Shown one piece after another: positions 1-50,655 of a DNA stretch of 50,655 nucleotides. The notes under the pieces were generated by a model that saw nothing but the letters and a program-made list of their open reading frames with translations, had not been told where the DNA came from and made no database searches. The position numbers and the translations under genes are program-made. The stretch covers positions 1 through 50,655 of the forward strand of contig NZ_LDQA01000035.1 of assembly GCF_001475935.1 (NCBI RefSeq), written 5' to 3'. This DNA comes from Aureimonas ureilytica (lineage in GTDB: Bacteria > Pseudomonadota > Alphaproteobacteria > Rhizobiales > Rhizobiaceae). The stretch's first letter is position 1; each line of letters starts with the position of its first letter.

Positions 1-1140
1 GCCGCCGCCGCGATCGCGGCCGCCGGCACGCCGGTCTTCGCCGTCAAGGGCGAGACGCTGGACGAATATTGGGATTACACCGACCGCCTGTTCCAGTGGC
101 CGGACGGTGAGCCCGCGAACATGATTCTGGACGATGGCGGCGACGCCACGATGTACATCCTGCTCGGCGCGCGCGCCGAAGCGGGCGAGGACGTCCTGTC
201 CAACCCCGGCTCCGAAGAAGAGGAAATCCTCTTCCGCCAGATCCAGAAGCGCCTGTCGCTTTCGCCCGGCTTCTTCAAGCGCCAGCGCGACGCCATCAAG
301 GGCGTGACCGAGGAAACCACCACGGGCGTCAACCGCCTGTACCAGTTGCAGAAGAAGGGCCTCCTCCCCTTCCCCGCGATCAACGTCAATGACAGCGTGA
401 CCAAGTCGAAATTCGACAACAAGTACGGCTGCAAGGAATCCTTGGTGGACGGCATCCGCCGCGCCACCGACGTGATGATGGCCGGCAAGGTCGCGGTGGT
501 CTGCGGCTATGGCGATGTGGGCAAGGGTTCGGCCGCCTCGCTGGCGGGCGCCGGCGCGCGCGTTAAGGTGACGGAAGTCGATCCGATCTGCGCGCTTCAA
601 GCGGCGATGGACGGGTTCGAGGTCGTCACGCTGGAGGACGCAGCCCCCACCGCCGACATCGTGATCACCACCACCGGCAACAAGGACGTCGTGACGCTCG
701 ACACGATGCGCCTTCTGAAAGACATGGCGATCGTCGGCAATATCGGCCATTTCGACAACGAGATTCAGGTTGCCTCGCTGCGCAACCTGACTTGGACCAA
801 CATCAAGCCCCAGGTCGACATGGTCACCTTCCCCGATGGCAAGCGGATGCTGCTTCTGTCGGAAGGCCGCCTTCTGAATCTGGGCAATGCGACGGGCCAC
901 CCGTCCTTCGTCATGTCGGCCTCGTTCACGAACCAGACGCTGGCGCAGATCGAGCTTTTCACCAAAAGCGAGAAATACGAGAACAAGGTCTATGTGCTGC
1001 CCAAGCACCTGGACGAGAAGGTCGCGCGCCTTCACCTCGGCCGCCTCGGCGTCAAGCTCTCCACCCTGTCGGACGAGCAGGCCGCCTATATCGGCGTGAC
1101 ACCGCAGGGCCCGTTCAAGCCTGAGCACTACCGGTACTAA
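1..1140 (+). CDS. ahcY: Adenosylhomocysteinase, 3' part (5' end outside window)
   Basis: The frame is open from base 1 and ends at TAA 1138-1140, so about 379 C-terminal residues of a protein of roughly 465 are present. The enzyme hydrolyses S-adenosylhomocysteine to adenosine and homocysteine in the cytosol, closing the SAM methylation cycle. Visible signatures are the substrate-domain run ILDDGGDAT, the [15 protein letters not shown] stretch holding the catalytic Lys/Asp, the NAD-binding glycine motif [11 protein letters not shown], and the C-terminal KPEHYRY tail, where Lys and Tyr reach the neighbouring subunit's NAD site. No frameshift is seen. A strong hairpin terminator follows directly, so it is transcribed separately from divL. 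Confidence 0.97.
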
Positions 1141-1169
1141 CGACTCGGGGTCCTCACAAGCAGGGGTCG

Positions 1170-1209
1170 AATACGCCGAAGGCAACCCCTTCGGCGTATT
1201 TTCTTTTTT
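1170..1209 (+). terminator. Intrinsic terminator of ahcY
   Basis: A perfect 13-bp inverted repeat (1170-1182 with 1188-1200) encloses a 5-base loop and runs into a T-rich tract to 1209. It lies 30 bp after the ahcY stop codon. Confidence 0.9.
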
Positions 1210-1346
1210 AACGTCTGTGCCGTTCCTGCGCTTTCTCTGAGGTTATCCACCGTTTAAGTTTTACGAATCGTCGCCCCGTTGGGGAGCGGGGCGTCGGTGA
1301 CGGGGACAACTGTCTTTTCTCGAAAGGCGGCGGAGAAGGACGGGGG

Positions 1347-3875
1347 ATGACACGACTGAAATCCATGATGAAGGCGGGTTCGGCGACCCGCTTTCTGTCT
1401 ATGCTCGACACGCGATTCGGCCGGGTGCTGCGCGGCGCGCCCGCGCTGCTTCTGGCGCTCGGCGTCACGAGCGCGCGGGCTGAGGAAGCCTCCGGGGCGA
1501 TGCGCCCCGAAACGGTGCTCAACCTCGCGCTGATCGGCCTCACCATCGGCGCGGCGATGATCGCCGCCGTCTGGCTGATCCGCCAGCAGGCCGCGACCGC
1601 CGAAGAGAACAAGCGCCTGCGCGCCGACCTGTCCGACGCGCTCAACGAGGCGGATCGGCGCGGCACGCTTCTGGCCGATGACAATCAGCGCCTTCTCGTC
1701 TTCAGTGGCTCCGGCGCGCCCGATCTCGTCGGCACGCTGCCCAAGCTCTTCGGTGCGCCGCAGGACACGGCCGCCTTTCTCGACTTCGAAGGCTGGATGG
1801 CCCCCGAGGAAGCGCGCGAGCTGATCCGCGCCCTGTCGCAGCTGCGCAACCGCGCCGAAGCCTTCCGCATGGAAGTGGAATCGGCCGGCGGCCATGTTCT
1901 GGAGATCGCGGGCCGCACGGCCGGCGCGCTCGCCGTGGTACGCTTCACGCCGCTGTCGGGGCTGCGCGAGGAGATCGCGACGCTGCGCCTCGAACAGAAC
2001 CGCGCCAATGGCATGATCGAAACCATGCAGGCACTCTTCGACGCAGCGCCTTTGCCCATGTGGCTGCGCGGCGAGGACGAGCGGCTGGTCTGGGTCAACG
2101 ACGCCTACGCGCGCGCCGTGGACGCGCCGGGCGTGATTTCCGCCGTGGACGCACAGACCGAATTCCTCAACGAGCAGGACCGCGCGCAGATCGTCGCCGG
2201 CCGCGCGCAGTCGGGCCGCTTCCTGAACCGGCTCAGCGCCGTGGTGGACGCCGACCGGCGCAACTTCCTGGTGGTGGACGCGGCCGGCCCCTTCGGCTCG
2301 GCGGGCCTTGCCATCGACATTTCCGAGACCGAAAGCGTGCGGCGCGAGCTGCGCGAGACCGTGCGCTCGCATTCCGAAACGCTCGACCATCTGACGACGG
2401 CAGTGGCCCGCTTCGACGACAAGACGCAGCTCGCCTATCACAATTCCGCCTTCGCCAAGCTCTTCAACCTCTCGGCGACCTATCTGGACCGCGCGCCCGA
2501 TCTCGTATCGATCCTCGACCATCTGCGCTCCGTCGGCGTTCTCCCGGACGATCGGCCGCTGCGCGACGTGAAGGCCGAGATCCAGGCCGCGCACCGCGCC
2601 ACGCAGCCGACCGACGCGCTTTGGCATCTGACGGACGGGCGCACGCTGCGCGTCTTCACCAGCCCCGAGCCCTCTGGCGGCGCGAGCTGGGTGTTCGAAG
2701 ACCTGACCGAGAAGCTGCAACTGGAATCGCGCCTCAATACGCTGGTGCGCCTTCAGGGCGAAACGCTCGACTATCTCAGGGAAGGCGTCGCGGTGTTCGG
2801 CCAGGATGGGCGCCTGCGCCTGTCCAACCCGATCTTCGCCGAGCTTTGGGGTCTGTCGCAGGAATTTCTGGACGCCAAGCCGCATGTCCGCGCCTTCGCG
2901 ACCACCGCGACGGTCACGATCCGCCGCCCGGCCGATGGTTCGGAGCCAGAAGCCAGCTGGACCGGCTTCGCCCATGCCGTCACCGCTTTCGACGAAGCCC
3001 CGCGCGAGGCGCAATCGGGCGAGTTCGAACTCTCCGACGGGCGCGTGCAGGCCTATGGCATCGTGCCCCTGCCCAACGGGCAGACCATGCTCACCTTCTC
3101 CGACATCACCGACGCGCGCCGCGCCGAGCGGATGCTGCGCGAGAAGAACGACGCGCTGGAACATGCCTCGCGTCTGAAGAACGATTTCGTCCAGCACGTG
3201 AACTACGAGCTGCGCTCGCCGCTGACCAACATCATCGGCTTTTCCGCGCTCCTGCGCTCGCCCGAGACCGGCCCGCTCAACACGCGCCAAAGCGAATATC
3301 TCGACTATATCGGCACCTCGACCACGACACTGCTCACCATCGTCAACGACATTCTGGATCTGGCCACGATCGACGCCGGGATCATGGATCTCGATCTGGG
3401 CGACGTGGACATCGCCCATACGGTGGACCACGCGGCCGAGGCGGTGAGCGAGCGGCTTCGCGACAACGACATCCGGCTCGACATCGACATCGCGCAGGCC
3501 GGCGCGAGCTTCCGCGCCGATGGGCACCGCGTCACGCAGGTTCTCTTCAACCTTCTGTCCAACGCGGCCAATTTCGCGCCGCAAGGCTCGACCGTGCGCC
3601 TCACTGCGCGCCGGCGGGGCGACAATCTCTTCTTCGCCGTCGCCGACGAAGGCCCCGGCATCTCGCCCGCCAATGTCGAGCGCATGTTCGAGCGCTTCGA
3701 GACCGATCCGGCCGGTGGCCGGCAGTCGGGCGCGGGGCTCGGCCTTTCCATCGTCAAGAGCTTCGTGGAGCTGCATGGCGGCGATGTGACGATCTCCTCC
3801 GGCCCGAAGGGCGGCGCGGTCGTGACCTGCCGTTTCCCGCTCCGCCGGCAGGAGCGGGATCTCGCCGCCGAATGA
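1347..3875 (+). CDS. divL: DivL-type cell-cycle PAS sensor pseudo-kinase
   Basis: 842 residues. The order is: signal-like hydrophobic segment (about 27-45), transmembrane helix (about 56-78), coiled coil (79-112), several PAS-like sensor domains (about 200-600), DHp helix and HATPase domain. The H-box reads HVNYELRSPL, with Tyr620 where histidine kinases carry the phosphorylated His. That is the hallmark of DivL, which in Caulobacter and rhizobia binds DivK and tunes the CckA-ChpT-CtrA phosphorelay. The ATPase boxes look intact (FNLLSNA, DEGPGI, GAGLGLSI). Start chosen at ATG 1347, preceded by a GGAGAAGGA ribosome site. The stop overlaps the next start (ATGA 3872-3875). A plain PAS histidine kinase is the alternative, but the Tyr and the tsaE neighbour favour DivL. 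Confidence 0.88.
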   Translation: MTRLKSMMKAGSATRFLSMLDTRFGRVLRGAPALLLALGVTSARAEEASGAMRPETVLNLALIGLTIGAAMIAAVWLIRQQAATAEENKRLRADLSDALNEADRRGTLLADDNQRLLVFSGSGAPDLVGTLPKLFGAPQDTAAFLDFEGWMAPEEARELIRALSQLRNRAEAFRMEVESAGGHVLEIAGRTAGALAVVRFTPLSGLREEIATLRLEQNRANGMIETMQALFDAAPLPMWLRGEDERLVWVNDAYARAVDAPGVISAVDAQTEFLNEQDRAQIVAGRAQSGRFLNRLSAVVDADRRNFLVVDAAGPFGSAGLAIDISETESVRRELRETVRSHSETLDHLTTAVARFDDKTQLAYHNSAFAKLFNLSATYLDRAPDLVSILDHLRSVGVLPDDRPLRDVKAEIQAAHRATQPTDALWHLTDGRTLRVFTSPEPSGGASWVFEDLTEKLQLESRLNTLVRLQGETLDYLREGVAVFGQDGRLRLSNPIFAELWGLSQEFLDAKPHVRAFATTATVTIRRPADGSEPEASWTGFAHAVTAFDEAPREAQSGEFELSDGRVQAYGIVPLPNGQTMLTFSDITDARRAERMLREKNDALEHASRLKNDFVQHVNYELRSPLTNIIGFSALLRSPETGPLNTRQSEYLDYIGTSTTTLLTIVNDILDLATIDAGIMDLDLGDVDIAHTVDHAAEAVSERLRDNDIRLDIDIAQAGASFRADGHRVTQVLFNLLSNAANFAPQGSTVRLTARRRGDNLFFAVADEGPGISPANVERMFERFETDPAGGRQSGAGLGLSIVKSFVELHGGDVTISSGPKGGAVVTCRFPLRRQERDLAAE

Positions 3876-5410
3876 GCCGGCTGAGTTCCGCTTTCGAACG
3901 GACCCTGCCGGACGAGGCGGCGACGGCGCGCCTGGCCGCCGACCTCGCGCTCGTCCTGAAACAGGGCGACGTGGTGGCGCTCTCGGGCGATCTCGGCGCC
4001 GGCAAGACGCATTTCGCCCGCGCCTTCATCCGGGCGCTGGCGGGCGACCCCGCGCTGGAAGTGCCCTCGCCGACCTACACGCTGGCGCAAATCTACGAGA
4101 CCCGGCCGAAAGTCACGCATTTCGATCTCTACCGCCTCGGCGACGAAAGCGAGCTGGACGAACTCGGCTTCGAAGAGGCCGTGGAAACCGGGCTCGTTCT
4201 GGTGGAATGGCCCGAGCGCGCGCCGGACACGCTGGCAAGCGCCAGCCTTCACATCGAACTGACCGACGGCCCGGCGAGCGGGCGGACGGCCCATATCCGC
4301 GCGACGGAGGATGCGGCCAAGCGCGTGGCTCGCACGCTGGCGGCGCGGGACTTTCTCGCGCAGGCCGGCTTTGCCGAAGCCGACCGCGCGCCGTTCCAGG
4401 GCGACGCTTCGGCCCGCCGCTACGAGAGCGTGGCGGCGCATGGCGCGGGGCCGATGATCCTCATGGACTCGCCGGCCTTGGTTCTGGGCCCGCCCGTGCG
4501 CGATGGCCTGCCCTATGCGCGCATCGCGCACACGGCCGAAACGGTTCTGCCCTTCGTCGCCATCGCCCGCGCCTTGAGCGAGGCGGGCCTCGGCGCGCCG
4601 GCGATTCTCGACGCCAACCTCGATGCCGGCTTCGTGCTGATGTCCGATCTCGGGCGCGGCATCGTGCTGGATGAAACCAACTGCCCCATCCCAGAGCGCT
4701 ACGAGGCCACGATGGCCGCGCTGGCGCATTGGCACGCGCACCCGCCGCGCCGCGAGTTGCCGGCGTTGGGCGATGCCGTTCATGTCGTCCCGCCCTTCGA
4801 CCGGGGCGCGCTGTCCATCGAAGTCAGCCTGCTTCTGGACTGGTACTGGCCGCATCTGCGCGGCCGTCTGCCGGATGAGGCCGAGCGCCAGCGCTTCGAA
4901 ACTGTCTGGAACGCTCTGTTCGACCGGTTGGGCGATGCCGAGCCCGCCATCGTCCTGCGCGATCTGCAATGGCCGAACCTCGTGTGGCGGCCGGACGAGG
5001 CCGGTCTGAAACAGGTCGCGATCCTCGACTTTCAGGACGCGATGATCGGCCCTTCGGCCTATGACGTAGCGTCACTGGCGCAGGACGCGCGGGTCGATAT
5101 GCCGCTCGAACTGGAACAGCGCCTGCTCGATCATTATATCGGTCTTAGAGCAGCCCAGGATGGGATTTTCGATCGCGCGCGTTTCGCGCAAGACTATGCG
5201 ATCATGAGTGCGCAACGGAGCACGAAGATTCTGGGAATTTTCGTGCGCTTGTTTCGCAGGGACGGCAAGCCGCAATACCTGCGTCACATTCCGCGTATTC
5301 AATCCTATCTTCAGCGCAGCCTGATGCATCCGGTTCTCGGCGACCTCGCCGCTCTCTACCGGGACTGGGCTCTTCTCGATGACACAGCCGCCCGAACGCA
5401 GGACTTATGA
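3872..5410 (+). CDS. tsaE: Fusion of TsaE ATPase and AmgK-like sugar kinase
   Basis: 512 residues. Residues 1 to about 160 are TsaE, the ATPase of the tRNA t6A37 threonylcarbamoyl complex: Walker A GDLGAGKT at 39-46, then PSPTYTL, FDLYRL and EWPER. From about 170 to the end is an aminoglycoside-phosphotransferase-fold kinase with catalytic loop LRDLQWPNLVW and metal motif ILDFQDA, like AmgK, the anomeric MurNAc/GlcNAc 1-kinase of cell-wall recycling. The open frame extends far upstream inside divL, but ATG 3872 is the first start outside it and overlaps the divL stop. The TGA at 5408-5410 overlaps the next ATG, a nucleotidyltransferase matching the AmgK-MurU pairing. Sugar specificity is inferred from that neighbour. 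Confidence 0.9.
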   Translation: MSRLSSAFERTLPDEAATARLAADLALVLKQGDVVALSGDLGAGKTHFARAFIRALAGDPALEVPSPTYTLAQIYETRPKVTHFDLYRLGDESELDELGFEEAVETGLVLVEWPERAPDTLASASLHIELTDGPASGRTAHIRATEDAAKRVARTLAARDFLAQAGFAEADRAPFQGDASARRYESVAAHGAGPMILMDSPALVLGPPVRDGLPYARIAHTAETVLPFVAIARALSEAGLGAPAILDANLDAGFVLMSDLGRGIVLDETNCPIPERYEATMAALAHWHAHPPRRELPALGDAVHVVPPFDRGALSIEVSLLLDWYWPHLRGRLPDEAERQRFETVWNALFDRLGDAEPAIVLRDLQWPNLVWRPDEAGLKQVAILDFQDAMIGPSAYDVASLAQDARVDMPLELEQRLLDHYIGLRAAQDGIFDRARFAQDYAIMSAQRSTKILGIFVRLFRRDGKPQYLRHIPRIQSYLQRSLMHPVLGDLAALYRDWALLDDTAARTQDL

Positions 5411-6195
5411 CGCTTCAGACCCTCGCCCCGACGCCCCTTCACGCCCGCCCGCCGCGCCGCGCGCCGAAGCCCAGGACGGCGATGATCCTGGCGGCGGGTC
5501 TCGGCAAGCGCCTGCGCCCGATCACCTCGATGATCCCCAAGCCTCTGGTCGAAATCAACGACAAGGCGCTGATCGATTATGGGCTGGATGCTCTGGCGCG
5601 CAACGGCGTGGAGCGGGTGGTGGTCAACGTCCACTACATGGCGGACCTTCTGCGCGCGCATTTGCGCAAGCGGCGCGATATGGAAGTGATCATCTCCGAC
5701 GAGAGCGACAAGCTGCTCGAGTCGGGCGGCGGCATCGTGCGCGCCCTGCCGCATCTAGGCTCCGATCCCTTCTATCTCATCAATTCCGACACGTTCTGGA
5801 TCGACGGCTACCGCGACAATCTCGATCTTCTGGCCGATCTCTGGAACCCGGCGGAAGCGGACATGCTGCTGCTGATCGCCGAGATGCGGCAGGCCACGGG
5901 CTATGACGGACGGGGCGATTTCACCATGGACCGCGAAGGCCGGCTGCAGCGCGTCGCCGAACGGGACATGAGCCCCTTCATCTATGCCGGGGCCGGCATC
6001 CTGAAGCCCGATATCTTCAAGTGCCTGCCCGAGGAAAGCTTCTCGCTCAACCGCGTCTTCGACACGGCGATCGAGAACGGACGCCTGTTCGGCGGGCGGC
6101 TGGACGGGCTCTGGCTCACCGTCGGCACGCCGCAGGCGATCCACGACGCGGAAGCCGCTTTCGCGGCCAGCGCCACGCGCGTTCAGAACGCCTGA
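5407..6195 (+). CDS. murU: MurU-like sugar-1-phosphate nucleotidyltransferase
   Basis: 262 residues. The nucleotide-binding signature LAAGLGKRLRP lies at 28-38, followed by IPKPLVEI, then HYMADLLRAHL and INSDTFWIDG, the metal-binding Asp region of NTP-transferase fold enzymes. MurU converts MurNAc-1-phosphate to UDP-MurNAc, bypassing de novo synthesis. The upstream kinase would supply the 1-phosphate. The start at ATG 5407 overlaps the preceding stop, which implies translational coupling. It gives about 25 extra residues before the family's usual MIL start, so ATG 5482 (Met26) is an alternative. The exact sugar cannot be proved from sequence. Confidence 0.82.
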   Translation: MTLQTLAPTPLHARPPRRAPKPRTAMILAAGLGKRLRPITSMIPKPLVEINDKALIDYGLDALARNGVERVVVNVHYMADLLRAHLRKRRDMEVIISDESDKLLESGGGIVRALPHLGSDPFYLINSDTFWIDGYRDNLDLLADLWNPAEADMLLLIAEMRQATGYDGRGDFTMDREGRLQRVAERDMSPFIYAGAGILKPDIFKCLPEESFSLNRVFDTAIENGRLFGGRLDGLWLTVGTPQAIHDAEAAFAASATRVQNA

Positions 6196-6377
6196 CGCCG
6201 GCCCCAGCGGGGCGGCCAGCCAAATCATGAGAACGCGAAGCCGGCGGTTCGGCCCCCGCCGGCTCCACTTGTGGCCGCGCACCGTGGACGCTCCTCAGCG
6301 CCCTTGCGATAGGCGGTGGGGGATTGCGGCGTGCCGGAGCTTGGTCTTCACCGGCCATGTCGGCTAGACTTAAGGCC

Positions 6378-9300
6378 ATGCGCCCCAACGTCTTTTCCAT
6401 TTCGCCCGGCCTGCCCTTCCTGCCGACGCTGGCGGACGGCATCCTGTCCGGCCGCTTTCTGCCCGGCCTGAGCTTCGCCGACGATCCGCTGGCTCTGGCG
6501 GAACTGACGATTCTCGTGCCAACGCGCCGCGCGGTGCGCTCGCTCGGCGAGGAATTCGCCAAACGCTTGGGCGGCGCGGCGGCCATCCTGCCGCGCATCC
6601 ACCCCTTGGGCGATGCCGACGACCCGAGCGCCCTGTTCGAGGAAGGGCCGGGGGCGGAACTCATCGCGGAAATGACCGCTCTGGAGCGCCGGCTGCTTCT
6701 GGGCCGGCTCGTGCGCATCTGGAAGGAAAGCCTCAACCGCGCGTCGCTGCGGCTCCTGGCCGGCGAAGAGCTGATCCTGCCCGCCTCCAGCGCCGACGCG
6801 CTCTATCTCGCGCAAGACCTTTGCGCCTTTCTGGACGAAGCGGTGAACGAGGAAGCGGGCCTCGGCCAACTGGCCCAGCTCGCGCCCGACCGGCTGGCCG
6901 AATGGTGGCAGCTGACGCTGACCTTTCTCCAGATCCTGACCGAGCAATGGCCGGCGATTCTGGAAGAGCGCGGAATGCAGGACCGCGCCGCCGCGCGCGT
7001 ACGCTGGTTCGACGCGGAGGCCGAGCGCCTGCGCCGGGCGCAGCCCAAGGCCCCGATCATCGTCGCCGGCACCACCGCCACCGCCCCCTCCACCGTGCGC
7101 TACCTTCAGGCCATCGCCAATCTGCCGAACGGCGCGCTGATCCTGCCGGGGGTGGATTGCCATCTGGATGAGGAGAGCTTCCAGGCGATCGACGCCAAGC
7201 GCTCCATCGCCGCGCCCGGCCACCCGCAGCACGTCATGCGCCGCATTCTCGGCGGCCTGCTGATCGGGCGCGATCTCGTCCATTCCCTCGCCCCGGACGA
7301 GGGCGACCCGCTCCTCGCACGCGAACGCTTCATGTCCGACGCGCTGCGCCCGGCCGAAACCACCGATCTCTGGGCCGAGCAGGCCACAAAACACGGGCGG
7401 ACGGCACTCGACGGGCTGGAACTGATCGAAGCGTCAGACGAGCGCGAGGAAGCGCTGGCCATCGCGGTCGCCATTCGCGACGCCTTGTCGGACCCCGAGG
7501 CGACCGTCGCGCTGACGACGCCCGACCGCAACCTCGCCCGCCGCGTCGAGGCCGAGTTGGAGCGGTTCGGTGTGCAGGCCAACGATTCCGCCGGCCGTCC
7601 GCTTTGGGCGACGCCGCCGGGCACCTTCACGCAGTTGGCCCTCGCCGCGGCTCTCGAGCCCGGCGATCCCGTCGCGCTTCTCTCGCTTCTCAAGCACCCG
7701 CTCCTGCGCCTCGGCCTGCCGGCGGCGGACGCACGTGATGCCGCGCGTGTGGTGGAACTCATCGCCCTTCGCGGCGGAACGGGCACGGCCGATGGCGCGG
7801 CCTTGGCGAGCCTCTTCCAGCGCCGGCGCGCCGAGGCGGAGGCGCCGGGCTCGCGTGCGCCCCGCCCCGTGCGCCTTCTGTCCGACGAGGATCGCGACAA
7901 GGCAGCTCGGCTCTGCGAGGCGCTGGAACAGGCGCTGAAGCCCTTGGCGGGCCTGCGCAACGATGGCGAAGGCGAGATCGCGGATTATGCCGTCTGCCTG
8001 ACGCGGGTTCTCGAAGCCCTGGGCCGTGACGAAAGCGGCAAGCCGACCAACCTCTACGCCGAGGAAGCCGGCATTGCGCTGCGCGATTTCTTGCGCTCGC
8101 TCGTCTCCGCGCCCGACACCGGCTTTGCCTTCCGTCCGGAAGAGCTGCCCGATGTCGTGCGCGCCCTGATGAACGACGTGACCGTGCAGCCGCGCGGTGG
8201 CCTGTCGCAGCGGGTCTTCGTCTGGGGTGCGCTGGAAGCGCGCCTGCAGAATGTCGATGTCATGATCCTGGGCGGCCTGAACGAGGGCGTCTGGCCGCGC
8301 GCGGCACGCTCCGACGCCTTTCTCTCGCGCGTCATGCGCACCGAAATCGCGCTCGACCCGCCCGAGCGGCGCATCGGCCTGGCCGCGCACGATCTCTGGA
8401 TGGCGCTCGGCAATCAGCGCGTCATCATGGCGCGCGCCCATCGTTCGGGCGGCTCGCCGGCCATCCGCTCGCGCTGGCTCCAGCGCATCCTGACGCTCGC
8501 CGGCAAGGCGGGCGAGGCCGAGCTTCTGGAGCGCGGGCGCGTTTATCTCGACCATGCGCGCCAGTTGGACGCGGTGGAGCCGCAAGCGCACGCGCGCCGG
8601 CCGGAGCCCTGCCCGCCGCTGGAGGTGCGCCCGCGCCGCGCCTCCGTCACCGAGGTCGAGACCTGGGTGCGCGATCCCTATGCGATCTATGCCCGCCGCA
8701 TCCTCAGGCTCGACCCGCTGCCCGAGATGCTGCGCGCGCCCGGCGCGCCCGAGCGCGGCAATCTCTACCACGCCATTCTGCATCGCTTCGTCGCCGAGGG
8801 CGTCGACCCAGCCGCCGAGGACGCCGAGGCGAAGCTTCTCGCCATCGCGCGGGAGGAGTTCGAGCGGGAAAAGCTGCCGGCCGAAATCGAAGCCATCTGG
8901 TGGCCGCGCATGGAAACGCTGGCGCGCAACATGATCGAATGGGAGCGCGAACGCGCGCCCGGCATCGCGGAAAGCTTCACCGAGATTCGCGGCGAAGTCG
9001 CCTTTCCCGATCTCGATTTCACGCTGACGGGCTATGCTGACCGCATCGACCGATTGCGCGACGGGCGCATCGAGATCGTGGACTACAAGACCGGCACACA
9101 CCCGTCCGTCAAACAGGCGCGCACCCTGCTTGCCCCGCAATTGCCGCTGGAAGCCGCCATGGCGCGGCTCGGCGGGTTCGAGGCGCTGGGGCCGGTCTCC
9201 TCCGTCGCCGATCTTCTCTATGTGCGCCTGCGCGAGCGCGAGTTCTACGACGAGCGGCTTGCTCATGGCGGCGGGCGCACGGGCGAGCCGCAATCGGGCG

Positions 9301-9488
9301 ACGATCTTGCCACCGCCGCGCTTGCCAGCTTCCGCCGGCTCGTCGCGGCCTATCGCGCCGCTGACAAGACCTATCCCTCGCGCACCCGTCCGTTTCTAGC
9401 GGGCGATACGTCCGGTCCCTACGACCATCTGGCGCGGGCGCGGGAATGGTCGGTCGCCGGCCCGGCCGAGGAAGGAGAGGCGCAATGA
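6378..9488 (+). CDS. addB: Double-strand break repair protein AddB (alphaproteobacterial type)
   Basis: 1036 residues from ATG 6378; TTG 6324 and ATG 6357 are in-frame alternatives, and the MRPNVFSI start fits the family best. AddB is the partner of AddA in the helicase-nuclease that resects DNA breaks and recognises Chi-like sites before RecA loading. The N-terminal inactive helicase-like region contains ILVPTRRAVRSL. The C-terminal RecB-type nuclease has GNLYHAILHRF, LTGYADRIDRL and IEIVDYKTG, the PD-(D/E)XK catalytic residues. I see no C-terminal cysteine cluster, so the iron-sulphur staple of the Bacillus-type enzyme seems absent. The stop overlaps the addA start (ATGA 9485-9488). Confidence 0.93.
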   Translation: MRPNVFSISPGLPFLPTLADGILSGRFLPGLSFADDPLALAELTILVPTRRAVRSLGEEFAKRLGGAAAILPRIHPLGDADDPSALFEEGPGAELIAEMTALERRLLLGRLVRIWKESLNRASLRLLAGEELILPASSADALYLAQDLCAFLDEAVNEEAGLGQLAQLAPDRLAEWWQLTLTFLQILTEQWPAILEERGMQDRAAARVRWFDAEAERLRRAQPKAPIIVAGTTATAPSTVRYLQAIANLPNGALILPGVDCHLDEESFQAIDAKRSIAAPGHPQHVMRRILGGLLIGRDLVHSLAPDEGDPLLARERFMSDALRPAETTDLWAEQATKHGRTALDGLELIEASDEREEALAIAVAIRDALSDPEATVALTTPDRNLARRVEAELERFGVQANDSAGRPLWATPPGTFTQLALAAALEPGDPVALLSLLKHPLLRLGLPAADARDAARVVELIALRGGTGTADGAALASLFQRRRAEAEAPGSRAPRPVRLLSDEDRDKAARLCEALEQALKPLAGLRNDGEGEIADYAVCLTRVLEALGRDESGKPTNLYAEEAGIALRDFLRSLVSAPDTGFAFRPEELPDVVRALMNDVTVQPRGGLSQRVFVWGALEARLQNVDVMILGGLNEGVWPRAARSDAFLSRVMRTEIALDPPERRIGLAAHDLWMALGNQRVIMARAHRSGGSPAIRSRWLQRILTLAGKAGEAELLERGRVYLDHARQLDAVEPQAHARRPEPCPPLEVRPRRASVTEVETWVRDPYAIYARRILRLDPLPEMLRAPGAPERGNLYHAILHRFVAEGVDPAAEDAEAKLLAIAREEFEREKLPAEIEAIWWPRMETLARNMIEWERERAPGIAESFTEIRGEVAFPDLDFTLTGYADRIDRLRDGRIEIVDYKTGTHPSVKQARTLLAPQLPLEAAMARLGGFEALGPVSSVADLLYVRLREREFYDERLAHGGGRTGEPQSGDDLATAALASFRRLVAAYRAADKTYPSRTRPFLAGDTSGPYDHLARAREWSVAGPAEEGEAQ

Positions 9489-12400
9489 ACGTCCTGACGC
9501 CCAAGCTCAATGCGGCGGCGGACCCGCAGCGCATCGCCTCCGACCCCGCGCTTTCCGTTTTCGTGGCGGCCAATGCCGGCTCGGGCAAGACGCATGTTCT
9601 GACCGAGCGCGTGGTGCGCCTGCTCCTGTCGGGTGCCGAGCCCTCGCGCATCCTGTGCCTGACCTACACCAAGGCCGCCGCCGCCGAGATGCAGACGCGC
9701 GTCTTCTCGCGCCTCGCGGCCTGGACGACGATGGACGAGGCCGCGCTCGGCCGCGCCCTGGAGGCCCTGGAGCAGAAGCGCCCCTCGCGCGAGCGCATCG
9801 CGCGGGCACGCCGGCTCTTCGCCTGCGCGCTGGAAACGCCGGGCGGATTGAAGATTCAGACCATCCACGCCTTCTGCGAGGCGATCCTCCATCAATTCCC
9901 GATCGAGGCCAATATTCCCGGCCATTTCGAAGTGATGGACGAGACGGAAAGCGCGCTGCTTCTGGGCGAGGCCCGGCGCATGTTCGTCGCCGGCTCGACC
10001 GACGAACCAGGTGATCCCGAGCGCGCCGAACTGACGCTCGCCTTTGCCGACGCGCTGACGCTGGCGGGCGAATGGGGGCTCGACGCGCTACTCGGCGAGA
10101 TCGTCGCCAAGCGTGACCGCATCCGCCGCCATCTCGCCTCCACGGGGGGCGTGGAAGGCGCGGTGCCGCGCCTGCGCGAGGCGCTGGGCTTGAGGGAGGG
10201 CGACGACGAGGACACGATCCTCGCCGGAGCCATCGACCCGCCGGGCTTCGAGGAAAGCTTCCGCGAGGCGCTGGCCGAGGCCGCCGCGCGCTCGGTCAAG
10301 GCGACCGACGCCAAGCTTGTGGAGAAGCTCAACCTTTTCGAGGCCGCCGAAACTCCGGCGCGCCGCTTCGAGGCGCTGCGCGAGATCGTGCAGAAAAAGG
10401 ATGGCGGGCGCTACAAGCCGTCCTCCGTCGCGACCAAGGCCGTGGCCGACGCCTTCCCGGATTTCGCCGACCGGCTGGAGGAAGCCGCCGACTTCATGGA
10501 CGCGGCCTGCGAGCGGCTGGCGACGCTGCGCCTGTTTCGCGCCAGCCGCGCGGCGCTGACCATCGCCGAGAAGCTGGAGGGCGATTATCAGGCGCTCAAG
10601 CGCAAGCGCGGGCGGCTCGACTTCGAAGACCTCATCGTGCGCACCGCCGATCTTCTCCTGCGCTCGGACGCTTCGAGCTGGGTTCATTTCAAGCTGGATC
10701 AGGGCATCGACCATGTTCTGGTGGACGAGGCGCAGGATACGAGCCCGCGCCAATGGGAGGTCGTGCGCCAGCTGGTGGAGGAATTCTTCGCCGGCGGCAC
10801 GGCCCGCAAGATGCCGCGCACCATCTTCGCCGTGGGCGACGAGAAACAGTCGATCTACTCCTTCCAGGGCGCCTCGCCCGCCATGTTCACCAATGAGCGG
10901 CTGAACCTCCAGCGCCTCGCGGAAGCCGCCGGCCTGCCCTTCGAGCGGGTCGAGCTGCATCGCTCCTTCCGCTCCGTGGCCGATGTTCTCAACGCGGTGG
11001 ATCAGGTCTTCGCCGAACCGGAGGACCGGCGCGGCCTGACCTTCGGCGGCGAGCCGCCCGTCCATGTCTCGGCGCGCGGGGCCGAGCCGGGGCTGATCGA
11101 GGTCTGGCCAGCGCTGATCCCCTCGGCCAAGTCGGAGTCGGACGACTGGCTCGACCCGATCGACCACGAGCCGGAAGCCTCGCCGGCCAACCGGCTGGCG
11201 CGGCGGATCGCTGAGACGATCAAGGGCTGGATCGGCGAGCCGATCAGCGTGAAGGGCGAGCGGCGCGCGCTGGGCGCGGGCGACGTGCTCGTTCTCGTGC
11301 GCAAGCGCTCCGGCTTCGTGGGCGCGATGGGCGCGGCGCTGCGCGAAGCCGGCATTCCCGTCGCGGGCGCGGACCGGCTCGTGATCACGCAGCATATTGC
11401 CGTGTCGGACCTGATCGCGCTCGGCCGCACCGTGTCGAACGCCGAGGACGAACTGTCCCTCGCCGCCGTGCTCAAGAGCCCGCTCTTCGGCTTTTCCGAC
11501 GACGACCTCATGGCGCTCGCCCTGTCGCGCCGCAACGAGGGCCGGCCCGAGCCGCTCTATCTCGCGCTGCGCCTCTTGACCTTCCGTGATGCCGACAAGC
11601 GCCTGCCCGATTTCGTGAAGGGCGCGGCGCGCGAGGCGCTGCTGGTGAAGGCGAGCGCGGCCTTCAAGCGGCTGGAGGAGCTGCGCCGGCGCGCGGGTTT
11701 CGAATCGGTTTTCACCTTCTTTGCCCGCATTCTGGGGCCGGAGGGCGGACGCGCCCAGCTCGTCGCCCGGCTGGGGCGCGACGCGGGCGATGTGGTGGAC
11801 GCGTTTCTCGATCTGGCGCTGGCCGAAGAATCGGCCGGGCGCGGCGGGCTCGACGCTTTTCTGGCCGATCTCGAAGCCTCGCCGCCCGAGATCAAGCGCG
11901 AGATGGAAGGCGGGCGCGGCGAAGTGCGGATCATGACGACCCACGCCTCCAAGGGTCTGGAAGCGCCCGTCGTGTTTCTGGTGGATCCCGGCTCTGCGCC
12001 GTTCAGCCACAGCCATGGGGCGAAGCTCCTGGAATGGGGCGATATGCCGGGTCTCGCGCCCGACCAGCCGCCTGGCTTTCTCTGGTGCCCGGAATCGGCC
12101 CTGCGCAACGACGTGGTGCGCGCGTTGCAAGAGCGCGAGCGCGCTCTCGCGGAGGACGAATATCGCCGGCTTCTTTATGTCGGCATGACACGCGCGGCCG
12201 ACCGGCTCGTGGTGTGCGGCCTGTCGGGCACACGCGGGCCGGACGCCGCCTCCTGGCTGCAACGGGTGGAAAGCGCCCTCGCCCCCCATGCGCGCGAGAT
12301 CAAGGACACGGAAACGGGCGAGCGCCTCGCCTTGCGCTTGGGTGCCGACCCCGCGCGGGACCGGCTGGCGGCGGCCGCCCTCGCCCCGCCCGCCGCGCCC

Positions 12401-13135
12401 TCGCGTGAACTCGACCTGTCACCGCTGCCCGAAGAGCCGCCCCCGCCGCGCCCGCTCGCTCCGTCCACGGCCGGCGGCGCGCATCGCATCGAAACGCTGG
12501 AGGAACTCGACATCCAGCCGCGCGAGCCGGACGAGGCGCTGACGCCGGACGCGCTTTCGCCGGTTCTGGGCGGCGGACGGGAGCCGGGCGTCGCCATCCG
12601 GCGTGGCACGCTGGTCCACAAGCTCCTGCAAATCCTGCCCGACATCGCGCCGGACGATCGCGAAGCGCGCGCGCGCCTCTTCCTGGACGTCGCCGGTGCT
12701 TTCCTGACGCGGGAGGATCGCGAAGCCGTGCTGCACCGCGCCTGCGGTCTCCTGAAAGATCCGCGATTCTCCCCCTATTTCGCGGAAGGCAGCCGCGCCG
12801 AGGTTTCCGTCTCGGGTCGGCTGGAACTCGGCGGCCATTCCTATGTCGTGAACGGCTCGATCGACCGGCTCCGCGTCGAGGGCGGGATCGTGCGCATTCT
12901 CGATTACAAGACGAACAGAGTGTTCACCGAAACGCCGGAGGACGTGCCGCCGCCCTATGTCCTGCAGCTCGCGCTTTATCGCGAACTTCTGAAGCCACTC
13001 TATCCCCAAGCCGAAATCCGGGCGGCTCTGCTCTACACCGAGGGGCCGGTCTTGGTGGAGATCAGCGCCAAGGCCATGGACCGCGCCATTGCCGCGCGGG
13101 CCCGCCAAGCCGCCGGCGCGAAGGGCTCGGCTTGA
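9485..13135 (+). CDS. addA: Double-strand break repair helicase AddA
   Basis: 1216 residues. This is a UvrD/RecB-family helicase with C-terminal nuclease. Walker A ANAGSGKTHVLT begins near residue 29. Walker B VLVDEAQDTSPRQW, GDEKQSIYSFQGA (motif III), MTTHASKGLEAPVV (motif V) and RLLYVGMTRAADRL (motif VI) follow in order. The nuclease end shows GTLVHKLLQ and VRILDYKTNR, with the catalytic Asp and Lys. The start ATG 9485 overlaps the addB stop. Further upstream in-frame codons lie inside addB and are not needed. It acts in the cytosol with AddB on double-stranded DNA ends. Confidence 0.95.
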   Translation: MNVLTPKLNAAADPQRIASDPALSVFVAANAGSGKTHVLTERVVRLLLSGAEPSRILCLTYTKAAAAEMQTRVFSRLAAWTTMDEAALGRALEALEQKRPSRERIARARRLFACALETPGGLKIQTIHAFCEAILHQFPIEANIPGHFEVMDETESALLLGEARRMFVAGSTDEPGDPERAELTLAFADALTLAGEWGLDALLGEIVAKRDRIRRHLASTGGVEGAVPRLREALGLREGDDEDTILAGAIDPPGFEESFREALAEAAARSVKATDAKLVEKLNLFEAAETPARRFEALREIVQKKDGGRYKPSSVATKAVADAFPDFADRLEEAADFMDAACERLATLRLFRASRAALTIAEKLEGDYQALKRKRGRLDFEDLIVRTADLLLRSDASSWVHFKLDQGIDHVLVDEAQDTSPRQWEVVRQLVEEFFAGGTARKMPRTIFAVGDEKQSIYSFQGASPAMFTNERLNLQRLAEAAGLPFERVELHRSFRSVADVLNAVDQVFAEPEDRRGLTFGGEPPVHVSARGAEPGLIEVWPALIPSAKSESDDWLDPIDHEPEASPANRLARRIAETIKGWIGEPISVKGERRALGAGDVLVLVRKRSGFVGAMGAALREAGIPVAGADRLVITQHIAVSDLIALGRTVSNAEDELSLAAVLKSPLFGFSDDDLMALALSRRNEGRPEPLYLALRLLTFRDADKRLPDFVKGAAREALLVKASAAFKRLEELRRRAGFESVFTFFARILGPEGGRAQLVARLGRDAGDVVDAFLDLALAEESAGRGGLDAFLADLEASPPEIKREMEGGRGEVRIMTTHASKGLEAPVVFLVDPGSAPFSHSHGAKLLEWGDMPGLAPDQPPGFLWCPESALRNDVVRALQERERALAEDEYRRLLYVGMTRAADRLVVCGLSGTRGPDAASWLQRVESALAPHAREIKDTETGERLALRLGADPARDRLAAAALAPPAAPSRELDLSPLPEEPPPPRPLAPSTAGGAHRIETLEELDIQPREPDEALTPDALSPVLGGGREPGVAIRRGTLVHKLLQILPDIAPDDREARARLFLDVAGAFLTREDREAVLHRACGLLKDPRFSPYFAEGSRAEVSVSGRLELGGHSYVVNGSIDRLRVEGGIVRILDYKTNRVFTETPEDVPPPYVLQLALYRELLKPLYPQAEIRAALLYTEGPVLVEISAKAMDRAIAARARQAAGAKGSA

Positions 13136-13214
13136 AGAGGGGCCTCGGCCCATCTACCTATGGACGACAGAACGGGAGCGTCTCACGTGAGTCGCACCCA
13201 TTCCCCCTCCCCTC

Positions 13215-13234
13215 GCCGGGCTTTAAAGCCCGGC
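13215..13234. repeat. Perfect 20-bp palindrome upstream of trxA
   Basis: A 20-bp self-complementary sequence (GCCGGGCTTT and its complement, no loop) ends 18 bp before the trxA start. In RNA it would sit just upstream of, or partly mask, the ribosome site. In DNA it could be an operator. Function unknown. Confidence 0.6.
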
Positions 13235-13252
13235 CTTCACCGGAGCCTGACC

Positions 13253-13576
13253 ATGGCCACCAAGAAGACCGACAACAACAGCTTCCAGTCCGACGTTCTG
13301 CAGAACGCCAAGCCCGTCGTGGTGGACTTCTGGGCTGAGTGGTGCGGCCCCTGCAAGATGATCGCCCCGGCGCTCGAGGAAATCTCGGAAGAGATGGGCG
13401 CGGTCGACATCGTGAAGGTGAATATCGACGAGAACCCGGACCTCGCCGCGCAGTTCGGCGTGCGCTCGATTCCGACGCTCATGCTTTTCAAGAATGGCGA
13501 GCAGGCCTCGGTTCAGGTCGGCGCGGCCCCGAAGTCCAAGCTTGTCGCCTGGATCAATTCCAACGTCGCGGCCTGA
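13253..13576 (+). CDS. trxA: Thioredoxin 1
   Basis: 107 residues, the usual length of thioredoxin. It carries the redox motif WCGPCKM, the [11 protein letters not shown] approach strand and the cis-proline IPTLMLF. It reduces cytosolic protein disulfides and is recharged by thioredoxin reductase. ATG 13253 was chosen over upstream in-frame starts because it gives the canonical length and has GGAG at a suitable distance. It lies 117 bp after addA with a perfect palindrome in the gap, so it may have its own promoter or processing site. A strong bidirectional hairpin follows, facing folC. Confidence 0.96.
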
Positions 13577-13596
13577 TCGACCAAGCCCCAAACGTC

Positions 13597-13625
13597 AAAA
13601 GCCCGCGCGGTGCGCGGGCTTTTTT
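13597..13625. terminator. Bidirectional terminator between trxA and folC
   Basis: An 11-bp GC-rich stem (13598-13608 with 13612-13622) with a 3-base loop is flanked by A on the left and T on the right, so it can stop transcription from both convergent units. Confidence 0.9.
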
Positions 13626-13643
13626 ATGCGTGGTCCAAGTTCC

Positions 13644-14981
13644 TCAGCGCGGCGCGAGGCCGCTTTCGCGCAGGACATCGCCCGCCAGATAAAGCGAGCC
13701 GCAGACGAGAAAGCGTGGCGCTGGGCTCGACTGCCAGCCGGTGGAGACCAGCCGGATCGCCTCTTCCACGCTGTCGCAGGGCTCGGCCTCCAGCCCCGCG
13801 TCGATCGCGGCATCGGCCAGCTCCTCCGCCGACAGGCCGCTGTCGGACGAGCGGATCGGCACGGTGAAGACATGGCGCGCCATGCCGGCGAAGGCTTCGA
13901 AGAAGCCGACCGGCTCCTTGGTGTTCAGCATCCCCGCGATCAGAAACAGCGGGCGCTGCGTGCGGTCTTCCAGATCGGCCAGAGCTTCGGCCACGACGAG
14001 GCCGGCGCCGGGATTGTGCCCGCCATCCAGCCAAAGTTCGGAGCCGGGAACGCAAAGATCGAAGAGCCGGCCCGACGTGATGCGCTGGAGACGACCCGGC
14101 CATTCGACGCGCGTCAGCCCCGCTTCGATCGCGGCCTGGGGCGGGTCGAAGCCACCCGCGCGCAGCGCCGCGATGGCCGTCGCCGCATTGCCGAGCTGGT
14201 GCCGGCCGGGCAGACGCGGCATGGGCAGGTCCATCAGCCCGCGCTCGTCCTGATAGACGAGGCGGCCATGCTCCTCGAAGGCCAGGAAATCCTGCCCATA
14301 GACATGAACGCGCGCGCCGGTCCGCTCCGCCTCGCGGCGCAGGACGCCGAGCGCCCCTTCGCTGGTCTGCGGGCCGATGACCACGGGCACGCCGCGCTTG
14401 AAGATGCCGGCCTTCTCGCCCGCTATCTTCTCGACCGTATCCCCGAGGAAAGCCTGATGATCCAGCGAGATCGCGGTGACGACACTGACCGCCGCCGTCT
14501 CGATCACGTTGGTCGCGTCGAAGCGCCCGCCGAGCCCGACTTCCAGCACCGTCGCATCGGCCGGATGTTCGGCAAAGAGCACGAAGGCGACCGCCGTCAG
14601 AAGCTCGAACACCGTGATGGGCCGGCCCGCATTGACTGTGGCGACACGGCGGATCGTTTCCGCCAGTTCCTCGTCCGACACGAGTTCGCCCCGACCGCCT
14701 GCTTGGCCGAGCCGGTAGCGCTCGCGCCAGTCCACCAGATGCGGCGAGGTGTGGACATGCACCGCACGGCCCGCCGCCTCCAGAATGGCGCGGGAAAAGG
14801 CCGAGGTGGAGCCCTTGCCATTGGTGCCCGCGACATGGATCGTCGGCGGCAGGCGAAGCTGCGGCGCGCCGAGATCGTCCAGAAGGCGCAAGATCCGGTC
14901 GAGCTTCAGGTCGAAGCCCTTCGGGTGCAGTTCGAGAAGCTTGCCGATTTCCTGATCGGCAAGGCTTGGAACGGATGTCAC
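13644..14981 (-). CDS. folC: Bifunctional folylpolyglutamate/dihydrofolate synthase
   Basis: 445 residues. It is a MurD-like ligase that adds glutamate to dihydropteroate and folates using ATP. Visible are the P-loop GTNGKGST near residue 50, the TSPHL substrate loop, EVGLGGRFDATNV, and SLDHQAFLG with the folate/Mg loop. The C-terminal domain carries ELWLDGGHNPGA. The start is 14 bp after the accD stop, so it is the last gene of the trpF-trpB-cutA-trpA-accD-folC transcript, an order typical of alphaproteobacteria. Confidence 0.95.
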   Translation of the reverse strand: MTSVPSLADQEIGKLLELHPKGFDLKLDRILRLLDDLGAPQLRLPPTIHVAGTNGKGSTSAFSRAILEAAGRAVHVHTSPHLVDWRERYRLGQAGGRGELVSDEELAETIRRVATVNAGRPITVFELLTAVAFVLFAEHPADATVLEVGLGGRFDATNVIETAAVSVVTAISLDHQAFLGDTVEKIAGEKAGIFKRGVPVVIGPQTSEGALGVLRREAERTGARVHVYGQDFLAFEEHGRLVYQDERGLMDLPMPRLPGRHQLGNAATAIAALRAGGFDPPQAAIEAGLTRVEWPGRLQRITSGRLFDLCVPGSELWLDGGHNPGAGLVVAEALADLEDRTQRPLFLIAGMLNTKEPVGFFEAFAGMARHVFTVPIRSSDSGLSAEELADAAIDAGLEAEPCDSVEEAIRLVSTGWQSSPAPRFLVCGSLYLAGDVLRESGLAPR

Positions 14982-14995
14982 GGGCGCTCCGGGTG

Positions 14996-15916
14996 TCAGG
15001 CGGCGTCGGCTTCGGCCGGAGCCGCACCGTCGTTTTCGGGCGGCGGCGGCAAAAGCGCGACCGGGGTCTTGGTCAGAACTTTCAGAAGGCGCGCGATCGT
15101 GCCTTTCAGCTCGTGGCGATGGACCACCATGTCCACCATCCCATGCTCCATCAGATATTCGGACCGCTGGAAGCCTTCGGGCAGCTTTTCGCGGATCGTC
15201 TGCTCGATGACGCGCGCGCCGGCAAAGCCGATCACCGCGCCGGGCTCGGCGATGTGGACATCGCCCAGCATGGCGTAGGAGGCGGTCACGCCGCCCGTGG
15301 TCGGATTGGTGAGAACGACGATATAGGGAAGGCCGGCATCCTTCACCATATCGACCGCGACCGTCGTGCGCGGCAGCTGCATCAGCGACAGGATGCCTTC
15401 CTGCATCCGCGCGCCGCCCGAGCCCGCGAAGAGAACCAGCGGACGCTTGCGATCCACCGCCGTTTCGGCCGCCGTGACGATGGCCTCGCCCGCCGCCATG
15501 CCGAGCGAGCCACCCATGAAGGCGAAGTCCTGAACGGCGGCGACGATCGGCAGCGTCTCGATCTCGCCCGCCGCCACCAGCACGGAATCCTCAAGACCCG
15601 TCTTGGTCTTGTATTCCTTCAAACGGTCCGTGTAGCGCTTGGAATCGCGGAACTTCAGCGGGTCCAGCGGCACCTTTTCCAGCGCGATCTCCTCGAACAC
15701 GCCGCCATCGAAGAAATGGGTCAGGCGATCGCGCGCCCCGATCTTCATATGAACGTCGGACGATGGGATGACGAACTGGTTGGCTTCCAGATCCTTGTGA
15801 AAGACCATCTCGCCCGTTTCCGGGCACTTGATCCACAGGTTCTCCGGCAGTTCGCGCGAGGGCTGGCCGAGAAGGCTGGTCAGCTTGGGGCGAACGTAAT
15901 TGGTGATCCAGTTCAT
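14996..15916 (-). CDS. accD: Acetyl-CoA carboxylase carboxyltransferase beta subunit, zinc finger degenerate
   Basis: 306 residues from ATG at 15916 ([10 protein letters not shown]). With AccA it forms the carboxyltransferase that moves CO2 from biotin carrier to acetyl-CoA, the first step of fatty acid synthesis. The crotonase-like core is clear ([40 protein letters not shown]). The N-terminal Cys4 zinc ribbon has only one cysteine left, Cys31 in KCPET. The other three positions hold Thr34, Ile50 and Ser53 (VIPSSDVHM). I recall this loss as usual in Rhizobiales. The C-terminus is Ala/Pro-rich. Confidence 0.95.
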
Positions 15917-15981
15917 CGGGGCGATCCCTCGGAAATGCGTGTCGCCCGCAGCGGGCGCGAAAGGGTGAGATGGCGTGCCGC

Positions 15982-16809
15982 TCAGGCCGCCGCAAGCTTC
16001 AGATCGGCAAGGCCGCCGGCCAACTCGCGCACGAGCCCGCAGACCGCATCGACCACGGCCTGCGTGCCGCCCTCCGCCGCGCCTTCCATGGCCGCGACGA
16101 GCGCCGAGCCGACGACCACGCCGTCCGCATGGCGGCCGATGGCGCGGGCCTGCTCGGCCGTGCGCACGCCGAAGCCGACGCAGACGGGCAGCGAGGTCTG
16201 GCCCTTGATGCGCTGAACGGCGGCCGACACGGCCGACGCGTCGGGTGCGGCGGAGCCGGTGATGCCGTTGATCGAAACGTAGTAGACGAAGCCCGACGTG
16301 TTCTTGAGCACCGCCGGCAGGCGCTTCTCGTCGGTCGTGGGCGTGGCGAGACGCACGAAGTTCAGCCCGCCCTCCACGGCCGGCAGGCACAGCTCGTCGT
16401 CCATCTCGGGCGGTAGATCGACCACGATCAGCCCATCGACGCCCGCCGCCTTGGCATCCGCCACGAAGCGATCGACGCCGTAGATATAGACCGGGTTGAA
16501 ATAGCCCATGAGGATGATGGGCGTGCGATCATCGATCTCGCGGAAGCGGCGCACCGTCTCCAGCGTGCGGCCCAGCGTCTCGCCGGCGTTCAACGCGCGC
16601 AGGCCGGCGCGCTGGATCGCCGGGCCATCCGCCATCGGGTCGGAAAAGGGCATGCCGAGTTCGATCAGATCAGCGCCCGCGCCCGGCAGGCCCTTGAGAA
16701 CTTCCAGCGTCGTCGCCCCGTCCGGGTCGCCCGCCATGATGAAGGTCACGAGCGCGGGCCGCCCTTCGGCCTTGAGATCGGCAAAGCGCGTTTCGATGCG
16801 TGTCGTCAT
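15982..16809 (-). CDS. trpA: Tryptophan synthase alpha subunit
   Basis: 275 residues from ATG 16809 (MTTRIETRF), with GAGG seven bases upstream. An in-frame ATG nine codons earlier is less likely. The TIM-barrel enzyme cleaves indole-3-glycerol phosphate and channels indole to TrpB. The catalytic Glu and Asp are visible in [19 protein letters not shown], and the phosphate-binding GFGVRTAEQ and GVVVGSALV strands follow. It lies downstream of trpB, separated by cutA, and upstream of accD. Confidence 0.96.
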
Positions 16810-16846
16810 GGTAAAGCCTCGCGCCCGGTTCGTCATCCAGAGTTCG

Positions 16847-17167
16847 TCAAGAGGATGCGATACAGGCGTCCGCGATCCATCTCAAGGTGGCCTCGTCCGC
16901 CAGCATAGGCGTTCCCAGGATCGCAGGCGTCTCATAGGGGTGCAGATCGCGGATCGCGGCGGCCACGCTCTCGAAAAGATCGGCCCGCGTTTTCAGTACA
17001 AGCGGCACTTCGGCCGCCCGCTCGATCGTCCCGTTCCACCAGTAGCGGCTCTCGATCGGCGCGCCGATCTGGCTGCAGGCCACCAGACGCCGCCCCAGAA
17101 GCGCATCGGCGATCTCGCGCGCCGTCGCCTCGTCCGGGCAGGTCACGTCGATCGAGATCGCCGGCAT
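16847..17167 (-). CDS. cutA: CutA divalent-cation tolerance protein family
   Basis: 106 residues, a typical CutA length. Signatures are [22 protein letters not shown], seen here as two adjoining pieces ([10 protein letters not shown] and ESRYWWNG), EVPLVLKT and the HPYETPAIL strand. CutA is a very stable trimer first linked to copper tolerance; its biochemical role is still unclear. It sits between trpB (9-bp gap) and trpA (37-bp gap), with AAGGA six bases before ATG, so it is well placed to be translated from the trp mRNA. The insertion between trpB and trpA is uncommon. Confidence 0.93.
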
Positions 17168-17176
17168 GGCTTGTCC

Positions 17177-18400
17177 TTAGATTTCCAGCCCCATGGACTT
17201 GGCGATCGTGTGAACGTCCTTGTCGCCGCGCCCCGAGAGGCACAGGACGATGGACTGGTCCCGGCTCATGGTGGGCGCGATCTTGGCGACATGGGCGAGG
17301 CCATGGGCCGATTCCAGCGCCGGGATGATGCCTTCCATGCGGGTGCAGAGATGGAAGGCGTCCACCGCTTCGGTGTCCGTCACCGGCACATAGGAGACGC
17401 GGCCGGTGTCGCGCAGCCAGGCGTGCTCGGGGCCGACGCCGGGATAGTCGAGGCCGGCGGAAATGGAATGCCCTTCCAGAATCTGGCCGCTCTCGTCCTG
17501 AAGAAGATAGGTGCGGTTGCCGTGGAGCACGCCGGGCCGGCCGCCGCTCATGGAGGCGGCATGGCCGTTTGGCACGTCGATCCCATGACCGCCCGCTTCC
17601 GCGCCGTAGATCGCGACGGAGGGATCGTCCAGGAAGGCGCGGAACATGCCGATGGCGTTGGACCCGCCGCCGACGCAGGCGACCACGGCGTCCGGCAGCG
17701 CGCCGGTCTCATCCAGCATCTGCTGGCGCGTTTCGTCGCCGATGATCTGCTGGAAGTCGCGCACCATGGCGGGATAGGGATGCGGGCCGGCGGCGGTGCC
17801 GATCAGGTAATACGTGTCCTCGACATTGGTCACCCAGTCGCGCAGCGCCTCGTTCATGGCGTCCTTCAGCGTGCCGGCGCCGGCCGTCACCGCGCGCACC
17901 TCGGCACCCAGAAGCTTCATGCGAAAGACGTTGGGCTTCTGGCGCTCGACATCCGTCGCGCCCATGAAGACGACGCACGGCATGCCGAAGCGCGCGCAGA
18001 CGGTGGCGGTGGCAACACCATGCTGCCCCGCGCCGGTTTCGGCGATGATGCGCGTCTTGCCCATGCGGCGCGCGAGCAAGATCTGCCCGAGGCAGTTGTT
18101 GATCTTGTGCGAGCCGGTGTGGTTCAGTTCCTCGCGCTTGAAGTAGACGCGCGCGCCGCCGAAATGCTCCGTCAGCCGCTCGGCGAAATAGAGCGGGCTC
18201 GGGCGGCCGGTATAATGGGTCTGGAGATCGGCGAGTTGCGAGAGAAAGCTCTCGTCGGTCTTGGCCGCCTTGTAGGCCGCTTCGAGGTCCAGAATGATGG
18301 GCATCAGCGTTTCGGCAACGAAACGACCGCCGAATAGGCCGAAGCGGCCATCATCGTCCGGGCCGAGCTTGAAGGAATTGGGGGTCGGGATCTCGGTCAT
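17177..18400 (-). CDS. trpB: Tryptophan synthase beta subunit
   Basis: 407 residues. This PLP enzyme condenses indole with serine. The PLP lysine is in [11 protein letters not shown], the phosphate-binding [10 protein letters not shown] loop and the EAGGHG segment are present, and the N-terminal [10 protein letters not shown] matches TrpB1. The start ATG 18400 overlaps the trpF stop (ATGA), implying coupling. No anomalies. Confidence 0.97.
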
Positions 18401-19092
18401 GCGAAGCGTCGCTCAAGGCTGGAGGAAGCATCGGACGCGCCAGCCAGCGCAGCGGCGTCGAGCGCGTCGAAGAAACGGTGGATCAGGCCGGCATCCTTGC
18501 GACCCGGGGCGGATTCCAGGCCCGAGGAGGCGTCGAGCCCCTGCGGGCGAACGCGGCGCACGGCCTCGGCCACGTTGGACGGGTTGATGCCGCCCGACAG
18601 AAGGAACTGACGGTCCTCGCCGAGCGCGTCGAGCAGGCTCCAGTCGAAGGACACGCCGTTGCCGCCCGGCAAGACCGAGCCCTTGGGGCGCTTGGCATCC
18701 AGCAGAATCCGGTCGGCGACGGGGCGAAACCGGGCGACGGCCTCCAGATCCTGCGGCATCGAAACGGAAATCGCCTTCATCACCGGCAGGCCGGTCAGCG
18801 CCGCGATCTCGGCGACGCGCGCGGGAGACTCGGAGCCGTGAAGCTGCAGCGTGTCGGGCCGGATGCGCTCGGCGATGCGGGCCAGCGTCTCGTTGTCGGC
18901 GTCGACGGTGACGACGGTCACGGCGGCGCGGCCCAGTGCATGGGCGCGCAGGCGCATCATCGCGTCCATCTCCAGATGGCGCGGGCTCGGGGCGAAGTGA
19001 ATAAAGCCGATTTCCTTGCCGCCGCGCTCCAGCACGGTGTCGATATCGGCTTCGGTCTTCAGTCCGCAGATCTTGATATGCGGTCGTGTCAC
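18397..19092 (-). CDS. trpF: Phosphoribosylanthranilate isomerase
   Basis: 231 residues from GTG 19092, giving the family-typical start [13 protein letters not shown] with the catalytic Cys. An in-frame TTG at 19137 would add 15 residues. Catalytic Asp lies in [10 protein letters not shown]; the phosphate-binding [10 protein letters not shown] and [10 protein letters not shown] loops follow. It catalyses the Amadori rearrangement of N-(5-phosphoribosyl)-anthranilate. First gene of the trpF-trpB-cutA-trpA-accD-folC unit, downstream of a plausible sigma-70-type promoter. Confidence 0.92.
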
Positions 19093-19176
19093 GCGTTCAT
19101 CCCGGTTCGGCCGATCGAAGCGGCCCGTGAGGCTCAAGCTCGTGTAAAGACAGTCTTATCGCCTCGGAATACGGCG

Positions 19177-19204
19177 AGTGTAAAGCGCAGCGCCGGTTTG
19201 CCAA
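19177..19204 (-). promoter_or_regulatory. Putative housekeeping promoter of the trpF operon
   Basis: On the minus strand, TTGGCA (19199-19204) and TACACT (19177-19182) are 16 bp apart. An 11-bp palindrome AAGACAGTCTT (19147-19157) lies between this and the trpF start and could be an operator or part of the leader. Match by eye only. Confidence 0.4.
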
Positions 19205-19218
19205 TGCATTTGCGACGA

Positions 19219-19980
19219 TCAGCCCGCCGAAAAACGAACCGCATGGAGGCCGGAGCCCTCCGTGCGCAGCCAGGCCCGCCCCGCGTCCATGCCGGGGCAA
19301 AGCTCGCGGCAGAGCGACCAGAAGCCGGGGCCGTGATTCATCTCCCGGAGATGCGCCATTTCATGGGCCACGAGATAGTCCAGCACGAAGGGCGGTGCCA
19401 TGACGATGCGCCAAGAAAAGGACAGGCGCTGGTCGGCCGTGCAGGAACCCCAACGGCTCGTCGTGTCTTTCAGCGAAATCGAGCGCGGGCGAAGGCCGAG
19501 TTGCGTGGCGTAGCGCTCCACCGCCGCCTCCAGATCGCGCCGGGCTTCGCGCTTCAGGGCGTCGGCGACGCGCCGCGCCGTATGGGCCGGCTCACCGCCG
19601 ACATGAAGACGCCAGTCGCCGCCCTCCTGCGGCGGCGGATCGAGCCGCGTCAGCCGCCGTGCGGGATCGTGCACCACCAGAAGCGCCCCGCCCCGGAAGG
19701 GCAGGCGCGCGCCATCGCAGACCAGTTGGGGCGCGGGACCGAGCCGCTCTTCCACCCAGCCGCGATGGCGTTCCAGAAAGTCGAGAACGGTGGCGCGCGC
19801 CGTGCGGCGTGGGATGGTCAGCCGAACCCCGCCACCGCCCGGCGTCATGCGCATGGTGATGCGACGCGCGGTCGGATGCTCGCGCACCTCCAGGGGAACG
19901 CGCCGCTCGGCCACAAGCAATTCCTCCGGCAAGGCGGGTTTCCGGGCCTTCGGGAGAATGGATTTCAGAAAACGCGACAT
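19219..19980 (-). CDS. YgjP/SprT-like zinc metallohydrolase (DUF45, M48-like)
   Basis: 253 residues from ATG 19980 (MSRFLKSIL); earlier in-frame starts add sequence unlike the family. The zinc site is VAHEMAHLREMNHGPGFW (HExxH plus a downstream His), preceded by KDTTSRWGSCT and LSFSWRIVMAP, the usual YgjP-family order. E. coli YgjP has been reported to act on UTP; other members are called M48-family peptidases, so the substrate is open. Likely cytosolic, with no signal peptide. It is transcribed towards the trp operon, 126 bp from trpF. Confidence 0.88.
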   Translation of the reverse strand: MSRFLKSILPKARKPALPEELLVAERRVPLEVREHPTARRITMRMTPGGGGVRLTIPRRTARATVLDFLERHRGWVEERLGPAPQLVCDGARLPFRGGALLVVHDPARRLTRLDPPPQEGGDWRLHVGGEPAHTARRVADALKREARRDLEAAVERYATQLGLRPRSISLKDTTSRWGSCTADQRLSFSWRIVMAPPFVLDYLVAHEMAHLREMNHGPGFWSLCRELCPGMDAGRAWLRTEGSGLHAVRFSAG

Positions 19981-20085
19981 CCCGTCTCTTCGGCCGCAAG
20001 GCCCCGTTCGGACACACGAAACGACACGCCGGTCCGGCGCATTCGGACCTCCTTCTAGCGCCTTGCGACACAGGCTGGAAGGCAT

Positions 20086-20117
20086 ACGAAAAAGCCGCCG
20101 GGCGAACCGGCGGCTTT
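20086..20117 (-). terminator. Intrinsic terminator of the DUF2852 gene
   Basis: A 10-bp stem (20091-20100 with 20108-20117) with a 7-base loop is followed, on the minus strand, by a T run. It lies 26 bp after the DUF2852 stop. Confidence 0.8.
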
Positions 20118-20142
20118 CGATGTCTGCGACGAGCCAGTCAGA

Positions 20143-20571
20143 TCAGTTGCGAACGATATCGGCATCCACCGCGCCGGCGCGGCGGCCGCGCTGGCTCATG
20201 AAGCGATCGAACTCCTCTCGGTCCTTGGCGCGGCGCAGTTCGCGCGCATAGGACTCGAACTCGGCGCTGGCATTGTCGAGCCGGCGGCGCTCTTCGTCGA
20301 GGCGCTTCAGCTCGGTGTCGCGCCATTCGTCGAAAGCGAGATTGCCGGTCGCGCCGGCCTGGAACGGCATCCGGGCGCCCGAACGGCGAAACCCGTCCAC
20401 AACCTTATCGGTCGCGCGGTTCACGTCGAAGCGGAAGGCCTCCAGCCGGTCGCCCCACAGGATATAGGCGAGAACGGCAAGGCCGAGCGGCCAATAGGCC
20501 ATGAAGCCCAGAACCATCAGCGCGATCGTGGCAGGGGTCCAGGCGGGGCGGATCAAGGCGTGAGATTTCAT
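20143..20571 (-). CDS. DUF2852 membrane protein
   Basis: 142 residues from ATG 20571 (MKSHALIRPAW). One or two hydrophobic helices near the N-terminus (WTPATIALMVLGFMAYWPLGLAVLAYILW region) are followed by a charged, probably helical cytoplasmic part rich in Arg and Glu (DEERRRLDNAS, RELRRAKDREEF, FMSQRGRR). This is the pattern of DUF2852 proteins of alphaproteobacteria, whose role is unknown. It has its own terminator and a 103-bp gap to phaZ. Confidence 0.85.
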   Translation of the reverse strand: MKSHALIRPAWTPATIALMVLGFMAYWPLGLAVLAYILWGDRLEAFRFDVNRATDKVVDGFRRSGARMPFQAGATGNLAFDEWRDTELKRLDEERRRLDNASAEFESYARELRRAKDREEFDRFMSQRGRRAGAVDADIVRN

Positions 20572-20642
20572 GTCGTGGTGTCCATCAACCGAAAGCCCAT
20601 GGGTAGCGGGCAGCGATCCCATAGATCGAGATGGTGGCGAAG

Positions 20643-20667
20643 CGGGGGCGATTCAACGCCGCCCCCG
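20643..20667 (-). terminator. Hairpin after phaZ, possible terminator
   Basis: An 8-bp G/C-only stem (20643-20650 with 20660-20667) lies just after the phaZ stop on the minus strand. There is no T run after it in that direction, so it may be rho-assisted or only protect the 3' end. Confidence 0.4.
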
Positions 20668-20674
20668 TTTTCCC

Positions 20675-22180
20675 TCACGACTTCCGCTTGACCTTGCGTA
20701 GTGCCTTCATAAGGCCCGACGCGCCCTTGGCGGGGCTCGCCGCCTCGTCCACCCCGTGAGGCAAGTCGAGTTCGGCGGCGCGATGCTCAGCCTCCATGGC
20801 CGCTTCCTCGATCGGATCGGCCGGAGGGGCGAGCGTCAGTTCGGCCATGGGCGCGGGCGCGGGCGCCGCGTCCGCAGGGTCGGGCACCTCGTCTTTCGAG
20901 CCGCTGGCGTCCGTGGATGCGGGGGAAGGCTGAGCGGCGCGGCGCTCGCGCGCCTGGAGTCCGTGCGTCAGAGCGAAGTCGATGATGCGCGGGGCGATCT
21001 CGGCGCGGAAGCGCGAGCCGTTGAAGACGCCGTAATGGCCGACCTTGGGCTGGAGATAATGGACGCGCATGTCGTCGGGGATGGAGGAGCAGAGGGTCTG
21101 CGCCGCGCGGGTCTGGCCGACGCCGGAAATATCGTCGTTCTCGCCCTCGACCGTCAGAAGCGCGGTGTGGCGGATCTTGCTCATGTCGAGCCGAAGGCCG
21201 CGATGGGTGATCTCGCCGCGCGGCAGCGAATGGTTGATGAATACCTCTTCCACCGTCTGGAGATAGAACTCGGCCGTGAGGTCCATCACGGCATTGTATT
21301 CGTCGTAGAAGATACGATGCTTCTCGGCGGAATCGCCGTCGTTCTTCACCAGATGCCAGAAGAAGTCCTTATGGGCGATCAGGTGCCGGTCGAGATTCAT
21401 CGACATGAAGCCGGTGAGTTGTAGGAAGCCGGGATAGACATCGCGCATGAAGCCGGGATGGGGAAACGGGACCTTCATCACGGCATTGTCGCGGAACCAG
21501 TCGATGCCCTTGGATTCGGCCAGACGGTTCACTCCGGTCGGATTGACGCGGGTGTCGATCGGCCCGCCCATCAGGGTCATCGAGGCGGGGGCAGCGGGGT
21601 CCTCGTCATGCGCCATGCGCGCGGCGGCCATCATGACAGGCACGGCCGGCTGGCAGACGCCGATCACATGCGTGTCCGGCCCGAGGAAATGCAGCATCTC
21701 GATGATGTAATCGACGTAATCGTCGAGGTCGAACCGGCCCTCCGTCAGCGGCACGAGGCGCGCGTCGATCCAGTCCGTGATGTAGACTTCGGCATAGGGC
21801 AGGAGCGCTTCCACCGTGCCGCGCAGCAGCGTGGCATAATGGCCCGACATGGGCGCGACGATCAGGAAGCGCGGATTGGCGGGACGCTCCTTGGGCAGGG
21901 CGCGCTCGAAATGCACCAGCCGCGCGAAGGGCTTGGTCATCACCGTGCGGTCCACCACCGGCACCCGGAGCCCGCCCACCAGCGTGTCGTGGATCTGCCA
22001 TTCCGGCTTGCTGTAAACGCGGGTGGTGCGCTCGAACAGCTCCGCCATGGCGGCGACCGTGCGCCCCATTTCCGTCCCGGCCAGCGGGTTCATGGGGTTC
22101 TGGTAGAAGGTGCGGGTCGCGTCCGCCATCGCTCGAAAGGGAGCGAGAACGGCATGGTTCCATTCATAGAGCTCGTACAA
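20675..22180 (-). CDS. phaZ: Intracellular polyhydroxyalkanoate depolymerase
   Basis: 501 residues from TTG 22180, chosen because AAGGAG stands eight bases upstream; GTG 22189 overlaps that ribosome site. The enzyme hydrolyses stored native PHB granules. The alpha/beta hydrolase nucleophile is the cysteine in GVCQPAVP, the Cys-type lipase box of PhaZ1 proteins. APMSGHYATLLRGTV, YITDWIDARLVPL and the terminal PKVGHYGVFNGSRF with the catalytic His are also typical. After about residue 400 there is a roughly 95-residue Ala/Pro/Glu-rich tail ending in a basic helix (LMKALRKVKRK), which is longer than I expect for the family. Confidence 0.92.
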   Translation of the reverse strand: MYELYEWNHAVLAPFRAMADATRTFYQNPMNPLAGTEMGRTVAAMAELFERTTRVYSKPEWQIHDTLVGGLRVPVVDRTVMTKPFARLVHFERALPKERPANPRFLIVAPMSGHYATLLRGTVEALLPYAEVYITDWIDARLVPLTEGRFDLDDYVDYIIEMLHFLGPDTHVIGVCQPAVPVMMAAARMAHDEDPAAPASMTLMGGPIDTRVNPTGVNRLAESKGIDWFRDNAVMKVPFPHPGFMRDVYPGFLQLTGFMSMNLDRHLIAHKDFFWHLVKNDGDSAEKHRIFYDEYNAVMDLTAEFYLQTVEEVFINHSLPRGEITHRGLRLDMSKIRHTALLTVEGENDDISGVGQTRAAQTLCSSIPDDMRVHYLQPKVGHYGVFNGSRFRAEIAPRIIDFALTHGLQARERRAAQPSPASTDASGSKDEVPDPADAAPAPAPMAELTLAPPADPIEEAAMEAEHRAAELDLPHGVDEAASPAKGASGLMKALRKVKRKS

Positions 22181-22311
22181 GCGTCTCACTCCTTGTCCGG
22201 GCCGGGTCGATCCCCGGCCTCGGCACCACTATAGCAGTCAAATGCAATCTTTTCCTTGCGCCCTCGTTCCCGGCCCTTTCATGGCGAGCGCAGCTCCGGC
22301 GCCGAAATGGA

Positions 22312-22836
22312 TCAAAGCCAGCGGATCAGAAGGCGTCGCTCCCCTAAGGAAGCACCGTCCGGGCATTGCGCGCTGATTTGCTTGCGCAGGGCTGGCGTCC
22401 AGTTTTCGGGATCGACCGCCAGAAAGCGATGGCGCTCGGCAAAGCGGATCGCATTGGCCTCCCGCGCGTCGGAGAGGCCGAGCGCGCGGCAGAAGAACCA
22501 GTTCGCTCGCGCGGTGACCGCGCCGAGCAGCGCCGTGCCGAGCCCATGGCGACGATGAGCGGGATCGACCGCGAGCGCGCCGATCCAGAAACAGCCTTCC
22601 GACCCGTCTCCGTCGGCCTCTCCAGCCAGCACGGAGAGGGGCGCGGCGGCGGCAAAACCCGCGATCTGGCCATTCTCCAAGGCGGCGACGAAAACCTCGT
22701 AGCGCGGCAGAAGCGCTTTGAACGAAGCGTCGGAGCCAAGACCCACACCGCACGTCGCTGCGATGGCGCAAACGGCCGGAAGATCGCCCGGCTCCATCCC
22801 GCGAATGCGATGGGACGCCGGGCCGGGCCTCGTCAA
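22312..22836 (-). CDS. GNAT family N-acetyltransferase
   Basis: 174 residues from TTG 22836, which overlaps the stop of the upstream DUF1330 gene (TTGA) and has GGAAGG six bases before it. ATG 22797 is a shorter alternative. The acetyl-CoA motif is in IGALAVDPAHRRHGLGTALLGAV (RRHGLG loop), followed by a C-terminal strand FAERHRFLAV. The substrate is unknown. Coupled with DUF1330. Confidence 0.82.
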   Translation of the reverse strand: MTRPGPASHRIRGMEPGDLPAVCAIAATCGVGLGSDASFKALLPRYEVFVAALENGQIAGFAAAAPLSVLAGEADGDGSEGCFWIGALAVDPAHRRHGLGTALLGAVTARANWFFCRALGLSDAREANAIRFAERHRFLAVDPENWTPALRKQISAQCPDGASLGERRLLIRWL

Positions 22837-23123
22837 TCGACGCCTTCCACGATCAGAAGATCGGCCGTGGACACGGCCTCGCGAATCCCCTTGCCGGTCT
22901 GATATTCGGCCGAGCGGTAGCAGGCGAGCGCGTCCTCCATGGAGGCGAACTCGATCACCACGTTGCGCACGCGGGTGTTGCCCTCGAGCGGCTCGAACGG
23001 CCCGCCCCGCGCCAGGAACTTCGCGCCGTGGCGCTGGAGCGCCGGTGCGGCCGCCGCGATATAATCCTGATAGCGCTCGGGGTCGCTCACATCGACATGG
23101 GCGATCCAATAGGCCTTGGGCAT
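22833..23123 (-). CDS. DUF1330 small protein
   Basis: 96 residues from ATG 23123 with a strong GGAGGAGAG site. The fold is a dimeric alpha/beta barrel (ferredoxin-like); visible are the start MPKAYWIAHVDV, DPERYQDY and the C-terminal SADLLIVEG-type strand. The function of DUF1330 proteins is unknown. It lies between pyrF (109-bp gap) and the overlapping GNAT gene. Confidence 0.9.
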   Translation of the reverse strand: MPKAYWIAHVDVSDPERYQDYIAAAAPALQRHGAKFLARGGPFEPLEGNTRVRNVVIEFASMEDALACYRSAEYQTGKGIREAVSTADLLIVEGVD

Positions 23124-23232
23124 GGGTCTCTCCTCCCCCCTTCGAAAGCAGTTCCCGCCATGATGGCCCGCCAGCCCCGCCGGAGGCAAGGCGGCGAGCC
23201 GCCCGCCAGGCAGGGGCGCACGATCCGGCCCG

Positions 23233-23940
23233 TCAGACTCCCGCCATTTCCGACAAGATGGCTTGCGCGGCAGCGCGCGGGTCGGGCGCGGCGATGATCG
23301 GGCGGGCGACGACGAGATGCGAGGCCCCCGCGCGCAAGGCATCGGCCGGCGTCACGACGCGCTTCTGGTCGCCCGCATCCGCGCCGGCCGGGCGGATGCC
23401 GGGCGTGACCACGGCCATATCGGGGCCGATCAGTTTGCGCAGCGCGGCCGCTTCGGCGGCCGAGGCGACGATGCCGCCGAGCCCGGCGTCGCGCGCTTGG
23501 GTCCCACGGCGCATCACCAGATCTTCCACGCTCATCTCGATACCGGCCTCGCGCAGATCGTCCTGCCCCAGCGATGTCATCACCGTGACGCCGAGGACGC
23601 AGAGCGGACTGCCGGAAGCGCCTGCCGCTGCGGCGCGCATCACCTGCGGATAGGCATGAACGGTCGTCATCGTCACACCCATGGCGGCGATGTTGGCGAC
23701 GCCCTTTTCCACCGTATTGGCGATGTCGTGGAGCTTGAGGTCCAGAAAGACCTTCTTGCCCATGCGCACCAGCTCGGCCGCCAGCGGCAGGCCGCCGGAA
23801 TAGCCGAGCTGATAGCCGATCTTGTAGAAGGAAACCGTATCGCCCAGCGCATCCACGAGGGCTTCGGCCTCGGCGCGTCCGGTGATGTCGAGACCGACGA
23901 TCAGGCGATCGTCGGCGGGAAGGATGGCGTCATGGCTCAG
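23233..23940 (-). CDS. pyrF: Orotidine 5'-phosphate decarboxylase, probable CTG start
   Basis: 235 residues if translation starts at CTG 23940. It makes UMP from OMP in pyrimidine synthesis. The catalytic array is [15 protein letters not shown], with VTPGIRP and [11 protein letters not shown] at the C-terminus. No ATG, GTG or TTG lies in frame before GTG 23856, but starting there would delete the first beta strand [11 protein letters not shown], which holds a substrate-binding Asp. CTG 23940 restores this strand, overlaps the kinase stop (CTGA 23937-23940) and has GGGAG exactly eight bases upstream. I infer a rare CTG start with translational coupling; a sequence error at the codon is the alternative. 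Confidence 0.88.
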
Positions 23941-25160
23941 GATGGGGACTCCCGTGGAATATCGACGGTGACGGTGGTGCCGCTCGTGTGGGAACTGACA
24001 TCGATTCGGGCGTCGAGCCCGCGCACCAGCGATACCACGATTCGCCCGCCGAGACCGCCGCGCGGTCCGCCGTTTTCCTTCTGCCCTTCACCGTCGCTGG
24101 CCTTCGGTCGAACGCTACCGCCCGTCGCCTCGGCCAGACTCGTGGCGACCTCGCGCGCCATGTCTCCGTCGGCCGAGAGTGCCACAGCCTCGTCCACCCG
24201 CTGGCTGGTGCGCGCCTTGTCGGCCTCGCCATAGGGCCAGCGCGCCTCGCGCGGCAAGCCGATACCATCGTCGGTCACGGTGAGGCGGATGACGCCCGAG
24301 GAGAGCATCTTCAGCCGCGCCTCGACTAGCCCCTCGTCCCGTCCCTTGAAGGCGTGTTTCAAGGCGTTGGTCAGAAGCTCGGAGAAGAGCAGGCCAACTC
24401 GGGCCGCACGCTCCACGCTGATGTCGATCGCATCGCAATCGACATTGACGCGCACCGAGCGCCGCCCGTCGAGATAGCCGATCGTGGAGGCGATACGGCT
24501 GATATAGGCGCCGAGCGGAATGCGCTGCGAGCGCGTCGAGCCGACGCCCGACTCCGTCATCTCCTGATAGAGAAGCTGGAGGCTTTCGATGCGCCGCGCC
24601 AGCGTGTCGAAGGCCTCGGTGCTCGTATGGGCGCGCGACTGCATCCGGATCATGCCGATAATCATCGCCAGATGGTTCTTGACCCGGTGCTGGATCTCGC
24701 CGAGCGCGGCATCGCCCTTCACGAGGCCGGTTTCGACATGGCCGTCCTCCTGCGCGTTCACGCCACCAGACAGGTCGCGCTGCACACCGAGGAAGCACTG
24801 AAGCTGGCCGCCCGCATCGTAGAGCGGCGTGATCATCAGCCGGTTCAGGAAGGTCGTGCCGTCGGCCCGGTAGTTCAGAATATCGATCGTGATGTCGCGC
24901 TCTTCGCGCAAAGCCGCGCCGATCAGCCCGGCGGCGTTGGGGTCGGTGTCCGGCCCTTGCAAAAAGCGGCAATTACGCCCGACAACGGCCTCCACCGTGT
25001 AGCGCGAGATGCGCGCGAAGGCCTGGTTGGCATAGACGATCGGGTTGTCGGGCAGATGCGGATTGGTGAGAACAAGCGCCAGCGGAAGCTTCGCCAGAGC
25101 GGCCGTCGTCATCCCGTCGGGCATGCCCGCGGTGCTGTTGTCGGTTTCTGGTCGATCCAT
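23937..25160 (-). CDS. LOV-domain (blue-light type) HisKA_2/HWE histidine kinase
   Basis: 407 residues, no membrane segment, so cytosolic. Residues about 25-132 form a PAS domain with a full LOV flavin signature: [13 protein letters not shown] with photoactive Cys64, ILNYRADGT (Asn97), FLNRL (Asn106) and LGVQRDLS (Gln127). Residues 154-165, [12 protein letters not shown], carry His158 of the HisKA_2/HWE class. The ATPase domain follows ([22 protein letters not shown]), with an insertion before the C-terminal strand VTVDIPR. The ATG has AAGGA six bases upstream. The architecture matches the LOV-HKs described in Brucella and Rhizobium. No response regulator is nearby. The stop overlaps the pyrF start. 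Confidence 0.92.
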
Positions 25161-25217
25161 GCCGTGTCCTTGAGCACCGCGAAAGGCGGCGCGTTGAAAG
25201 GGAATATCGCGACCCCT

Positions 25218-25243
25218 AACGACTTCAAGCCCGAGCTGGTTCT
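25218..25243 (-). promoter_or_regulatory. Putative EcfG (general stress) promoter of the LOV kinase
   Basis: On the minus strand AGAAC(C), one base off the GGAAC -35 element, is followed after 17 bases by a perfect CGTT -10 element (25218-25221). The predicted start of transcription is about 50 bases before the kinase ATG. Match by eye; no other promoter is evident in the 185-bp gap to polA. Confidence 0.45.
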
Positions 25244-25345
25244 CCCTTTGTGCGCTCCAAAACCCATCCCGTTCAAATGATTGGGCTTTTAAAAATCTTG
25301 TGGTGATATGTCGCGGGCGATGGAAACGAAAGCTTTACCCGCTCG

Positions 25346-28273
25346 TCAGTGCGCCTCGTCCCAATTCGCCGCGGCCCTGGCATCGACCACGAGCGGCACG
25401 GCGAGGTCCACGACCGGCTCGGCCGCCTTTTCCATGACACGGCGCACGACCGGGATCGTCGCTTCCACTTCCTCGTCCGGCACTTCGAAGACGAGTTCGT
25501 CATGCACCTGCAGGAGCATCCGCGCTTGGAGACGTTCGGCCTTCAGCGCGTCCTCCATGCGCACCATGGCGCGTCGGATGATGTCCGCCGCCGAGCCCTG
25601 GATCGGCGCGTTGATGGCCGCGCGCTCGACGGCCGCGCGCACCTGCGGGTTGGAAGAGCGGATGTCGGGATAATGCGCGCGCCGGCCGAACAGCGTCTCG
25701 ACATAGCCGGCCTCCTTCGCGAAGGCCTTCACGCGGTCCATGTAATCGCGGATGCCGGGGAAGCGCTCGAAATAGCGCTTGATATAGGAGGCTGCCTCGC
25801 CCTGCGGGATCGAAAGCTGGGCCGCGAGGCCGAAGGCCGAGATGCCGTAGACGATGCCGAAATTGATGGCCTTGGCCCGCCGGCGCACCTCGGAGGGCAT
25901 GCCCTCCACCGGCACGCCGAACATCTCGGACGCGGTGGTCGCGTGAATGTCCTGCCCCTGCCGGAAGGCCTCCGTCAGCTGCGGAATGTCGGCCATATGG
26001 GCGAGCAGGCGAAGCTCGATTTGGCTGTAGTCGGCCGAGAGTAGCTTGTGGCCATCGGGCGCGACGAAGGCGGTGCGAATTTCGCGCCCTTCCTGCGTGC
26101 GGACCGGAATGTTCTGAAGGTTCGGCTCCGACGAGGACAGACGTCCCGTCGTGGTGGAGGCCATGGAATAGGACGTGTGGATGCGGTCCGCCTCGTCCAT
26201 GTAGGTCGGCAGCGCGTCCGTATAGGTGCCCTTCAGCTTGGTGATCTGGCGCCAGTCCACGATGCGGCGGGGCAGTTCGTGCCCTTGAGCGGCGAGGTCT
26301 TCCAGAAGGCGCGCGTCGGTCGCCCACTGGCCGGTCTTGGTTTTCTTGCCGCCGGGCAGGCCGAGCTTGCCGAAGAGCACCTCGCCCAGTTGCTTGGGGC
26401 TGCCGACATTGAAGGGCTCGCCGGCCAGAATGTGAATGTCGGCCTCCAACCCCGCCGCCTTCTGCGCGAAGCGACCCGACAGGCGCGACAGGATCTGCCG
26501 GTCGGCGCGGATGCCGCGCTCTTCCATGCGCGCCAGCACCGGCACCAGCGGGCGCTCCAGCCGCTCGTAGACCGAGCTCATCCCTTCGGCCACCAGGCGC
26601 GGCTTGAGCACGCGCCACAGGCGCAGCGTCACGTCGGCGTCCTCGGCGGCGTATTCCGTCACCTTGTCGATCGGGCAGGCGGCGATCGGTTTCGCGCCTT
26701 TTCCGGTGCCGCAGAGGTCCTTGTAGGAGATCGGCTTATGCCCGAGGAAGCGCTCGGACAATTCGTCCATGCCGTGCCCTTCGAGCGAGGACGAGGCGTC
26801 GAGCACGTAGGAAATCAGCATCGTATCGTCCATCGGGGCGATGTCGATGCCATGGCGCAGCATGACGAGATAATCGTATTTGGTGTTCTGGCCGATCTTC
26901 AGGATCGACGGGTCGGTGAGAACCGGCTTCAGGAGATCGAGCACGCGCCCGAGTGGCAGCTGCAAGCCGACGCTATCCGCCGCCTCGCCGCCTGACAGGA
27001 GATCGCCGCTGCCCTCCCCGATATGGCCGATCGGCACATAGGCCGCCTCCCCCGGCGCGACGGCAAAGGACAGACCCACGAGGTCGGCGCGCATGGCGTC
27101 GAGCGAGGTGGTTTCGGTGTCGAAGGCCAGAAGCCCCGTGTCATAAGCGCGGGCGATCCAGGCTTCGAGGCGAGCCTCGTCGCGGATCGTCTCGTAGCGC
27201 GAACGATCGACCGGGGTGGAGGCGGCCTCCGACAGGCGCTCGGCGGCGAGCCCGGCCGGCGTCAGCGGCATCGCGCCCTCCGCGCCCCCGCCCGCCAGCG
27301 CGGTGTCGCCGCCGGCGTCGAGATCGGGGCCGCGCGGCGCGTCGGAAATCGTCACCGGGGCGGGTGCGACCTCGCTGGCATCGGTGCCGAGCTTGGCCGC
27401 CACGCGCCGCGTCAGCGTGGTGAACTCCATCGCCTTCAGGTAGGCGACCAGCTTTTCGCCGTCCGGCTCGTGGATGAAGAGATCGTCCAGCGAGGTGTCG
27501 AGCGGCGTGTTCTGGTCGAGCGTCACGAGTTGCTTCGACAGGCGCGCCTGATCGGCATGGGCAAGAATGTTCTCGCGGCGCTTGGCCTGCTTGATTTCAC
27601 CCGCGCGCTCCAGCAGCGCTTCCAGCGTGCCGAAGGTTTCCAGAAGCTCGGCGGCGGTCTTGGGGCCGATGCCGGGCACGCCGGGCACATTGTCCGATGT
27701 GTCGCCGACCAGCGCCTGAAGGTCGATCATCTTCTCGGGGTAGACGCCAAACTTCTCGCGCACGTCCTCGGGGCCGAGGCGCTTGTCCTTCATCTGGTCG
27801 TAGAGGATGACGCTCGGGCCCACGAGTTGCATCAGATCCTTATCGGAGGAGACGATCGTGACGTCCCCGCCCGCCTCGACGGCAAGGCGCGTATAGGTCG
27901 CGATCAGATCGTCCGCCTCGAAGCCTTCCTTTTCGATGCAGGGCAGGTCGAAGGCGCGCACGGCCTCGCGGATCAGCGAGAATTGCGGGCGCAGATCCTC
28001 GGGCGGCGGCGGCCGATGCGCCTTGTAGCCATCGTAGAGCGCATTGCGGAACGTGGTCGAGGAATGGTCGAAGATCACGGCAAAATGGGTCGGGCAGACG
28101 CCGACCGAGGTGTCGCGCGATTCCTCCACCAGCTTCCATAGCATGTTGCAGAAGCCGGACACGGCGCCGACAGGCAGCCCGTCGGACTTGCGCGTCAGCG
28201 GCGGCAGCGCATGATAGGCTCGGAAGATGTAAGCCGAACCATCGACGAGGAAGAGGTGATCGCCCTTTTGCAT
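25346..28273 (-). CDS. polA: DNA polymerase I
   Basis: 975 residues, full three-domain enzyme used in Okazaki fragment maturation and repair. The N-terminal 5' nuclease shows FLVDGSAYIFRAYHALPP, EADDLIATY, IVSSDKDLMQL and GDTSDNVPGVPGIG. The 3'-5' exonuclease appears active, with LAFDTETTSLDAM and the later IGQNTKYDYLVM. The polymerase has ADYSQIELRLLAHM (motif A), RRRAKAINFGIVYG (finger helix with Lys and Tyr) and MLLQVHDELVFEVP (motif C). A low-complexity Ala/Gly-rich linker of about 50 residues separates the nuclease from the exonuclease. Start MQKGDHLFLVDG. Confidence 0.97.
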   Translation of the reverse strand: MQKGDHLFLVDGSAYIFRAYHALPPLTRKSDGLPVGAVSGFCNMLWKLVEESRDTSVGVCPTHFAVIFDHSSTTFRNALYDGYKAHRPPPPEDLRPQFSLIREAVRAFDLPCIEKEGFEADDLIATYTRLAVEAGGDVTIVSSDKDLMQLVGPSVILYDQMKDKRLGPEDVREKFGVYPEKMIDLQALVGDTSDNVPGVPGIGPKTAAELLETFGTLEALLERAGEIKQAKRRENILAHADQARLSKQLVTLDQNTPLDTSLDDLFIHEPDGEKLVAYLKAMEFTTLTRRVAAKLGTDASEVAPAPVTISDAPRGPDLDAGGDTALAGGGAEGAMPLTPAGLAAERLSEAASTPVDRSRYETIRDEARLEAWIARAYDTGLLAFDTETTSLDAMRADLVGLSFAVAPGEAAYVPIGHIGEGSGDLLSGGEAADSVGLQLPLGRVLDLLKPVLTDPSILKIGQNTKYDYLVMLRHGIDIAPMDDTMLISYVLDASSSLEGHGMDELSERFLGHKPISYKDLCGTGKGAKPIAACPIDKVTEYAAEDADVTLRLWRVLKPRLVAEGMSSVYERLERPLVPVLARMEERGIRADRQILSRLSGRFAQKAAGLEADIHILAGEPFNVGSPKQLGEVLFGKLGLPGGKKTKTGQWATDARLLEDLAAQGHELPRRIVDWRQITKLKGTYTDALPTYMDEADRIHTSYSMASTTTGRLSSSEPNLQNIPVRTQEGREIRTAFVAPDGHKLLSADYSQIELRLLAHMADIPQLTEAFRQGQDIHATTASEMFGVPVEGMPSEVRRRAKAINFGIVYGISAFGLAAQLSIPQGEAASYIKRYFERFPGIRDYMDRVKAFAKEAGYVETLFGRRAHYPDIRSSNPQVRAAVERAAINAPIQGSAADIIRRAMVRMEDALKAERLQARMLLQVHDELVFEVPDEEVEATIPVVRRVMEKAAEPVVDLAVPLVVDARAAANWDEAH

Positions 28274-28523
28274 GGGTCAGGTGGTATCGCGCGCCGCGCG
28301 GCCTGTCCATCGCGCCACTCGGGTGTCCGCCGTCACCGGGTCGGGAATCCCTCCAAACCCACATGCTTTGGGCTTGCGGCCAGGGATCATCGCCGAAGCT
28401 CCCTAGGAGAAAGCAAGGACGGCTTCGGGTCCAAAAGGAATTACAAATGTTTAATTGCAAGATCACGCTTTCGTGATCATACGGCCTTGAACGGAAACGG
28501 CCTAAGGCGCATTTTATCACCAA

Positions 28524-28683
28524 CGGCGCACGACAGCGCCGCTTTCGGCCCCAAAGCTCGTCCCCCGCTTTTGTGCCGAACTCAGAGCGGAATGTCCCCA
28601 TCCCCCCTCTCGGGACTCCGCTCTATCAGAAGGAGCCGTCGCGACAACCCCCCTCCAGTCCGCGACGGCTCTTCTTCTGTTTG
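28524..28683 (+). ncRNA. Candidate trans-acting sRNA with two C-rich anti-SD loops
   Basis: Three hairpins in 160 bases of a 476-bp gap without a convincing gene. Hairpin A is a 6-bp stem (28524-28529/28536-28541). Hairpin B has an 8-bp outer stem (28584-28591/28617-28624) plus 5 inner pairs (28594-28598/28612-28616), with loop CATCCCCCCTCTC. Hairpin C is an 11-bp stem (28633-28643/28661-28671), loop containing CCCCCCTCC, then TTCTTCTGTTT, like an intrinsic terminator. Exposed CCUCC in loops is how alpha-proteobacterial sRNAs such as the alpha-r14, AbcR and CcsR groups pair with ribosome sites. A weak promoter (TTGAAC 28487, TTTTAT 28512, spacing 19) could start it near hairpin A. Boundaries are uncertain; the rest of the gap is the polA leader and a small hairpin at 28461-28478. 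Confidence 0.55.
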
Positions 28684-28749
28684 ACGCCTTCCTAAATTAC
28701 GATCGCGCTTCGATCCGGCTATGAATGGCTGGCAGTTCGGGCTGGGCTC

Positions 28750-28938
28750 ATGACGGCTAAACAGACGCGCTTGCTTATCATAGCCCTTATGGGGTTCTGC
28801 TTCATCGCCACACTCTCCGGCGCGATCTGGGATGCGATGGCGGGTGATTGGGCTTGGCGTCATTGGGTCACCCCCACGCTTTTCTTCATGAACCTCCTCC
28901 TGAACGTGGCGATCCTGCTTCGAAAGCCAGCGCGGTAG
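28750..28938 (+). CDS. Small two-helix membrane protein, unknown
   Basis: 62 residues with two predicted membrane helices (LLIIALMGFCFIATLSGAIW and WVTPTLFFMNLLLNVAILL) and a short positively charged C-terminus (RKPAR). No clear Shine-Dalgarno sequence precedes the ATG. I do not recognise a family. It lies 66 bases after the candidate sRNA terminator and 97 bases before the dipeptidase gene. Its hydrophobic pattern supports a real gene, but the evidence is modest. Confidence 0.5.
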   Translation: MTAKQTRLLIIALMGFCFIATLSGAIWDAMAGDWAWRHWVTPTLFFMNLLLNVAILLRKPAR

Positions 28939-29035
28939 TCCCTCGGCGCCTTTCCCTTTGCGGCTCGCGCCCCGAGGCGCTATGCCCGTTCGATCCCGGC
29001 GGCGCGACGCGCCGTCACGATCAGCGGAGGGCCTC

Positions 29036-30430
29036 ATGGCCGGTCTCGACAGCGTTCTGTCCTGTCTCGATCTCAATCTCGACCGCTCGGTGGATCGCCT
29101 GTTCGATCTCCTGCGCATCCCCTCGATCTCCACCGACCCGGCCTATGCGAGCGACTGCCGGCGCGCGGCGGACTGGCTCCAGAAGGATCTGGCCGCGATC
29201 GGCTTCGACGCCTCCGTGCGCGAAACACCGGGGCATCCGATGGTGGTGGCCCATCGCAAGGGAACCGACGGCGCGCCCCATGTTCTCTTCTACGGCCATT
29301 ACGACGTGCAGCCCGTCGATCCGCTGCCGCTCTGGGACAACGATCCGTTCGACCCTCGGCGCGTCACCATGCCGGATGGCACCGAGCGCCTGACCGGGCG
29401 CGGCACGGCGGATGACAAGGGCCAGCTGATGACCTTCGTGGAGGCCTGCCGCGCCTTCATCGCCGAAACGGGCTCGCTGCCGGTCACGGTCACCATCTTC
29501 CTCGAGGGCGAGGAAGAATCCGGCTCGCCTTCGCTCCTGCCCTTCCTCGACGCCAACCGCGAGGAACTCTCGGCCGACGTCGCGCTGATCTGCGACACCA
29601 ATATGTGGGACCGCGAAACGCCCGCGATCTCGACCGGCCTGCGCGGTCTCGTCGGCGAGCAGCTGACGATCCGCGCCGCCTCCATGGACCTGCATTCGGG
29701 CTATTTCGGCGGGGCGGCGGCCAATCCGATCCACGTGCTCGCCAAGATTCTGGCCGATCTCCACGACGCCGCCGGGCGCGTGACGCTGCCGGGCTTCTAT
29801 GACGGCGTGCCGGAACTGCCCGAGGAGGTCCGTGCCTCCTGGGCGACGCTCCCCTTCTCCGAAAAGGAGTTCCTCGGCTCGGTCGGCCTGTCAGTGCCCT
29901 CGGGCGAAAAGGGTCGCTCGGTTCTGGAGCAGACGTGGTCGCGCCCCACGGCCGAGGTCAACGGCATCGAGGGCGGCTATACCGGCAAGGGCTTCAAGAC
30001 CGTGATCGCGGCTGAGGCCCATGCCAAGGTCTCCTTCCGCCTCGTCTTCGATCAGGACCCCGCCAAGATCAGAGAAAGCTTCCGCGCCTTCGTCCAGGAG
30101 CGCCTGCCGGCGGACTGCACGGCCGAGTTCCACGAGCATGGCGGCTCGCCGGCCATCCAGCTGCCCTTCGATTCGCCGGTTCTGCGCACGGCGCGCGAGG
30201 CGCTCTCGGCCGAATGGCCCAAGCCCGCCGTGATGATCGGCATGGGCGGCTCGATCCCTGTGGTCGGCGAGTTCAAGCGCCGGCTCGGAATGCCCTCGCT
30301 TCTGATCGGCTTCGGCCTTGGCGACGACCGCATCCATTCGCCCAACGAGAAATACGAGATGAGTTCCTTCGCCAAGGGCCAGCGCTCCTGGGCGCGGGTA
30401 CTGGCGGCGCTCGGCGAAAAGCGCGCATGA
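29036..30430 (+). CDS. M20 family dipeptidase (zinc metallopeptidase)
   Basis: 464 residues from ATG 29036, with GGAGG six bases upstream; a longer in-frame start at 28958 lacks support. It is a CNDP-like M20 peptidase expected to hydrolyse dipeptides in the cytosol. Metal and catalytic residues are in FYGHYDVQP, GRGTADDKGQ, FLEGEEESGSPS and the C-terminal RIHSPNEKYE. The dimerisation lid contains ASMDLHSGYFGG. The stop codon overlaps the cupin start (ATGA 30427-30430). Confidence 0.94.
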   Translation: MAGLDSVLSCLDLNLDRSVDRLFDLLRIPSISTDPAYASDCRRAADWLQKDLAAIGFDASVRETPGHPMVVAHRKGTDGAPHVLFYGHYDVQPVDPLPLWDNDPFDPRRVTMPDGTERLTGRGTADDKGQLMTFVEACRAFIAETGSLPVTVTIFLEGEEESGSPSLLPFLDANREELSADVALICDTNMWDRETPAISTGLRGLVGEQLTIRAASMDLHSGYFGGAAANPIHVLAKILADLHDAAGRVTLPGFYDGVPELPEEVRASWATLPFSEKEFLGSVGLSVPSGEKGRSVLEQTWSRPTAEVNGIEGGYTGKGFKTVIAAEAHAKVSFRLVFDQDPAKIRESFRAFVQERLPADCTAEFHEHGGSPAIQLPFDSPVLRTAREALSAEWPKPAVMIGMGGSIPVVGEFKRRLGMPSLLIGFGLGDDRIHSPNEKYEMSSFAKGQRSWARVLAALGEKRA

Positions 30431-30798
30431 GCGGGGAGCCCGCAAACCGGGAGCCCGTCGATCTTGCCGCCAAGCTCGCCAGTTTCGGCGAGCACTGGTC
30501 GCCGCGCGTCGTGGCCGGCTTCAACGGCCATGACGTCATGGTGGTGAAGGTGCAGGGCGAGTTCGTCTGGCATTCGCATCCCGAGACGGACGATTTCTTC
30601 TTCGTCCTCAAGGGGCGGCTGACCATCCGCATGCGCGAAGGCGACGTGACGCTCCTGCCGGGCCAGCTTTTCGTGGTGCCCAAGGGCGTCGAGCATTGCC
30701 CCGTGGCGGAGGAGGAAACCCATCTCCTCTTGATCGAGCCGGCCGGCACGCCCAACACGGGCGATCCCGCAACGGCCGCGACCAAACATGCGATCTGA
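30427..30798 (+). CDS. Single-domain cupin protein
   Basis: 123 residues. Cupin motif 1 is FVWHSHPETDDFFFVLKG, in which Asp replaces the usual Glu metal ligand; motif 2 is PGQLFVVPKGVEHCP. Such small cupins are metal-binding beta barrels of mostly unknown substrate. ATG 30427 overlaps the dipeptidase stop, implying coupling. A longer in-frame extension lies within the dipeptidase gene and was rejected. Confidence 0.9.
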   Translation: MSGEPANREPVDLAAKLASFGEHWSPRVVAGFNGHDVMVVKVQGEFVWHSHPETDDFFFVLKGRLTIRMREGDVTLLPGQLFVVPKGVEHCPVAEEETHLLLIEPAGTPNTGDPATAATKHAI

Positions 30799-30840
30799 CG
30801 CGGGAGGGGCGCGCGGCGAAATCCGCCCGCCCGTCTCCTC

Positions 30841-31188
30841 TCAACCGAAGAGCTGAGCGTAGCCTTCGGGCTTGAAACCGACGGTGATCGTGTCGCCGCG
30901 CTGTAGAACCGGGCGTTTGATCATGGAAGGCTGGGCCTTCATCAGCGCGATGGCCTTGTCACGCGACAGGTCCGTCCGCTCGGCCTCGGGCAGCTTGCGA
31001 AAGGTCGTGCCGGCGCGGTTGAGGACTTTCTCCCAGCCCACCTGATCGCACCAGTCTTCAAGCTGAGCTTCCGTCACGCCATCCGTCTTGAAGTCGTGAA
31101 AGGCGTAATCGACGCCCTTGGCCTCCAGCCAAAGGCGCGCCTTCTTCACCGTGTCGCAATTGCGAATACCGTGCAGCGTGACCGTCAT
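30841..31188 (-). CDS. ArsC/Spx family reductase-like protein (YffB type)
   Basis: 115 residues with a thioredoxin fold. The N-terminus MTVTLHGIRNCDTVKKA has a single Cys (Cys11), and FHDFKTDGV, TFRKLPEAER and MIKRPVLQRGD follow. These are the signs of the YffB/Spx subgroup of ArsC-like proteins, thought to be glutathione-dependent thiol reductases rather than true arsenate reductases. No ars genes are nearby. It is 60 bp downstream of nothing on its own strand except the binding-protein gene at 31249, so it may be co-transcribed with it. Confidence 0.9.
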   Translation of the reverse strand: MTVTLHGIRNCDTVKKARLWLEAKGVDYAFHDFKTDGVTEAQLEDWCDQVGWEKVLNRAGTTFRKLPEAERTDLSRDKAIALMKAQPSMIKRPVLQRGDTITVGFKPEGYAQLFG

Positions 31189-31248
31189 GAGCGTTCCCTT
31201 AAAATGGCAGGCGGCCCGAATCGCCGCCCGCCGTTTCGGGAACGGGTC

Positions 31249-32214
31249 TTACTCGATCCGCGCGCCCGATGCCTCGATCACCGGCTTCCAGCGGGCGATC
31301 TCGGTCTTGACATGTTCGGCGAGCTTTTCGGGCGAACCGCCGACTTCGGTCGCGCCGACCTCCGCCAAACGCTTGGCCACCGCCTCGTCCTTCAGCGCCG
31401 CGTTGGCCGCTTCGTTGAGCTTGGCGACGACGTTTGGAGGCGTGCCGGCGGGCGCGAAGAGCGCGTTCCAGGTGTTGGTCTCGTAGCCGGGAACGCCGGC
31501 CTCCTCCATCGTGGGAATATCGGGGAAGTTCGGCGCGCGGGTCTTGGTGGTGACGGCGAGCGCGCGCAGCGTGCCGGAGCGGATATGCTCGGTGGACGAG
31601 GGCAGATTGTCGAAATTGATCGGCACCGCGCCGGAGATCGCGTCCACCAGCGCCGGGCCAGAGCCCTGATAGGGCACATGCACCATGTCCACGCCCGCCA
31701 TGGATTTGAACAATTCGCCCGAGAGATGCAGCGGCGTGCCATTGCCGGACGAGGAGTAAAGCTCTTCGCCGGGCTTTTCCTTCAGCCGCGCGATCAGCTC
31801 CTTCACGTCCTTGGCCGGATAGTCCTTGTTGACGGTCAGGACGTTCGGCACCGTGACGAGCCAGGCGACGGGCGTGAAATCCTTCACCGGGTCGAAGGGC
31901 GGCTTGGCATAGAGCGAGGCCGACAGCGCGTGGGTCGCGATCGTGCCCATCAGGATCGTGTAGCCGTCCGGCGCGGCCTTGGCGACGAAGCTCGCACCCA
32001 GATTGCCGCCGGCGCCGCCCTTGTTATCCACAAGGACCTGCTGTCCGAGATGCGTGCTCATGGCCTGCGCCACCGTGCGCGCCACGAGATCGGTCGAGCC
32101 GCCCGCCGCAAAGGGCACGACCAGCGTCACCGGCTTGGACGGAAAATCCTGCGCCCAGACGGGCGCGGCGGTAAAGGTCGCGACAAGGGCCGCGACGACG
32201 AAGCTGGCTTTCAT
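31249..32214 (-). CDS. Tripartite tricarboxylate transporter (Bug/TctC) substrate-binding protein
   Basis: 321 residues from ATG 32214, with GGGAGGAA upstream. The signal peptide MKASFVVAALVATFTAAPVWA is cleaved before QDFPSKP, so the mature protein is periplasmic. Bug-family features are ITLVVPFAAGGSTD-type start (here VTLVVPFAAGGSTD), VDNKGGAGGNLG, GTIATHALS and PYQGSGPALVDAISG. Such proteins bind carboxylates or similar small anions. No TctA or TctB membrane partners are in the window, so it is an orphan; many Bug proteins are. Confidence 0.92.
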   Translation of the reverse strand: MKASFVVAALVATFTAAPVWAQDFPSKPVTLVVPFAAGGSTDLVARTVAQAMSTHLGQQVLVDNKGGAGGNLGASFVAKAAPDGYTILMGTIATHALSASLYAKPPFDPVKDFTPVAWLVTVPNVLTVNKDYPAKDVKELIARLKEKPGEELYSSSGNGTPLHLSGELFKSMAGVDMVHVPYQGSGPALVDAISGAVPINFDNLPSSTEHIRSGTLRALAVTTKTRAPNFPDIPTMEEAGVPGYETNTWNALFAPAGTPPNVVAKLNEAANAALKDEAVAKRLAEVGATEVGGSPEKLAEHVKTEIARWKPVIEASGARIE

Positions 32215-32466
32215 GATTCCTCCCAGAACCCAGAGCCTCCCGGCAGGGGCGCTCCAGCGAAGAGGATCAACAGGGTCATAGGCGCGCAAGTACCGGGGCG
32301 GAACCACACGCAAACGTGAGCGAGGCGCAATTGTGTCTTCGAGGTAACGACCGCACCACCGAATGCACCGCACGCGATCCATTCGCTTGAAAGACGGGTT
32401 AGCCAGGCAAGAATTGGGCTAATGATAGCGACAAAGCGGATCCGTCCGCACCCGGAGAAGTCTTTC

Positions 32467-33300
32467 GTGTCTCAGCGTCTTGCCTCGACCCTTCTTGCCG
32501 TTACGCTCGGCCTGCTCGCCTCGGCCGCCTCCGCGGCCGACTACGGCACGCCCGATACGAGCGCCGTCGCCGTCGCCAACAATTCGGACCTGATCATCGA
32601 GCTGGGCGCGGGCGTGTCCACGCAGCCCGCCTATGAAGGTGCCAAGGACTACATCGTTTCGGGCTTCCCGATCGTCTCGCTGCAATATCTGAACCTGCCG
32701 GGCCTGTTCGAGATCGGCTCGCGCGAGGAGACGAACGGCGGCTTCAAGCTGGCCCCCTCGTTCCGCTTCATCGACAAGCGCAACGCGGCCGACTATCCCG
32801 AGCTGCGCGGCACGCGCGCGCTGGACGAGACCTATCAGGTCGGTCTGCGCGCCGGCTATGAATTCCCGATCTACGAGACGTTCAACGCCGAAATCTACGG
32901 CGAAGCGCGCTATGCCTTCGGCGAGGCGGACGGGTTCGTCGGCAATGCCGGCGTCGATTTCATCTCGCGCCCGACCAAGGCGTGGGAGCTGAAGCTCGGC
33001 CCCACCACGAGCTTTGCCGACAGCAACTACATGAGCACCTATTTCTCGGTCACGCCGATCGAGAGCCTCGCCTCCTTCGGCCGCCTGTCGGCCTACGAGG
33101 CCGATGGCGGCTTCAAGACGGTCGGCGTGCGCGGCTCGGCCCGCTACGAGTTCCGCCCCAACTGGTTCATCAACGCCAATGCCGCCTATGAGCGCATGGT
33201 GGGCGACGCCAAGGATTCGCCGATCGTGAAGGTCGGCTCGGAAGACCAGTTCTTCGCCGGTATCGGCCTGTCGCACCGCTTCTCGCTCGACCTGTTCTGA
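32467..33300 (+). CDS. MipA/OmpV family outer-membrane protein
   Basis: 277 residues from GTG 32467, chosen because GGAGAAG lies six bases upstream and the protein then starts with a clean signal peptide ending SAASA before ADYG. ATG 32422 would add 15 residues. The mature part alternates hydrophobic and polar residues as in a beta barrel, with MipA-like QPAYEGAKDY, GLRAGYEFPI and the C-terminal FAGIGLSHRFSLDLF ending in Phe, the outer-membrane insertion signal. MipA in E. coli scaffolds murein enzymes; others act as porin-like or immunogenic proteins. A weak promoter (TTGAAA 32387, AGAATT 32410) precedes it. Confidence 0.88.
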   Translation: MSQRLASTLLAVTLGLLASAASAADYGTPDTSAVAVANNSDLIIELGAGVSTQPAYEGAKDYIVSGFPIVSLQYLNLPGLFEIGSREETNGGFKLAPSFRFIDKRNAADYPELRGTRALDETYQVGLRAGYEFPIYETFNAEIYGEARYAFGEADGFVGNAGVDFISRPTKAWELKLGPTTSFADSNYMSTYFSVTPIESLASFGRLSAYEADGGFKTVGVRGSARYEFRPNWFINANAAYERMVGDAKDSPIVKVGSEDQFFAGIGLSHRFSLDLF

Positions 33301-33325
33301 GCGACGCCTCCCGGACATGACAAGC

Positions 33326-33364
33326 AGGCCCGGCCGGAGCGATCCAGCCGGGCCTCTTGCGTTT
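33326..33364 (+). terminator. Hairpin terminator after the mipA-like gene
   Basis: A 9-bp GC-rich stem (33326-33334 with 33347-33355), 12-base loop, followed by a weak T tract CTTGCGTTT. Confidence 0.65.
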
Positions 33365-33399
33365 GGGGCGGCGCGCCGTTCACACCCCGGCAGCTTTCC

Positions 33400-33414
33400 T
33401 TAAGACCCCGTTAA
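33400..33414. promoter_or_regulatory. CtrA-type binding site upstream of the PBP1A gene
   Basis: TTAA-GACCCCG-TTAA, a perfect TTAA-N7-TTAA full CtrA site, lies about 186 bp before the PBP1A ATG. In this GC-rich DNA TTAA is rare. Chance occurrence cannot be excluded. The rest of the 299-bp gap has a terminator on the left and no recognisable gene. Confidence 0.55.
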
Positions 33415-33599
33415 ATCGCCGCATTTAGGCTGGACATGCGGTGGCCTTGCCATGCGCGCCTTCGACCCCGCGCCATGGTTCCAAAGGGTTCAGACGGGGT
33501 TCAGACGCCTCATGCCATTGCAAGGTCGGCGGACCTCGCGCATGGACAGGCCATGCCGTGCGCTGCACGCGCTGCGAGATCGAAACAAAAGGGGTGCGG

Positions 33600-36398
33600 A
33601 TGGCCTGGCGCAAGAACGAGCGGATCGAGCCGACCTTCGGCGGCGACGTCGAACCGGACGAAAGCGAAATTCGCGTCTCCGCCGACGACCGCGCCGTGGT
33701 GGCTTCGAACGAGCGTCGCGCAGGCGGCGGGCGACGCGCTGCCCGCGACATCGACGGGCGCGCCACGCGCCGCGACACCAACTCGCGTGATCTCGGCAGC
33801 GGCGGGCGCGGCGGCGGTGGCTCCGGGCGCGGCGGCAAGGGTGGCGGCACCGGCGACGGCGGTGGCATGGGTGGCTTTTTCGGTCGCCGTCCGCGAAAGC
33901 GCCGTTCGCTGATCGGCCACACGATCCGGCTTTGCTTTCTTCTGGCCTTCTGGGGCGGGCTCGCGGGCCTGGCCGTGATCGGCTATTTCGCCATCAAGCT
34001 GCCGCAGGAAGCCTGGGCCATTCCCGCCCGGCCGCCCAACGTCAAGATCGTCTCGGTTTCGGGCGAGCTTCTGGCCGATCGGGGCACCACGGGCGGCGAA
34101 GCGGTCGCGCTCGACCGGATCAGCCCCTATGTGCCGCAGGCCGTCATGGCGATCGAGGACCGGCGCTTTTATTCGCATTACGGCGTCGATCCGATCGGCA
34201 TTTTGCGGGCCTTTTCGCAGAACATGGCGGCGGGCGACACGGTGCAGGGCGGCTCGACGCTGACCCAGCAACTGGCCAAGAACATCTTCCTGACGCCCGA
34301 CCAGACGCTCCAGCGCAAGGTGCAGGAAGCCATTCTGGCGCTCTGGCTGGAGCACAAGTTCACCAAGGATCAGATCCTGGAGATGTACCTGAACCGGGTC
34401 TATTTCGGCTCGGGCGCGACGGGCATCCAGGCGGCGGCGCGGCGCTACTACGACAAGAACGCCGACGAACTGACGCTGATCGAGTCCGCCACCATCGCCG
34501 GCCTTCTGAAGGCGCCCTCGCGCCTGTCGCCGGCGCGCGATCCGCAGGCGGCGCGCGCGCGCGCCGAGGTCGTGCTTCAGGCCATGGTGGACGAGGGCAT
34601 GATCACCAAGGCCGAGGCGGACGCCGCCAAGGCCGCCAAGCCCACCAAGCCCAAGAGCTTCTGGACCGGCGCGCAGCACTACGCCGCCGATATGGTGATG
34701 CGCGATCTACCGCTTCTGGTCGGCGGCGAGATCAAGGAAGATGTCGTGGTGCAGACCACGATCGACCTCAATCTGGAGAAGAAGGCCGAGCAGGCCATCG
34801 CCAAGACGATCGACCGCGCCAACCAGAACGTGTCGCAGGGCGCGCTCGTCTCGGTGGACGGCACGGGCGCGATCCGCGCCATCGTGGGCGGGCGCGACTA
34901 TGCGACCTCGCAGTTCAACCGCGCGGTGGACGCCAAGCGCCAGCCGGGCTCGTCCTTCAAGCCCTTCGTCTACGAGACGGCGCTGGAGCACGGCTACCGG
35001 CCGGAGACCATCGTCAATGACGGGCCAGTGCGCATCGGCAATTGGACGCCCTCCAATTACGACAACAAGTTTCGCGGCGAGGTCAGCATGGCCGATGCCG
35101 TGGCCAAATCGCTGAACACGGTCGCCGCCAAGCTGACGGCGGATCTCGGGCCGCAGACGGTGATCGCCACCGCCAAGCGCATGGGCATCCAGTCGCCGCT
35201 GGTGGACAATGCCACGCTCGGCCTCGGCACGTCGGAAGTCTCGCTTCTGGAACTGACGGGCGCCTACGCGCCCTTCGCCAATGGCGGCTATCTGGCAACG
35301 CCCCATCTGGTGAACCGCGTCACTACGTCGTCCGGCAAGGTGCTCTACGAGCGCGACGACGCGGTGCCGCCCGTGATCGTCGGGCAGGACGTGGTCGGCA
35401 TGATGAACGCCATGCTGACGCGCGTCGTCACCTCGGGCACCGGCCGCCGCGCGTCCTTCCCCGGCTGGCAGATCGCCGGCAAGAGCGGCACGACGCAGGA
35501 TTTCAAGGACGCTTGGTTCATCGGCTACACGTCGAATCTGACCACCGGCGTCTGGCTCGGCAACGACAATGGCAAGCCGATGCGCCAGGTGACGGGCGGC
35601 TCGCTGCCGGCCGACGCCTGGAAGGATTATATGGTCGCCGCGCATGAAGGCCTGCCCGCCGTGCCGCTGCCCGGCCATTACCGGATCGGCGACCCCGCCA
35701 ATATTCCGGTGGCGAGCGCGCAGCCGAACGGCGCGATCATCGGCTATGACGCGGGCGGCAATCCGGTCTACGAGAACACCGAACTGCCGGCCGGCGGCAC
35801 CGACCCTTACGGCCAGACCGTGCCGGGCGAGCCCACCGCCATCGCACCGCCCGCCGAGGACCCGGCGCAGGCGCCCTCCCCCGAGGGCACCTACCAGGAC
35901 GCGCCCGTGGCGGCGCGCGAGCCGACGCCGGCCGTGCGCGACATGCCGCGCTACCGCGAAACCCCGAACTACCGTGAAACGCCCAACTATCGCGAAACGC
36001 CCCGCCAGCAGCCGCGCCACGATCAGGGCCAGGGTCTCGGCGGCGAGGACCGGGGCTATGCCAGCCGGCCGGAACAGGATCTGCCGACCCGCGACGCCTA
36101 CGGCGCTCGGCCCGCTGGCCGCGATCCCTATGGCGACCCGTATGCCGATCCCTATGGCGACGATCAGTATGGCGGCCCGCCGCCCGAATATGGAGAGCCC
36201 GCACGTATGCGTCCGCCCGCCCCCATCGCGCCGGCGCGCTCGGTGCGGCGCGGCGACCTGCCGCCGGATGCGGTTCTCGAAGGGCCGGCCCGCGTGGTGC
36301 GCCCGGAAGATCTGCCGCCCGACGCGGTGCTGGAAGGCCCCGCGCCCGGCGGTCGGGCAAGCGACCGTTCCCTGTTCCGAGACTTCTTCAACAACTGA
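33600..36398 (+). CDS. mrcA: Class A penicillin-binding protein 1A (transglycosylase/transpeptidase)
   Basis: 932 residues from ATG 33600, with AAGGGG upstream. The order is: cytoplasmic tail rich in Arg and Gly (about 1-100), one membrane helix (about 107-130), GT51 glycosyltransferase with MAIEDRRFYSHYG (Glu186), GGSTLTQQLAKN and EMYLNRVYFG, then transpeptidase with SSFK (Ser451), KSLNT and KSGTT (from 628). It polymerises and cross-links peptidoglycan in the periplasm. The last 230 residues are a Pro/Asp/Tyr/Gly-rich tail with tandem repeats, which makes it longer than ordinary PBP1A (about 800). A CtrA-type site upstream suggests cell-cycle control. A bidirectional terminator follows. Confidence 0.95.
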   Translation: MAWRKNERIEPTFGGDVEPDESEIRVSADDRAVVASNERRAGGGRRAARDIDGRATRRDTNSRDLGSGGRGGGGSGRGGKGGGTGDGGGMGGFFGRRPRKRRSLIGHTIRLCFLLAFWGGLAGLAVIGYFAIKLPQEAWAIPARPPNVKIVSVSGELLADRGTTGGEAVALDRISPYVPQAVMAIEDRRFYSHYGVDPIGILRAFSQNMAAGDTVQGGSTLTQQLAKNIFLTPDQTLQRKVQEAILALWLEHKFTKDQILEMYLNRVYFGSGATGIQAAARRYYDKNADELTLIESATIAGLLKAPSRLSPARDPQAARARAEVVLQAMVDEGMITKAEADAAKAAKPTKPKSFWTGAQHYAADMVMRDLPLLVGGEIKEDVVVQTTIDLNLEKKAEQAIAKTIDRANQNVSQGALVSVDGTGAIRAIVGGRDYATSQFNRAVDAKRQPGSSFKPFVYETALEHGYRPETIVNDGPVRIGNWTPSNYDNKFRGEVSMADAVAKSLNTVAAKLTADLGPQTVIATAKRMGIQSPLVDNATLGLGTSEVSLLELTGAYAPFANGGYLATPHLVNRVTTSSGKVLYERDDAVPPVIVGQDVVGMMNAMLTRVVTSGTGRRASFPGWQIAGKSGTTQDFKDAWFIGYTSNLTTGVWLGNDNGKPMRQVTGGSLPADAWKDYMVAAHEGLPAVPLPGHYRIGDPANIPVASAQPNGAIIGYDAGGNPVYENTELPAGGTDPYGQTVPGEPTAIAPPAEDPAQAPSPEGTYQDAPVAAREPTPAVRDMPRYRETPNYRETPNYRETPRQQPRHDQGQGLGGEDRGYASRPEQDLPTRDAYGARPAGRDPYGDPYADPYGDDQYGGPPPEYGEPARMRPPAPIAPARSVRRGDLPPDAVLEGPARVVRPEDLPPDAVLEGPAPGGRASDRSLFRDFFNN
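35952..36343 (+). repeat. Tandem coding repeats in the PBP1A C-terminal tail
   Basis: Three sets are visible: YRETPN three times (35952-36002), DPYGDPYADPYGDD (36123-36163), and a 14-residue unit DLPPDAVLEGPA repeated twice (36255-36343). The last unit is followed by the C-terminus. Confidence 0.85.
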
Positions 36399-36427
36399 TC
36401 GCGAACCGGGCGAAGGCGACACAACGA

Positions 36428-36460
36428 AAAAGGCCGTGGGGCAGTCCCACGGCCTTTTCT
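36428..36460. terminator. Bidirectional terminator between PBP1A and the DUF3618 operon
   Basis: A perfect 12-bp stem (36429-36440 with 36446-36457) with a 5-base loop, A-rich on the left and T-rich on the right, sits between two convergent genes. Confidence 0.92.
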
Positions 36461-36483
36461 GCATTTCTGGAGCCTGCCGCGCG

Positions 36484-37476
36484 TCAGATCGCCGGCCGCT
36501 CCTTCGAGGAGGAGGTATCGTCGGAGCGCAACTCCTCCTTGGCCGCACCGGCCGCAGCCTTGGCGACGGAGGAGACCTTTTCGGCGATCGTCTCGCCCGA
36601 CCCGTCGGAGGGCTTCAGCCCCTTGTTCTCGGCCTCGGCGCTGCCCGCCTCGTAGGCTTTGGTGGCGGCGGTCTCGACCGCTCCGGCCATGTCACGCCCA
36701 CGCTCCAGCGCATCGTCGCGCAGGCGATCGCGTGCCTCGCCCATCAACTCGTCCTCGACACGGGTGGAAGGCAGAGCCGCGCCGATGGCCGCCCCCACCG
36801 CCAGCGCCACCGCGCCAAGGATCAGCGGTTCCTTCTGCAAGGTGTCGAGCAGCGAGCGCTGGGCGTAGCGGCCGTAGGACGAGGCCTGATCGCCCAGATG
36901 CGAGGCGCTGCGATAGGTCGAGGAACCCGCATGGGCGAGGGCGTCGCGCGCATCGTGGGTGAGCCGCGTCGCGCTGTCGGAGGCGGCCGATGCGCCGCTC
37001 GACACGGCACCCGCCGCGCCGGACACGCGATCGGCCAGCCCCGAGGCGGCCGAGCGCGTGCTGTCCGCCACCGCGCCGCCCGCCGAGCGTGCCCGGTCGG
37101 CCACCCCCGGCGAAGCGTCCGACTGCGATCCGGTTCGAGTGACGACGCCGTTCGTGCCGGTGCCCTCGCCGAGCGAAGACGGATAGCGATCCGGCGACCG
37201 GCCGGTGTCATGGCCGTGGCGGCTCGACCGTGCGCCTTGACCCAGAAGCAGCCACGCCGCGCCGGCCCCGATCAGGCCGAGGGCCAGCGGATTGTCGCGA
37301 ACTTGCCGGTTCAGATTGTGCAGCATCTCCGCGCCCTGCCCCTCGCGGGCATAGGTCATGAACTCGTCCACCATCTGGCCGGGAGACAGCTTGCCCTTGA
37401 GGCTGTCGAGCGTGGCGTCCAGGCTGGAGCGGCGATCTTCGGCCTCGCGGGCCAGGCGGTCTGTCTCGAGGCTCAT
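36484..37476 (-). CDS. DUF3618-type envelope protein, Ala/Ser-rich
   Basis: 330 residues. It begins with a charged helix (RLAREAEDRRSSLDATLDSL and LSPGQMVDEF), the DUF3618 pattern, followed by a hydrophobic segment (NPLALGLIGAGAAWLLLG). The middle (about 110-200) is a low-complexity Ala/Ser/Arg repeat that would form long amphipathic helices, like LEA or YtjA/ElaB-type proteins. A second glycine-rich hydrophobic stretch (LGAVALAVGAAIGAALP) follows. Probably inner-membrane attached and stress related; function unknown. The ATG overlaps the holin-family stop upstream (ATGA 37473-37476). Last gene of its operon. Confidence 0.82.
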   Translation of the reverse strand: MSLETDRLAREAEDRRSSLDATLDSLKGKLSPGQMVDEFMTYAREGQGAEMLHNLNRQVRDNPLALGLIGAGAAWLLLGQGARSSRHGHDTGRSPDRYPSSLGEGTGTNGVVTRTGSQSDASPGVADRARSAGGAVADSTRSAASGLADRVSGAAGAVSSGASAASDSATRLTHDARDALAHAGSSTYRSASHLGDQASSYGRYAQRSLLDTLQKEPLILGAVALAVGAAIGAALPSTRVEDELMGEARDRLRDDALERGRDMAGAVETAATKAYEAGSAEAENKGLKPSDGSGETIAEKVSSVAKAAAGAAKEELRSDDTSSSKERPAI

Positions 37477-37868
37477 CGGGTCTGCTCCTTGGCGAGTTGG
37501 CCGTCCTTCTGAAGCTGGCCGAGCGTACGCTCGGGCGCGAGATTGACGGCTTCGAGGCTTTTCTTGCCGGCGGCCAGAAGCACGACTCCGATGACGGCGA
37601 GGATTACGCCGACCAGAAGCGCGGCCCAGGCGGGGTCCATGTATTTCGCCATCGCCGTGACCAGCGCGCCGGCGAGGATGATCAGCGACACGAGAAGGCA
37701 GATCGCGCCCGCCACCAGCGAGCCGCCGGCCAGTTGCATCTGGCTCAGCTTGTCGGAGAGTTCCGCCCGGATCAGGCGGCCCTCGGTGCGAAATAGCTCC
37801 GTCGCCTCGCGCAGGACATCGGCCAGAAGATCGGGAACGCTGCGGGTTTCACGCGGCTCGACGCTCAT
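37473..37868 (-). CDS. Phage-holin-family-like membrane protein (holin superfamily III / DUF1469)
   Basis: 131 residues. An N-terminal amphipathic helix (LLADVLREATELFRTE) is followed by two membrane helices (SLVAGAICLLVSLIILAGALV and AALLVGVILAVIGVVLLAAG). The arrangement matches the actinophage-holin-III/DUF1469 family, which in proteobacterial chromosomes is not phage lysis but accompanies DUF3618 genes. It overlaps both neighbours by 4 bp, so the three large genes are coupled. Confidence 0.87.
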   Translation of the reverse strand: MSVEPRETRSVPDLLADVLREATELFRTEGRLIRAELSDKLSQMQLAGGSLVAGAICLLVSLIILAGALVTAMAKYMDPAWAALLVGVILAVIGVVLLAAGKKSLEAVNLAPERTLGQLQKDGQLAKEQTR

Positions 37869-38788
37869 CGCTTGTCTCCCTGAAGGCTGGAGGAGGAGCC
37901 CGTCAGGCTCTGCGTGTTGGTGGAGCCCGATGTGCCGGGCGCGCCGAGATCGGCGCGGGACTCGGTGCGGCCGGACGAGCCGGATTTCGCGCCGCCCGAC
38001 AGAAGATCGGCATCCGGCGCGCCGGGGCCGAGCGGATCGGCGGCGAGCGTGGACGAGCCGGACGATGCGATGGCTTCGCTGGTGGGCATGCCGGACGCAA
38101 GGCTCCCCGGCGTCGAAGCGCCCATCGCACCAGCGGGCGGCCGCGTGACGGCGCTGGCACCGGGAACATGGCCGGCGCTGCCGCTGGTCCTGGTGGCGGT
38201 CGTGTCATGACCGCTCGACGCGCCGTGCGAGGCGTAGCGCGCGGCGCTTTCGCCGGAGCCCGTATGGGAATGCTCGCTCTCAGCTGTGGGAAGAGCGCTC
38301 CTCACCCTGTCCGCGTCGGCATGATCGCCCGAGGCGCGGGCGAAGCGGCCCAGCGCCACGCCGGCCAGCGTCGCGCCGATCAGAAAGGCGGCGGGCTGGC
38401 GACGGGCGAAATCCGCGACCGAGCGCGTCACGTCCTGGAGATCACGCCCCTTGAGCGCGCCGGAGGCCTGCTCCAGCCCGCCCGCGACTTGCCGCACGAG
38501 GTTGGCTGCCATGGACTGGTCGCGCTCTCCGAGTTCGTCGGACGCCTTGCGAATGGCGGCGGAGAAATCCTCCAGACTGCTGGCGGCGGCAGCTTTCCCG
38601 CTTTCGGCCGTTCCATAGGCTTTGGACCGCGCTTCGGACATGAGGCTCGATGCCTCGTCGCGCAGACTGGCCGAGGCCTGCGAGGCCTCGTTGCGGGCCG
38701 ACTGCCCTTCGCGTTCGGCGGCCTGCGACAGGGTCTGGCGATCGTCGCTCCAGCGCTCAGCGCCGGTTGGATTGTGCGTGGATGACAT
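37865..38788 (-). CDS. Nutrient-deprivation-type membrane-associated stress protein
   Basis: 307 residues from ATG 38788, with GAGGAGG upstream; a longer open frame to 39013 has no support. The first 100 residues are an Ala/Glu/Arg/Ser-rich helix with LEA-like composition (EASQASASLRDEASSLM). One hydrophobic segment (PAAFLIGATLAGVALGRFA) is followed by a Ser/Gly/Thr-rich disordered tail to the end. Rhizobial genomes annotate similar proteins as nutrient deprivation-induced. The same gene trio as DUF3618 and the holin-like protein suggests one envelope stress module. No catalytic motif. Confidence 0.8.
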   Translation of the reverse strand: MSSTHNPTGAERWSDDRQTLSQAAEREGQSARNEASQASASLRDEASSLMSEARSKAYGTAESGKAAAASSLEDFSAAIRKASDELGERDQSMAANLVRQVAGGLEQASGALKGRDLQDVTRSVADFARRQPAAFLIGATLAGVALGRFARASGDHADADRVRSALPTAESEHSHTGSGESAARYASHGASSGHDTTATRTSGSAGHVPGASAVTRPPAGAMGASTPGSLASGMPTSEAIASSGSSTLAADPLGPGAPDADLLSGGAKSGSSGRTESRADLGAPGTSGSTNTQSLTGSSSSLQGDKR

Positions 38789-38799
38789 CCCGGACCTCC

Positions 38800-38874
38800 T
38801 CAGCGCAGCCCGAGAAACGACAGGATCGCCAGAACGACCACGATGAGGCCGATCAGATAGATGATACTGTGCAT
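38800..38874 (-). CDS. 24-residue hydrophobic membrane peptide
   Basis: MHSIIYLIGLIVVVLAILSF plus LGLR: one membrane helix with a terminal Arg. ATG 38874 has AAGGCGGAG upstream, and the stop is 11 bp before the next gene's start, so it is the first cistron of the DUF3618 operon. Similar tiny membrane proteins occur before such operons in rhizobia. Function unknown. Confidence 0.75.
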   Translation of the reverse strand: MHSIIYLIGLIVVVLAILSFLGLR

Positions 38875-38944
38875 GGCTCCGCCTTCTTGTTGTGTGGGCG
38901 TCTCCTCCGCGTCGTCGGATGCGGCGAAGACCGTTCGCAAGCCA

Positions 38945-38969
38945 AGCGAACAATTCGGGGCGAAGTTCC
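38945..38969 (-). promoter_or_regulatory. Putative EcfG-like promoter of the DUF3618 operon
   Basis: On the minus strand a perfect GGAAC (38965-38969) is followed after 16 bases by CGCT (38945-38948), one mismatch from CGTT. The predicted transcript would start about 60 bases before the 24-codon gene. Confidence 0.45.
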
Positions 38970-39072
38970 TGCGCAAGGCTCGCGCAAAAGGGGGTTTTCC
39001 TTTGGGCGTCCATGGTTAGGCGGGTATGGAGCGGGAAAATCGCAAGCTGTGGCGCGCCGATCGAAACGGTGT

Positions 39073-39100
39073 CTTGCGCCCCTCAAGCCCCATTCATATA
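39073..39100 (+). promoter_or_regulatory. Putative heat-shock (RpoH) promoter of dnaK
   Basis: CTTG (39073-39076) followed after 18 bases by CATATA (39095-39100) resembles the alphaproteobacterial sigma-32 pattern CTTG-N17/18-CYTAT. It lies about 127 bases upstream of dnaK. No CIRCE inverted repeat is seen. The 352-bp gap to the divergent 24-codon gene otherwise holds only the GGAAC-type promoter. Confidence 0.55.
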
Positions 39101-39226
39101 TAGCCTCCAGCCTCGCCGGGAGGGATCATCCCCGCCCCTCGGCGACACGACGAATCCGCTAGGTGCCGCCTTTCGGAATGCCTCGAACGGGGGTCCGGGC
39201 TGCACGCTCAACAAGGAGAAAAGAAT

Positions 39227-41155
<1,929 letters not shown>

Positions 41156-41175
41156 TCTCCTTCTATCACTACCAG

Positions 41176-41212
41176 CAGCCCCGGTTCGAAAGAGCCGGGG
41201 CTGTTTTCGTTT
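41176..41212 (+). terminator. Intrinsic terminator of dnaK
   Basis: A 9-bp GC-rich stem (41176-41184 with 41195-41203), 10-base loop and a TTTTCGTTT tail, 20 bp after the dnaK stop. Confidence 0.88.
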
Positions 41213-41401
41213 GGAGCGGATGCTCGGCCTCCCATAGGCGGCACCGCCCGACCTTCACCACCTGAAGGTCAAACCAATATCTCCAAGCAAGGCTTAACGT
41301 TAACCCGAGGTAAGCTTCCCACTCTGACTGCCGGGTGAGCCCTTTCCGTCTATAATGGCCTTCAGCACCTGAGATGGACTGGGCCCTGAGAGGCGAAGCC
41401 G

Positions 41402-42490
41402 ATGCATTTCCGCATTTTCGATTGCTGGCGTTTTGCCGCCGCGCTTCTCGTGATGACCTATCACTTCCTGTTCTTCGCGCCGGGCCAAGCCGCTTATACG
41501 GAAACCGATCTTCTGTTCCGGCTCCTGCCGCTGCTCGACATGTTCTTCATGATCTCGGGCTTCGTGATCATGAGCCGCTATGGCGACCGCATCGACACGC
41601 TGCCGGCCTATGCGACGTTCCTGCGTCGGCGCATCGCTCGGCTTTACCCCTTGCATCTTCTGACGCTCGCCTTCTTCGTCGGCGTGGCGCTGATCGGCCG
41701 CGCCGGCTTCGTGCATCTTCAACTGCCTGAGCGTTGGGATCTCCACGCGGTGCCGCTGCATCTTCTGGCGATCCATGCCTGGGGCACGACGAACGCGCTG
41801 TCCTTCAACTACCCGTCCTGGTCGGTCAGCGCGGAAATCTTCTGCTATCTCCTGTTTCCGCTGGTGCCCTTCGTGGTGCGCAGGGCCGGCGCGCTCGGCC
41901 TGACGCTCACGCTCGCGGCCTATGTCGTGGGTCTGGAGATCGCCAGCCGCGCGGGCTTTTTCCCGAGCGGCCATTGGACCACAGCCGACACCTATGGCGC
42001 TTACCGCGCGCTCGCCGATTTCATGGCCGGCGGCCTTGCCTCGCTTCTCGTCACCCGGCGCGCGCTGAACGTGACCTCGCATGCGCCAGGCCTCGTCAGC
42101 CTCGGACTAGCCGTCGCCTGCATGGTGTGGCAGATCGACGTCCACGCCACGCTTCTCTTTCTGTTCGGCGCGATCCTCCTGATCGGCCTGTCGGAAAGCG
42201 CGCGGCCCGACTCCACCCGCGCTCTGGCGCCAGCGATGAAGCTCACCTGCGTTTCCTTCGGCATCTATCTCTGGCATCCCGTCATGGAGACGCTGTTCCT
42301 GTCGATCCTTTGGAAGCGCGTCATCGAGCCGACGGGCTGGATCGGCTTCCACGCCTATCTGGTGCTGCCGATCCTGGCCTCGATCCTCGTCGCGCTGCTT
42401 TGGCACTATACGCTGGACGGCCGGATCGCCGCGCTTCTGGCGGGCACGCACCGCCGCACCGCCCCTGCCGCGCGCCTCGCTAACGCCTGA
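41402..42490 (+). CDS. Acyltransferase 3 (OafA/YrhL-like) membrane protein
   Basis: 362 residues with about ten membrane helices. It starts with the family signature [21 protein letters not shown], where the conserved His and Arg of the acyl-transfer site lie, and then [46 protein letters not shown]. Such proteins add acetyl or other acyl groups to cell-surface sugars such as O-antigen, exopolysaccharide or peptidoglycan. The acceptor is unknown here. It sits between dnaK and dnaJ with its own leader (190 bp, includes TTAACGTTAA 41294-41303). This placement is unusual. Confidence 0.92.
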
Positions 42491-42529
42491 CACATCGCGG
42501 TCAGCGCCTGGGTTTATTCGATTTTTCGT

Positions 42530-42558
42530 GCCACGGCTTCCATTCCGAGAGCCGTGGC
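42530..42558. repeat. Inverted repeat between the acyltransferase and dnaJ genes
   Basis: A 9-bp stem (42530-42538 with 42550-42558) with an 11-base loop lies 40 bp after the acyltransferase stop and 200 bp before dnaJ. No T run follows, so it may be a transcript-end or leader structure instead of a terminator. The rest of the 268-bp gap has nothing recognisable. Confidence 0.5.
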
Positions 42559-42758
42559 GTAAACATGACAGGTGGCTACGATACGGCCATGCGGCGCGCG
42601 CGGCCGTCTTTCTCGCGAGCCTTGCCTATGGTAACGCGCCGGAACAGCGCTTACATGCCAGAACGCGCCTTTGCGGCGCGCGCCGGGATCGGCTTGCCTC
42701 GTCTTTGCGACAGGGCGCGGCCATCCCGCATTCCACTCGGTGCGAGAACGGTGAAGCA

Positions 42759-43907
42759 GTGTCCGTGAAGGTCGATTACTACGAAACGCTCGGCGTCGCG
42801 AAAACCTGTGACGACAAGGTTCTGAAGGCGGCGTTCCGCAAGCTCGCCATGCAATATCATCCGGACAAGAACCCTGGCGACGCCGTCGCCGAGGCGAAGT
42901 TCAAGGAGATCGGCGAGGCTTACGAGGTTCTGAAGGACCCGCAGAAGCGCTCGGCCTATGATCGCTACGGACATGCCGCCTTCCAGAACGGCGGCGGCGG
43001 CGGTGGGTTCCGCGGCGACTTCTCCTCTTCCATGGCCGATATCTTCGACGACATCTTCGGCGAGATGATGGGCGGGCGTGGCCAGACCCGGCGTCAGGGC
43101 GGCAATTCGGGCGGGCGCGAGCGCGGCTCGGACCTGCGCTACAACATGGAAATTTCGCTGGAAGAGGCCTATCTCGGCAAGACCGCCGAGATCAGCGTGC
43201 CCACCACGATCCAGTGCGACGTGTGCAACGGTTCGGGCGCCAAGGCCGGAACCGCGCCGCGCACCTGCCCCACCTGCGGCGGCATCGGCCGCGTGCGCGC
43301 CGCGCAAGGCTTCTTCTCCATCGAGCGCACCTGCCCGACCTGCCAGGGGCGCGGCGAGATCATCGCGGACCCCTGCGGCAAGTGCGGCGGCGAAGGCCGT
43401 CTGCCCGAAGAGCGGAATCTCTCGGTCTCGATCCCGGCCGGCATCGAGGACGGCACCCGCATTCGCCTCGCTGGCGAAGGCGAAGCGGGTCTGCGCGGCG
43501 GGCCGGCGGGCGATCTCTACATCTTCTTGTCGGTGAAGCCGCACGAATTCTTCCAGCGCGACGGGGCGGACCTCTTCTGCAAGGTGCCGATTTCCATGAC
43601 CACCGCCGCGCTCGGCGGCTCCTTCGAGGTCACGACGCTCGACGGGGCCAAGACGCGGGTCAAGGTTCCGGAAGGCACGCAGTTCGGCAAGCAGTTCCGC
43701 GTCAAGGGCAAGGGCATGCCGGTTCTGCGCTCGGCGCAGATGGGCGATCTCTTCATCCAGATTTCCATCGAGACGCCGCAAAGCCTTTCGCGTCGCCAGC
43801 GTGAACTGCTACAGGAGTTCGAAGAAATCTCCTCGTCCGAGAATTCGCCGCAATCCACCGGCTTTTTCTCGCGCATGAAGGAATTCTTCGAGGGCCTCAG
43901 CGACTGA
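42759..43907 (+). CDS. dnaJ: Chaperone DnaJ (Hsp40)
   Basis: 382 residues from GTG 42759; GTG 42765 is nearly equivalent, and longer in-frame starts look unlike DnaJ. The J domain has HPD at 34-36 ([10 protein letters not shown]), followed by a Gly/Phe-rich stretch. The zinc domain has four CxxCxGxG repeats: [32 protein letters not shown]. The substrate-binding C-terminal barrels and a [12 protein letters not shown] end complete it. It stimulates DnaK ATPase and delivers substrates. The start codon is weak and the ribosome site poor, so yield is probably kept below DnaK. Confidence 0.95.
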
Positions 43908-43995
43908 GCCTTCGCTGAAAGGGTCGGCTTGCCCTCCCTTTCCCGCCCTTCGGGCGGATCATCCAGGCATAGGTGGGGTCGATCCGGCCGCGCCT

Positions 43996-44679
43996 GTGTC
44001 TCGCGCCGGGAGCCATGCCCCGACACGGGTCCTGCCGGATCGCTTTGAGGGAGATCCGCGCCTGTCGACCACCCCGCTCCGCAAGCCGCCTTTGGCCGAG
44101 GCCAGTTTCCTGCGCGAATGGCTGCGCCAGCCGCTGAAGGTCGGGGCCGTGTCGCCCTCGTCCAAGGCGCTGGCCGAGCGCATGGCGTCCTATGTGCCCC
44201 TGCCCGGCGAAGACGGCGTGATCCTGGAACTCGGGCCGGGAACGGGCGTCGTGACCCGCGCCCTGTTGAAGCGAGGCGTGGAAGCGGACCGGCTTCTGTG
44301 TCTCGAATACGCGCCGGAATTCTGCGCGCTTCTGCGCTCGCTGTTCCCCGCCGTGCATATCCTGCGGGGCGATGCCTACCGACCGGGTGCGGACCTCGAT
44401 GCCTGGCTGAACGGCCGCCCGCTGGCCGCCGTCGTCTCCAGCCTGCCCCTGATGGCGCGACCGGAGGACGAGCGCAGCGCCGCGCTCAATGCCTATCTCG
44501 ATCTCTTGCCGGTCGGCGCGCCTTTCGTGCAGTTCACCTATTCGCCCGCGCTGCCGGTTCGGCCCGAGCGCGTCGAGGCGAAGGTGGAGGTCAGCCCCTG
44601 GGTGAAGCTCAACATTCCGCCTGCCCGCGTTCTCGTCTATCGGCGCGGCTGCCCCAAGCTCGCCGGCACCATCGGTTAA
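43996..44679 (+). CDS. PmtA-like SAM methyltransferase, copy 1
   Basis: 227 residues from GTG 43996; the exact start is uncertain because there is no clear ribosome site. The SAM motif is VILELGPGTGVVTRALL, preceded by FLREWLRQPLKVGAVSPSSKAL, the signature of the Sinorhizobium-type phospholipid N-methyltransferase family, which resembles rRNA adenine dimethylases. SSLPLMARPEDER, FTYSPALPV and NIPPARVLVYRR complete it. Likely methylates phosphatidylethanolamine towards phosphatidylcholine, or is a diverged relative. It is followed by a second paralogue 87 bp downstream. Confidence 0.8.
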   Translation: MSRAGSHAPTRVLPDRFEGDPRLSTTPLRKPPLAEASFLREWLRQPLKVGAVSPSSKALAERMASYVPLPGEDGVILELGPGTGVVTRALLKRGVEADRLLCLEYAPEFCALLRSLFPAVHILRGDAYRPGADLDAWLNGRPLAAVVSSLPLMARPEDERSAALNAYLDLLPVGAPFVQFTYSPALPVRPERVEAKVEVSPWVKLNIPPARVLVYRRGCPKLAGTIG

Positions 44680-44766
44680 AAAAACATTTCCTTCGCATTT
44701 GCGTCATCAAGCTTGTCTCATTCCGGCGGTATGAGAGGTTAGCAGAAGCGACTCGAACCGGGAGGA

Positions 44767-45405
44767 ATGGCGATGGAACGCCGCACGGACGCCGCGACGA
44801 CGAACAAGGACGAGCGAAACGCCGATCTCGCCCGCTTTTTCGGAACCTGGATTCGCCACCCGATCAAGATGGGCGCCGTCGCTCCTTCATCCGCCCGCTA
44901 TTGCGCGACCATGGTCGGCGCGGCGACGACGGAGCTGAACGGGCCGATCCTCGAACTCGGGCCGGGTCTCGGCGTCGTCACTCGCGCGCTTCTGAATGCC
45001 GGCGTCGCGCCCGAGCGCATCACCTCGATCGAATATGACCGCGAATTCGCCTCGACCCTGCGCGAGCGCTTTCCGCGCGTGAACGTGATCCACGGCGACG
45101 GGTTCGATCTCGACGCCACGCTCGGCGACGATGGCGAGACGAAGTTCGCCGCCATCCTTTTCGCCATCCCGATCGTCCACATGGAGCAGGCGGAGCGTCA
45201 GGCGCTGTTCTCGCGCTATTTCCGCCGTCTCATGCCGGGCGGCAACCTGACCCAACTGTCCTATCTCTGGAAGCCGCCGGTCAAATCGGTGGCCGGCGTC
45301 TTCGACGTGTCCTCGACGCCGATCGTGTGGGACAACATCCCCCCGGCGCGCGTCTGGATCTATTCGCAGGCCGCGCCCTTCGCGGCGGCGGGCGCGGTGC
45401 ATTGA
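44767..45405 (+). CDS. pmtA: Phospholipid N-methyltransferase PmtA-like, copy 2
   Basis: 212 residues from ATG 44767 with GGGAGGA just upstream; ATG 44773 is possible. It is closer to the PmtA pattern I recall than copy 1: FFGTWIRHPIKMGAVAPSS, PILELGPGLGVVTRALL, IHGDGFDLDATLGDDG, FAIPIVHMEQ and NIPPARVWIYSQ. PmtA converts phosphatidylethanolamine to phosphatidylcholine with three SAM-dependent methylations at the inner membrane. Its stop codon overlaps the next start (TTGA 45402-45405). Which copy is the true PmtA is not certain. Confidence 0.82.
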   Translation: MAMERRTDAATTNKDERNADLARFFGTWIRHPIKMGAVAPSSARYCATMVGAATTELNGPILELGPGLGVVTRALLNAGVAPERITSIEYDREFASTLRERFPRVNVIHGDGFDLDATLGDDGETKFAAILFAIPIVHMEQAERQALFSRYFRRLMPGGNLTQLSYLWKPPVKSVAGVFDVSSTPIVWDNIPPARVWIYSQAAPFAAAGAVH

Positions 45406-45980
45406 TCCCACGCCTTCTCGTTCTTTCCGGCTCGCCTCGGCCCGATGCGCCCGAATCGCGCCTCGCGGCCGAGGCGACACGGCTTCTGGCGGCTTCGAAC
45501 ACGCTGCTGACGGCAGCGAGCCTCGCCGATTATCCGCTTCCGCTCTTCGAGGGCGGGAAGGACGAGGCCTTGCCGCAGAATGCCTGGCTGCTGGCGCAGC
45601 GCATCGCCCTGCAGGACGGGGTCCTGATCGTCAGCGGCGAGCACCATGGCGGAATGCCGGCCCTTTTGAAGAACGCGATCGACTGGATCGCCCATGCGGC
45701 GGCGCGCGAAAACCGCCCGCTCGATCCGTTCCGCCGACTGGTGGTGGCGCTGGCCGCCGCCGCACCGGACGCGACGGGCGGCCGCGAAACCCTTGGACAA
45801 TTGCGAACCGTTCTGGCCTATCTCGGCGCGGAGGTGATGACGCGCGAGTTTCGCTTGGGCGAGGCGGGCACGGCCATCGACGCTAGCGGCCAGCTGACGC
45901 GGCCCGGCGATGCCGAGCGGCTCGGCGACTTTCTGGACAGCGCGCTGGATCATGTGGGCGCGCTGGGGCGTCAAGCCTGA
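45402..45980 (+). CDS. NADPH-dependent FMN reductase-like flavoprotein
   Basis: 192 residues from TTG 45402, which overlaps the pmtA stop. The flavodoxin-like fold starts with IPRLLVLSGSPRPDAPESRL, the FMN phosphate loop, and has GVLIVSGEHHGGMPALLKNAIDWI, in which the family's typical PEYNGG appears as GEHHGGM. It would reduce FMN or quinones with NADPH; the substrate is unknown. The gap of 287 bp after it holds no clear gene on either strand. Confidence 0.88.
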   Translation: MIPRLLVLSGSPRPDAPESRLAAEATRLLAASNTLLTAASLADYPLPLFEGGKDEALPQNAWLLAQRIALQDGVLIVSGEHHGGMPALLKNAIDWIAHAAARENRPLDPFRRLVVALAAAAPDATGGRETLGQLRTVLAYLGAEVMTREFRLGEAGTAIDASGQLTRPGDAERLGDFLDSALDHVGALGRQA

Positions 45981-46267
45981 AAGCCTGCGGGATAGACCGG
46001 AGGCCGACACGACGGCTGGTTTGAACCGCCCCGTTTCGTTACGCCGGCTCCCCTCGAGGTTTTCCCGGCCTTCGAACCCCTGCCAGGGAACGCGATTGAC
46101 GCCCGGCGGCCATTGGGAATCCAGAGCGATCCGCCAGAGCGCGCCGTCCAACTCGCGATGAGCGCGCAGGCTGCATGGGCCGAACTTGCTTTCCCGCGAT
46201 CTTTGGGCATGTTCCCCAGCGAAGGCGCCCTGCCGGCCAAATGGCCTATCGGCCAGAGGAGTTGCAT

Positions 46268-46873
46268 GTGAGTTTCGATCCCGATCCGCCCATGGACCCA
46301 GCGACGGTACGACGGGACATGCGGCGCTATCTCCACGCCCATTGGCGCGCCTTCAGCCTTCAGGGGTTGCTGATGGCGCTGGCCGGCATCGCGGCGCTGC
46401 TTCTGCCCTTCGTCGCCACCATCGTCTCCACGCTCTTCTTCGGCTGGCTCCTGATCCTCCTGGCCTTCGCCGGGCTGATCGCCTGTTTCCGAATGCGCGG
46501 AGCGGAAGGGTTCTGGAGCAATCTCGCCTTCACGCTGCTGACGCTGCTGCTCGGCGCGATCATCCTGTTCGACCCGTTCGCCGGAGCGGTGACGCTGACC
46601 ACGGCGCTTGCCGTCTATTTCCTGCTGGTCGGGCTCGCGACCTTTCCGCTGGCCCTCGCCTTTCGCCAGTCGACCGGGCGCTTCGTGCTTCTGGTCGTGT
46701 CGGCGCTGGTCAATGTGGCGCTGGCGCTGTTCCTCGTGATCGGCCTGCCGGGCACGGCGGTCTGGGCCGTCGGCAGCTTTCTCGGCATCTCGCTGTTGAT
46801 CTCCGGCATCAGCCTGCTTCTGGCCGCGCTCGACGCGCGCACCGGGCCGAAGGGCGGCTCGGGCCGGCGCTGA
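46268..46873 (+). CDS. HdeD family membrane protein (DUF308)
   Basis: 201 residues from GTG 46268, with GAGGAG six bases upstream; a frame extension to 46175 lacks support. Six membrane helices in three pairs (for example LLMALAGIAALLLPFVATIV, LLILLAFAGLIACF, VYFLLVGLATFPLALAF, VLLVVSALVNVALALFLVIG, SFLGISLLISGISLLLAAL) match HdeD, linked to acid resistance in E. coli. The N-terminal 25 residues and the Arg-rich C-terminus are cytoplasmic. Convergent with the SDR gene; a GC-rich 7-bp hairpin at 46885-46910 lies between. Confidence 0.88.
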   Translation: MSFDPDPPMDPATVRRDMRRYLHAHWRAFSLQGLLMALAGIAALLLPFVATIVSTLFFGWLLILLAFAGLIACFRMRGAEGFWSNLAFTLLTLLLGAIILFDPFAGAVTLTTALAVYFLLVGLATFPLALAFRQSTGRFVLLVVSALVNVALALFLVIGLPGTAVWAVGSFLGISLLISGISLLLAALDARTGPKGGSGRR

Positions 46874-46918
46874 CCGGACGCGCAAGCCGGGGCGCTCGCT
46901 CGTCCCGGCTGCTGTCGA

Positions 46919-47677
46919 TCAGACGTGCTGACCGCCATTGATGTGGATTTCCGCACCGTTCACATAGGACGCCTGTTCCGAGCAGAGGAAATAGATGATG
47001 TCGGCGACTTCGGCGGTCTTGCCGAGCCGGCGCATCGGGATCTGCTCCACGATCTTCTCGGTGCCCGGCGAGAGGATCGCCGTGTCGATCTCGCCCGGCG
47101 CGATGGCGTTGACGCGCACCCCGTCCGGCCCGAAATCGGCGGCCATCTCGCGTGTCAGCGAGGCGAGCGCGGCCTTGGACGTGGCATAGGCCGTGCCGGC
47201 GAAGGGATGCACCCGGCTGCCGACGATCGAGGTTACGTTGACGATCGAGCCCTTGGCGGCGGCGAGTTCCGCGTGGAGCCCACGCGCCAGCATGATGGGC
47301 GCGAAGAAGTTCACCTGGAACACGTCGCGCCAGACATTCATCGGCGTGCGGATCGAGTCCATGCGCGCGCCCTTCTCGGCTTTGGGCGAAATCGCGGCAT
47401 TGTTGACCAGCGCGTTCAGCTGGCCGCCATTTTTCTGGAGCCGCTGGCGGATTTCCGAAACTGCGAAGCCGACATCCTCGGGGTTGGCGAGATCGACCTT
47501 GATGTGGTCCTCCGCGCCCGCCGGCCAGGGGCAATCCACCGCGAAATCCTGCCGCGAGCAGGTGATGACGCGCCAGCCCTCGCGCGAGAAGCGCTTGACC
47601 GTGGCATGGCCGATGCCGCGCGAAGCGCCGGTGAGGACGATCGTCTTGCGGGAATCGCGCGGCTGGGCTTCGGACAC
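46919..47677 (-). CDS. Short-chain dehydrogenase/reductase
   Basis: 252 residues from GTG 47677, with GAGG seven bases upstream. Rossmann features: VLTGASRGIGHATV (NAD(P) loop), LVNNAAISPK, catalytic Ser in VNVTSIVGS, and YATSKAAL with catalytic Tyr and Lys. IAPGEIDTAILSP and YVNGAEIHINGGQHV follow. The substrate cannot be told. Divergent from the binding-protein gene at 47875, with a 197-bp shared gap lacking clear promoters. Confidence 0.93.
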   Translation of the reverse strand: MSEAQPRDSRKTIVLTGASRGIGHATVKRFSREGWRVITCSRQDFAVDCPWPAGAEDHIKVDLANPEDVGFAVSEIRQRLQKNGGQLNALVNNAAISPKAEKGARMDSIRTPMNVWRDVFQVNFFAPIMLARGLHAELAAAKGSIVNVTSIVGSRVHPFAGTAYATSKAALASLTREMAADFGPDGVRVNAIAPGEIDTAILSPGTEKIVEQIPMRRLGKTAEVADIIYFLCSEQASYVNGAEIHINGGQHV

Positions 47678-47874
47678 GGCGGAACCTCATGGATAAGAAG
47701 AGCGCCCACGCGCCTCGCGCGGGCGTTCGGCCGGTTGATTTCACGCGGACCTGCCCCTCCTTTAGCGCAAGGGTGCGCGGAAGGGAAAAGACTTCCTTCC
47801 GCCTCGCCCCGGCCTCCCGCCCCGCCGCACCGGGACGAGGCCGCGTGCGCGTTGCAAGGAAAGGTCGCCGCCAC

Positions 47875-49164
47875 ATGACACGAGGCTTGGAGCGCGAGGC
47901 GCAAGGGGAATGTGGGGTCGAAGCGAGCGGGCGCGCCGCCCGCTCGAGGGGATCGCGCTGGGGCCTGGGCCGCTCCGCCCGCGTCGCTCTCGTCAGCGTG
48001 CTCGCCCTTTTGGCTGCGCCGGCCGGCGCCGCGCCGCTGCCCGACCTTGCCAACTGGAGCGGGGTCGAGAGCGCGGCGCGGGGGACCAGCGTGCGGATCG
48101 CCGTGCCCAATGCGCCACCCGCCGCGCTCGCCTATCTCCAATGGGCGTCGGGGGAACTCAGCCATCTTTACGGCGTGACGCTGGAGGTTTCCGCCGAGGC
48201 GAGTGCCGCGTCGGCGCTCGCTTCGACGAAGGGCGGAACCGTGCCCGATCTCGTCTGGATCGAGGGCGACGGCTTTCCCGCGATGATGAAGGCCGGCCTT
48301 CTCTCCGCTCCCTTTGCGGACCGTTTGCCCAACTGGCGCTTCGTCGATCTCGAACAGCAACCGAGCGTCCTGTCGGATGCGGGCGAGCCGAGCGATTTTC
48401 GTCTCGCGCCTTGGGGCCTGCAAAAGCTGACCTTCTTCACCGACACCGCGCGCACCGGCCCGGTGGAGGGCTTGCCCCGCTCGGCCGAGGCGCTGGTCGC
48501 CTATGCCGAAGCGCACAAGGGCCGGGTCGCCCTACCCGCGCCCGGCAGCCTGACGGAGCGGCGCTTTCTGGAACAGATGCTGTTCGATCTGGCGGACGAG
48601 CCCTCCGTTCTCCTGCGCCCGGTGGAGGAGAGCGACTTTTCGAGCGTCAGCGCGCCGCTCTGGCGCGCTCTGGATCGGCTGCGCGCGGCCAGCTGGCACG
48701 AGGGCCGCTCCTTTCCCTGGAGCGACGGCGAAGCGCTCGACCTTCTGGCCAAGGGCGAGGTGGACATCGTGGCCGGCTTGAACCCGATGGGCGCAGCCAG
48801 CGCGATCCGCCAGGGCCATCTGCCGACCACCGCCCGCCCCTTCCTGTTCGACGGCGGCATGATCGGCGGCACGCATTTCCTCGCCATTCCGCAAGCCGCC
48901 GCCCAGCCCGCCGGGGCACTGGTCGCGGCCAACTTCTTCCTGTCGCCCGAGGCCCAGCTTCGCAAGGCCGATCTCGCCGGCTGGGCGGACCCGAGCGTGC
49001 TGGCCGCCAAGACCCTCCCCGCCCCGCTGGCGGATCGGATGCGCGCGGAAGCGCGGGACCCCGCCATCCCGTCGGCGCGAGCGCTGGGTTTCACCATCGC
49101 CGAGCCGCATCCCGGCTGGGGGGACAAATTGGCCGAGGAATGGGCGCGGAGGTCGAAGCCTTGA
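47875..49164 (+). CDS. ABC-transporter-type substrate-binding protein (YnjB-like)
   Basis: 429 residues from ATG 47875; the frame is open further upstream and the true start may be a few codons later. A hydrophobic signal segment (RVALVSVLALLAAPAGA) is preceded by about 35 charged residues, longer than a normal signal n-region. The mature part resembles extracellular solute-binding proteins of the YnjB/spermidine type: VRIAVPNAPPAALAYL, DLVWIEGDGFPAMMKAG, LAPWGLQKLTFFTD and ANFFLSPEAQLRKADL. No permease or ATPase gene is adjacent, so it is an orphan. The stop overlaps the next start (TTGA). Confidence 0.82.
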   Translation: MTRGLEREAQGECGVEASGRAARSRGSRWGLGRSARVALVSVLALLAAPAGAAPLPDLANWSGVESAARGTSVRIAVPNAPPAALAYLQWASGELSHLYGVTLEVSAEASAASALASTKGGTVPDLVWIEGDGFPAMMKAGLLSAPFADRLPNWRFVDLEQQPSVLSDAGEPSDFRLAPWGLQKLTFFTDTARTGPVEGLPRSAEALVAYAEAHKGRVALPAPGSLTERRFLEQMLFDLADEPSVLLRPVEESDFSSVSAPLWRALDRLRAASWHEGRSFPWSDGEALDLLAKGEVDIVAGLNPMGAASAIRQGHLPTTARPFLFDGGMIGGTHFLAIPQAAAQPAGALVAANFFLSPEAQLRKADLAGWADPSVLAAKTLPAPLADRMRAEARDPAIPSARALGFTIAEPHPGWGDKLAEEWARRSKP

Positions 49165-49850
49165 GCCAGACACCGCTTTCGCCGACCCGGCGCGCCCGCA
49201 ACTGGCGCCGCTTCGGGCTGGTTCTGAAGAACCGGCCGCGCCTTCTCGTGTCGATCGCTTTGATGGCCGCGAGTTTCGCCCTCCTGCCCCATTCCATGCG
49301 CGGCTCGACCCGCGCTTTGATCGCCTGGGATGTTGGGGTGCTCTCCTATCTCCTCTCGGTCGGGCGCATGATGATGCGCGCCGATCTCGGCCTCCTGCGC
49401 GCCCGCGCCCGGCGGCAGGACGAAGGGCGGCTCGCCGTTCTGATCGTCACCAGCCTCTGCATCTTCGCAAGCTTCGGGGCCATTGCGGCCGAGCTGCACG
49501 GCCTCGGCAACAACGCGACCCATAGCCCCGGCCGCCTGGCGCTTGCGGGCGTCACCGTGCTCCTGTCCTGGGTGATCACGCAGGTCGTCATGGCGCTGCA
49601 CTATGCCGGGGAATTCTACGGCGACCCGAAGGCCGAGGGCGGCCTCGCCTTTCCGGGTGGCGACACGATGCCGGACTATCTCGATTTTCTCTATTTCAGC
49701 TTCACCATGGGCGCAGCGGCCCAGACCTCGGACGTCGCCGTCACCTCGCGCGGAATGCGCCAGCTCGTGCTGGCCCACACGATCCTCGCCTTCCTGTTCA
49801 ACACGACGATCCTGGCGCTGGCGGTGAATGTGGGTGCGAGCGTGATCTGA
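49161..49850 (+). CDS. DUF1345 membrane protein
   Basis: 229 residues from TTG 49161, with GGAGG eight bases upstream. ATG 49140 gives seven more residues but has a badly spaced ribosome site. Four or five membrane helices (LLVSIALMAASFALLP, LIAWDVGVLSYLLSV, LIVTSLCIFASFGAIAAEL, LALAGVTVLLSWVITQVVMA) are followed by the DUF1345 signature DYLDFLYFSFTMGAAAQTSDVAVTSRGMR in two adjoining pieces and HTILAFLFNTTILALAVN. Function unknown. Its stop codon directly abuts the stop of the convergent GNAT gene (TGATCA 49848-49853). Confidence 0.9.
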   Translation: MSQTPLSPTRRARNWRRFGLVLKNRPRLLVSIALMAASFALLPHSMRGSTRALIAWDVGVLSYLLSVGRMMMRADLGLLRARARRQDEGRLAVLIVTSLCIFASFGAIAAELHGLGNNATHSPGRLALAGVTVLLSWVITQVVMALHYAGEFYGDPKAEGGLAFPGGDTMPDYLDFLYFSFTMGAAAQTSDVAVTSRGMRQLVLAHTILAFLFNTTILALAVNVGASVI

Positions 49851-50324
49851 TCAGAACTCGAGGATCATGTCCCAGCGATCCAGCCCCGGCCCGTAGCCGT
49901 CCGGGGTCACGGACAGGGTTCGGAAGCCGAAGCGGGCATAGAAGCCTTGCGTGTGCTGGCTCGTGTCGAGCCTGATGCGGCGAAGACCGGGCTTCGTCGC
50001 AGCCACGCGCAGACGCGCCTCGGTCAGCGCGCGCCCGAGCCCTTGGCCGTGGTAGGTGCGATCCACCATGCCCCAACACAGTTCGCCCGTTGCGCCATCG
50101 GCCGAGACGCCGAATCCGCCGCAGGCGACGACGCGGCCTTCGCGCTCCAGAACGAGATAGGTGCCATCGGAAGACGGCCGATCCAGAAAGCGCGCGAAGT
50201 CGGCGCGCTCGGACAGGGCGAAGAAGCGCGGCACGTTGCCGTCGAACAGGGCGAGACAGGCGTCGCGGTCTTGGCGGATATAGGGGCGCGGGGATGGGGC
50301 GGCGCGATCGGGGTGCTCACTCAT
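49851..50324 (-). CDS. GNAT family N-acetyltransferase
   Basis: 157 residues from ATG 50324 (MSEHPDRAAPS). The acetyl-CoA motif is YHGQGLGRALTEARLRVA, followed by LRRIRLDTSQHTQGFYARFGF, which is typical of acyl-CoA N-acyltransferases. The central strand WGMVDRTYHGQG and the preceding GGFGVSADG are in place. The substrate is unknown. Divergent from hrpB. Confidence 0.9.
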   Translation of the reverse strand: MSEHPDRAAPSPRPYIRQDRDACLALFDGNVPRFFALSERADFARFLDRPSSDGTYLVLEREGRVVACGGFGVSADGATGELCWGMVDRTYHGQGLGRALTEARLRVAATKPGLRRIRLDTSQHTQGFYARFGFRTLSVTPDGYGPGLDRWDMILEF

Positions 50325-50453
50325 GCGCCCCGCATGGCCATTTCCGACGGGTCTGGCAAGATCGCGGACAGGCGGAACGCTTTCGTCGCACAAACGGCGC
50401 GAAGGCCCGCGCGTCGCTGGACTTGCGCGCCGCCGCCCGCCAAAACGCCCGGC

Positions 50454-50655
50454 ATGATCGCGCTGCCCACGCTTCCCGTTTCCGCCGTCCTGCCCGATGT
50501 CTCTCGCGCGCTCGCCGCCCATGGCTCGGCCGTGCTCGTCGCCCCGCCCGGCGCGGGCAAGACGACGCTGGTGCCGCTGCATCTCCTGAACGACCTGCCC
50601 GAGGGCCGCATCCTTCTGGTCGAGCCCCGGCGCATCGCCGCGCGCGCGGCGGCCA
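50454..50655 (+). CDS. hrpB: ATP-dependent RNA helicase HrpB, 5' part (continues beyond window)
   Basis: 67 complete codons are present, from ATG 50454. The start MIALPTLPVSAVLPDV and the Walker A VAPPGAGKTTLVPLHLL followed by LLVEPRRIAARAAA (motif Ia) match the start of HrpB, a DEAH-box helicase. The role of HrpB outside E. coli is poorly defined. The gene is cut by the window end. Confidence 0.9.
   Translation, partial: MIALPTLPVSAVLPDVSRALAAHGSAVLVAPPGAGKTTLVPLHLLNDLPEGRILLVEPRRIAARAAA

Follow-up and report, generated by a model that had tools for sequence, protein, structure and literature searches.

An αr7 Small RNA Gene with C-Rich Hairpin Loops and a Putative RpoH Promoter Beside polA in Aureimonas ureilytica

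The polA-Proximal Locus

The window, that is, the whole stretch of 50,655 nucleotides of Aureimonas ureilytica DNA that was analysed (contig NZ_LDQA01000035.1), contains a gap of 476 bp between the divergent polA gene and the next plus-strand open reading frame (28273 to 28750), with four hairpins inside (Table 1). The RNA gene described here has its 5' end 248 nt away from the start codon of polA. An earlier note on this DNA had reported two stable hairpins with C-rich loops in tandem, and both are present (28584-28679) with the loop letters as claimed; the count itself was too low, a further C-rich hairpin (SL1) and the 5' hairpin (SL0) having been overlooked.

Table 1. Features at and around the αr7 locus of the window.
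Feature	Position	Strand	Evidence or remark
polA	25346-28273	-	Divergent neighbour; Pfam
Upstream element TTAC-N6-TTAA	28441-28454		Conserved; inverted repeat TTAC-N6-GTAA in many relatives
Palindrome TCAC-N6-GTGA (TCACGCTTTCGTGA)	28463-28476		Conserved; at position -58 in 21/21 Aureimonas
RpoH-like promoter: CTTGAA (28486-28491), N17, GCATTT (28509-28514)	28486-28514	+	TTGAAC-N16-GCATTT fixed in 21/21 Aureimonas
αr7 sRNA gene	28521-28680	+	RF02342 match and own covariance model R1; predicted transcript ~155-160 nt
5' hairpin SL0	28524-28541	+	MFE fold; helix 1, 87.2% of cells paired, two-sided changes in 4/6 pairs
Hairpin SL1, loop UCGUCCCCC (28558-28566)	28544-28580	+	MFE fold; helices 2-3, 99.5 and 99.6% of cells paired
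Hairpin SL2, loop CAUCCCCCCUCUC (28599-28611)	28584-28624	+	MFE fold; helices 4-6
Terminator-like hairpin SL3, loop AACCCCCCUCCA (28646-28657)	28627-28679	+	MFE fold; helix 7
62-aa ORF	28750-28938	+	Downstream of the RNA; M20 peptidase next

Folding predicts -74.6 kcal/mol for 28524-28683, where shuffled sequences average -44.24 (z -8.03) and none of 200 was equally stable. The resulting deficit of 30.4 kcal/mol is larger than in any of the 316 plus-strand tiles of the window (160 nt each, 12 shuffles per tile; largest deficit 21.2), a rank that is generous because the candidate frame was picked by eye while the tiles were not, the overlapping out-of-frame tiles being unremarkable. The tile with the top deficit among the 316 belongs to a terminator-like hairpin on the 3' side of dnaK (41170-41215). 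The dnaK (HSP70) gene and a DnaJ gene occupy 39227-43907, with an acyltransferase-like gene between them, and a CTTGCG-N16-CATATAT-like promoter was seen by eye upstream of dnaK (39073-39101).

SL3 had also been taken for an intrinsic terminator, a claim that is only fair: its 11-bp GC stem is there, but the UUCUUCUGUUU that follows is an interrupted U tract, and a simple terminator scan called none at SL3 of the window copy. Several relatives have cleaner U runs 3' of SL3.

Identity of the RNA

At gathering scores, an Rfam scan of the whole window gave no match. The sub-threshold scan that was applied afterwards matched RF02342 (ar7, a name presumably taken from Smr7C) to 28521-28674 across the whole model (1-145 of 145) with 55.1 bits; the E-value is 5.4e-10 when 487 nt are searched and 1.3e-9 for the whole genome (about 2e-10 to 1e-9 across searches). 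The gathering score being 60, the window copy falls about 5 bits short and so lies outside the family by the formal criterion; under the strict Rfam rule it is unlisted, and homology is argued here from the E-value, from orthology to a same-genus locus (L017), from structure and from synteny. L017 scores 66.8 bits, above the gathering score. RF02342 was matched by every one of 20 Aureimonas loci, of which one is that of the window and 19 come from the 20 other genomes; L017 is over the cut-off and the remaining 19 score 46.0-59.6 bits. The genome scan with RF02342 found one copy in the window's genome. A covariance model built for this analysis, R1, matches 28521-28676 with 118.7 bits, the window copy being among the 48 sequences from which R1 was built.

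The RNA is thus almost certainly the Aureimonas orthologue of αr7, known as SmelC023, SmrC7 or sra03 in Sinorhizobium meliloti and as ReC06 in Rhizobium etli, the last being given as a SmelC023 relative in PMC3927594. It is an ordinary member of a known family and no new family is proposed. The earlier note had recognised no family in it and was mistaken on this point, as the homology extends over the full RF02342 model. Its proposal of an sRNA gene with loops resembling anti-Shine-Dalgarno (anti-SD) sequences finds, on the other hand, strong support in the homology, the covariation and the conservation of the promoter.

The groups named there for comparison fared poorly. The αr15/AbcR model (RF02345) gave 15.2 bits against a cut-off of 40, and no CcsR family appeared among the sub-threshold Rfam matches to the window RNA. 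Membership of the αr14 (NfeR1) family would account for a match to RF02344 of 29.1 bits (E 0.0013) and for a similar multi-loop anti-SD design, yet that score misses the cut-off of 58.8 by a wide margin and trails the ar7 score by 26 bits, the window loops UCGUCCCCC, CAUCCCCCCUCUC and AACCCCCCUCCA are not CCUCCUCCC, and the synteny with polA is that of SmelC023, which leaves this assignment extremely improbable. Other identities were rejected as well: αr14, αr15, 6C and Scr3202 all scored well under their cut-offs, EcpR1 sits downstream of divK-pleD according to PMC4414408, and a coding function is at odds with RNA lengths that occupy all three residues modulo 3 in Aureimonas and with stems that covary. 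Among the matches listed in the open-licence literature, none was titled after the αr7 RNA and none was, by title, an Aureimonas sRNA study.

Conservation of Structure and Loops

Comparative support for the fold comes from two alignments. In a structure-free MAFFT alignment of 48 sequences, two-sided changes were seen in 18 of 19 predicted pairs, SL2 being unresolved there. In the R1-fitted alignment of 84 loci, which leans toward its own model (48 of the 84 sequences built R1), compensatory two-sided changes affect 33 of 36 pairs, a positive answer to the check for compensatory base changes that the earlier note had suggested. These 84 loci (82 distinct) have 94.1% of cells paired against 78.4 when shuffled, and a covariation score of 0.533 against 0.237 when shuffled and 0.062-0.166 with partners slid. 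In SL2, 93.5, 86.7 and 96.3% of cells are paired in helices 4 to 6, and in SL3 97.1% in helix 7, with two-sided changes in 11/11 pairs of each hairpin. The locus set is a non-random one, composed of 21 loci from the genus, the 33 best-scoring matches of the order and family and 30 loci obtained from 40 genomes selected by hand, the majority for their weaker scores; a second copy of the window's own locus (L027) was removed.

When the sequences were folded individually and a lenient list of C-rich motifs was accepted, C-runs were found in the loop of SL1 in 83/84 loci, of SL2 in 84/84 and of SL3 in 81/84, with all three present in 80/84 and in 21/21 Aureimonas. By column the loops vary less than the stems, mean identity being 0.89, 0.87 and 0.81 for loops 1 to 3, against 0.74 for paired columns. 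SL2 has 51 distinct 5' arms across the 84 loci, lineages differing strongly, and 37 distinct loop strings, which differ mostly in C-run length and at their ends. The prospect raised in the earlier note that loops and stems might lack conservation in close relatives was checked, and both are conserved in 21/21 Aureimonas. In summary, the four-hairpin structure, the C-rich loops, the place beside polA and the RpoH-like promoter are all conserved.

Distribution and Genomic Place

The locus is present in all 21 Aureimonas genomes examined (by DNA similarity in 20/20 others). Within the family to which the window belongs, RF02342 matches 251 of 297 genomes at E<=0.001, representing 94 of 109 genera, and 208 of 297 exceed its cut-off. 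R1, tried on 20 of the 46 family genomes without an Rfam match, found four at E<=0.01, one clear (G303, 8e-8) and three weak. In order-wide samples, for which the filters were stricter and weak matches are missed, RF02342 matched 6/199 genomes and R1 9/249, every match falling within the window's own family; among control genomes, 2/14 gave weak RF02342 matches at E<=0.1, none above the cut-off. Plasmids gave no match. The observed restriction to the window's family agrees with the published spread over Rhizobiaceae, Brucellaceae and Phyllobacteriaceae given in PMC3927594; the available portion of PMC5596092 reports Smr7C as absent from Mesorhizobium huakuii 7653R. Two RF02342 matches at E<=0.001 occur in each of four genomes of genus g181 (G299, with 52.9 and 46.8 bits, G374, G433 and G486) and in one Aureimonas genome (G007), a possible duplication.

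Divergent polA lies 5' of the RNA in 74 of the 84 loci at a median distance of 185 nt, the other ten having no polA in the stretch fetched. The same neighbourhood is published for SmelC023 members, with one exception in Agrobacterium tumefaciens (PMC3927594). In three loci of genus g114 (L045, L048 and L054) αr7 is present but the fetched stretch contains no polA, which is reminiscent of that exception in A. tumefaciens C58.

Promoter and Upstream Elements

The CTTGAA hexamer begins 35 nt ahead of the 5' end of the RF02342 model, and TTGAAC-N16-GCATTT at -34 is fixed in 21/21 Aureimonas, seven of which carry ATTGAAC instead of CTTGAAC. Beyond the genus, TTGA is found at -40 to -28 in 77/84 loci, against 82/3360 random windows, and CTTGA at the promoter place in 67/78. 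When 78 loci (omitting six of those covered by the 84-locus count) were scored against [CT]TTGA...CCANAT, the -10 element agreed at five of five positions in 17, at four in 30 and at three in 21, ten having no such -35; all scored Aureimonas fall in the three-of-five group. CTTGAA-N18-CATNT, a pattern devised after the site was seen, has one match in the window where 0.04 would be expected. With respect to the published RpoH1 consensus, CTTGAA-N15-16-CCTATAT (PMC4843759), the window promoter has an exact -35 and a -10 that fits at 4/7 positions by eye (3/5 against CCANAT).

Further evidence comes from heat-shock genes of the genus. In five Aureimonas genomes, a single HSP20 paralogue apiece (5/10 HSP20 loci) is preceded by CTTGAA-N17-CCATST, with the same N17 spacing as the sRNA promoter, whose -10 (3/5) would nevertheless fail the 4/5 agreement demanded of those matches. 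No RpoH-like motif was found in the five groES upstream regions searched. In the literature, SmelC023 is listed with both RpoD and RpoH1/2 (PMC7143759) and ReC06 of R. etli is heat-shock-induced (PMC4167512).

It could be argued that transcription starts from an ordinary RpoD promoter and that heat has no role. TTGAAC resembles a σ70 -35 box, the Aureimonas -10 is a poor fit to the RpoH motif, the listing of SmelC023 includes RpoD, the heat response of ReC06 was seen in a different genus, and the available text of PMC2780559 predicts σ70 promoters for the smr genes with no sites for other sigma factors. This last prediction and the failure of the Aureimonas -10 to pass the HSP20 filter lower the confidence in the full mechanism proposed below, the RpoD and sponge readings gaining accordingly. 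Set against an RpoD promoter are the shared N17 spacing of CTTGAA-N17-GCATTT and the HSP20 motif, and the occurrence of CTTGA in 67/78 loci with a full CCANAT in 17/78, so that this explanation is considered rather unlikely, if still of appreciable weight. An RpoH promoter is the likelier of the two.

Two conserved elements of roughly the form TNAC-N6-GTNA, about 22 bp apart, lie between the sRNA and polA. TTAC-N6-[GT]TAA occurs within 130 nt upstream in 70/84 αr7 loci, against 109/3360 random windows from the same loci, and the perfect TTAC-N6-GTAA in 48/84 against 81/3360. Both elements are possibly binding sites of a putative regulator.

Proposed Mode of Action

In the model proposed here, RpoH would help to transcribe the αr7 RNA upon heat or related stress, giving a transcript of ~155-160 nt with its 3' end at SL3. 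The C-rich loops would then base-pair with several mRNAs around the Shine-Dalgarno sequence and start codon, which would keep ribosomes from entering and promote decay. The S. meliloti RNA, SmrC7, was undetected in the Hfq co-immunoprecipitate described in the available portion of PMC2848018, whose authors consider absence of binding or very low affinity, and on that precedent the Aureimonas RNA may act without stable Hfq binding. This mechanism as a whole, an RpoH-driven and trans-acting anti-SD αr7 sRNA, is regarded as reasonably probable.

The reverse complement of loop 2, CAUCCCCCCUCUC, is GAGAGGGGGGAUG, that is, the loop is an exact antisense of a Shine-Dalgarno sequence, spacer and AUG. 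An AU stands beside the C-run in 64/84 loci and CAU in 35/84, for which reason anti-AUG pairing is not universal. Loop 3 contains CCUCC, the anti-SD core. Trans-action is plausible. The αr14 RNA NfeR1, which has a like design, represses targets through its anti-SD loops by mRNA pairing (PMC7143759). In S. meliloti, primary and processed αr7 transcripts were mapped as separate RNAs of ~150 nt, with a level about 13-fold up in nodules (PMC2780559).

The search for near-perfect antisense sites in 21 Aureimonas genomes (GAGAGGGGGGATG, at most one mismatch) found 95, where the reversed pattern gave 16, and 15 of the 95 are by coordinates the sRNA gene itself. Thirty loci were fetched, eight of them again the sRNA gene, and the sites in the remainder were scattered: in nine of the 22 non-sRNA loci an ORF of 60 aa or more begins at the site or shortly behind it, and in five one of 200 aa or more. 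The one repeated candidate, an alpha/beta hydrolase gene in two species (L148 and L155), encodes a protein found in 16/21 genomes but not in that of the window. No conserved mRNA target was obtained from this search. PMC2245857 predicts zapA as a target of sra03; of the zapA loci of 21 Aureimonas genomes, all but one (L179) gave a best duplex with loop 2 that was weaker than eight shuffles on average, the window's loop letters having been used for all genomes and the background run for loop 2 only. In Aureimonas, zapA is not supported as an αr7 target.

Two other readings of the RNA concern its action. The C-rich loops could mainly bind a protein or a ribosomal component, the RNA serving as a sponge with no mRNA pairing, which would suit the three C-rich loops, alike among themselves while their stems vary, the missing Hfq signal of SmrC7 in the text available from PMC2848018 and the empty search for a conserved target. 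The example of αr14/NfeR1, which has three similar loops and acts through mRNA pairing (PMC7143759), speaks against it and makes it quite unlikely. The CCUCC of loop 3, the anti-SD core, points the same way. It might also be proposed that there is no free sRNA and that the hairpins act in cis, as a leader or attenuator, on the 62-aa ORF and M20 peptidase gene, SL3 being terminator-like and the next genes lying on the same strand, as does the M20 match downstream in 66/84 loci. Yet the RNA persists while its downstream neighbour varies, being a tRNA in three Aureimonas loci (L018-L020) and a MarR-type gene in Rhizobiaceae (PMC3927594). The 62-aa ORF, sought by tblastn in the first 55 loci with the window's own copies set aside, has a relative solely in L003 (51% identity) and appears to be lineage-specific or spurious. 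Together with the separate transcripts of S. meliloti (PMC2780559), this renders a leader very improbable.

A bolder version of the trans-acting model can be envisaged, with αr7 as a family-wide heat-shock brake on translation in which a generic start-site antisense loop 2 and two anti-SD-like loops would act broadly and the TNAC-N6-GTNA elements would provide a second input; it is speculative and unlikely to hold in full.

The present analysis extends αr7 to Aureimonas, where the Rfam cut-off misses the window copy and 18 of the 19 other loci scanned, and supplies an alignment across the family in which covariation is strong. What it usefully adds to the known family are the observations on the promoter and on loop 2: with a conserved RpoH-like promoter and a loop antisense to a start site, an RNA of unknown function becomes a candidate heat-shock regulator that can be tested.

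Comparison with Known Systems

The window RNA shares with αr7 of S. meliloti and R. etli (SmelC023/SmrC7/sra03 and ReC06) a match to the full model, four hairpins and C-rich loops, a similar length, a single copy in the genome placed divergently from polA, and an RpoH-like promoter. Variable stems, conserved loops and a terminator-like 3' hairpin are also common to them, the U tract being weak in the window copy. It differs in scoring 5 bits below the gathering score, in the six Cs of its loop 2 and in an SL2 stem of Aureimonas type (GAGCGGA..GUCCC/GGGAC.UCCGCUC), where many others have GGACAAAGGCC or GCGGCAGCC.

The αr14 RNA (RF02344, NfeR1) likewise has several hairpins, anti-SD loops and variable stems. 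The window RNA, at 29.1 bits against 58.8, lacks the CCUCCUCCC loops and occupies another genomic place; that motif is given for each hairpin loop of SmelA075 in PMC3927594. With αr15/AbcR (RF02345) the likeness is one of working principle, through CU-rich anti-SD motifs, at a score of 15.2 bits against 40, and the two RNAs part over Hfq, which AbcR binds (PMC7143759) and with which SmrC7 was undetected in the available portion of PMC2848018. The 6C RNA (RF01066) exposes C runs on two hairpins, a resemblance alone, since the window RNA reaches 20.4 bits against its cut-off of 47.
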